Source: Clostridia bacterium
GTDB taxonomy: Bacteria; Bacillota; Clostridia; Oscillospirales; Acutalibacteraceae
Assembly (NCBI GenBank): GCA_017503135.1
Contig: JAFVTQ010000003.1
Span: 1 to 32,575 of the forward strand
Direction: 5' to 3'
Length of the DNA stretch: 32,575 nt
The translations under genes were made by a program, and so were the position numbers. Below the pieces are notes generated by a model, which did no database searches, was not told the DNA's origin, and saw only the letters and a list, made by a program, of their open reading frames with translations. Below, in pieces: positions 1 through 32,575 of this stretch. How positions within the stretch are numbered: the first letter of the stretch is position 1; every line of letters begins with the position of its first letter.

Positions 1-57
1 GAACCGTCGACCTCTAGCGTGACAGGCTAGCGTTCTAACCAACTGAACTACCGGGCC
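1..57 (-). tRNA. tRNA-Asp (GTC), 3' end cut by window edge
   Basis: On the minus strand the sequence starts GGCCCGGTAGTTCAGTTGG, a normal acceptor and D-arm, and carries an anticodon loop reading CCTGTCACG, so the anticodon is GTC (aspartate). The T-loop begins (GGTTC) where the window ends, so about 20 nt of the 3' side are missing. It lies 3 bp downstream of the CCA end of tRNA-Val, so the two are almost certainly processed from one transcript made from the promoter at 169-197. Confidence 0.95.
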
Positions 58-60
58 ATT

Positions 61-136
61 TGGTGGGAACAACAGGGCTCGAACCTGTGACCCTCTGCTT
101 GTAAGGCAGATGCTCTCCCAGCTGAGCTATGCTCCC
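61..136 (-). tRNA. tRNA-Val (TAC)
   Basis: A complete 76-nt cloverleaf on the minus strand. The acceptor GGGAGCA pairs with TGTTCCC, the discriminator is A and the 3' CCA is encoded. The anticodon loop CTTACAA gives anticodon TAC (valine), and the T-arm contains GGTTCGAGCC. It is the first gene of a tRNA-Val/tRNA-Asp transcript. Confidence 0.96.
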
Positions 137-168
137 ACATTTTTGCTGCTGTTTTCAGCGGCTCGTAT

Positions 169-197
169 AATTTACCATATCTAAAATGATTTGTCAA
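169..197 (-). promoter_or_regulatory. sigma-A promoter of the tRNA-Val/tRNA-Asp transcript
   Basis: Minus strand: -35 TTGACA (192-197), 17-bp spacer, -10 TAAATT (169-174), about 33 bp before the tRNA. Directly upstream, 199-240 is a run of phased A and T tracts that could act as an UP element, which would suit a stable-RNA promoter. The hexamers are seen; the UP role is inferred. Confidence 0.75.
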
Positions 198-321
198 CAC
201 TTTTTTTCAACTTTTTTAAATTTTTTTCAAAAAAGTTTTATAGTAAATTTTTACGCCTAATTTTTCAGTTGGTTAAAAGCTTTCAGTCTGTTTTAAACTC
301 GTTGATAAAACAGTATTATTT

Positions 322-347
322 GGCGGTGTTCCTTTCGGTTCACCGCC
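322..347. other. symmetrical hairpin with GAAA loop, downstream of the permease
   Basis: On the minus strand GGCGGTG pairs with CACCGCC (7 bp). An AA/AA internal loop follows, then CC/GG closing a GAAA tetraloop. It begins 14 bp after the permease stop codon. No T-tract follows in either direction, so it is not a canonical intrinsic terminator. It may protect the mRNA 3' end or mark a processing site. The remainder of the 137-360 gap holds only the tRNA promoter and AT tracts. Confidence 0.55.
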
Positions 348-360
348 CTTTAAAACTATA

Positions 361-1791
361 TTATGCTTTTTTCTTTGGTTTCATAACCAAAGCGCCGATT
401 GCCATAATTACTGCAAAGACAATGAGATAGAAAAGAACTGGACATGAGAATTCGCCGTTTTCTTTTGCTGCTATGTATGGTTGATAACCGTGTGAATAAA
501 TTGCAGCGATTACCATAAATCCTGAACCAATAACACCAAGAGCAGGAAGAACAAATCTCTTAACTGCTGGAAGTTCTTTTTCCTTAATCATAAACTTAAT
601 GAACATTGGTATGTAAAGTGCATAAATTGTGATGATTGGAAGTTCTGATGAGTCAAAGCTGAACTTGCCGAACCAAAGTGTTGGAGCAAGGTTTGCACCA
701 TAGAAGTAAACAAGCCATGCAGCAACGATTACAAGACCAACGATACATGAGTTTGAAGGCATACCTGATGCTGGGTCAACCTGCTTCATAAGGTCAACTT
801 TAGGACCCATATTACGAACTGAAAGTGAGTACATACCACGGATTGTACCAATAAGAAGACCGTTAAGAGTTCCAAGACAAGAAACTGCAACGAAAAGGTT
901 AAGAATGTTACCAAGAACGTTGCCGAATACTGTTGTGAAAGCAGAAGCAGTACCTTCATTCATAAGAGTCTGAACAGGAGCACCACCTGCAACGCCAATG
1001 TAATAGAAGAGGTAAATTGCAATGATAATGATACCACCAACTACAAGAGCGATAGGAAGATTCTTTTTAGAATCTTTGATTTCTGAGTTGATTGATGTAG
1101 CAAGAATCCAACCTTCATAAGCGAAAGCAGTAGCAACAACCGCACCGAAAAGTGGTGACACATCGCCAGCACTTGTAGCAAAGTTAGAAGTAAGGATTGC
1201 TGTTGGTTCACCTGCTATGTTGTGTGTAAGACCATAGATTGTACCAACAACTGCCATCAAAAGAAGTGGAATAAACTTGATAAATGTAGCACTGATTTGA
1301 AGTTTACCTGCAAGTTTTGAAGAAAGTGTATTAACTGCAAAAACACAGATAAGAATGAAACCTGCAAGAAGGAATGTTTCACTACCTGTAACAGGGTCAC
1401 CACCCAATTTGAAATCAGGGTTTACTGACACCACAAAAGTGAAGAAATATCTTGCAGTAAGCCATGCAAGAACAGATGTCATTGCTGGCATATAGATTGT
1501 TGTAGCAAACCAACCCATCATATAGCCGTATTTACTACCGATTGTAGCTTCAGCATAGTCAACAAGACCGTTAACTTTTTCATAACGCTGAGCCATAACA
1601 CAGAATGCGAGAACGCAGAAAATCATAACTGCGCCACCAATAATCCATGCCAAAATACCAAGTGGCATATCGCCATTAGTTTTTTGAAGAATTGCTTGTG
1701 CTTTGAAGAAAACACCGGAACCTACAACAGTACCTACAACCATGCAGATAGCCATCAAAAGTCCGTATTGCTTTTTGAGACCATTTTCCAT
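361..1791 (-). CDS. APC-family amino-acid permease
   Basis: A 476-residue integral membrane protein of the amino acid-polyamine-organocation superfamily, expected to move amino acids across the cytoplasmic membrane by proton symport or exchange. The first helix carries the glycine-rich signature VVGTVVGSGVFF, typical of TM1 in this family, where the substrate backbone is bound. About twelve hydrophobic segments follow, and FAYEGWILATSINSEIKD matches the conserved TM6/loop region. It ends in a lysine-rich cytoplasmic tail (KPKKK). The ATG at 1791 is chosen because AAGG lies 9 nt upstream; an in-frame ATG at 1800 directly abuts that AAGG and has no ribosome site of its own. It is monocistronic, with its own strong promoter. 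Closest known subgroups are LAT/SteT-like exchangers, but substrate cannot be assigned. Confidence 0.85.
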   Translation of the reverse strand: MENGLKKQYGLLMAICMVVGTVVGSGVFFKAQAILQKTNGDMPLGILAWIIGGAVMIFCVLAFCVMAQRYEKVNGLVDYAEATIGSKYGYMMGWFATTIYMPAMTSVLAWLTARYFFTFVVSVNPDFKLGGDPVTGSETFLLAGFILICVFAVNTLSSKLAGKLQISATFIKFIPLLLMAVVGTIYGLTHNIAGEPTAILTSNFATSAGDVSPLFGAVVATAFAYEGWILATSINSEIKDSKKNLPIALVVGGIIIIAIYLFYYIGVAGGAPVQTLMNEGTASAFTTVFGNVLGNILNLFVAVSCLGTLNGLLIGTIRGMYSLSVRNMGPKVDLMKQVDPASGMPSNSCIVGLVIVAAWLVYFYGANLAPTLWFGKFSFDSSELPIITIYALYIPMFIKFMIKEKELPAVKRFVLPALGVIGSGFMVIAAIYSHGYQPYIAAKENGEFSCPVLFYLIVFAVIMAIGALVMKPKKKA

Positions 1792-1823
1792 AGAAACCAT
1801 CCTTTTAAAAAAAATTATATGTC

Positions 1824-1852
1824 ATTATACAACATAATTTAACAAATGTAAA
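1824..1852 (-). promoter_or_regulatory. sigma-A promoter of the permease gene
   Basis: Minus strand -35 TTTACA (1847-1852), 17-bp spacer, perfect -10 TATAAT (1824-1829), about 33 bp before the start codon. No operator-like repeat is obvious around it. Confidence 0.8.
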
Positions 1853-1912
1853 CATTTTTAACGAAAAAAATTTAATTAGGTAAAGTGCTAACACGATAAA
1901 ACAGCTCAAAAT

Positions 1913-1942
1913 AAAAAAGGAATGTTTTAAACATCCCTTTTT
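1913..1942 (-). terminator. terminator of the spoVAD/small-ORF unit
   Basis: A stem (AAAAGGGATGTTT pairing with AAACATTCCTTTT, one mismatch, loop TAA) lies immediately after the stop codon of the 45-residue ORF. On the minus strand it runs into TTTTTTATTTT. The A-tract on the other side would also allow function on the plus strand, but no plus-strand gene ends here. Confidence 0.75.
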
Positions 1943-2079
1943 CAAGCACTCTCGCGCATAATGTTTACTATTCTGAAAACGGTAAAGGCTATTATCCCAA
2001 CGGTCAGTGCGTTTTTCAGAAGATTTAAGAATTTCAATGTGTTTGTTAGTTTAATAATTGTATTTATATCCTGCATCAT
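1942..2079 (-). CDS. 45-residue single-pass membrane protein coupled to spoVAD
   Basis: This short ORF starts 1 bp after the spoVAD stop codon (TAA A ATG ATG). The GGTGA at the end of spoVAD serves as a ribosome site 5-8 nt before the two possible ATGs (2079 or 2076). The product has a basic, amphipathic N-terminal half (residues 5-22) and one hydrophobic segment (about 24-40, including ALTVGIIAFTVFRIV), and ends RESA. The stop is followed at once by the intrinsic terminator at 1913-1942. Position, spacing and terminator argue for a real gene. I do not recognise the family; it is too short for SpoVAE (normally over 100 residues). Its place suggests a sporulation-time membrane peptide; this is inference. 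Confidence 0.55.
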   Translation of the reverse strand: MMQDINTIIKLTNTLKFLNLLKNALTVGIIAFTVFRIVNIMRESA

Positions 2080-2080
2080 T

Positions 2081-3103
2081 TTATTCACCCGATGTTAAAA
2101 GTATTCCATGTGCTATTGACGGTATGCTCTCACCTTGCAAAGCAGATGTTGCTGAAAGCAATGCACCCGTACCCACAAATAGCACTTTATTTAATTCTTT
2201 GTTTATAAGTTTTTTCATTATATATGAATTCACAACCGCACCACTACAACCACAGCCTGACCCACCTGCGTGAACATCTTGCTCTTCAAGGTCATAAATC
2301 ATCAATCCACAGTCGTTATGGACTTGTGAAATATCATAATCATAATCCTTATTAAGCAAATCAATAAGCAACTCCGAGCCTACCTTACCCAAATCCCCTG
2401 TTAAAATCAAGTCATAATCCTGTGGATTTGTCTTGGTATCTTTCAAAAAGTCAGCAATAGTAGTTGCAGCAGCAGGTGCCATCGCAGCACCCATATTATT
2501 GGCATCTTTTATTCCCAAATCTGTGATTTTGCCAAAAATACATGCTTCTATGCAAGGGGTGTTTTCTTTATGACTTGTGATTACTGACGCACCTGATGCA
2601 GTAGCCGTTCTTTGTGCCGCTGGTGGTCTTTGTCCGCCATATTCAAGTGGCAAACGGAATTGTCTTTCAGCGGATGCAAAGTGAGATGATGTTGATGCAA
2701 CTGCGTAATTTATTGCCCCTGACTCTGCGAGTATGCTTGCTGTTGCCATTGAAAGTGCCATTGTTGAACAAGCGCCATACATACCCATAAATGGCATCTG
2801 CATTTCTCTTATGCCAAACGACGTGCCAATGCATTGGTTAAGCAAATCCCCCGCCATAATCAAATCAATATCTTTCGGGGATAAATCTGCTTTTGCGATA
2901 GCTCTTGTTACCACTTCACGATGCAGAGCACTTTCTGCTTTTTCCCAAGACGGACAACCATCAATAGAATCGTCGTCATAACAATGGTCAAATTCTTTTG
3001 CGAGCGGTCCTTCGCCCTCGGTTTTGCCGACAACAGCAGCGCTACCGATAATCGACGGCTTTGTTTCTAATGAAAGTGTATATCTTCCAATACGGGTAAT
3101 CAT
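2081..3103 (-). CDS. spoVAD: stage V sporulation protein AD (SpoVAD)
   Basis: A 340-residue thiolase-fold protein of the spore inner membrane SpoVA channel, which takes up dipicolinic acid during sporulation and releases it at germination. Recognisable family blocks include the N-terminal YTLSLETKPSIIGSAAVVG, the MGMYGACSTMA segment and the C-terminal VHAGGSGCGCSG motif. The ATG at 3103 has a strong GGAGGG at 6-nt spacing; an upstream in-frame ATG at 3184 lies inside the preceding terminator and is rejected. Usually spoVAD sits between spoVAC and spoVAE; here both are absent and only a 45-residue membrane ORF follows, while the upstream gene belongs to a separate operon. It shows the organism is, or was, a spore former. 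Confidence 0.92.
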   Translation of the reverse strand: MITRIGRYTLSLETKPSIIGSAAVVGKTEGEGPLAKEFDHCYDDDSIDGCPSWEKAESALHREVVTRAIAKADLSPKDIDLIMAGDLLNQCIGTSFGIREMQMPFMGMYGACSTMALSMATASILAESGAINYAVASTSSHFASAERQFRLPLEYGGQRPPAAQRTATASGASVITSHKENTPCIEACIFGKITDLGIKDANNMGAAMAPAAATTIADFLKDTKTNPQDYDLILTGDLGKVGSELLIDLLNKDYDYDISQVHNDCGLMIYDLEEQDVHAGGSGCGCSGAVVNSYIMKKLINKELNKVLFVGTGALLSATSALQGESIPSIAHGILLTSGE

Positions 3104-3129
3104 ATTTTCCCTCCAATTTTCTTTATAAA

Positions 3130-3158
3130 TATTTTTGCCTATATTTTTGAAAAAATGC
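3130..3158 (-). promoter_or_regulatory. possible forespore (sigma-F/G type) promoter of spoVAD
   Basis: On the minus strand GGCAAAAATA (3130-3139) fits the forespore -10 pattern GGNRANANTW, about 27 bp before the start codon. GCATT (3154-3158) is one base off the -35 pattern, but the 14-bp spacer is short by about two. No sigma-A promoter is visible between the terminator and spoVAD. SpoVA genes are sigma-G dependent in Bacillus; the assignment here is tentative. Confidence 0.35.
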
Positions 3159-3160
3159 AT

Positions 3161-3189
3161 AAAAAAAGAGAGTGGATAAACCACTCTCT
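3161..3189 (-). terminator. terminator of the alaX-metG-tatD-Dabb-ABC operon
   Basis: A 9-bp stem (AGAGAGTGG with CCACTCTCT, 5-nt loop) runs into seven Ts on the minus strand, 15 bp after the stop codon of the ABC exporter gene. Confidence 0.9.
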
Positions 3190-3204
3190 AAAAATTTTAT
3201 TAAA

Positions 3205-4872
3205 TTAAAATTTAATTTTTCTGTCACATATTGAAAGCGCTGCAGGTCGATGAGTAATGAGAATTACTGTTTTATCAGTCATTGTGCGCAAATTCGTAAG
3301 CAATTTTTCTTCGGTTACACCGTCAAGTGAGCTTGTTGCTTCGTCAAGCATCAAAATTGGTCTTTCTGATATTATTGCACGGGCAATTGCGAGACGCTGA
3401 ATTTGACCTTCAGAAAGTCCTGAACCCTGTTCACCTAAAACTGTGTCGAGTCCATCAGGTAGTTCTTTCACAAACTCGTCTGCACAAGCAATTTTGAGGG
3501 CTGAATAAATTGCATCATCTTGCTTCATAAGCTCTGCATTGTTAAATGTCAGTACCTCTCGAATTGTTCCGCTGACTAAATAGTTACCCTGTGGGACATA
3601 GGAGAAAAGCCCACGCCATTCTGCTGACAGCTCTGCTTTTGTGCCATCCTTATTGAGCAAATATTTTTCACCTTTATTTAAGGGATAAAGACTCATCATA
3701 AGTTTCATTGCCGTGCTCTTGCCACAACCAGATTTACCCACAAAAGCCACATATTCGCCTTTTTTAATCTCGATATTTTTCTTATCAAGAACGTGAGTTT
3801 TGCCGTTGCCCATTTCAGAATAAGAGAAATATACGTTATGTAGTCCGACTGCCGAAAAATCTTTGTTATAATATTCTTTGATTTCTTCATTAGAACGAAT
3901 TTCGCCATCATAATCAGATTCCATATTCTCAATTTCAATCAAACGCTCTGCGCTGGCAAGCATTGCATAATATTGTGGAAGATAGCCTGAAATATTAGAA
4001 AACGGGGTTTCAACCTGATTTACAAGTTGCAAAACAGCCATCATTGTACCATAGCTCATAGCATCTTTTGAAATGCTTGTTGCACAAACGATTACACCAA
4101 GAAGATATGCGCCACGCATTGCAAGATGCATTGCTGTTGTGCAAGCATTTACAAAATGAACTCGTTTCATTCTTGCTTTAACAAGCTCGTCTGCATAAGC
4201 TTCTGCTTCTTGTTCCGTTTCTGCTTCTTGAATAAATGTTTTAACAATAATCAAATTATTTATTCTTTCTTGCATAAATGAACGGACTTTGCCATCGGCC
4301 TGTTGAGCATTTCTGTGGTATTGCTTCAATTTATTTCTCACAGCAAGAGAGAAAATCGCCAAAAGAACACCTGCAGGAATCAAAAGTATCACAAGCTGTG
4401 GAATCAACACAAAGAGCATAATTGATGCACCACAAAGTCGCACCAATGTGCCACAAAGTCCCGGAATAATCTGCACAGCTGCATTTATAATCACAGTTGT
4501 GTCAGATGTAATTCTGTTCATCCACTCACCTGAATGCACATTGGATACACCAGCATAAGAACCGTGCAGAAGCTTTGAAAACACCTTGTTTCTGAATGTT
4601 TTTTCAAGCTTTGCTTTTGCTTTTTCGTCAAGATATTTATTAAGTGCAATGCAAGTTATCAGACAAATCACAATCACACAGAGAATAACAATGTTTTTTG
4701 TCATCAATTCTGTATTTTTTGCCACAGCCGAGTCAATTACTTCTCGCAAAGAGAGCGCAAACACAACACCTAAAACACCCTGAATGGATTGCACCAGAGT
4801 GAGAAGAATAATCCATATTTTATTTTTGCCGATAATGTTACTTATCCATTTCAATACGGAAAAAGATTTCAT
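3205..4872 (-). CDS. ABC exporter half-transporter (fused membrane and ATPase domains)
   Basis: A 555-residue type-IV ABC exporter with an N-terminal membrane domain (about residues 20-300, five to six helices) and a C-terminal ATPase domain. Visible motifs are Walker A GKSGCGKST (379-387), signature LSEGQ (486-490, Glu in place of the usual second Gly), Walker B ILMLDEATSSLD (506-517) and H-loop His541. It would act as a homodimer, or pair with a second half not encoded here. The protein stops 14 residues after the H-loop, so the usual ABC C-terminal tail is missing. It is the last gene of the operon, 12 bp after the Dabb gene, and is followed by a strong terminator. Nothing identifies the substrate; drug, peptide or lipid export are all possible. 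Confidence 0.88.
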   Translation of the reverse strand: MKSFSVLKWISNIIGKNKIWIILLTLVQSIQGVLGVVFALSLREVIDSAVAKNTELMTKNIVILCVIVICLITCIALNKYLDEKAKAKLEKTFRNKVFSKLLHGSYAGVSNVHSGEWMNRITSDTTVIINAAVQIIPGLCGTLVRLCGASIMLFVLIPQLVILLIPAGVLLAIFSLAVRNKLKQYHRNAQQADGKVRSFMQERINNLIIVKTFIQEAETEQEAEAYADELVKARMKRVHFVNACTTAMHLAMRGAYLLGVIVCATSISKDAMSYGTMMAVLQLVNQVETPFSNISGYLPQYYAMLASAERLIEIENMESDYDGEIRSNEEIKEYYNKDFSAVGLHNVYFSYSEMGNGKTHVLDKKNIEIKKGEYVAFVGKSGCGKSTAMKLMMSLYPLNKGEKYLLNKDGTKAELSAEWRGLFSYVPQGNYLVSGTIREVLTFNNAELMKQDDAIYSALKIACADEFVKELPDGLDTVLGEQGSGLSEGQIQRLAIARAIISERPILMLDEATSSLDGVTEEKLLTNLRTMTDKTVILITHRPAALSICDRKIKF

Positions 4873-4884
4873 TTTAATCCCCTA

Positions 4885-5184
4885 TTATTCCCAGATATCA
4901 ACAGCACCACGGTTTTCAGTTACCTTTGCAACATAAGAAGCTACTGCTTTGTGCTCTGGGTGAGTCTTATATTTTTCTAATTCTTCTTCATTTTCAGTTT
5001 CAACAACTAAAAGTGCGTCAAAATTTCTTGCACATTCAACCTGATTTTTAAGAAATGTGAGTTTTTTAATATGTGAAATTTTTTCTGGCAATGCTTCAAG
5101 TCCATTTTTAACGATTTCAATGTTTTCGTCTTTGGTCTTTCCTTCTGCGTCTTTAAATTTCCACATTACAATATGTTTGAGCAT
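4885..5184 (-). CDS. Dabb (stress-responsive A/B barrel) domain protein
   Basis: A 99-residue single-domain protein. It begins MLKHIVMWKFKD, the typical first strand of the dimeric alpha-beta barrel family, and carries the late motif YKTHPEHKAVASYVAKV, where His residues line the barrel opening in relatives. Plant members are stress-induced and some relatives are catalysts, but bacterial members mostly have no assigned role. It lies 4 bp after tatD and 12 bp before the ABC exporter gene, so it is made as part of the same transcript. Function beyond the fold cannot be given. Confidence 0.8.
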   Translation of the reverse strand: MLKHIVMWKFKDAEGKTKDENIEIVKNGLEALPEKISHIKKLTFLKNQVECARNFDALLVVETENEEELEKYKTHPEHKAVASYVAKVTENRGAVDIWE

Positions 5185-5188
5185 AATA

Positions 5189-5956
5189 TCACCTTATATT
5201 AAATAATGTTCGTGCATTTTTCTCTGTTAAATCAAGAATTTCTTGAGCAGACACTTCTCGCAACTCTGCAAGTTTTTCTGCTGTGTAAGGAATATGCAAA
5301 GAGTCGCATCTCTTCCCCCTAAATGGCACAGGAGTCATATATGGTGCGTCAGTTTCGATTAACAATCTGTCACTTGGCACAAACTTTGCAACTTCGCAAG
5401 GCTTGACTGCATTTTTAAAGGTTACAGCACCACCAAGACCTATATACATACCCAACTTGATTATTTCTTTTGCCATTTCTACACTACCTGAAAAGCAATG
5501 TAAAACACCTTTAGGCTTGTACTTTTTCAAAATATTGAGCGTATCTTCGTGAGATTCTCTGTCGTGGAAGATAATAGGCAAATCCAATTCGTTAGCAAGT
5601 TCAATCTGCTTTTCAACGAGAGTCGACTGATTTTCTCGACTATCCTTTTCATAGTGATAATCAAGTCCAATTTCACCGATTGCAACACATTTTGGGTCTT
5701 TTGCAAGTTCTTTTATTCTCTCTAAATCGCCGTCGTTATATTCATCATTATCAAGGGGATGAAACCCAACCGCTGAATATACAAAATCATATTTATGAGA
5801 AAGTTGGACTGCAAATTCACTTGTTTCTATGTTGACGCCACAACAGATAATGCCTGATATTCCTTTTTCCTTAAACGAGCCGAGCAGTTCATCACGGTCA
5901 ATGTCAAATTGCTCGTCGTCATAATGTGCGTGTGAATCAAAAATATTGTGATACAT
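5189..5956 (-). CDS. tatD: TatD-family metal-dependent DNase
   Basis: A 255-residue TIM-barrel hydrolase. The metal-binding set of the family is complete: D7-S-H9-A-H11 near the N-terminus, E95 (GEIGLDYHY), H131 (IIFHDRE), H153 (LHCFSG) and D203 (IETDAPY). TatD proteins act as 3'-5' exonucleases and have been linked to DNA repair and removal of D-aminoacyl or damaged ends. The ATG overlaps the metG stop codon (TAATG), so translation is coupled. metG-tatD adjacency is common in Firmicutes, which supports the call. Product is cytoplasmic and no residue appears lost. Confidence 0.93.
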   Translation of the reverse strand: MYHNIFDSHAHYDDEQFDIDRDELLGSFKEKGISGIICCGVNIETSEFAVQLSHKYDFVYSAVGFHPLDNDEYNDGDLERIKELAKDPKCVAIGEIGLDYHYEKDSRENQSTLVEKQIELANELDLPIIFHDRESHEDTLNILKKYKPKGVLHCFSGSVEMAKEIIKLGMYIGLGGAVTFKNAVKPCEVAKFVPSDRLLIETDAPYMTPVPFRGKRCDSLHIPYTAEKLAELREVSAQEILDLTEKNARTLFNIR

Positions 5957-7899
5957 TATCTTATTCTTGCTCCATTTGGCATATCTTTATCGACAAAAAT
6001 AACCTTTGCATCTTCTTCTGTTATATCTGCTGCGAGAATCATACCGTTTGATTCTACACCACAGAGAACTGCCGGTTTGAGATTTGCAACAACGATAACC
6101 TTTTTGCCAATAAGGTCTTCTGGTTTATACCATTTCGCAATACCGCTTGCAACAATTCTGTCTGTGCCTGTGCTGTCATCAAGAGTGAGTTTCAAAAGTT
6201 TCTTTGCTTTCTTAATTGGCTCACAATCTTTAACTTCAGCCACACGGAGTTCAACTTTCATAAAATCGTTAAACTCAATCTGTGCAAGACCTTCAATTTT
6301 TGGTGCAGGAGCATTTGCTTTTTCTTCTGCCTCTTTTTTAGCCTGAAGTTCAGCGATTAACTTTTCACCATCAATACGAGAGAAGAGTGGTGTAGCTGTG
6401 CCAACTTTAACGCCAGCTGTGAGTCCGCCCCATTCCTGAATACTATCATAAGTTGCAGGCTCAATATTCAACTGTTCTGCAATCTTAACAGCAGTTTCAG
6501 GCATAATAGGTGAGATAAGTGCTGAAAGAACACGGATGCCTTCAAGAAGATTGTAAAGAACTGTACCGAGTTTTTCTTTCTGTGCTTCGTCTTTAGCGAG
6601 AGCCCAAGGCATTGTTTCGTCAATGTATTTGTTGCAACGACGAGCAAAGTTGATTACACATTCAACAGCATCACTCATCTTGTATTCTGAAATATACTTG
6701 TCGAAACCTGCAAGTGCTTTCTTTGCACTTTCCTTAAGGTCTTCGTCAAATTCAGTTGGACAAGTCGGAGCCTGAACAACACCGTCAAAGTACTTGTTCT
6801 GCATTGCAATAGTTCTGTTTACAAGATTGCCGAGAGTGTTTGCAAGGTCTGTGTTGAAACGGTCAATCATTGCTTCATAAGTGATTGAGCCATCATTAGC
6901 GTGTGGCATTTCTGAAAGAAGATAATAGCGCACAGCATCAACACCGAAGATTTCTGTCAAATCGTCAGCATAGATAACGTTACCGCGAGATTTACTCATC
7001 TTATCTTCACCGAAAAGAAGCCAAGGGTGGCCATAAACCTGTTTTGGAAGTGGCTCACCAAGCGCCATAAGCATAATTGGCCAGTAAATTGTATGGAATC
7101 TAACAATATCCTTACCGATAATGTGAACATCAGCAGGCCAGTATTTATTGTATTTTTCGTCACTGCCGTCAGGGTCATAACCCAATGCAGTAATATAGTT
7201 TGAAAGCGCGTCAATCCAAACATAGATAACGTGTTTGTCGTCAAAAGAAACAGGTACACCCCATTTGAATGATGAACGAGATACGCATAAATCCTGAAGA
7301 CCAGGTTTTATGAAATTATTAAGCATTTCTTTTTTGCGTGCTTCAGGATAAATGAAGTTTTCATTATTTTCAATGAATTCTTCAAGCTGTTTCTGATATT
7401 TTGAGAGTTTCAAAAAATATGTTTCTTCTTTTTCTTTGTGAACATCTCTGCCACAGTCAGGACATTTGCCGTCAACTAACTGGCTTTCGGTCCAGAATGA
7501 TTCACAAGGAGTGCAATAAAGACCTTCATATTCACTCTTATAAATATCGCCCTGGTCATAGAGCTTTTTGAAAATTTTCTGAACAGTTTTTTCGTGATAA
7601 TCGTCAGTTGTACGAATAAAATGGTCATAAGTTGTGTTAAGCAAGTCACAAATGCCTTTGATTTCACCTGCAACCTTGTCAACATATTCTTTAGGACTAA
7701 CACCTGCGTCCTTTGCATATTCTTCGATTTTTTGACCGTGCTCGTCAGTTCCTGTCAGAAAGAAAACATCAAAGCCCTGCATTCGCTTGTACCTCGCAAT
7801 AGCATCGGTCAACACGATTTCGTAACTGTTACCGATATGTGGCTTGCGTGATGTGTACGCAATAGCAGTTGTGATGTAAAACTTTGGCTTTTCACACAT
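5956..7899 (-). CDS. metG: methionyl-tRNA synthetase with C-terminal tRNA-binding domain
   Basis: A 647-residue class I synthetase that charges tRNA-Met and initiator tRNA. The HIGH-type motif is HIGN (21-24), the KMSKS loop is intact (300-304), and a single zinc knuckle is formed by C129, C132, C146 and C149. An anticodon-binding helical domain follows to about residue 480. From about 545 a tRNA-binding OB-fold domain (FNDFMKVELRVAEV ... AVLCGVESNGMILAA) provides dimerisation and extra tRNA affinity, as in most bacterial MetG. AAAGGGG lies 8 nt before the ATG. It lies 22 bp after the alaX-like gene. No T-box leader is present. Confidence 0.97.
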   Translation of the reverse strand: MCEKPKFYITTAIAYTSRKPHIGNSYEIVLTDAIARYKRMQGFDVFFLTGTDEHGQKIEEYAKDAGVSPKEYVDKVAGEIKGICDLLNTTYDHFIRTTDDYHEKTVQKIFKKLYDQGDIYKSEYEGLYCTPCESFWTESQLVDGKCPDCGRDVHKEKEETYFLKLSKYQKQLEEFIENNENFIYPEARKKEMLNNFIKPGLQDLCVSRSSFKWGVPVSFDDKHVIYVWIDALSNYITALGYDPDGSDEKYNKYWPADVHIIGKDIVRFHTIYWPIMLMALGEPLPKQVYGHPWLLFGEDKMSKSRGNVIYADDLTEIFGVDAVRYYLLSEMPHANDGSITYEAMIDRFNTDLANTLGNLVNRTIAMQNKYFDGVVQAPTCPTEFDEDLKESAKKALAGFDKYISEYKMSDAVECVINFARRCNKYIDETMPWALAKDEAQKEKLGTVLYNLLEGIRVLSALISPIMPETAVKIAEQLNIEPATYDSIQEWGGLTAGVKVGTATPLFSRIDGEKLIAELQAKKEAEEKANAPAPKIEGLAQIEFNDFMKVELRVAEVKDCEPIKKAKKLLKLTLDDSTGTDRIVASGIAKWYKPEDLIGKKVIVVANLKPAVLCGVESNGMILAADITEEDAKVIFVDKDMPNGARIR

Positions 7900-7921
7900 A
7901 GAAAATACCCCTTTCTGAAAA

Positions 7922-9079
7922 TTATAATGATGCTCTTTCGAGCAATTTGTTAACTATTTCTTCTTTTGTTGCATTGACTGTACCTTGGGCATAAAAATCT
8001 TTGCCCCCACCCCTACCGTTAAAGGTAGAATTTAAGAATAAAACAATGTCTTTTATGTTTTTATCCTCACTTGCAACAACATATATAAACCCTGCATTCT
8101 CTGTTTTTGAGAACACACAGCAATATTCATACTCTTTAATCAAAGAATTTGAACAGAAACGCAATTCGTCATAAGTACCGTTATCAATAAATGCACAAAC
8201 GCCATTGCCTATTGAAGTTTTTTCCATTTTCAAAAGTGCCAATTCAGATGACATCTTTTTGTTCTCTGCTTTTATATCGCCTAAATCCTTGTGGATTTTC
8301 TGTGTCATACTAAATGTTTCTTCTCGTTTTGTGCAGAGAAGATTCATTGTCTGTTTGTTGATGTTATGAAGCATTGAATAGTCCTGAAAGGCTAAAAGCC
8401 CTGCAACCATTTCAATTCTTGTGCCTTTTTTATATGGAATAAAACTGATTATTTTTACTATTCCCACTTCGCCCGTAAAAGCCACATGGGGTGCACAACA
8501 AGCACAAAGGTCAACTTCTTCAATCTCTACTAAACGGACATTTTCGGTTATATCAAGCTTGCTTCGGTAATCATAATTTGACAACTCGTCAGCAGATGGA
8601 TAAATCACATTGATTTTTTTGTTGGCATAAATCACTTTGTTGACTTCTAACTCGATTTTTGCAATATCCTGCTCATTTAATGGTCCGTCAACATCAAGTG
8701 TTATAAAGTGGTCATTCATATGAAATCCCACATTATTGTAGCCATAAAGATTATGGATTACACCTGAAACGATATGCTCACCTGTGTGATTCTGCATTCG
8801 GGAAAAGCGGGTGTCCCAATCAATTTTGCCTGTTACGGTGTCGCCTATATTCAAAGGTTTATCTGTTAAATGATAAATAATATTATCTTTAATCTGCACA
8901 TCAAGGACATTTGCATCTGCAAGGATTCCCTTGTCGGCATATTGCCCCCCACCTTCAGGGAAAAATGCAGTTTTATCAAGAGTTATGAGATATTTATCTT
9001 CTTTTTCTTCACAGGATAAAACCACAGCATCAAAAGTTTTTATATAGGAATCATTTTCATACAATTTAACTGTTGACAT
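7922..9079 (-). CDS. AlaX-type alanyl-tRNA editing protein (long form with DHHA1-like domain)
   Basis: A 385-residue free-standing editing protein, expected to deacylate Ser- or Gly-tRNA-Ala made by AlaRS. It has the N-terminal glycine-rich FFPEGGGQ seen in the AlaRS/AlaX beta-barrel, zinc ligands HTGEH (98-102) and C194/H198 (in CACCAPHVAFTGEVG), a coiled segment (about 255-295) and a C-terminal DHHA1-like region ending in the GRGGGKDFYAQG motif. The ATG at 9079 is chosen because GGGGTGA lies 8 nt upstream; the in-frame ATG at 9121 has no ribosome site. It is first in the operon with metG, so two translation-fidelity genes are made together. Confidence 0.88.
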   Translation of the reverse strand: MSTVKLYENDSYIKTFDAVVLSCEEKEDKYLITLDKTAFFPEGGGQYADKGILADANVLDVQIKDNIIYHLTDKPLNIGDTVTGKIDWDTRFSRMQNHTGEHIVSGVIHNLYGYNNVGFHMNDHFITLDVDGPLNEQDIAKIELEVNKVIYANKKINVIYPSADELSNYDYRSKLDITENVRLVEIEEVDLCACCAPHVAFTGEVGIVKIISFIPYKKGTRIEMVAGLLAFQDYSMLHNINKQTMNLLCTKREETFSMTQKIHKDLGDIKAENKKMSSELALLKMEKTSIGNGVCAFIDNGTYDELRFCSNSLIKEYEYCCVFSKTENAGFIYVVASEDKNIKDIVLFLNSTFNGRGGGKDFYAQGTVNATKEEIVNKLLERASL

Positions 9080-9134
9080 CACAATTTTCACCCCGAACTC
9101 TAAAAAAGGACATACTTTCACACATATTTAAGTT

Positions 9135-9163
9135 ATTATAGCACAAAAAAATCGGTATGTACA
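9135..9163 (-). promoter_or_regulatory. promoter of the alaX-metG operon, overlapping the fba terminator
   Basis: Perfect -10 TATAAT (9135-9140) with a 17-bp spacer to TGTACA (9158-9163, four of six consensus bases). The -35 lies in the loop of the upstream terminator hairpin, so termination and initiation signals share the same bases. The -10 is certain; the -35 is moderate. Confidence 0.55.
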
Positions 9164-9184
9164 TAAGTAAATACCGATTTTTTA
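9145..9184 (-). terminator. terminator downstream of fba
   Basis: The stem AAAATCGGTAT pairs with ATACCGATTTT around an 11-nt loop and is followed on the minus strand by seven Ts. It closes the fba transcript, after the separate palindrome at 9235-9262. Confidence 0.85.
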
Positions 9185-9234
9185 AAATAATGTGACTTTA
9201 TAAATTTGAATTTGTCGGGGAGATTTAAAGCAAT

Positions 9235-9262
9235 GTAGGGCGGAGTCAAGACCCCGCCCTAC
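9235..9262. repeat. GTAGGGCGG-type palindrome
   Basis: GTAGGGCGG pairs with CCGCCCTAC and the stem continues through GTC/GAC to a 2-nt loop. The single mismatch on the plus strand becomes a G-U pair in minus-strand RNA, so the fba transcript folds it without a defect. It is much more GC-rich than its surroundings. A related palindrome starting GTAGGGGCGATTC on the minus strand lies at 14124-14148, suggesting a dispersed intergenic repeat. Confidence 0.6.
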
Positions 9263-9277
9263 CGTTATAAAATCTAA

Positions 9278-10144
9278 TTAAGCCTTATTTGCTGAACCGA
9301 AAAGTTCGATTTTTTCGCGAACTGTTTCTTTGATTGCTTCTACACCTGGAGCTAAGAGCTTTCTTGGGTCAAAGCCCTTGCCCTGAAGGTCTTTGCCTTC
9401 TTCGATATACTTTCTTGTTGCTTCTTGGAATGCAAGCTGGCATTCTGTGTTAACATTGATTTTTGAAACGCCAAGAGAAATAGCTTTCTTAATCATGTCA
9501 GCAGGGATACCTGTACCACCGTGAAGAACGAGAGGCATTGTGCCTGTTTTTTCTTGAACTGCTGCAAGTGTTTCAAATGAAAGACCTGCCCAATTTTCTG
9601 GATATTTACCGTGGATATTACCGATACCAGCTGCGAGCATTGTAACGCCAAGGTCAGCAATCATTTTGCATTCGTCTGGGTCTGCACATTCACCTGCACC
9701 AACAACGCCGTCTTCTTCGCCACCGATTGAACCAACTTCTGCTTCAATAGAAAGGCCTTTTTCTTCGCAAATTGCAACTAATTCTTTTGTCTTTGCAATG
9801 TTTTCGTCGATTGGGTAGTGTGAACCGTCGAACATAATTGAGCTGAAACCTGCTTCGATACAAGCCTTTGCGCCTTCATATGAACCGTGGTCAAGGTGAA
9901 GAGCAACAGGAACTGTAATGTTAAGTGTTTCGAGCATACCTTCAACCATACCTACAACTGTGTTGTAGCCACACATATATTTACCAGCGCCCTCAGATAC
10001 ACCAAGGATAACAGGAGAATTCATCTCTTGTGCTGTGAGAAGAATTGCTTTTGTCCACTCAAGGTTATTGATATTGAACTGACCAACTGCATAGTGACCA
10101 GCTTTTGCTTTTGTAAGCATTTCTTTTGCATTTACTAATGGCAT
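9278..10144 (-). CDS. fba: class II fructose-1,6-bisphosphate aldolase
   Basis: A 288-residue zinc-dependent aldolase that interconverts fructose-1,6-bisphosphate with glyceraldehyde-3-phosphate and dihydroxyacetone phosphate in glycolysis and gluconeogenesis. The catalytic Asp85 and zinc ligand His86 are in ALHLDHGS, with further zinc ligands H178 (NIHGKYPE) and H208 (VLHGGTGIP). The phosphate-binding GG and SKINVNTE motifs are present. AAGGAG lies 11 nt before the ATG. It is a single-gene unit with a perfect consensus promoter and a strong terminator, fitting high constitutive expression. Tagatose-bisphosphate aldolase is the nearest alternative, but the stand-alone setting favours FBP aldolase. 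Confidence 0.95.
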   Translation of the reverse strand: MPLVNAKEMLTKAKAGHYAVGQFNINNLEWTKAILLTAQEMNSPVILGVSEGAGKYMCGYNTVVGMVEGMLETLNITVPVALHLDHGSYEGAKACIEAGFSSIMFDGSHYPIDENIAKTKELVAICEEKGLSIEAEVGSIGGEEDGVVGAGECADPDECKMIADLGVTMLAAGIGNIHGKYPENWAGLSFETLAAVQEKTGTMPLVLHGGTGIPADMIKKAISLGVSKINVNTECQLAFQEATRKYIEEGKDLQGKGFDPRKLLAPGVEAIKETVREKIELFGSANKA

Positions 10145-10178
10145 AATTTAATACACTCCTTAAAAAAATTCCACCGAT

Positions 10179-10207
10179 ATTATATATCACGCACAGATAA
10201 ATGTCAA
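10179..10207 (-). promoter_or_regulatory. perfect sigma-A consensus promoter of fba
   Basis: Minus strand TTGACA (10202-10207), 17-bp spacer, TATAAT (10179-10184), 35 bp before the start codon. Both hexamers match consensus exactly, consistent with strong expression of a glycolytic gene. Confidence 0.92.
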
Positions 10208-10257
10208 CAAATTAACAAAATTAAAAGCTGTGAATAATATGGATATGAGGTGATAAT

Positions 10258-11301
10258 ATGAAAAAGTATTTTTCTAGCGCCATTTGTAATAAAGGGTATA
10301 TCAGTACATACCACACAATTTATAAGAACGACCCGTCTGCAAAGGTTTTTATCGCCAACACCTGCGACGATTTTGAGAGAGCAACTTTCTTTAATCAACT
10401 AGTTAAAAACTTTCGTGGATTCAACCTGACAGTATTTAATCCGTTTTTTGATGAATCTCTTGACGGAATTTATATAGAAAATCTTAATACATACATAATT
10501 TCTGATAGCGGTTACAGTAAAATTTCGCCTATTCTTCTCGGCGCTTGGGAAAAGCAAATTAATATATCGGCTCATAAGGATTATCCTTTAGATTTAAGGC
10601 GAGAAATTCTCACACTCAAAATTAAAGAAAATAATTTTTATAAAAAAGGGTGCGAGTACTTAAAAACTGCTTCAAAAACTCGAGAAAGAATTCACGAAAC
10701 CATATCACCCTATCTCAATGACAGAAAAGTTATAAATTTTATAAGCCGTTTTTGTTTGCGGAATTTCAGGAATTCAAAGGAAAACTGCAACGGCAAAATG
10801 CGACTTCTCACTTCGCCCACCCCCCTTGGTATTCACACACATTTTGACACTTTATTCGACAATATAGAAAAAGTTATTGAAATTGAAGATTCTTGGGGAT
10901 TTGCAGGGTCAGTAATCTTGGGTGTGCTAAAAGATTATGCCATCAGAGAGAAAATCCCATTTATTGTTTGCCCATCATATTTGGGGGGCGATATTCCAAG
11001 CACTATTATTTTCCCCACGGCAAGTATTTGCGTGATAATTACAGACGAAAACCGTATTTTACCATTTGAACCATATGAGAAAATCTATTCAACACGATTT
11101 TTAAATAGTGAATACATTGAATGTGACGAAAAAGTGCAAAGTCTATTATCTGCAGAAAATACATTTTTGGATAAGTGCGTATTCTCACTCTTCAACGGAC
11201 GGGACGCACGCTTTAAAATCGCAGATTTGACAAAGGGATATTGTGACTCCGAAAAAGCGAAAGAAAATGCAGATAAATTAACAGAAAGATTAATGACATA
11301 A
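10258..11301 (+). CDS. duplicated P-loop-type protein with both P-loops degenerate (PRK06851-like)
   Basis: A 347-residue protein made of two similar halves. Residues 3-84 and 182-264 align by eye: KYFSSAICNKGYISTYHTIY with RLLTSPTPLGIHTHFDTLF, then VFIANTCD with VIEIEDSWG, then LDGIYIENLNTYIIS with PSTIIFPTASICVII. From memory this is the layout of the PRK06851-type ATPase-like family found in spore formers, where each half has GGPGTGKST after the second strand. Here neither half has a Walker A: residues 33-43 read ANTCDDFERAT and 210-219 EDSWGFAGSV. It may have become a binding or scaffold protein. GAGGTGA lies 4 nt before the ATG. It is divergent from fba. A weak promoter may lie at 10212-10240 (TTAACA, 17 bp, TAATAT). 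Family assignment needs a profile search. Confidence 0.6.
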   Translation: MKKYFSSAICNKGYISTYHTIYKNDPSAKVFIANTCDDFERATFFNQLVKNFRGFNLTVFNPFFDESLDGIYIENLNTYIISDSGYSKISPILLGAWEKQINISAHKDYPLDLRREILTLKIKENNFYKKGCEYLKTASKTRERIHETISPYLNDRKVINFISRFCLRNFRNSKENCNGKMRLLTSPTPLGIHTHFDTLFDNIEKVIEIEDSWGFAGSVILGVLKDYAIREKIPFIVCPSYLGGDIPSTIIFPTASICVIITDENRILPFEPYEKIYSTRFLNSEYIECDEKVQSLLSAENTFLDKCVFSLFNGRDARFKIADLTKGYCDSEKAKENADKLTERLMT

Positions 11302-11307
11302 AAGAGC

Positions 11308-11327
11308 GGGACGCAAGCTTGCGTCCC
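11308..11327. terminator. perfect 20-bp palindrome between convergent genes
   Basis: GGGACGCAAGCTTGCGTCCC is a perfect palindrome, 6 bp after the stop codon of the plus-strand gene and 19 bp before the stop of the minus-strand gene. The flanks are only weakly T-rich (CTCTTTTA on the minus side). A modest bidirectional terminator is the likely role. Confidence 0.5.
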
Positions 11328-11346
11328 ATTAAAATTAAATATGTAA

Positions 11347-12066
11347 TTATTCTTGCCAGTCAAATGGTTTGTAGTATGCACCTCTCGTAAAATTATTCTC
11401 AATTTTATCCTCAGATTCTGGATTTGCCTCATTCATTGCTTTTGTTATTTTCTTTTCAACTTCAACCATCCATTTTTGATAATCCACATTATTTTCTAGG
11501 TCATGTACTGTGTTTGAAAAAGGCATAATAGCTATGGCGCAAAGTGATTTGTTATCTGGCAAATTGTTAACATATTCATTAACCACTCTTTGTGCTTCTT
11601 CTTTTTGACCATCTAAATAAAGCGAAACCATATAGTTTATACGAGCATCTATGAGCGCCTGTTCTTGTGAAAAATATGCAACATCAAAACTTGGATTTGA
11701 ATTTTGGTTGCTCTTGTATGCTTCTGGGTTAGCAGAATGATATTCGTACATCTTTTTTGAATATTCAATGCATTTTTTATAATAATCTTCAGGTGCCTTA
11801 ACCATATTAACAGTGCTGTTTTCTTCATACGGGTCGTAATAGCGGAAGCAGTCATAACTATCATACAAAGCGCGAAGATTAGAATAGCATGGACTTATTT
11901 TATAAGCGAATTCAGAAACTGGCATACTTTTTTCTATGCGTTCAGCATTAAATGTATTTAATCCCGTACAAAATATAAAAGTGGTTGTGAACATTAATGT
12001 TAATACAAGAAGGATGACAGAAACTATTAAGACGATTGATGGTACAATATATTTTTTCTTATTCAT
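11347..12066 (-). CDS. membrane-anchored extracytoplasmic protein of the GntR/ABC operon
   Basis: A 239-residue protein with lysines at 3-5, one strong hydrophobic segment (about residues 7-33) and a soluble remainder predicted to lie outside the cell. The exterior part is rich in Tyr, Asn and Glu and probably helical (SQEQALIDARINYMVSLYLDG, EEAQRVVNEYV), reminiscent of a TPR-like or helical-hairpin region. The segment contains no convincing lipobox. Its ATG overlaps the permease stop (TAATG), so it is translationally coupled as the last gene of the four-gene operon. I do not recognise the family. Its context suggests an accessory to the ABC transporter, perhaps a sensor or substrate-binding partner; this is inference. 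Confidence 0.7.
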   Translation of the reverse strand: MNKKKYIVPSIVLIVSVILLVLTLMFTTTFIFCTGLNTFNAERIEKSMPVSEFAYKISPCYSNLRALYDSYDCFRYYDPYEENSTVNMVKAPEDYYKKCIEYSKKMYEYHSANPEAYKSNQNSNPSFDVAYFSQEQALIDARINYMVSLYLDGQKEEAQRVVNEYVNNLPDNKSLCAIAIMPFSNTVHDLENNVDYQKWMVEVEKKITKAMNEANPESEDKIENNFTRGAYYKPFDWQE

Positions 12067-12803
12067 TAGTGATTCTCCTTTCCGTTAACGCTCATATTCA
12101 AAGATAAAATGTGTGCAAGTGAAAGCAAAATACAAATAGTCAGAATGTGCGAAACCACAAAATTCAGTGGGATAAGCTCATTAAATGCAGAACCGAAATA
12201 AATCAGGCTTGGAACATAAGCAAAATTTGGTAGCAAACCATTTATTTGACTTAATGAATAGTCTGCAAACAAAGCAACCACAATGAGAATTATTGCTAAA
12301 ATAATATAAATTGGTTTTATCTTATGAATTATAATTGATATCAAATATCCAAAACTCAAGAAACACATCAATGCAATTGCTTCATAAACAACATCAGCAA
12401 TAAAAAGTCTGTCACCAACAGCAACTCTTGTGCTTAAAAAGTGTGAATAATCAACTTTTATTACTGTACAGAATAAAAATGTAAATATTCTTTCTGCAAA
12501 CGCAAATCCAATAGTTATAGGTAAATATCCAATAAAACTTTTGTGACTTTGCTCACGTGTGATACCATTCTGCATGAAAAATTTCTGTTCATCTTTAAAC
12601 GATAAAGCACCCAAAATAAAAGAAAACATTGCAGTCAAGTAATAGAATATATCAACACCATCTTTAAATGTTCCAAGACTATATGGATAAAGTTTTTTCG
12701 CAATAAACGTTGCAATTATGAGCCACACAAAAGCAAGATAAAATATGGCAATAAGTTTTGAATTCTTTTTATATCTGTATTTTAATGCACTTTTTAATTT
12801 CAT
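12066..12803 (-). CDS. ABC transporter membrane subunit of the GntR operon
   Basis: A 245-residue hydrophobic protein with about six membrane helices (roughly 18-36, 52-64, 88-112, 134-160, 166-185 and 213-232). Its basic N-terminus (KLKSALKYRYKKNSK) and size match YtrC/YtrD-like or ABC-2-type permeases. It overlaps the ATPase gene by 4 bp (ATGA) and the following anchored protein by 1 bp, so the products are very likely a complex. Substrate is unknown; YtrA-type operons in Bacillus respond to cell-wall-active antibiotics, so envelope stress is a reasonable guess. Confidence 0.75.
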   Translation of the reverse strand: MKLKSALKYRYKKNSKLIAIFYLAFVWLIIATFIAKKLYPYSLGTFKDGVDIFYYLTAMFSFILGALSFKDEQKFFMQNGITREQSHKSFIGYLPITIGFAFAERIFTFLFCTVIKVDYSHFLSTRVAVGDRLFIADVVYEAIALMCFLSFGYLISIIIHKIKPIYIILAIILIVVALFADYSLSQINGLLPNFAYVPSLIYFGSAFNELIPLNFVVSHILTICILLSLAHILSLNMSVNGKENH

Positions 12804-13657
12804 TCTAAGCCCTCCCCACCTGTTAATTTTATAAATATTTTTTGTAAGTTAAGTCCTGAAATTTCGATATTCTCATTTATGGTTTCAGGTCTTTTGTCAA
12901 GCAGATAAGCAGTGGCAAATCCACCCATCTTTTCTACAGCTAAACAATTTTTGTCTTTTATAAAATTTTCAATATCTGAAATACTACCCATTGCGGAATA
13001 GCCTTTGTTAAGTAATTTTTCTGTGCTTTCTGCCATAACCACTTTGCACTCATGAAGAATAACAACATTTTCAATTATTGTTGCTATTTCTTCAATCAAA
13101 TGAGTTGAAATAATAATGGTTCTTGGATTTTTTGCATATTCTTCAATAATTGTTTTGTAAAGAAGCTCTCTGTGGTTAGCATCTAACCCTAAAACAGGTT
13201 CGTCAAGAAATGTGTATTTAGCATTAGATGAAATCGCCACAATAAACTTTATTATTGTTCTTTGACCAGTTGAAAAAGCACTGAACTTTTTACCTGTATC
13301 AAGTGAAAACTTTTTAGCTAATTCAAAAGCAAAATCAACGTCTGTTTCAGTATAAAAATCTTTTGTCCATTTAATTATTTCTGCAACCTTCATTGTTTCA
13401 GGGTAAAGATTTGTTTCACTCATTAAAAATACTTTTCTTTGTGCTTTTGTATTTTCTTCCGCTATTTCACCATCAACAAGCACTTCACCACTAGTTTTGA
13501 AAATTCGGTTTGATATTATGTTAAGCAAGGTTGATTTACCAACCCCGTTTCTGCCCAACAAACCATAGATTTTTTCTTCTTCGAATTCCAAAGAAATTGA
13601 TTTTAACACCGTATTTTCACCATATTTCTTTGTTAAATCTGTAATTTTAATGCTCAT
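12800..13657 (-). CDS. ABC transporter ATP-binding subunit of the GntR operon
   Basis: A 285-residue ATPase. Walker A is GRNGVGKST (about 35-43) and Walker B is YTFLDEPVLGLD, followed by an intact H-loop (IIISTHLIEE). The signature reads FSTGQ rather than LSGGQ, a variant also common in YtrB-like ATPases. The last 75 residues are an extension of the YtrB/DUF4162 kind. It overlaps the GntR gene and the permease gene by 4 bp each, so the subunits are translated in step. It powers the adjacent membrane subunit. Confidence 0.88.
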   Translation of the reverse strand: MSIKITDLTKKYGENTVLKSISLEFEEEKIYGLLGRNGVGKSTLLNIISNRIFKTSGEVLVDGEIAEENTKAQRKVFLMSETNLYPETMKVAEIIKWTKDFYTETDVDFAFELAKKFSLDTGKKFSAFSTGQRTIIKFIVAISSNAKYTFLDEPVLGLDANHRELLYKTIIEEYAKNPRTIIISTHLIEEIATIIENVVILHECKVVMAESTEKLLNKGYSAMGSISDIENFIKDKNCLAVEKMGGFATAYLLDKRPETINENIEISGLNLQKIFIKLTGGEGLE

Positions 13658-14022
13658 TTTTTATCTCCCCTTTTTTCAATAAGACTTATAATTTCATCTT
13701 CGGTAAGGCCAAGTTTTTTTGCTTCATCTAAAAGCGGAAGAACATAATTGTCATAAAAATTTTCTTGTCTTTTTTGTTTAATTCTTTCGATTGCACCGGA
13801 ACTTACAAACATTCCGAGCCCTCTTTTTTTATAAATAATATTTTCCGCTACAAGAATGTTCATTCCTTTTAACACAGTTGCAGGATTCATCTGCAACGAT
13901 ACTGAAAGTTCAGTTGTTGAAGGAATTTGAGTTTCTTCTTCATAAGCACCTGTAAAAATCGCGTCTTCAAGTTGTTCTGCAATCTGAAGATACAACGGCT
14001 TATCATCTGTAAATGAAAACAT
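13654..14022 (-). CDS. GntR-family regulator, YtrA subfamily
   Basis: A 122-residue repressor-type protein. Residues 8-75 form the winged helix (PLYLQIAEQLEDAIFTGAY, then IPSTTELSVSLQMNPATVLKG and the wing KKRGLGMFVS). Only about 45 residues follow, the short two-helix dimerisation tail that defines the YtrA subfamily; there is no large effector domain. It is the first gene of the operon, preceded by GGGGTGA, and a 7-bp inverted repeat lies over its own promoter, so autorepression with the ABC genes is expected. Inducers for such regulators are usually cell-envelope antibiotics or unknown. Confidence 0.92.
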   Translation of the reverse strand: MFSFTDDKPLYLQIAEQLEDAIFTGAYEEETQIPSTTELSVSLQMNPATVLKGMNILVAENIIYKKRGLGMFVSSGAIERIKQKRQENFYDNYVLPLLDEAKKLGLTEDEIISLIEKRGDKK

Positions 14023-14055
14023 ATCGTCTCACCCCTATTTATGTTTTTTCATTAG

Positions 14056-14077
14056 GTTAGTTGCTTCTATAACTAAC
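14056..14077. promoter_or_regulatory. operator of the GntR/ABC operon
   Basis: GTTAGTT and AACTAAC form a perfect 7-bp inverted repeat with an 8-bp spacer, covering the last bases of the -10 element and the expected transcription start. Placement and symmetry fit the site of the GntR protein encoded 34 bp downstream. Confidence 0.7.
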
Positions 14078-14104
14078 TATATAACATAGTTTGCCTTTTG
14101 TCAA
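14076..14104 (-). promoter_or_regulatory. sigma-A promoter of the GntR/ABC operon
   Basis: Minus strand TTGACA (14099-14104), 17-bp spacer, TATAGT (14076-14081). The operator at 14056-14077 overlaps its downstream edge, so bound repressor would block RNA polymerase. Confidence 0.88.
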
Positions 14105-14123
14105 TATTTTTTCGTATAAAAAA

Positions 14124-14148
14124 CGGGCGATTCGTGAATCGCCCCTAC
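14124..14148. repeat. GTAGGGGCGATTC-type palindrome
   Basis: GGGCGATTC and GAATCGCCC form a perfect 9-bp stem with a GT loop (14125-14144), flanked by CTAC. Read on the minus strand it starts GTAGGGGCG, like the element at 9235-9262. It lies upstream of the GntR promoter and downstream of the rpsR terminator, a GC-rich island in AT-rich DNA. The gap 14150-14205 shows nothing else. Confidence 0.55.
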
Positions 14149-14205
14149 TTTAATTGTGTCGCAGACCCGACACTATTCTCTTTTCATTCTTCACTATTCC
14201 CTAAA

Positions 14206-14233
14206 ACAAAAAGCCACTCTTTCGAGTGGCTTT
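14206..14233 (-). terminator. terminator of the rpsF-ssb-rpsR operon
   Basis: AAAGCCACTC and GAGTGGCTTT form a 10-bp stem with a 4-nt loop, followed on the minus strand by TTTTTGTTTT, 10 bp after the rpsR stop codon. Confidence 0.92.
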
Positions 14234-14242
14234 GACTTTTGA

Positions 14243-14485
14243 TTAGTCGTTTGTGTAAGGCATAAGAGCGATTTGTCTTGCTCTCTTGATAGCTGTTGTA
14301 AGCTCTCTCTGGTGGTATGCACATGTACCTGTTACACGACGAGGGAGAATCTTTGCTCTTTCTGATGTGTAACGACGGAGCTTTGCTGTATCTTTATAAT
14401 CGATTGTATCGATTTTTTCTACACAAAATGCACAAACTTTTTTGCGACCTTTTCTGTTTGGTCTTGCATTCTTATCGTATGCCAT
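14243..14485 (-). CDS. rpsR: ribosomal protein bS18
   Basis: An 80-residue 30S protein that pairs with S6 on the platform of the small subunit. It matches S18 throughout, including [31 protein letters not shown] and [20 protein letters not shown]. The CAFC ... CAYH residues indicate the zinc-binding (C+) form. GGAGG lies 8 nt before the ATG. Third gene of the operon. Unusually, it is separated from ssb by 190 bp, almost all of it a long palindrome (14512-14673). Confidence 0.97.
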
Positions 14486-14511
14486 TTTAGTTTCCTCCTA
14501 TTAAGGTTTTG

Positions 14512-14673
14512 GTAACCGCTGGTTGAATCGTATTGTGATTATCAGCGAGATAGATTTTTGTTAGAGCCGTCAAAAAACGCAGGCAATACTTTGTGTATTA
14601 ACGAGTATTTTTGACGAGTTATAACGGAAATGTAACCGCTGAGAATTGCGATTGCGATTCAATTAGTGGTTAC
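14512..14673. repeat. 162-bp imperfect palindrome filling the ssb-rpsR spacer
   Basis: The two arms (about 78 and 79 nt) are collinear with one 1-nt offset and a 5-nt centre. The outer ends are GTAACCGCTGGTTGAATCG (14512-14530) and, read on the other strand from 14673, GTAACCACTAATTGAATCG, matching at 16 of 19. Inner perfect helices are TCAGCG/CGCTGA (14542-14547 with 14637-14642), CGTCAAAAA/TTTTTGACG (14568-14576 with 14608-14616) and apical AATAC/GTATT (14585-14589 with 14595-14599). In the mRNA it makes a long hairpin ending 13 nt before the rpsR ribosome site. It could be a MITE-like foldback element or a regulatory/processing structure. No target-site duplication is evident. Confidence 0.8.
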
Positions 14674-14675
14674 AA

Positions 14676-15140
14676 TTAGAATGGGAGTCCTTCGTCATCG
14701 TCTGAACCGAATGGAAATCCCTGGTTGTCATCGGGTAAAACTGAAAAGCTGCCTGCATCTGCACTCTGATAAGAAACAGCTGGTGTTTCTTGTCTTGCTG
14801 CGCCATAAGTGTTGCCACTTTCTGCTTTGCTGCCGCAGAATGAAACATTGTCTGCTACAATTTCAACCGCTGTGCGCTTGTTTCCGTTTTTATCTTCATA
14901 GTTTCTTGTCTGTATTGAACCTTGAACTGCAATCATTTGTCCCTTCTTGAAATAAGTTGAAACAAAATCTGCTGTGCCACGCCAAGCAACAACATTAATG
15001 AAGTCTGCTTGTCTTTCTTCACCGCTCTTGTAGTTGCGTTCAACGGCAACAGTAAAAGATGTCACGGAAAGTCCGCTAGTTGTCTTGCGAAGTTCGGGGT
15101 CAGCAGTAAGTCTGCCCATAATAATAGCTGTGTTTAACAT
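14676..15140 (-). CDS. ssb: single-stranded DNA-binding protein
   Basis: A 154-residue SSB. Residues 1-105 are the OB-fold (MLNTAIIMGRLTADPELR, FINVVAWRGTADFVSTYFKKG, VQGSIQTRNYEDKNG). A flexible, low-complexity linker (about 106-145) leads to the acidic tip DDDEGLPF, the conserved peptide by which SSB recruits replication and repair enzymes. It acts as a tetramer covering single-stranded DNA. GGAGG precedes the ATG at 8 nt. Position between rpsF and rpsR is the classic Firmicute arrangement. Confidence 0.97.
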   Translation of the reverse strand: MLNTAIIMGRLTADPELRKTTSGLSVTSFTVAVERNYKSGEERQADFINVVAWRGTADFVSTYFKKGQMIAVQGSIQTRNYEDKNGNKRTAVEIVADNVSFCGSKAESGNTYGAARQETPAVSYQSADAGSFSVLPDDNQGFPFGSDDDEGLPF

Positions 15141-15155
15141 TTTCTTTTCCTCCGA

Positions 15156-15434
15156 TTACTTCTTAACAATCAATGTTCTGAGAACACCGTCAGTAATTTT
15201 TGCAATTCTTTCAAGCTCTGCTGGGAATTCTGGTTTTGCCTCGTAGTTATAGAGAACATAGTAACCATCAGCCTCATCATTGATAAGGTATGCAAGTCTT
15301 CTCTTGCCCCACTCATCAACGCTTTCAAGAGTGCCGTTTGACTCGATAAGAGCCTTGAATTTTTCCATAAGCTCTTTTGCAGCTTCTTCACCCTTTGCAA
15401 GTGAGAAAACCATAATAGTCTCGTATTTTGACAT
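15156..15434 (-). CDS. rpsF: ribosomal protein bS6
   Basis: A 92-residue S6, starting SKYETIMVFSL and containing VDEWGKRRLAYLINDEADGYYVLYN, both hallmarks of the family. It binds 16S rRNA as a complex with S18, which is encoded two genes downstream. AAGGAGGTG lies 7 nt before the ATG. The leader of about 80 nt carries two overlapping hairpins (15460-15487), a likely place for the S6-S18 feedback known for this operon in other bacteria. Confidence 0.97.
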   Translation of the reverse strand: MSKYETIMVFSLAKGEEAAKELMEKFKALIESNGTLESVDEWGKRRLAYLINDEADGYYVLYNYEAKPEFPAELERIAKITDGVLRTLIVKK

Positions 15435-15459
15435 TCTTTACACCTCCTTGTGGACTTTG

Positions 15460-15487
15460 CCCCCAAACTTATCCTTGGGGGAAGGAT
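15460..15487 (-). promoter_or_regulatory. alternative hairpins in the rpsF leader
   Basis: In minus-strand RNA, ATCCTT/AAGGAT (15482-15487 with 15471-15476) and CCCCCAA/TTGGGGG (15475-15481 with 15460-15466) are both perfect stems that share bases, so only one can form at a time. They end about 20 nt before the ribosome site. rpsF leaders are known to bind the S6-S18 complex, but the CCG signature described for that motif is not obvious here. Confidence 0.45.
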
Positions 15488-15524
15488 TGCGATGAATTGA
15501 TATTTTTCTTCATAGCAAATATGC

Positions 15525-15553
15525 ATTATAGCAATATTTTCTAATAAAGTCAA
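15525..15553 (-). promoter_or_regulatory. sigma-A promoter of rpsF-ssb-rpsR
   Basis: TTGACT (15548-15553), 17-bp spacer, TATAAT (15525-15530). The -35 hexamer contains the TGA stop codon of the upstream gene, and no terminator separates the two units. Confidence 0.9.
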
Positions 15554-17007
15554 GCATTTTCTTTTTGTTTTCTGAAATCTTTAAGTCTTTGTTTGGTTGT
15601 GATATAGAGTTTATCTTTATATTCACCATCACACTTCTCAACAACAACCATAAATAATGTAATAAGCATAAGATATGGAAGTGGGCAAAGTATACCAGGG
15701 TTTACAAGTGACATCATTTCAAGACTTATATAGGATAAGAAAATTGTCATATTGAAAAGTGTTGCTTTTCTCCAGATGAGCATATTTCTTCTGATAAACT
15801 GATTTACAAAAGCAATGATGCCAACAACACCAAAACTTGCAGCAATCTGAATTGGCTCACAATGATACCAACAAAGAGCAAATTCTTTTGACGGGTGAAT
15901 ATCACGATTGCCCATGTAGCCAAGACCTGTTCCCAAAATCGGCTGACTGAAGAAATCCTTGATTCCGCGGGCGTAGTGTTTTGCTCTGATTTCATTGCTC
16001 TCACCAATCAAGAAATCGTTAAGTGCGTTGAAAAGTCTATCGATAGTATAGCCTAAGAATTTTGTGATTTCAGGTGTAAATGCCAAAATGCCGAAGAGAA
16101 GGCACACGATAATAATAGCATAAGCCAATCGACGGCGTCTGTCATAAAGCATATACATAACAATGCACATTACAAGTTCGATTGCACCGAACACCATTCC
16201 CCCACGAGAACCTGTGAGCAAAATTGCAAGGTAGAACAAGAAACCGAAAGTTGTTGCATAAGACTTTTTATTTGCCATCAAAAATGCAAAAGGTATTGCT
16301 AACATTAAAATTGTTGAGCAATTATTTCGCCATTGCATATAGATAATGCCTTTAACATCAAGAACATGGTTAATCTTTACAAGGTAATAAGAAATCACCA
16401 TAAAAGTTGCCACAAGACCGGTCATAACCATTATTTCTGTAAGTTTTTTTGTTACAGAATATTTAGCGTTCATATCAATATGTGCATAGAAATAGCTATA
16501 CATCAAAAGCATTCCGAAGCCCAAGCCAAACATGTGATAAATTGATGAACCTGAGAAATATTCCTGTGGCGAGATAAAGCCGATACCGCCCAACAATATT
16601 GCAACGGACACAAAAAACATTGGTTTAAACTGTGAACCCTTTGCTTTTAAAGGTTTGAAATATGCAATTATATAGAACAAAACCATAAACACAAGTGGAA
16701 TCACATACCATTTGTACGCCATAAACTTATTAAATGAGTCATAACACTTTATTGCAATTAAATAAGTCAGCATAAAGGGTATTAGCCCTGCCATAATGTC
16801 GTTGCTTAATACAAGCACCACACCGATTATGTAAGCAAAAAAGATTGTACCTTTGATTTCTATCTGTGCTTCAGGAAAACGATGACTCAACACTATGATA
16901 ATCCCTGCAAGACATGACAAAAGAATCATCCACTTGTCGCTCAACAGAAATGTTCTTATATTTTCTATTCTTTTTTGCGCTGTTTCAGATTTAAAAATTA
17001 ATTCCAT
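15550..17007 (-). CDS. O-antigen ligase / Wzy-like polymerase family membrane protein
   Basis: A 485-residue polytopic protein with about 12-13 hydrophobic segments. The family region lies in the second half: LLTGSRGGMVFGAIELV, a long extracytoplasmic loop with ARGIKDFFSQPILGTGLGYMG, then ALCWYHCEPIQIAASFGVVG, matching the conserved R...G and H...Q positions of the Wzy_C/O-antigen ligase superfamily. Such enzymes join or polymerise lipid-linked glycans at the outer face of the membrane. In a Gram-positive this would be capsule, exopolysaccharide or wall glycan. GGGAG lies 8 nt before the ATG. No glycosyltransferase is adjacent, so the substrate is open. Confidence 0.78.
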   Translation of the reverse strand: MELIFKSETAQKRIENIRTFLLSDKWMILLSCLAGIIIVLSHRFPEAQIEIKGTIFFAYIIGVVLVLSNDIMAGLIPFMLTYLIAIKCYDSFNKFMAYKWYVIPLVFMVLFYIIAYFKPLKAKGSQFKPMFFVSVAILLGGIGFISPQEYFSGSSIYHMFGLGFGMLLMYSYFYAHIDMNAKYSVTKKLTEIMVMTGLVATFMVISYYLVKINHVLDVKGIIYMQWRNNCSTILMLAIPFAFLMANKKSYATTFGFLFYLAILLTGSRGGMVFGAIELVMCIVMYMLYDRRRRLAYAIIIVCLLFGILAFTPEITKFLGYTIDRLFNALNDFLIGESNEIRAKHYARGIKDFFSQPILGTGLGYMGNRDIHPSKEFALCWYHCEPIQIAASFGVVGIIAFVNQFIRRNMLIWRKATLFNMTIFLSYISLEMMSLVNPGILCPLPYLMLITLFMVVVEKCDGEYKDKLYITTKQRLKDFRKQKENA

Positions 17008-17036
17008 AAATTTTCTCCCAAAATTTCTCTATTGTA

Positions 17037-17065
17037 ATTATACTCTCAAAATTCGATTTCTTCAA
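17037..17065 (-). promoter_or_regulatory. promoter of the Wzy-like gene
   Basis: Perfect -10 TATAAT (17037-17042), 17-bp spacer and TTGAAG (17060-17065), 30 bp before the start codon. It is back to back with the promoter of the NatAB-like pair. Confidence 0.72.
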
Positions 17066-17071
17066 CAGTTG

Positions 17072-17105
17072 TTACAAAATCTTAATAATTATTACAAAAA
17101 TCTTA
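17072..17105. repeat. two direct repeats between divergent promoters
   Basis: TTACAAAATCTTA (17072-17084) and TTACAAAAATCTTA (17092-17105) are spaced 20 bp apart, about two helical turns, just upstream of both divergent promoters. This layout fits a regulator binding on one DNA face, though AT-rich chance similarity is possible. Confidence 0.4.
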
Positions 17106-17119
17106 CAAATAAATTTAAG

Positions 17120-17148
17120 TTTAATATTTGTGTGATTCGTGATATAAT
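17120..17148 (+). promoter_or_regulatory. extended -10 promoter of the NatAB-like operon
   Basis: TGATATAAT (17140-17148) is an extended -10 element with a perfect TATAAT. The -35 at 17-bp spacing is weak (TTTAAT), as usual for extended -10 promoters. Confidence 0.72.
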
Positions 17149-17180
17149 TAAATCAGAATAATTTTTGCGAGGTGAAAATT

Positions 17181-18092
17181 TTGGCTTTATCAGTTAACAA
17201 TGTTTCAAAATCCTTTGGTGATAAACAAGTGCTTAAAGGCATATCCTTTTCTTGCGAAAGTGGAAAAGCCTTAGGACTTCTTGGCAGAAATGGTGCAGGT
17301 AAAACAACTATGATTAGAATTATTATGGGTGTTTTCAACGCAGACAACGGGAATGTCACTCTCGACGGCGTGCCTATGAATACAAGCAATGTTAAAATCG
17401 GCTATCTCCCGGAAGAGCGTGGACTCTACCCCAAGAAAAAAATTATGGAACAGCTGGTCTATTTCGCAGCATTACAAGGAATAGAGCGACAAACAGCAAT
17501 TTCTAATGCAGACAAACTTTTCAAGAAATTACAGATTGAAGAATATAAAAATGTGCGACTTGATACACTTTCAAAAGGTAATCAACAAAAAGTACAACTT
17601 ATTGCGACACTTATTGCAAATCCTGATATTGTCATTCTTGACGAGCCTTTTTCAGGGCTTGACCCTGTCAATGCATCGCTACTTAAAGATATTGTCAAAG
17701 ATTTGATTGCAGATGGCAAGCTGGTACTTTTTTCAAGCCACCAGATGAATTATATTGAAGAATTCTGCGATGATATTCTCATTTTAAATGGTGGACAAAT
17801 TGTTCTTAGCGGAAACATCAAGAACATCAAACGCGGATATGCACGAAATATAATCGAAATCAAGAGTGAAAAACCACAAAACATTACAGATGCTCTTTCA
17901 AACGATACTTTGGCATTCATCAAGAGAGTTGCTTTTGAAGGAAACACCATTTTTGTAACTCTTACAGATGAAAATGAGAAAAACAGGCTTTTAGAAGCAT
18001 TATCAACATTGGGCAACCAGATTGATGAAATCAAAGTTAAAGAGCCAACCCTCAATGAAATCTTTGTGCAGTTTACGGAGGGACAAATATGA
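17181..18092 (+). CDS. ABC transporter ATP-binding protein (NatA-like)
   Basis: A 303-residue ATPase. Walker A is GRNGAGKTT (35-43), the signature is LSKGNQQKVQ, Walker B is IVILDEPFSGLDP and the H-loop is LFSSHQM. The C-terminal 80 residues are the DUF4162 extension of NatA/YhaQ-type ATPases. The TTG at 17181 is preferred as start because GAGGTG lies 7 nt upstream; the GTG at 17172 is itself part of that ribosome site. It overlaps its permease gene by 4 bp. NatA-type pairs export Na+ or act on lipids and peptides; the substrate is not evident. Confidence 0.9.
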   Translation: MALSVNNVSKSFGDKQVLKGISFSCESGKALGLLGRNGAGKTTMIRIIMGVFNADNGNVTLDGVPMNTSNVKIGYLPEERGLYPKKKIMEQLVYFAALQGIERQTAISNADKLFKKLQIEEYKNVRLDTLSKGNQQKVQLIATLIANPDIVILDEPFSGLDPVNASLLKDIVKDLIADGKLVLFSSHQMNYIEEFCDDILILNGGQIVLSGNIKNIKRGYARNIIEIKSEKPQNITDALSNDTLAFIKRVAFEGNTIFVTLTDENEKNRLLEALSTLGNQIDEIKVKEPTLNEIFVQFTEGQI

Positions 18093-19324
18093 AACAGTTT
18101 CTCGCAGTATTTAAATTTGAATATTTGAACTTTATAAAAAACAAAATTTTTATTTTTCTGACTGCTGCCATTGCAGTAATCATTGCAGTTATTGCTTTTT
18201 ATCCGAGATTTTCTTCATCAACTGATATTTCATTAAATTTTGGCAAGCAAGAAACACCTTCTTTGCTTGTTATGGATAAGGCAAATGTTATTGGGTTAGA
18301 AGAAATTATAAAATCCACCCTAAAAGATATCGATATAACCTTCACAACTGATGGTGACGAAAATTCGGCAAAGCTTTCTGTAGAAAATAAAGAATATTCT
18401 TCTGCTGTTGTAATAACAAGTCCCCTTGAATACACCTATATTGTTGAAAATCTTGGACTTTATGACACAACCGAGCAAAATATTGGCAACATTCTTCTTT
18501 CACATTATAAAACCATTGAATTGCAAAAATATGGTCTTTCAATGGAAGAAATCGTTGACTTTTCAACGCTCACGGTTAAAGCTAATTCGGTAATCGTAGG
18601 TCAGGACCAAGCTCAAAACTTTATGCACGCATATATTCTTATGATGGTGCTTTATATCACGGTTTTAGTTTATGGTCAGATTGTTGCTCAAAATGTTGCA
18701 AACGAAAAAAGTTCAAGGGCAATGGAATTGCTTATTACATCTGCTGACCCTAAAAACCTTATTTTCGGTAAAGTTTTAGGCACAGGTTTTGCAGGGCTTA
18801 CACAAATGGCAATAATTCTTGTGTGGGGTATTTTGTGCGTAGCAATCAACAAAGATTATCTCATTGACAGCAATATGTTTTCAATGTTCACAGGATTTTC
18901 TGCTTCAATGATTATTTATACCATTGTTTTCTTCCTTTTAGGATTCTTGCTCTATGCTTTTCTTTTGGGTGCTATGGGCTCAATGGCATCAAAGCTTGAA
19001 GACGTTGGCACACTCACAATGCCCGTTATGATTTTTTTAATTATTGGATTTGTCGTTACAATCTCATTTATGAGTTCAGGCAATATAGACAGTGGATTGA
19101 TTAAAATTCTTTCATATTTCCCATTCACTTCACCGATGGCAATGTTTGCACGAATTTCTATGGGCACAGCCACTACTATTCAAGCAATTATTTCAATAGT
19201 GATTTTGATAATTTCTATTGTTGGTGTTGGATACCTTGCAGTTGCAATTTACAGAATAGGGATTTTAATGTATGGCAAACCACCAAAATTCAATGAGATT
19301 GTCAGAGCCTTAAAGAAAAAATGA
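18089..19324 (+). CDS. ABC-2 type permease (NatB/YhaP-like)
   Basis: A 411-residue membrane subunit with the layout of NatB-type permeases: one N-terminal helix (about 20-42), a large external domain (about 43-175, VMDKANVIGLEEIIKSTLKD, LGLYDTTEQNIGNILL), then about five to six helices (roughly 180-390) containing NVANEKSSRAMELLITSADP, the conserved loop of this family that couples to the ATPase. It ends in a basic tail. The start codon overlaps the ATPase stop (ATGA). The pair shares a bidirectional terminator with the convergent serine dehydratase gene. Confidence 0.88.
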   Translation: MKQFLAVFKFEYLNFIKNKIFIFLTAAIAVIIAVIAFYPRFSSSTDISLNFGKQETPSLLVMDKANVIGLEEIIKSTLKDIDITFTTDGDENSAKLSVENKEYSSAVVITSPLEYTYIVENLGLYDTTEQNIGNILLSHYKTIELQKYGLSMEEIVDFSTLTVKANSVIVGQDQAQNFMHAYILMMVLYITVLVYGQIVAQNVANEKSSRAMELLITSADPKNLIFGKVLGTGFAGLTQMAIILVWGILCVAINKDYLIDSNMFSMFTGFSASMIIYTIVFFLLGFLLYAFLLGAMGSMASKLEDVGTLTMPVMIFLIIGFVVTISFMSSGNIDSGLIKILSYFPFTSPMAMFARISMGTATTIQAIISIVILIISIVGVGYLAVAIYRIGILMYGKPPKFNEIVRALKKK

Positions 19325-19442
19325 TGTTCACAAAAAGTTAAATATTTATATATTTTTATTCAATATTTATGTGATATTCTTTAACCAAGGTCAAGGAAAC
19401 AAAACCTGACCAATCCCCTTTCATTTTCATTCTCCTTAAACG

Positions 19443-19473
19443 AAAACGAGCTTTCACTAGGAAAGCTCGTTTT
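19443..19473. terminator. bidirectional terminator between convergent operons
   Basis: A 13-bp perfect stem, AAAACGAGCTTTC with GAAAGCTCGTTTT, loop ACTAG, runs into TTTTTCTTTT on the plus strand and TTTTCGTTT on the minus strand. It serves both the NatAB-like genes and the serine dehydratase gene. Between 19325 and 19442 there is only AT-rich DNA with a weak TAAATATT/AATATTTA repeat and a small GGTC/GACC hairpin (19388-19410). Confidence 0.9.
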
Positions 19474-19486
19474 TCTTTTATGATTT

Positions 19487-20920
19487 TTATATTTCGAGTG
19501 TTGCAAGTCCGCCTTCACTGGTTTCACGGTATGCCGCGTGAATATCAAGACCTGTTTTCTTCATTGTTTCGATTACATTATCAAGAGAAATCTTTCGAGT
19601 TTCGCTCAAGAATGATGCCAAGTTAACCGCGTTGATTGCTCTCATTGCCGCAACAGCATTTCTCTCAATACAAGGAATCTGCACAAGTCCGCAAATTGGG
19701 TCGCAAGTGAGCCCTAAATGATGTTCAATTGCAATTTCTGCTGCATATTCAATCTTACCCCTTTTAAGACCGAAAAGTTCACCGAGAGCCGTAGCAGCCA
19801 TAGCACAAGCTGTGCCAACTTCTGCTTGGCATCCACATTCTGCACCTGAAATTGACGCGTTTGTTTTAACGAGATTACCGATAAGACCAGCAGTTGCAAG
19901 AGCTTTCAAAATTTTCTCGTCTGTAAATCCGTGTTTATGTTGCATATAGTAAAGTACTGCTGGCACAACGCCCGATGCACCACAAGTTGGCGCGGTAACA
20001 ATTCTGTTACCCGATGCATTCTGTTCGCTGACTGCGAAAGCATAAGAACAAACTTCTCTGTTTTCTCTTGTTTCTGCGCTCTCACCGATATGCTCCATAT
20101 TATAAAGATATTTTGCTTTTTTCTGTACTTCAAGACCACCTGGGAGAATGCCCTCGTCTTCAATTCCGCGTTCAACAGCTTCTTTCATAGTCTTCCATAC
20201 AGTTGCAAGATAATCCCAGATATATTCACCTTCGACTTCGTCAACATATTGCCACAAGCGATATTTTTTCTCTTTGCAATATGCTTTGATGTCTTTGAAA
20301 GTGCTCAAATTATAAACAATCGGTTCTGTAGCAGATTTGCTACCTTCAAACTCAATCCGACCACCACCGACGCTGAAAACTCGGATAAAATCTGTCTGCT
20401 CACCGTCTTTAAACGCATATAAATCCATTGTATTAGGATGCTCAATATCATTTTTGAGATAGTCGAACTCTACTTCACAAGGAATTGGTGCTAATGTGTT
20501 TATAATAACAGAATCCGTGCAGTGTCCCTTGCCTGTTTTCGCAAGTGAACCATATAAAATCGCCTTAAAATTGTCTGCATCACTATTCTTTTCTTTAAAG
20601 AGAATGCAAGCCTTTTCAGGCCCCATTGTGTGTGAGCTTGACGGACCACAACCAATTCTATAAAGCTGATTAAGAGATTCCATTCCCTGAAGTTTTTCAA
20701 CAGTTTTCTTTTCTTCTTCACTTTCGAAGAAAATATCCATTGAAACCGAGAAAACCTTTGCCATTTTATAAAAGCTTTCTGCCGACGGAACACTCTCACC
20801 ATTTTCCCAAGAGAGCACAGTTTGCTCGTCTGTATTCACTCTATCAGCAAGTCCACTCATTGACATATTGTTCTTTTCTCTTAATTCAGTTATCTTTTTT
20901 GAATAAACATCATTCAACAT
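19487..20920 (-). CDS. sdaA: L-serine dehydratase (Fe-S type) with N-terminal Xre-type HTH
   Basis: A 477-residue single-chain L-serine ammonia-lyase that turns serine into pyruvate and ammonia with a [4Fe-4S] cluster. Residues 8-66 are an Xre/Cro helix-turn-helix (ITELREKNNMSMSGLADRVN ... VLSWENGESVPSAESFYKMA). The beta domain starts near 80 with GCGPSSSHTMGP (90-101); the alpha domain (about 235-477) has candidate cluster cysteines C313, C362/C364, C406, C410 and C417, including CDPICGLVQIPC. The reading frame is continuous across the junction. Normal single-chain enzymes have no DNA-binding part, so this could sense serine or cluster state and act on transcription, or the domain may be a remnant. 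AAGGTG at the end of the YhcH gene is its ribosome site. Confidence 0.92.
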   Translation of the reverse strand: MLNDVYSKKITELREKNNMSMSGLADRVNTDEQTVLSWENGESVPSAESFYKMAKVFSVSMDIFFESEEEKKTVEKLQGMESLNQLYRIGCGPSSSHTMGPEKACILFKEKNSDADNFKAILYGSLAKTGKGHCTDSVIINTLAPIPCEVEFDYLKNDIEHPNTMDLYAFKDGEQTDFIRVFSVGGGRIEFEGSKSATEPIVYNLSTFKDIKAYCKEKKYRLWQYVDEVEGEYIWDYLATVWKTMKEAVERGIEDEGILPGGLEVQKKAKYLYNMEHIGESAETRENREVCSYAFAVSEQNASGNRIVTAPTCGASGVVPAVLYYMQHKHGFTDEKILKALATAGLIGNLVKTNASISGAECGCQAEVGTACAMAATALGELFGLKRGKIEYAAEIAIEHHLGLTCDPICGLVQIPCIERNAVAAMRAINAVNLASFLSETRKISLDNVIETMKKTGLDIHAAYRETSEGGLATLEI

Positions 20921-20926
20921 ACTACA

Positions 20927-21373
20927 TTACACCTTAACCTTTACTACAACCTTTTTACAGGTCATAGGTTTATTGTTGGTTGCCACGCCGGGACAATGCA
21001 AATCATTGGGATAGAGCACCATAAAGCTATTCTCTATAAGTGTTACCCGTTCAGTTTTGCACTCATAAAACCACACATCATTTTCGGGAATTGCCTGTGT
21101 TTCTTTCTCGTTATATCCAATTGGTGCAATGCCGATTAACTCTTCACCACTCACCATAAACTGAATATCTATGTACTTTTTGTGCGCTTCGGATATGGTC
21201 TTTTGAGGGTCTGTGTCATAGGACTGCACCATGTAGAAAATATTGTCCCCATCGAGTTCATATCTGCCCAATTCCATAGTGTTAAAATCAGTATTTGCAA
21301 GGAATTGGAGAGCAGTATAAACCCTACCCAGTCCCTTATAATTATCTATATTTTTCAAAGTATCAAAAACCAT
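20927..21373 (-). CDS. YhcH/YjgK/YiaL family protein
   Basis: A 148-residue cupin-like barrel protein. Family blocks are GRYELDGDNIFYMVQSYDT, EAHKKYIDIQFMVSGEE and FMVLYPNDLHCPGVA, the last with the metal-binding His typical of the fold. Members are found near sialic acid, rhamnose or galactoside catabolism genes and are proposed sugar anomerases, but no sugar pathway gene lies here. AGGTGA precedes the ATG at 4-6 nt. It is first in a two-gene unit, with the HTH-serine dehydratase gene 6 bp downstream. Confidence 0.88.
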   Translation of the reverse strand: MVFDTLKNIDNYKGLGRVYTALQFLANTDFNTMELGRYELDGDNIFYMVQSYDTDPQKTISEAHKKYIDIQFMVSGEELIGIAPIGYNEKETQAIPENDVWFYECKTERVTLIENSFMVLYPNDLHCPGVATNNKPMTCKKVVVKVKV

Positions 21374-21388
21374 AATATCACCTATTCA

Positions 21389-21417
21389 AATATATCAAAT
21401 TAGGTGCTAAAAGTCAA
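21389..21417 (-). promoter_or_regulatory. promoter of the YhcH/serine dehydratase unit
   Basis: TTGACT (21412-21417), 17-bp spacer, TATATT (21389-21394). The expected start lies only about 10 nt from the ATG, so the leader is very short. A 6-bp inverted repeat CACCTA/TAGGTG (21380-21407) brackets the -10 and includes the ribosome site. Confidence 0.7.
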
Positions 21418-21419
21418 TA

Positions 21420-21447
21420 AAAACAGGGACGAGATATACTACGTCCC
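21420..21447 (-). terminator. terminator of the ferritin-like gene
   Basis: GGGACG pairs with CGTCCC around a 10-nt loop, followed on the minus strand by TGTTTTTATT, 12 bp after the stop codon. Confidence 0.7.
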
Positions 21448-21459
21448 ATAAAAATTCAA

Positions 21460-21894
21460 TTATAAAAACTGTCGCATCTGAATTGTTAAATCTTCTTCAA
21501 GATTAATGAGCCTTTTGCAGATATCCTTTGACTTTTCGTCCGCAGCAACATATTGGTTAAGATATTTATTGAGAGATTTAACTCCCATATTACACCCATC
21601 TGTAATAAGGTCAGCAATAGTATGGTCCGACTCATTCATAACAAGTTTCATATTTGTTTTCATCCAAGACATACCCTTTGCCATTGGGTTTGGCTCTTTG
21701 CCGTCATCACGATAACGGTCGAGAAGTTCTTGCAACTCTTTATCAAGTTTTTTATGCTCTTCTTTGCAGTCTTCAAGATCTTTTTTGAGTCGGTCAGATT
21801 TAACATAATCCAACACATCATCAATAGACGAAACACCCATTTTTATTCCTGCGTCGCACTCACGAAGCAATTTGATTGTATCTTGTTCAACCAT
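21460..21894 (-). CDS. small helical protein, possibly ferritin-like
   Basis: A 144-residue soluble protein predicted to be almost all helix, in about four helices: 1-28, 30-63 (very charged, with KEEHKKLDKELQELLDRY), 73-100 and 102-142. The pattern of helices with Glu/Asp and His at matching points (ECDAG, EEHKK, NESDHT) resembles ferritin-like DUF2383-type proteins, which are often stress or metal related, but I cannot confirm a metal site. AAAGGAG precedes the ATG. It is a single-gene unit with its own terminator, and a near-palindrome (21912-21936) lies just upstream. Confidence 0.6.
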   Translation of the reverse strand: MVEQDTIKLLRECDAGIKMGVSSIDDVLDYVKSDRLKKDLEDCKEEHKKLDKELQELLDRYRDDGKEPNPMAKGMSWMKTNMKLVMNESDHTIADLITDGCNMGVKSLNKYLNQYVAADEKSKDICKRLINLEEDLTIQMRQFL

Positions 21895-21911
21895 AAAAAC
21901 ACTCCTTTAAT

Positions 21912-21936
21912 TTTGGTTAATATTAGTATTACCAAA
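21912..21936. promoter_or_regulatory. inverted repeat upstream of the ferritin-like gene
   Basis: TTTGGT and ACCAAA flank an AT-rich core (arms TTTGGTTAATA and TATTACCAAA with a 1-nt offset), 18 bp before the start codon and in the place of a promoter. A clear -35/-10 pair is not seen. It may be an operator. Confidence 0.4.
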
Positions 21937-21945
21937 TTAAAGAAG

Positions 21946-21970
21946 AAAAACCGTCCTAAAAGGACGGTTT
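21946..21970 (-). terminator. terminator of the alpha/beta hydrolase gene
   Basis: AAACCGTCCT and AGGACGGTTT form a 10-bp stem with an AAA loop, followed on the minus strand by TTTTTCTTCTTT, 3 bp after the stop codon. Confidence 0.9.
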
Positions 21971-21973
21971 AAT

Positions 21974-22909
21974 TTATTTTTCGATATATTTTTTTACAAA
22001 CTCATAAGCATCTTCAAAACAGATTCTGCTCTTTTTGAAAATTGGCATAATCGCCCAAGCGTGATTGCCAATTATTCCGTCCGCTTTGAATTGTTTGTTT
22101 GGCACACCGAGTTTATCTAACTCTGCGCATAAATCAAATGTTTCAAATCTCAATTTATCATTTGTTGACCACACAGCATAAGTTGGTGGGAATTGAGCAT
22201 TAAACTTTGGTGAGCAATATTTTGCATTATCTGTTTCGAGATATGCCCTTGCTTCTTCAAGATTTTTACCTAAAAATGTAGTAACCATCATCTTCATATC
22301 AGGGAATTCTGATTGTTCCTTACTCTCATCTGTAAGTCTTTGCAAATCATAGCAACCACAAATTGATACAAGCGCTTTGATTTTCGCCTTGCCAAAGTGT
22401 TTGAAGTCAATACCAAGACCATCAAGAACAGATTTATCATTAAAACAATTTGCCACATAAGAGATATAATATCCCCCTGCACTCTCCCCTGCGATTACAA
22501 TGTTCTGGGGGTCAAAGTTATTCTCTTCCGCCGTATCTAAAATTTGGTCAATAGCCTTGAAAACTTCAAAAAATTGTGCAGGATAAACCTTGTCAGGTGC
22601 CCAAGTGTAGCCAATGGAAGCAGTAAAAAATCCTTTTTCTGCCCAATTTGCAATATATCGATTTCGCATTGGTGTAATACCCGAAACCCAACCACCACCG
22701 TGAATATAAATGAAAAGTGGTTTTTTCTCACTCTTTAAATCTTTGCGGCAATATGTATAGATTTTATTCTGTTTTCCCTCATCATAGCTTTGAATTTTAT
22801 ATTCTAAATTTTCAGGACAAGGACGTACAGTAAGTGCATATACCAGCAACTCAGTAAAATTATACCAATATTGCCCCAACTTGCCACGAACATAAAGTTT
22901 TTTATCCAT
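21974..22909 (-). CDS. alpha/beta hydrolase, HSL-type carboxylesterase
   Basis: A 311-residue serine hydrolase of the hormone-sensitive-lipase group. It has the oxyanion-hole motif HGGGW (70-74), the nucleophile Ser143 in GESAGG, and the rest of the triad at Asp251 (WSTNDKLRFE) and His283 (GNHAW). No signal peptide is present; a hydrophobic stretch near residues 18-28 might be a short amphipathic cap helix. Such enzymes cleave short-chain acyl or acetyl esters, for example on carbohydrates or xenobiotics. It is monogenic, with GGGTGA before the ATG and a terminator 3 bp after the stop. Confidence 0.88.
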   Translation of the reverse strand: MDKKLYVRGKLGQYWYNFTELLVYALTVRPCPENLEYKIQSYDEGKQNKIYTYCRKDLKSEKKPLFIYIHGGGWVSGITPMRNRYIANWAEKGFFTASIGYTWAPDKVYPAQFFEVFKAIDQILDTAEENNFDPQNIVIAGESAGGYYISYVANCFNDKSVLDGLGIDFKHFGKAKIKALVSICGCYDLQRLTDESKEQSEFPDMKMMVTTFLGKNLEEARAYLETDNAKYCSPKFNAQFPPTYAVWSTNDKLRFETFDLCAELDKLGVPNKQFKADGIIGNHAWAIMPIFKKSRICFEDAYEFVKKYIEK

Positions 22910-22926
22910 TCAAATCACCCAGATAA

Positions 22927-22955
22927 AGTTTAGCACAAAGAATTCAAAAAGGCAA
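22927..22955 (-). promoter_or_regulatory. probable promoter of the alpha/beta hydrolase gene
   Basis: TTGCCT (22950-22955), 17-bp spacer, TAAACT (22927-22932); each hexamer matches consensus at four of six positions. Confidence 0.5.
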
Positions 22956-22961
22956 TAACAC

Positions 22962-22995
22962 AAAAACACCACAGGTTTGCATCTGTGGTGTTTTT
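22962..22995 (-). terminator. terminator of the P-type ATPase gene
   Basis: AAAAACACCACAG and CTGTGGTGTTTTT form a perfect 13-bp stem with an 8-nt loop, followed by T-rich minus-strand sequence, 14 bp after the stop codon. Confidence 0.92.
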
Positions 22996-23009
22996 ACATT
23001 TTTGTTTAA

Positions 23010-25694
23010 TTATGAATTTTTCTTATCTATTGCTCTTTGAATTGCCTTAACACATTCAACGATTGGAATAATAAGGAATGCAAGACCTAATGAAATTGCA
23101 TATTCAAGTGCTGAAAGCTGTGTGAACTCAAAGAGATTTGCAAGGAATGGAATTTCAACAACTGCTGTTGTAAGAAGGAATGAGCCAACCATAGCGCCAT
23201 AGAGAGCTATATTGTGGTGTCCTTTAAATACCATTGCAACTGCTGAACCACGCTGTGAACGCATATTGAATGAGTGGAACACTTCACACATTGCCATTGT
23301 GAAGAATGCCATTGTCATACCGTCTTCGCTATCTGCGATATTGCGAAGAATAAGATGACCTGTTTCAATATATTCACCGATATAGAAAGCAATAACTGTA
23401 AGAACAGAAACGATTACACCTTGATAGAAGCAGTCAAAGCCCAGTCCACCTGCGAAGATACCATCATTCTTGCTTCTTGGTTTTCTTCTCATAATATTTT
23501 CTTCTGGTTTTTCAAGACCAAGTGCGAGTGCTGGGAAGCAGTCTGTTACAAGGTTAATGAAGAGAAGGTGTGGTGCACGAAGAATTGTGAAATTCATAAT
23601 TGTTGCAAAGAAGATTGAAACAACTTCTGAAAGGTTTGACCCAAGAAGGAATTGAATTGCTTTACGGATATTGTCGTAAATTCTTCTACCTTCGCCGACC
23701 GCTGAAACGATTGTTGCAAAGTTGTCGTCAGCAAGAACCATATCAGCAACATTCTTTGTAACGTCAGTACCGGTAATACCCATACCAACACCGATATCAG
23801 CGCTCTTAATTGATGGAGCGTCGTTAACACCGTCACCTGTCATAGCAGTAACATAACCCTTGTTTCTCCAAGCGTTAACAATTCTTGTTTTGTGTTCAGG
23901 CTGAACACGAGCATAAACACAGATATTTTCAACGATTGCTTCAAATTCTTCATCTGTGTATTTATCAATATCAGCGCCCATCATAGCCTGACTGTCGTCT
24001 GTGAGAATACCAAGTTCACGAGCAATAGCTTTTGCTGTGTTGATATGGTCACCTGTAATCATAATAGGCTTGATACCTGCTGTACGGCATTCAACGATAG
24101 CATCTTTAACTTCTGGACGAACAGGGTCAATCATACCTGTAAGACCAATGAATGTCATATCATATTCAAGAGAGTCTGAATCGATTGTTTTTGGAAGAGC
24201 GTCATAAGTTTTATAAGCAACAGCGAATACACGAAGAGCCTTGTTACCCATTCTTGTATTTTCTTCCATAATCTTTGCACGGATTTCATCGTTCATTTCT
24301 ACGACTTCACCGTTAATGTCAGCGTGTGTACACTTTTTAAGGATTTCGTCAGGAGCACCCTTTGTGAACTGAACAAAGCCGTTTGCTTTGCTATGAACAG
24401 TTGACATCATCTTTCTGCCTGAATCAAATGGAACTTCGCCAACTCTTGGATATTTTTCAACAAGTGTTGCTTTTGGAAGATTAAGAGTCTTTGCATAGTT
24501 AATGAGAGCTACTTCATCAGGCTCACCTGTACCCTTGCCGTTTTCATCAACGTCTGCATTTGTACAAAGAGCCATTGCAGTTGCAAGTTGCTCTTCATTT
24601 GGAGCATAGTGGTCAACAACTGTCATAACATTCTGTGTGAGAGTACCTGTCTTATCTGAACAGATAATCTGAGTACAGCCAAGTGTTTCAACAGCAGTCA
24701 TTTTTCTGATAATTGCGTTCTTCTTTGACATATTTGTAACGCCGATTGAAAGAACGATTGTCATAACTGCAACAAGGCCTTCAGGAATTGCAGCAACTGC
24801 AAGTGCGATTGCAGTAATGAACGAATGGAGTGCAACATCAAAGAACTGTGCACCATCTGCCATAAAGTATTGTGTAACAATGTTATAAGCAAAGATAACT
24901 ACGCAAACACCGATAACGAGTTTTGTGAGAATCTTTGAAAGCTGTTCAAGTTTGATTTCAAGTGGTGTTTTTCCATCTTCTGCAAGAGTAATAGCGTTTG
25001 CAATCTTACCCATTTCAGTATCCATACCTGTTGCTACTACAACTGCTTTACCACGACCATAAACGAGAGTTGAGCCCATATATGCCATATTCTTACGGTC
25101 ACCGAGAGCTACTTCATCGTCACCTTTTTTGCCCATAAGAGCGTTCACAAGCTTTGTAACAGGAACAGACTCACCAGTGAGTGCTGCTTCTTCGATTTTC
25201 ATACTTGCGCACTCGAAAATACGGCAGTCAGCAGGGATTGCGTCACCAGCGTCAAGCAAAATTACGTCACCAACAACCAAGTCTTCACTCTTAACGGTTT
25301 CAATTTTGCCGTCACGAAGAACTTTTGTTGTAGCCGCTGACATCTTCTGCAACGCTTCAACTGCTTTTTCAGCCTTACTTTCTTGCAACACACCAAGAAC
25401 TGCGTTGATAAGAACAACCACAAGAATGATTATTGAGTCAGTTGGAGTTACAAAACCACCTGCTTCAATCATTTCTGTTACTGCAGAAATAACTGCTGCA
25501 ATAAGCAAAATGATAATCATTGGGTCTTTTAACTGGTCAATAAAACGAGAAAACATTGAAACTTTTTTAGCTTCTGCTAATTTGTTTTTTCCGTTTTCCT
25601 GAAGTCTTTTCTCAGCTTCAGCAGATGTAAGACCATTTTCAGAACTTTTTACTTCTGCAAAAACGTCGCTGACTTCGTGAAGATAGTACTTCAT
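23010..25694 (-). CDS. P-type cation ATPase under a Mn2+ riboswitch (probable Mn2+ exporter)
   Basis: An 894-residue P2A-type (SERCA/PMCA-like) ATPase. It shows the cation N-domain start, TGES (173-176), the membrane motif AIPEGL (302-307), phosphorylated Asp347 in DKTGTLT, nucleotide-site KGAPDE (445-450), hinge TGDGVNDAP (619-627) and a C-terminal helical block with NLVTDCFPALALGLE. By sequence alone it would be called a calcium pump. Its leader holds a yybP-ykoY manganese riboswitch, and relatives under that element (Lactococcus YoaB, pneumococcal MgtA) are manganese exporters, so Mn2+ efflux is the better call; Ca2+ transport is not excluded. AGAGGTG lies 7 nt before the ATG. Single gene. 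Confidence 0.9.
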   Translation of the reverse strand: MKYYLHEVSDVFAEVKSSENGLTSAEAEKRLQENGKNKLAEAKKVSMFSRFIDQLKDPMIIILLIAAVISAVTEMIEAGGFVTPTDSIIILVVVLINAVLGVLQESKAEKAVEALQKMSAATTKVLRDGKIETVKSEDLVVGDVILLDAGDAIPADCRIFECASMKIEEAALTGESVPVTKLVNALMGKKGDDEVALGDRKNMAYMGSTLVYGRGKAVVVATGMDTEMGKIANAITLAEDGKTPLEIKLEQLSKILTKLVIGVCVVIFAYNIVTQYFMADGAQFFDVALHSFITAIALAVAAIPEGLVAVMTIVLSIGVTNMSKKNAIIRKMTAVETLGCTQIICSDKTGTLTQNVMTVVDHYAPNEEQLATAMALCTNADVDENGKGTGEPDEVALINYAKTLNLPKATLVEKYPRVGEVPFDSGRKMMSTVHSKANGFVQFTKGAPDEILKKCTHADINGEVVEMNDEIRAKIMEENTRMGNKALRVFAVAYKTYDALPKTIDSDSLEYDMTFIGLTGMIDPVRPEVKDAIVECRTAGIKPIMITGDHINTAKAIARELGILTDDSQAMMGADIDKYTDEEFEAIVENICVYARVQPEHKTRIVNAWRNKGYVTAMTGDGVNDAPSIKSADIGVGMGITGTDVTKNVADMVLADDNFATIVSAVGEGRRIYDNIRKAIQFLLGSNLSEVVSIFFATIMNFTILRAPHLLFINLVTDCFPALALGLEKPEENIMRRKPRSKNDGIFAGGLGFDCFYQGVIVSVLTVIAFYIGEYIETGHLILRNIADSEDGMTMAFFTMAMCEVFHSFNMRSQRGSAVAMVFKGHHNIALYGAMVGSFLLTTAVVEIPFLANLFEFTQLSALEYAISLGLAFLIIPIVECVKAIQRAIDKKNS

Positions 25695-25743
25695 AAAAAC
25701 ACCTCTTTATATTTTTCGCTTTCGCAATAAATTTATACAACAT

Positions 25744-25781
25744 TTAAAAAGACCTTCGGCAGAATTACTGCCAAAGGTCTT
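25744..25781 (-). terminator. riboswitch-controlled terminator
   Basis: AAGACCTT/AAGGTCTT plus GGCAG/CTGCC form a 14-bp stem (one G-U in RNA) with a 5-nt loop and a T-run on the minus strand. Its 5' arm reuses GCAAGACCTTT, the 3' strand of riboswitch helix P1, so aptamer and terminator are mutually exclusive. It also stops readthrough from the sigma operon, which has no terminator of its own. Confidence 0.88.
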
Positions 25782-25858
25782 GCTTCCTAAACTTAGGTCG
25801 ACAACCAGTCTTTAAAGACGGAATTTGTTGATTGCCGAAATATAGCTACTCCCCTTTT
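25773..25858 (-). promoter_or_regulatory. yybP-ykoY manganese riboswitch
   Basis: On the minus strand the element opens with AAAAGGGGAGTAGC and closes with GCAAGACCTTT, the two most conserved blocks of the yybP-ykoY (Mn2+) aptamer, which together form P1 and the metal-binding loop. Between them are helices GGCAATCAACAA/TTGTCG region, GTCTTTAAAGAC and CCTAAGTTTAGG. Bound Mn2+ stabilises P1 and frees the downstream gene from termination, giving Mn2+-induced expression of the ATPase. The call rests on recognised consensus, not on a covariance search. Confidence 0.9.
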
Positions 25859-25873
25859 GGTTCGTTGTAAAAT

Positions 25874-25902
25874 AGTTTAACACAACAGTAAAAAATTGTC
25901 AA
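25874..25902 (-). promoter_or_regulatory. promoter of the riboswitch/ATPase transcript
   Basis: TTGACA (25897-25902), 17-bp spacer, TAAACT (25874-25879), placing the start about 10 nt before the aptamer. Confidence 0.8.
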
Positions 25903-25924
25903 TTACCACACAAGAGGATTTGTC

Positions 25925-26149
25925 CTATTCTGTTTTGGAAACTTTTGTTTTCTGTTCATAGATAAACACACTTATAAGAGCAAAGAGTGTGGTTATTGCC
26001 AGTTTCAAAGGCATCATATGAGTCATTGTTTCTGCAAAATACACTTCAGGAGAGGCAGAAAGTTTTATAGGGAAAAACATATAACTCAATAACACCCATG
26101 TTACCACAATAGTTATAAGCGCAACTAAAGATTTTTTCACTTTATCCAT
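25925..26149 (-). CDS. small two-helix membrane protein of the sigma operon
   Basis: A 74-residue protein beginning MDKVKKSLVALITIVVTWV, with two hydrophobic segments (about 8-26 and 46-64) and a basic, polar C-terminal tail (EQKTKVSKTE). The loop between the helices contains Met and His (MTHMMP). Start is uncertain: the ATG at 26149 has GGGAAGTGG just upstream, while the ATG at 26164 overlaps the beta-propeller stop (TGATG) without a ribosome site and would add MGSGI. Third gene of the sigma operon. Not recognised; its position suggests a membrane partner of the beta-propeller protein. Confidence 0.65.
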   Translation of the reverse strand: MDKVKKSLVALITIVVTWVLLSYMFFPIKLSASPEVYFAETMTHMMPLKLAITTLFALISVFIYEQKTKVSKTE

Positions 26150-26163
26150 TATGCCACTTCCCA

Positions 26164-28278
26164 TCAATACAAACTGATACGATTAATTTCTTCATTTGTA
26201 TCAAGGCTGAATGCGATTAACTGGAAACCATCGTTTTTATAGTCATTTATAATTGCGAAGAATGTGTCGCCCACATAAGTTCCGCCGAGAATATCACATT
26301 GCTCAGTAAGATTATATCTTGCAACTTCTTTGACTGTTCCATTGTCAATTTTATAGCGGATATAGAACGCATAGTTTGCATATTCATTATTCTGATACAC
26401 AAGTCTATAGAGGGTAAACGGTACTGCGAACTCGTTTTCAGAAAGTTTTACAAAGCATTTGTGATTGTATGCCACAGGGCTATGCACATTTGCACTACCA
26501 TTTGAAACTGTAACTTTTGATGCTTCAAAAGGCTTGTTAGGGTCACTCACATCAAAGAGAGAAATTTTGCAATCACCGTTTGTGCCTGACTCTGTGCCAT
26601 CCTGACCAACACCCACTAAAAGTGTATCTGTAATTGGATGAAGATATTCTGAAAAGCCCGTAATTTTAAGTTCACCTTTAACAGTTGGGTTTGCGGGGTC
26701 ACTTAAATCAATTACAAATAATGGGTCCGTCTGTCTAAATGTTACAACATAAGCTGTGTTACCGATATATCGAACAGATTGAATTGTTTCGCCTTTTGCA
26801 AGGTCTTCAACTTTGCCAACAATCTGCATTTGGTTGTTGAGAATATAAAGATTATTTGTTCTGCCGTCAATAGACATCCACATTGCGTCGCCATCAACAT
26901 TTGCATTGTTTTTTGTTGTTGCAATCTTGAAATGTTCACCGTCATAACTCATTGCAAACTGGTTTTTGATATAGCCTGGCACCTTGCCCATACACTTATA
27001 TTCAATGCCTGTTTCTGTGTATTCAAAACGATAGATTTTAGTGAATTCTTCTGCTTTTTCACTCCAGTCATTTTCACTTAAAAACATACCTTGTGAAGAC
27101 GCATAAAGATTGTCGCAGTTACCTAAAATTGCTTCGCTTTCAGGGGCTTTATCCGTTGAAATATCAAGGGTTGTAATCACCGCATAGGTTGATGATTTGC
27201 TGTCTTCAATTACAGAAATGCAACCTGCTGGAACAGGCTCACAAACGCCGTTTATTGTAGTTTCTGGAATGCAATAATCCTTGTAATCATCCCTTGCAAC
27301 ATTCACATAATAAGTGCTTACACAATAAAGCTTTGTGCCAATCATTCGCGAATTTTTATATTGACCCTGTTGTGAATATTCTGTCACAAGTTTAGGCTCT
27401 TTAACGTTGCTGATGTCATAAACTTTAACGAACAAATTGCCTATTCCATAAGCTATGTCCGCACCATAATAAACTCTTGAGCCAGAAGTTGTGTTTTCTT
27501 TTGTTTCGTCCTGTTTAAAATCATAAGCAGTACCAACGATTATAAGTGTTTTACCGTTGAGATAAATTTCTTGAATATCCGCATCAGCTTTAATCTCAAT
27601 CTGTGATATTTTTTCTAACTTGTTATCCTGAATATCAACAATAGAAACAACTGAATTGTTTCGTCTTGTTACATAGAGATATTTACCGTCAGTTTTGATA
27701 AGGTCACCCTCATCAACATCCTGCTCTTGAGTGTTGGTTGTGCCATAATTTCTGTTGTTTTCTGCATCGTCTGTTGTATTGCCAGCACTTGCACCTGGTT
27801 TAGCAGCAGTATCACTCGTTGCACTTTCGTTCATACTTTCATTCACAACACCACCTGTCGCCGAAGTGTTTCCAATATCTTCATAAAAATCATCTGCTGA
27901 TTCTGCATTGCCACTGAACATATAATAAATTCCGTTTTGCAATTTGGTTTTTTCTGCTTCCTTATGCAGAGTTTCAAATTTGCTATAAATTTTGTCATAG
28001 GACTGATATTGCATAACTTCTGTTATATCACCAGTCTCATTATTAAGTTTTTTGTTGAAACTACCGTTACCAAAAATGCTTAATAAACCGATTACCAACG
28101 CGAGAGATGCTGCAAGGGGTACGAGTTTTTTAAGTTTTTTAGATTTGTTTGGCTTTTCTATCACTTCAACTGTATTTTCTTTACTTTCAAGCATATCAAT
28201 AATATTGTCTTTTTCGAGTTCTCTGGGAAGTTTTACTTGCATTTTTTCGTTCAATGCATTTATTGTTTTTTTGCTCAT
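26164..28278 (-). CDS. membrane-anchored beta-propeller protein, candidate anti-sigma factor
   Basis: A 704-residue protein. A 51-residue charged cytoplasmic N-terminus is followed by one membrane helix (about 52-70), a Ser/Thr/Asn-rich external linker (about 120-185) and a large domain opening with QDVDEGDLIKTDGKYLYVTR, the hallmark of the secreted beta-propeller family PF09826, which fills residues 190-704. Repeated propeller blades can be seen (TLIIVGTAYDF, TAYVVTFRQTDPLFVIDLSD, FVKLSENEFAVPF). Its start codon overlaps the sigma gene by 4 bp, and inside-TM-outside topology directly after an ECF sigma is what an anti-sigma sensor looks like. The N-terminus matches no anti-sigma domain I know, so the role is inference. 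Confidence 0.85.
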   Translation of the reverse strand: MSKKTINALNEKMQVKLPRELEKDNIIDMLESKENTVEVIEKPNKSKKLKKLVPLAASLALVIGLLSIFGNGSFNKKLNNETGDITEVMQYQSYDKIYSKFETLHKEAEKTKLQNGIYYMFSGNAESADDFYEDIGNTSATGGVVNESMNESATSDTAAKPGASAGNTTDDAENNRNYGTTNTQEQDVDEGDLIKTDGKYLYVTRRNNSVVSIVDIQDNKLEKISQIEIKADADIQEIYLNGKTLIIVGTAYDFKQDETKENTTSGSRVYYGADIAYGIGNLFVKVYDISNVKEPKLVTEYSQQGQYKNSRMIGTKLYCVSTYYVNVARDDYKDYCIPETTINGVCEPVPAGCISVIEDSKSSTYAVITTLDISTDKAPESEAILGNCDNLYASSQGMFLSENDWSEKAEEFTKIYRFEYTETGIEYKCMGKVPGYIKNQFAMSYDGEHFKIATTKNNANVDGDAMWMSIDGRTNNLYILNNQMQIVGKVEDLAKGETIQSVRYIGNTAYVVTFRQTDPLFVIDLSDPANPTVKGELKITGFSEYLHPITDTLLVGVGQDGTESGTNGDCKISLFDVSDPNKPFEASKVTVSNGSANVHSPVAYNHKCFVKLSENEFAVPFTLYRLVYQNNEYANYAFYIRYKIDNGTVKEVARYNLTEQCDILGGTYVGDTFFAIINDYKNDGFQLIAFSLDTNEEINRISLY

Positions 28279-28775
28279 AAACTTAACTCCTCTCTCATTT
28301 TTTCTAATGCTCTTTTGTGTTTTGTTCTGACTGTATTTGCAGGAATTTTTAGCATTTCACCTATTTCACGGGATTTGAATCCACCTGCTATTGACAGCAT
28401 TAAAATCTGTCTTGAGTCTTCGTCGAGCCTTGACAATGCTTCACGGACAGGGATTGAAAATTCGATTTCACTATCCACATAACCTTCGTCTTCAAACTCA
28501 ACTATATGATAATTTTCTAAAAGCTTTCTTTTGCAAGTATTTGAAAGAGATGAAAAAAGATATGACTTGAATTTCTCGGGATTTTTGACCCCGTGAATAC
28601 TTTTGAAAACAGATAAAACTGTTTCTTGCACAGCATCTTGCGCATCAAAGGAATTTTTGCACATACTCAATGCAAAACGATACATATCGACAGAGTATAT
28701 CTCATAAAGAGTGCCGAATGCATCTTTATCCCCTGATATTGCAGAACGAACAAGCTTTTTCATTTCTTTTTTCAT
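28275..28775 (-). CDS. ECF-type RNA polymerase sigma factor
   Basis: A 166-residue two-domain sigma-70 factor. Region 2 covers about residues 8-75 (DAFGTLYEIYSVDMYRFALS, CKNSFDAQDAVQETVLSVFK) and region 4 about 108-162 (LSRLDEDSRQILMLSIAGGF, REIGEMLKIPANTVRTKHKR), where the last helix would read the -35 box. There is no region 1 or 3, as expected for ECF factors. GAGGTG precedes the ATG. The first gene of the operon; a GAAAC-containing sequence upstream could be its own target promoter. Likely held at the membrane by the next gene product until a signal arrives. Confidence 0.93.
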   Translation of the reverse strand: MKKEMKKLVRSAISGDKDAFGTLYEIYSVDMYRFALSMCKNSFDAQDAVQETVLSVFKSIHGVKNPEKFKSYLFSSLSNTCKRKLLENYHIVEFEDEGYVDSEIEFSIPVREALSRLDEDSRQILMLSIAGGFKSREIGEMLKIPANTVRTKHKRALEKMREELSL

Positions 28776-28789
28776 TTTTTACACCTCAC

Positions 28790-28811
28790 TTTTACAAATC
28801 GCTTTGTAAAA
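28790..28811. promoter_or_regulatory. perfect 9-bp inverted repeat before the sigma gene
   Basis: TTTTACAAA and TTTGTAAAA, loop TCGC, lie in the leader directly upstream of the sigma ribosome site. As DNA it could be an operator; as RNA a hairpin abutting the GAGGTG. Confidence 0.6.
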
Positions 28812-28831
28812 TTTACCCTTTCACAATATAA

Positions 28832-28857
28832 GAGTATCAAAAACACAAAACTGTTTC
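28832..28857 (-). promoter_or_regulatory. possible ECF-type promoter of the sigma operon
   Basis: Minus strand GAAAC (28853-28857), a typical ECF -35 core, about 16 bp before TACTC (28832-28836). TTGAAA at the same place could also serve sigma-A with a poor -10 (TACTCT), so autoregulation is possible but unproven. Confidence 0.4.
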
Positions 28858-28875
28858 AAGAAATTTCTAAAAATG

Positions 28876-28907
28876 TAAAAAAATCCACCCGCAAAGCGAG
28901 TGGATTA
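28876..28907 (-). terminator. terminator of the acyl ligase/carrier protein operon
   Basis: AATCCACTC and GGGTGGATT (one G-U) form a 9-bp stem with a 7-nt loop, followed by seven Ts on the minus strand, 10 bp after the stop codon. Confidence 0.92.
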
Positions 28908-28916
28908 AAATAATTT

Positions 28917-29141
28917 TTATGCGTTTTTCTCAAGGAATTTAACAACATCGCCAACTGTTTTTATTTTCTTTACTGCTGAATTTGGAATATCAATATCAAA
29001 TTCATCCTCAAGACCACAAATAAGTTGGATGAAGCTTAATGATGTGAAGTCAAAATTTTTGTCAAGTCTTGTCTTTTCAGTAAAATTCAAATCATCACGA
29101 CCTGTCACTTCTGAAAATACTTTTTCAATTCTCTTAATCAT
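28917..29141 (-). CDS. acyl/peptidyl carrier protein
   Basis: A 74-residue free-standing carrier domain with the four-helix plan of ACPs. The phosphopantetheine site is Ser34 in FDFTSLSFIQL, where TSL replaces the common DSL. The segment LEDEFDIDIPNSAVKKIKTV is typical of helix III of carrier proteins. It lies 4 bp after the acyl ligase gene, so the ligase probably loads it, and the NRPS encoded in the opposite direction could take the acyl group from it. A housekeeping fatty-acid ACP is less likely because no fas gene is near and the DSL motif is changed. Confidence 0.9.
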   Translation of the reverse strand: MIKRIEKVFSEVTGRDDLNFTEKTRLDKNFDFTSLSFIQLICGLEDEFDIDIPNSAVKKIKTVGDVVKFLEKNA

Positions 29142-29145
29142 AGTT

Positions 29146-30864
29146 TTACCTCTTTTTTTCGTTCATATCTGCTGTAAGCTTTTTAAAATCAATTTTATTC
29201 ATTCTTGTTCTTGGTATTTCTTCTTTGAAAACTACCTCTCTTGGCATAGCATACTCTGCAATATTCTTTTTACAAGCATCTAAAATTCGGTCACGAAGTG
29301 CATCAAGGTCAGCGTTCATACTCATAGGTTGGACAACAGCAACTACACGTTGACCTACACTACGGTCTTCAATGCCAACTACACAACTTGCTGCAACACC
29401 GTTACAACCATTAATTACTTCTTCAATTTGTGTAGGATAGATATTATATCCAGCTGAAATAATCATTTTGCAATGTCTTAAGCGGTAGTATAAATACCCA
29501 TCTTCATCCACACAACCGATATCCCCGGTGTGAAGCCATATTTCACCATCTTCATGTATTTGCAATGCAAGTTTGGTTTCAACTTCGTTTTTATAATAGC
29601 CTTTCATAAGTGTCGGACCCGTGATACATATTTCACCATCTTCGCCACAAGGCAATTCCTTATGAGTACCAAACTCACATATTTTAATTTTATTGTCAGG
29701 AAGAGGCAAGCCAGTGCTGCCATATTTGTGGCCAAAAAACGGACTTATGCAAGCAGCTGAAAGACATTCTGTAAGCCCATAAGCTTCTGTCATCTGTTCT
29801 GATGAACCACCATTTTTGAGATATTTATTCATTCTCTTATGAAGTTTGTCACTCATTTTGTCACCTGAAAACGCAACCATTTCAAGAAATGACAAATCTT
29901 GCTTTTCAATTTCTTCTGAACGCGAGAGTGCTTCAAACAAAGCAGGTACAGCATAAACGTGATTAATTTTATTTTTGAAAATAAGTTTTGTGCAAGCTTT
30001 AAAATCAAATTTTGGAACAAGAAATACTTGCATGCCGAAATAAAGCATTGTATGCATACACATAGCAAGTCCAAAGCCATGGAAAACAGGCATCAATGCA
30101 AGCGCTTTTTTCCCCGCAGCATCTTTTGTGTTATCGCGTTTAATTTCTTCTGCCTGAACAGCCATACAGTTAAATGCACGATTATGAATCATTGCGCCTT
30201 TAGGAATGCCCGTTGTGCCTCCGCTATAAAGAATTGCTGCAATATCATCGCCTTTGCCGTCATCAACAGGTAATTCTTCTTTTCTTTGTTTGCCACGCTT
30301 TAAAAAATCATTCCAATAAATGATGTTATGATTTGAATTAAAATCCAAATCCAACTTGTTTTTGAGCAAATAAAGCGGTTTGAGATAAATGGGAAGAGCA
30401 TCAGCTATTCTTGCAAGCACGATAACAGGTTTTTCTGTAGTTTCCCATTCTACATCGGCAAGTTTTGGATAAAGCATATCAAAAGTGATAATCGCCTTGC
30501 TATCAACATGCTCAACAAACTTTTTGATTTCGTTTGCAGAAAGCAAAGGGTGAATCATATTTGCAATCGCACCCATTCGATTGATTGCGTAAACAGAAAT
30601 CAATGCTTGCGGTGTGTTTGGAGCAACAACAGATACAAAATCACCTTTTTTAACTCCACTTGAAATCAATGCCTGCGCAACAGTTTCAATTGTTGCAATC
30701 ATTTGTGAAAATGTTATTTTTTTGTTATTAAAATTAAGAGCATAATAATCAGGATACTTTTCTGCAGTTTCTTTTAAAAGTGAAACCATTGAAAATTCAG
30801 GATATTCGTCTCTGAAATTTTCGGGAGCATGATTATCGCTCCAGATATTGCGCTTTCTTTCCAT
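29146..30864 (-). CDS. fatty-acyl AMP ligase / acyl-CoA synthetase
   Basis: A 572-residue member of the ANL superfamily that activates a carboxylic acid with ATP. Motifs are the phosphate loop YSGGTTGIPKG (213-223), TEAYGLTE (359-366), HTGD (445-448) and the C-terminal catalytic Lys557 in RTRMNKIDF. It lines up with long-chain acyl-CoA synthetases more than with NRPS A-domains. Cotranscribed with a carrier protein and divergent from an NRPS, it most likely activates the fatty acid that caps the peptide, loading either CoA or the carrier. A general fatty-acid degradation role is less likely because no beta-oxidation gene is near. Confidence 0.9.
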   Translation of the reverse strand: MERKRNIWSDNHAPENFRDEYPEFSMVSLLKETAEKYPDYYALNFNNKKITFSQMIATIETVAQALISSGVKKGDFVSVVAPNTPQALISVYAINRMGAIANMIHPLLSANEIKKFVEHVDSKAIITFDMLYPKLADVEWETTEKPVIVLARIADALPIYLKPLYLLKNKLDLDFNSNHNIIYWNDFLKRGKQRKEELPVDDGKGDDIAAILYSGGTTGIPKGAMIHNRAFNCMAVQAEEIKRDNTKDAAGKKALALMPVFHGFGLAMCMHTMLYFGMQVFLVPKFDFKACTKLIFKNKINHVYAVPALFEALSRSEEIEKQDLSFLEMVAFSGDKMSDKLHKRMNKYLKNGGSSEQMTEAYGLTECLSAACISPFFGHKYGSTGLPLPDNKIKICEFGTHKELPCGEDGEICITGPTLMKGYYKNEVETKLALQIHEDGEIWLHTGDIGCVDEDGYLYYRLRHCKMIISAGYNIYPTQIEEVINGCNGVAASCVVGIEDRSVGQRVVAVVQPMSMNADLDALRDRILDACKKNIAEYAMPREVVFKEEIPRTRMNKIDFKKLTADMNEKKR

Positions 30865-30926
30865 TTATCAAATCACCTCTTAAATACAAATCACTTCTGT
30901 ACTTTAGTTCCAAAAGCAATTGATTA

Positions 30927-30955
30927 ATTATATCACACCATTCTTTTAAAAACAA
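30927..30955 (-). promoter_or_regulatory. promoter of the acyl ligase/carrier protein operon
   Basis: An extended -10 (TGATATAAT, TATAAT at 30927-30932) with a weak -35, TTGTTT (30950-30955), at 17-bp spacing. GTACTTTA (30899-30906) and TAAAGTAC (30969-30976) form a distant inverted repeat around it. Confidence 0.7.
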
Positions 30956-31041
30956 TAGTACACATTGATAAAGTACGAAAAGCCATTCTTTTTTTCAACA
31001 AATATCGTAATATTTACCAACTTCGAATTGCGTCGAAATTC

Positions 31042-31070
31042 TTGACATAATGTATAATAATATATATAAT
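31042..31070 (+). promoter_or_regulatory. perfect sigma-A consensus promoter of the NRPS gene
   Basis: TTGACA (31042-31047), 17-bp spacer, TATAAT (31065-31070), about 70 bp before the start codon. A TTCGA/TCGAA inverted repeat (31022-31037) lies just upstream of the -35. A strong constitutive-type promoter is unusual for a biosynthetic gene unless a repressor acts on it. Confidence 0.92.
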
Positions 31071-31141
31071 TACCTATGTATATTTAATTTTATAATAGGA
31101 AAATTATTCGCATAAAAGCCAATCTGCAAGGAGCAAACAAA

Positions 31142-32575
31142 ATGAAGTTTAAACTCACATCTTCACAAAAGAATTTTTACAATAAAAATTTCACTCTGGA
31201 CAGTCAAATCTGGAATCAGGGTGTTATGGAAACGTTTCCAAAAATATATTCCTATGAGGAAATTAATAACGCTTATAACAAACTTGTTGAAACTCATGAT
31301 AGTCTTCGCGTAAAACTTGTTGAAACAGACGATGGCATTGTTGCTGATGTTAGAGAACACGAATATATAAATTATCGTTTTTGGCAAGTTGAAACTGAAG
31401 AAGAGCTTATGCAAAAAGCTCAAGATTTTCTTAACGAGCCCATCGACCGTTATGGGCTTTTGGTTAACTGTGCAGTCTTTCAGACACCAACAACTTCGGG
31501 CTTTATGATTAACGCTCACCATATTGTTATTGATGGTTTTAGTGCAATAGCTATGGCTTCTCATGTGAACGAGTTTTTAAAAGATGAAAACTTCGCACCT
31601 GAAGTACAAAAATATGCCGATTATGTTGAAACTGAAGAAAAGCACAAGCAATCTCGTCGTTATGCAAAATCTCAAGAATTTTGGCTCAAAGAATTTTCAA
31701 TTCAACCTGATTGCAATATTGTTCCAGCATCTACAAAATCATTAGATTTCTCCTCATCAGAATCAAATCACAATATTTCATCAGAACTGATTAATAATAT
31801 CAAAGACTTCTGTGCAATCAATGATATTTCAATTACAACATTTTTCAATACAGTTTTGTCAATTTATTTATCTCGAAAGTATGAAACTCAAAAACTTACC
31901 ATCGGTACTCCCGTCCTCAACAGAACTTCTGCATTAGAGTTCAACACAGTTGGACTTTATATGCATCTTTTGCCGTTAATTGTAAACCTTTCTGACGATA
32001 CTTTTTTAGAAAATGCAAAACAAATCGAAGATTTTCAACTCAATTTGTTCAGACATCAAAAATTTACACAGAATGATATAAAAGAATTGCTCAAAGAAAA
32101 TGGCAAGGAGCAAAACAATCTCTTTGATGTTGCTTTTAATTATCAAGAATTTGATAAAAATGATGAATATCAGTTTGTTTTTAGATATAGCAATTATCTT
32201 TCACTTCCGTTAGAAATTCACTTGCACCAATTCAATGGTGAAAACCACAACCTCAAAATTCGTTACAGAACCGCTATGTTCGACAAGCAGGAAATTGAGA
32301 TTATGTTGAAATCTATAGTTACACTAGCAGAAAAAGTTCTTGAAAACTATGATAAAAACATTAATGAAATCGAAATGATTTCGACTGACGAAAAAGAAGA
32401 AGTTATCTCATCATTCAATGATACAGAACATACATACGATATATCTGCAAATACAACCTTGTATTCTCTTTTTGAAACTGCAAGTGAAGAAAACAAAGAC
32501 AAAGTATGTATCAAAGCAAATGGAGAAGAAATATCATTTGGTGACTTCAAAGCATATGCTGAAAGAATTGATAAC
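31142..32575 (+). CDS. nonribosomal peptide synthetase, N-terminal part (C domain and start of A domain)
   Basis: An open frame of 478 codons that runs off the window with no stop. The ATG has AAGGAG 8 nt upstream. Residues 1-420 are a condensation domain: LTSSQKNFY near the start, HDSLRV, and catalytic HHIVIDG with His126-His127 and Asp131-Gly132, then TIGTPVLNR and NTVGLYMHLLPL. From about 425 an adenylation domain begins (VISSFNDTEHTYDISANTTL, GEEISFGDFKAYAERI). An NRPS that opens with a C domain usually accepts an acyl group from another protein, here probably the carrier protein encoded divergently, so an N-acyl peptide is expected. Amino-acid specificity lies beyond the window. Confidence 0.93.
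   Translation, partial: MKFKLTSSQKNFYNKNFTLDSQIWNQGVMETFPKIYSYEEINNAYNKLVETHDSLRVKLVETDDGIVADVREHEYINYRFWQVETEEELMQKAQDFLNEPIDRYGLLVNCAVFQTPTTSGFMINAHHIVIDGFSAIAMASHVNEFLKDENFAPEVQKYADYVETEEKHKQSRRYAKSQEFWLKEFSIQPDCNIVPASTKSLDFSSSESNHNISSELINNIKDFCAINDISITTFFNTVLSIYLSRKYETQKLTIGTPVLNRTSALEFNTVGLYMHLLPLIVNLSDDTFLENAKQIEDFQLNLFRHQKFTQNDIKELLKENGKEQNNLFDVAFNYQEFDKNDEYQFVFRYSNYLSLPLEIHLHQFNGENHNLKIRYRTAMFDKQEIEIMLKSIVTLAEKVLENYDKNINEIEMISTDEKEEVISSFNDTEHTYDISANTTLYSLFETASEENKDKVCIKANGEEISFGDFKAYAERIDN

Follow-up and report, generated by a model that had tools for sequence, protein, structure and literature searches.

A lipopeptide synthetase start at a contig end in gut Clostridia, and a possible serine-derived beta-lactone as its product

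What does a nonribosomal peptide synthetase (NRPS) make when only its first 478 residues lie on the contig that encodes it? The question is raised by the right-hand end of a contig from a Clostridia bacterium of the Acutalibacteraceae (GCA_017503135.1, JAFVTQ010000003.1), the whole 32,575 bp of which were analyzed and are hereafter referred to as the window. The open reading frame list places three reading frames there, with an acyl carrier protein (ACP) and a ligase on the reverse strand and the start of an NRPS running divergently on the forward strand. The contig ends at position 32575, leaving the NRPS reading frame open at the end of the window, and a search of the same genome (75% complete) with the remaining part of a relative's NRPS did not find the continuation. 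The first-pass annotation had described an acyl ligase and a carrier divergent from an NRPS opening with a condensation (C) domain, and both the reading frames and the Pfam matches agree with this description. The features of the locus are as follows.

28882..28906, reverse strand: terminator-like hairpin 3' of the ACP gene (11 pairs, 6 of them G-C, with a T tail; consensus match only)
28917..29141, reverse strand: stand-alone ACP, 74 aa (open reading frame and PF00550)
29040..29042, reverse strand: codon of Ser34, the predicted phosphopantetheine serine of the ACP (attachment predicted from the family)
29146..30864, reverse strand: acyl (putatively fatty acid) adenylating ligase, 572 aa (open reading frame, Pfam and co-occurrence with the locus in the genus)
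31042..31070, forward strand: candidate sigma-70 promoter TTGACA-17-TATAAT upstream of the NRPS start (consensus match only)
31128..31133, forward strand: ribosome-binding site AAGGAG 5' of the NRPS start codon (read from the sequence)
31142..32575, forward strand: start of the NRPS gene, 478 aa, running off the contig (open reading frame)
31151..32401, forward strand: N-terminal C domain, starter-like (PF00668, residues 4-420; tree)
31517..31537, forward strand: C-domain catalytic motif HHIVIDG (read from the translation)
32402..32575, forward strand: first 58 residues of adenylation (A) domain 1, putatively of serine-type lineage (lineage comparison; substrate pocket not included)

The hairpin is predicted to close a two-gene ligase-ACP unit, and the promoter matches the consensus at 12 of 12 positions. 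Over the locus region, promoter-like elements total 15 (shuffled mean 10.3, s.d. 3.4) and terminator-like elements 2 (shuffled mean 1.3), counts not clearly above chance; the perfect promoter alone is notable.

Pfam analysis identified a PP-binding domain in the ACP (39.7 bits, cut-off 20.8) and AMP-binding (265 bits) and AMP-binding_C (57 bits) domains in the ligase. Ser34 is invariant in the 12 rows of an alignment with relatives, in a TSL context that replaces the usual DSL, the preceding residue being T, S or N across the rows. A candidate phosphopantetheinyl transferase (170 aa, Sfp-like, PF01648 above cut-off) is encoded on contig C4 of the same genome. Within the genus, ligases of more than 50% identity are confined to 7 of 39 genomes, those that hold the locus. 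Ligase, ACP and NRPS occur together in the relatives' loci L012 to L017, L021, L022, L062, L063, L064 and L065; outer neighbors vary from locus to locus, and in L021 and L064 two small genes separate ACP from NRPS. Because the divergence of the ligase-ACP pair from the same NRPS is repeated in L012, L013, L014, L015, L016 and L017, this layout exceeds chance. The six named relatives are Clostridia metagenome-assembled genomes from ruminant cecum, colon or rectum, in keeping with the gut-type clostridial origin proposed at first pass.

The NRPS opens with a Condensation domain (176 bits, residues 4-420) whose HHxxxDG catalytic motif is intact (HHIVIDG). A second C-domain match was not found in the window's genome, and hence no upstream NRPS was seen. 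A phylogenetic tree, with subtype labels derived from domain order and motifs in a set that included no biochemically characterized starter domain, places the window's C domain in a clade of 12 rows (support 100/100), sister (100/98) to five other N-terminal C domains. The DCL-like (99/97) and E-like (100/100) groups both lie apart, and the internal C domains and the LCL-like domains of Bacilli join weakly (85/62) with the window's domain outside. The tree thus rules out an LCL or DCL type, and the phylogenetic typing suggested in the first-pass annotation yields a starter-like domain outside the internal, DCL-like and E-like groups.

Since this domain falls among N-terminal C domains and co-occurs with the ligase and the carrier, lipoinitiation by the three is well supported from sequence comparison. 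The same conclusion had been anticipated from the window alone, and the C-domain tree, the sole C-domain match in the genome and the restriction of the ligase to genomes with the locus all bear it out. Ligase and ACP might instead act outside the NRPS pathway, with assembly started by free acyl-CoA or by a peptidyl donor encoded on another contig. Starter C domains typically accept acyl-CoA, according to the available text of PMC13142362, and the serine of the ACP is not preceded by the usual Asp; this arrangement is nevertheless very improbable, given a single shared locus in the relatives listed above despite differing outer neighbors, a ligase confined, above 50% identity, to genomes that hold the NRPS, and a C domain that is the only one matched in its genome and that groups with neither the internal nor the DCL-like domains.

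The contig stops short of the window's release domain and substrate pocket, no thioesterase (TE) match was found in its 75% complete genome, and the evidence on chain release comes from relatives. Every NRPS end that is readable in the window's C-domain clade (L014, L015, L021 and L063) is a Cys TE, encoded in the same reading frame in L014, L015 and L021 and in the next one in L063, and no reductase was seen at these four ends. All 11 other members of the clade come from genomes with a Cys TE, the connection between C domain and TE being for 7 of the 11 a shared genome and not a shared contig. In the genus, 6 of 6 other genomes that encode the C domain also have the Cys TE, against strong matches in 0 of 32 that lack it, a co-occurrence that counts genomes and not independent events. 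The architecture is C-A-T-C-A-T-TE in L014 and L015, and a single C-A(Ser)-T-TE module in L065 and L091 (1252 aa each, the T domain of L065 being a motif match only). Against the PF00975 cut-off, the TEs of L015, L065 and L090 score above and those of L014 and L091 below.

These ends bear directly on the product first proposed, an N-acyl peptide aldehyde like those of gut Ruminococcus, which would call for a reductase. For the C clade we discard an aldehyde: its readable ends are Cys TEs, and the genomes of the remaining members hold one. That the window's NRPS should itself end in a reductase and release an N-acyl peptide aldehyde is most improbable, with 11 of 11 other clade members from Cys TE genomes and the ends of L014, L015, L021 and L063 free of a reductase, even though reductase-ended lipo-NRPSs exist in the same bacterial family (L066 and L067) and A domains appear to have been exchanged in the group. 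Among the loci examined, L066 and L067 are the only ones with reductase ends, and their readable N-terminal C domains lie in the sister clade.

The residues of the TEs point instead towards cyclization. Searched against the PDB, the relatives' TE matches RifR best (6e-5) and ObiF1 at 5e-4, the latter match being weak (23 bits). In ObiF1 the catalytic residues are Cys1146, Asp1254 and His1284, and Gly1173 replaces the usual Asp, as described in the accessible part of PMC6668435; a Cys nucleophile, in this case with Asp in the usual place, is also described for the uncharacterized AB3403 (PMC11298585, in part). An alignment of relatives' TEs has the same Cys, Asp and His in 14 of 14; the Asp occupies the RifR/ObiF1-like place in all 14, and Gly stands at the Gly1173 position in 13, the correspondence with the ObiF1 residues being taken from the PDB-match alignment once a 20-residue shift in numbering is accounted for. 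His-Cys-(Ala/Val) is likewise found in 13 of the 14. The A domain preceding the TE carries DVWH(F/I)S(L/F)VDK, a serine-type code, in all 10 full codes; a partial eleventh code (FSLVDK) agrees, and the remaining 3 of 14 cannot be read. A TE relative of another family, L096, follows a terminal A domain with the code DFWNIGMVHK, presumably for threonine, again a beta-hydroxy residue. Five distant plasmid Cys TEs (from 6 fetched of 15 matched records) have terminal codes for Ser (L099), Thr (L100), an Asp-like residue (L097 and L098) and an unassigned one (L102). With a beta-hydroxy code in only 2 of the 5, these mixed codes indicate that a Cys nucleophile does not always accompany a hydroxy residue.

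Two other fates of a seryl chain on such a TE deserve consideration. The same lipo-NRPS could carry a Cys TE that only hydrolyzes, releasing an open N-acyl-serine or N-acyl-peptidyl-serine as a lipoamino acid, surfactant or signal. RifR, the best PDB match, is a hydrolase of type II, and for Bacteroidetes and gut-associated bacteria the portions of the literature consulted mention both N-acyl amino acids and glycine-serine lipids. We hold this outcome doubtful: the Cys is invariant, the Asp position is common to ObiF1 and SulM (PMC6668435 and PMC11298585, in their available text), and a hydrolase would not need a terminal beta-hydroxy residue. Moreover, changing Cys to Ser in ObiF1 led to dominant hydrolysis (PMC6668435, in part), and the kept Cys therefore favors cyclization. 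The TE might also join several N-acyl-seryl units through their serine hydroxyls and cyclize the resulting oligoester in the manner of EntF in enterobactin synthesis. EntF likewise ends in serine with TE release, and its terminal serine code is DVWHFSLVDK. Its intermediates are said to differ from those of ObiF1 in the hydroxy amino acid only, but the same source, as available, places the EntF Asp on beta-strand 5 (PMC6668435), where 13 of 14 relatives' TEs have Gly, their Asp being RifR/ObiF1-like; an oligoester is accordingly improbable.

Release as a beta-lactone remains the preferred reading. Compared with the window's A-domain start, 11 of 12 serine-type starts outscore the best of 16 others, the remaining one (score 37) falling below the best non-serine start. 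Judged from about 60 residues that stop short of the substrate pocket, the window's adenylation start belongs to the serine-type lineage, and serine is probably the first residue of its product. In L012, whose C domain is closest to that of the window, the first A domain has the code DITQLGIIWK and the second an Asn-like one. Identity between the two is 56-100% over the C domain (30-residue windows) and 21-30% after residue 420, and reading the window's product directly from L012 is ruled out by the differing lineage of the first A domain. For DITQ(I/L)GI(V/I)WK, a close known code is DILQLGLIWK for glycine, with 8 of 10 positions shared by DITQLGIIWK, and glycine may be the substrate, but DITQ(I/L)GI(V/I)WK also occurs in reductase-ended relatives. 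The A-domain end beside the TE of G012 (L087) differs from that of the second A domain of L012 (79 of 108 residues identical), which suggests three or more A domains in G012. The L087 end carries QIK(L/I)NGQRIE, a motif shared by 12 of 14 A domains preceding a Cys TE; an internal serine-coded A domain of L023 lacks it, which rules it out as a serine marker. A domains appear, from these comparisons, to be exchanged within this NRPS group.

Of the 12 loci in the C clade, 7 carry an aspartate decarboxylase gene, panD, that of the window not being among them; in the genus, 6 of 39 genomes have panD at the locus. A role in pantothenate supply is argued against by panC, which is missing from all 39 genus genomes. 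No A-domain code specific to panD-bearing loci was found; some products may contain beta-alanine supplied by the cluster's own aspartate decarboxylase.

In the pathway that we propose, the ligase would activate a putative fatty acid as acyl-AMP and load it onto the ACP, and the N-terminal C domain would move the acyl chain to the amino acid, probably serine, that the first module carries. The last module in relatives of the C clade would load serine, and a fused ObiF1-type TE with a Cys nucleophile would take over the chain and join the serine hydroxyl to the carbonyl, so that the chain leaves as an N-acyl-serine or N-acyl-peptidyl-serine beta-lactone. We consider the chances evenly balanced that the locus encodes the beginning of a synthetase for such a beta-lactone, with the ObiF1-type Cys TE seen in relatives. 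Somewhat more tentatively, Clostridia of the ruminant hindgut may make lipid beta-lactones with a compact lipo-NRPS family, some of it a single C-A(Ser)-T-TE, as a second class of reactive lipopeptides beside the gut peptide aldehydes, perhaps with beta-alanine in some products; this class would have arisen in related NRPSs as A domains and release domains were exchanged.

Beta-lactones are electrophiles able to acylate hydrolases. Obafluorin covalently inhibits a tRNA synthetase (PMC9880928), and gut lipopeptide aldehydes potently inhibit proteases (PMC8518294), as stated in the available parts of these papers. N-acyl-serine beta-lactones, if real, would provide a compact and directly testable way of making reactive lipids that target enzymes of microbes or of the host, and the one-module versions (a 1252-aa protein, a ligase and an ACP) are small enough for quick reconstitution. 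Among the matches listed from open-licence PMC articles there was no report of beta-lactone-forming lipo-NRPSs in gut Clostridia, which is weak evidence that none exists.

Parts of the proposed pathway have counterparts in known systems. In CDA and A54145, an ACP hands the acyl chain to a starter C domain as proposed here (PMC7804268, in part); unlike CDA and A54145, the relatives that could be read have one to three modules and a different release domain. In the Oaa fatty acid amide system of the gut clostridium Coprococcus eutactus, a separate ligase (OaaA) and carrier (OaaACP) feed the C domain of OaaC, and such fatty acid amide C domains are nearest to starter C domains. Compared by description, OaaC is stand-alone, uses free amines and carries (D/H)HxxxDS, whereas the window's C domain has HHIVIDG and a fused A domain and is thus not of the Oaa type (PMC13142362, in its accessible text). 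The ruminopeptin cluster rup (BGC0001686) and the gut N-acyl dipeptide aldehyde NRPSs are likewise lipo-NRPSs of gut Clostridia, with N-octanoyl-Met-Phe-H and ruminopeptin, an N-acylated Leu-Glu aldehyde, as products (PMC8518294, in part); unlike rup, the readable relatives in the window's clade have serine followed by a Cys TE and no reductase. The TE of the monobactam synthetase SulM has a Cys nucleophile and an Asp position as in ObiF1, but with Gln-Cys-Asn and diaminopropionate (PMC11298585, as available) in place of the relatives' His-Cys-(Ala/Val) (13 of 14) and serine. With ObiF1, the N-acyl beta-lactone NRPS of obafluorin, the relatives have in common a terminal beta-hydroxy amino acid, an N-acyl donor and a fused TE with a Cys nucleophile, a RifR-like Asp and Gly at the usual Asp place (PMC6668435, in part). 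They differ from ObiF1 in having serine in place of beta-hydroxyhomophenylalanine (PMC11298585, in part), and no MbtH-like domain is among the Pfam matches of L014, L015, L065, L090 and L091. In place of the 2,3-dihydroxybenzoate of ObiF1, the acyl source here would be a fatty-acyl ligase with a stand-alone ACP and a starter-like C domain, and the hosts are gut Clostridia.

At the right end of the window, genes for a stand-alone acyl carrier protein (ACP) and an acyl ligase lie divergent from the start of a nonribosomal peptide synthetase (NRPS) gene, all with Pfam matches above cut-off:

28917-29141, minus strand: ACP, 74 aa (PP-binding)
29146-30864, minus strand: acyl ligase, 572 aa (AMP-binding, AMP-binding_C)
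31042-31070, upstream of the NRPS gene: perfect match to the sigma-70 promoter consensus
31142-32575, plus strand: NRPS start, first 478 codons (Condensation)

An AAGGAG site also precedes the NRPS gene, and a terminator-like hairpin lies 3' of the ACP gene. Past this hairpin (25925-28775) come an ECF sigma factor gene and then genes for a beta-propeller protein of 704 aa (PF09826, 443 bits) and for a protein of 80 aa without a Pfam match, apparently a separate unit. Position 32575, where the contig stops, falls inside the NRPS gene, only ~60 residues into its first adenylation (A) domain; the substrate pocket and release domain are missing, and no continuation was found in the window's own genome (1.2 Mb, 75% complete).

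The window's type of condensation (C) domain is present in 7 of the 39 genus genomes, its own counted, and a ligase more than 50% identical to the window's occurs in the same seven, the best elsewhere reaching 41%. The divergent ligase-ACP-NRPS arrangement recurs at relatives' loci L012-L017 with varying outer neighbours. Phylogenetic analysis of 49 C-type domains places that of the window in a clade of 12 N-terminal domains (support 100/100), whose sister group (100/98) consists of five more N-terminal C domains from the same bacterial family. Four last-module C domains group with Bacilli DCL-like ones (99/97) and internal C domains adjoin the LCL-like domains of Bacilli, though weakly supported (85/62); these Bacilli subtype labels derive from domain order and motifs, and the 49 rows include no biochemically characterised starter domain. 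Each of the 12 loci in the C-domain clade has an ACP motif, and the ACP serine is invariant across the 12 aligned rows, preceded by T, S or N and not by the usual Asp. A 170-aa Sfp-like PPTase candidate is encoded on another contig of the window's genome (C4; L031:1465-1977), and genes of 170-171 aa that resemble it by eye lie near thioesterase (TE) ends at L086:2751-3266 and L087:5723-6235. In a sub-branch of loci, a pair of small genes separates the ACP gene from the NRPS gene (L021:13328-14490, L064:3064-4223); in L021, the 220-aa product has a weak flavodoxin-fold match below the Pfam cut-off, and a Pfam search found no match for the 170-aa product. The window's C-domain motif reads HHIVIDG, unlike fatty acid amide C domains, where DS or DA is most frequent (PMC13142362).

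The first-pass annotation had raised the possibility of an aldehyde product, which a terminal reductase would imply. Reductase-ended NRPSs were present among the loci examined (two in L066, one in L067, same bacterial family), assigned by Pfam for one L066 protein and by motif for the remainder. Both of their readable N-terminal C domains fall in the sister clade, and neither of the last A-domain codes, read in two of the three, is serine. The window's own clade points instead to a TE, found in the genomes of all 11 other rows. Strong TE matches (E 2e-75 or better) occur in 6/6 of the other genus genomes that have the C domain and in 0/32 of those that lack it, the sole weak match among the latter being G032 (E = 4e-4). 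Across 398 genomes of the wider family, the TE was matched in seven, strongly in five, and the C domain was matched at all in 68, mostly at low identity. The order C-A-T-C-A-T-TE (T, thiolation) is seen in L014 (2250 aa; TE below Pfam cut-off) and L015 (2251 aa), and by motif order in L021; in L063, the NRPS extends into a second protein, which has the TE at its end. In the genus genomes G011, G012, G014 and G015, the NRPS breaks off within an A domain or where one begins, with the TE at another contig end, and G026 is broken likewise. Counting that of the window, six of the seven genus assemblies that carry the locus have such breaks, which repeated A domains may explain.

The A-domain code just before the TE is DVWHFSLVDK or one letter off in 10/10 full codes; the visible half in L086 agrees, and the L084, L085 and L087 sequences do not include the pocket. 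This code corresponds to serine and is that of EntF. Against 28 A-domain starts, the window's own scores higher with 11 of 12 serine-type ones (89-186) than with any of the 16 others (67 at most); the remaining serine-type start scores 37. Identity to L012 is 56-100% in the C domain and 21-30% after residue 420, where the more distant L016 keeps 60-75%. The drop between close relatives, beginning at the C-A linker (32402 onwards), looks like an A-domain exchange, and together with the scores suggests that the window most likely starts C-A(Ser). The enzyme could be one-module, like the complete relatives L065 and L091 (C-A(Ser)-T-TE; L065 T by motif only, L091 TE below Pfam cut-off), or longer.

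Outside this group, an order-wide search (1/394) gave L096, of another family, with a GHCVG TE preceded by a last A domain that carries a threonine code. A plasmid TE search matched 15 records; of the six fetched, five have Cys, with terminal codes for serine (L099), threonine (L100), Asp-like (L097, L098) and unassigned (L102). With genomes counted and not independent events, a Cys TE and a beta-hydroxy residue therefore go strictly together in the clostridial set, but only in part of the cases elsewhere. The threonine-ended Cys-TE NRPSs of L096 (11117-18097) and L100 (Caballeronia plasmid) are further beta-lactone candidates.

Two companion genes recur. Aspartate 1-decarboxylase (panD; TIGR00223 above cut-off in L015 and six genus genomes) lies at 7/12 loci of the C-domain clade:

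L012:9358-9741
L013:7313-7708 (L013/L020)
L015:5315-5698
L016:9347-9730
L017:7265-7648
L021:16717-17043
L022:4475-4939

None was seen in the available sequence of the window, L014, L062, L063 or L064. Within the genus, panD occurs in exactly the six other NRPS-bearing genomes and panC in 0/39, so that beta-alanine probably does not supply pantothenate there in the usual way, and may become part of the product. A gene for an Lgt-like membrane protein, possibly a tailoring enzyme or immunity factor, lies near 11/14 TE-bearing NRPSs:

L014:16795-17646, PF01790 above cut-off
L084:8959-9882, PF01790 above cut-off
L021:5528-6394, PF01790 above cut-off
L091:2689-3507, PF01790 above cut-off
L015:12741-13667, below NCBIfam lgt cut-offs
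L065:14275-15075, below NCBIfam lgt cut-offs
L086:1730-2680, below NCBIfam lgt cut-offs
L085:3314-4240, named by position and look only
L088:9631-10491, named by position and look only
L089:3111-4025, named by position and look only
L090:2301-3161, named by position and look only

The proposed route would convert a fatty acid to acyl-AMP and acyl-ACP, then to an N-acyl-seryl (or N-acyl-peptidyl-seryl) carrier thioester, steps that follow from gene content as far as the N-acyl chain. The TE Cys would then accept the chain, which the hydroxyl of the serine would attack to release a beta-lactone, a ring closure that we infer from the terminal serine and from residues shared with the obafluorin synthetase ObiF1. 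PDB matches of the relatives' TEs include the type II hydrolase RifR (6e-5) and ObiF1 (5e-4), and hydrolysis of the chain to an open acid is also possible, as is EntF-like formation of an oligoester. The nucleophile Cys and the triad Asp and His are invariant in 14 aligned TEs, and Gly occupies the ObiF1 Gly1173 position in 13 of them; L101, a stand-alone plasmid TE taken for contrast, has a Ser nucleophile. In ObiF1, the triad is Cys1146-Asp1254-His1284, with the Asp shifted to a RifR-like place and its usual position taken by Gly, and changing Cys to Ser makes hydrolysis dominant (PMC6668435). SulM likewise has the ObiF1-type Cys and Asp place (PMC11298585).
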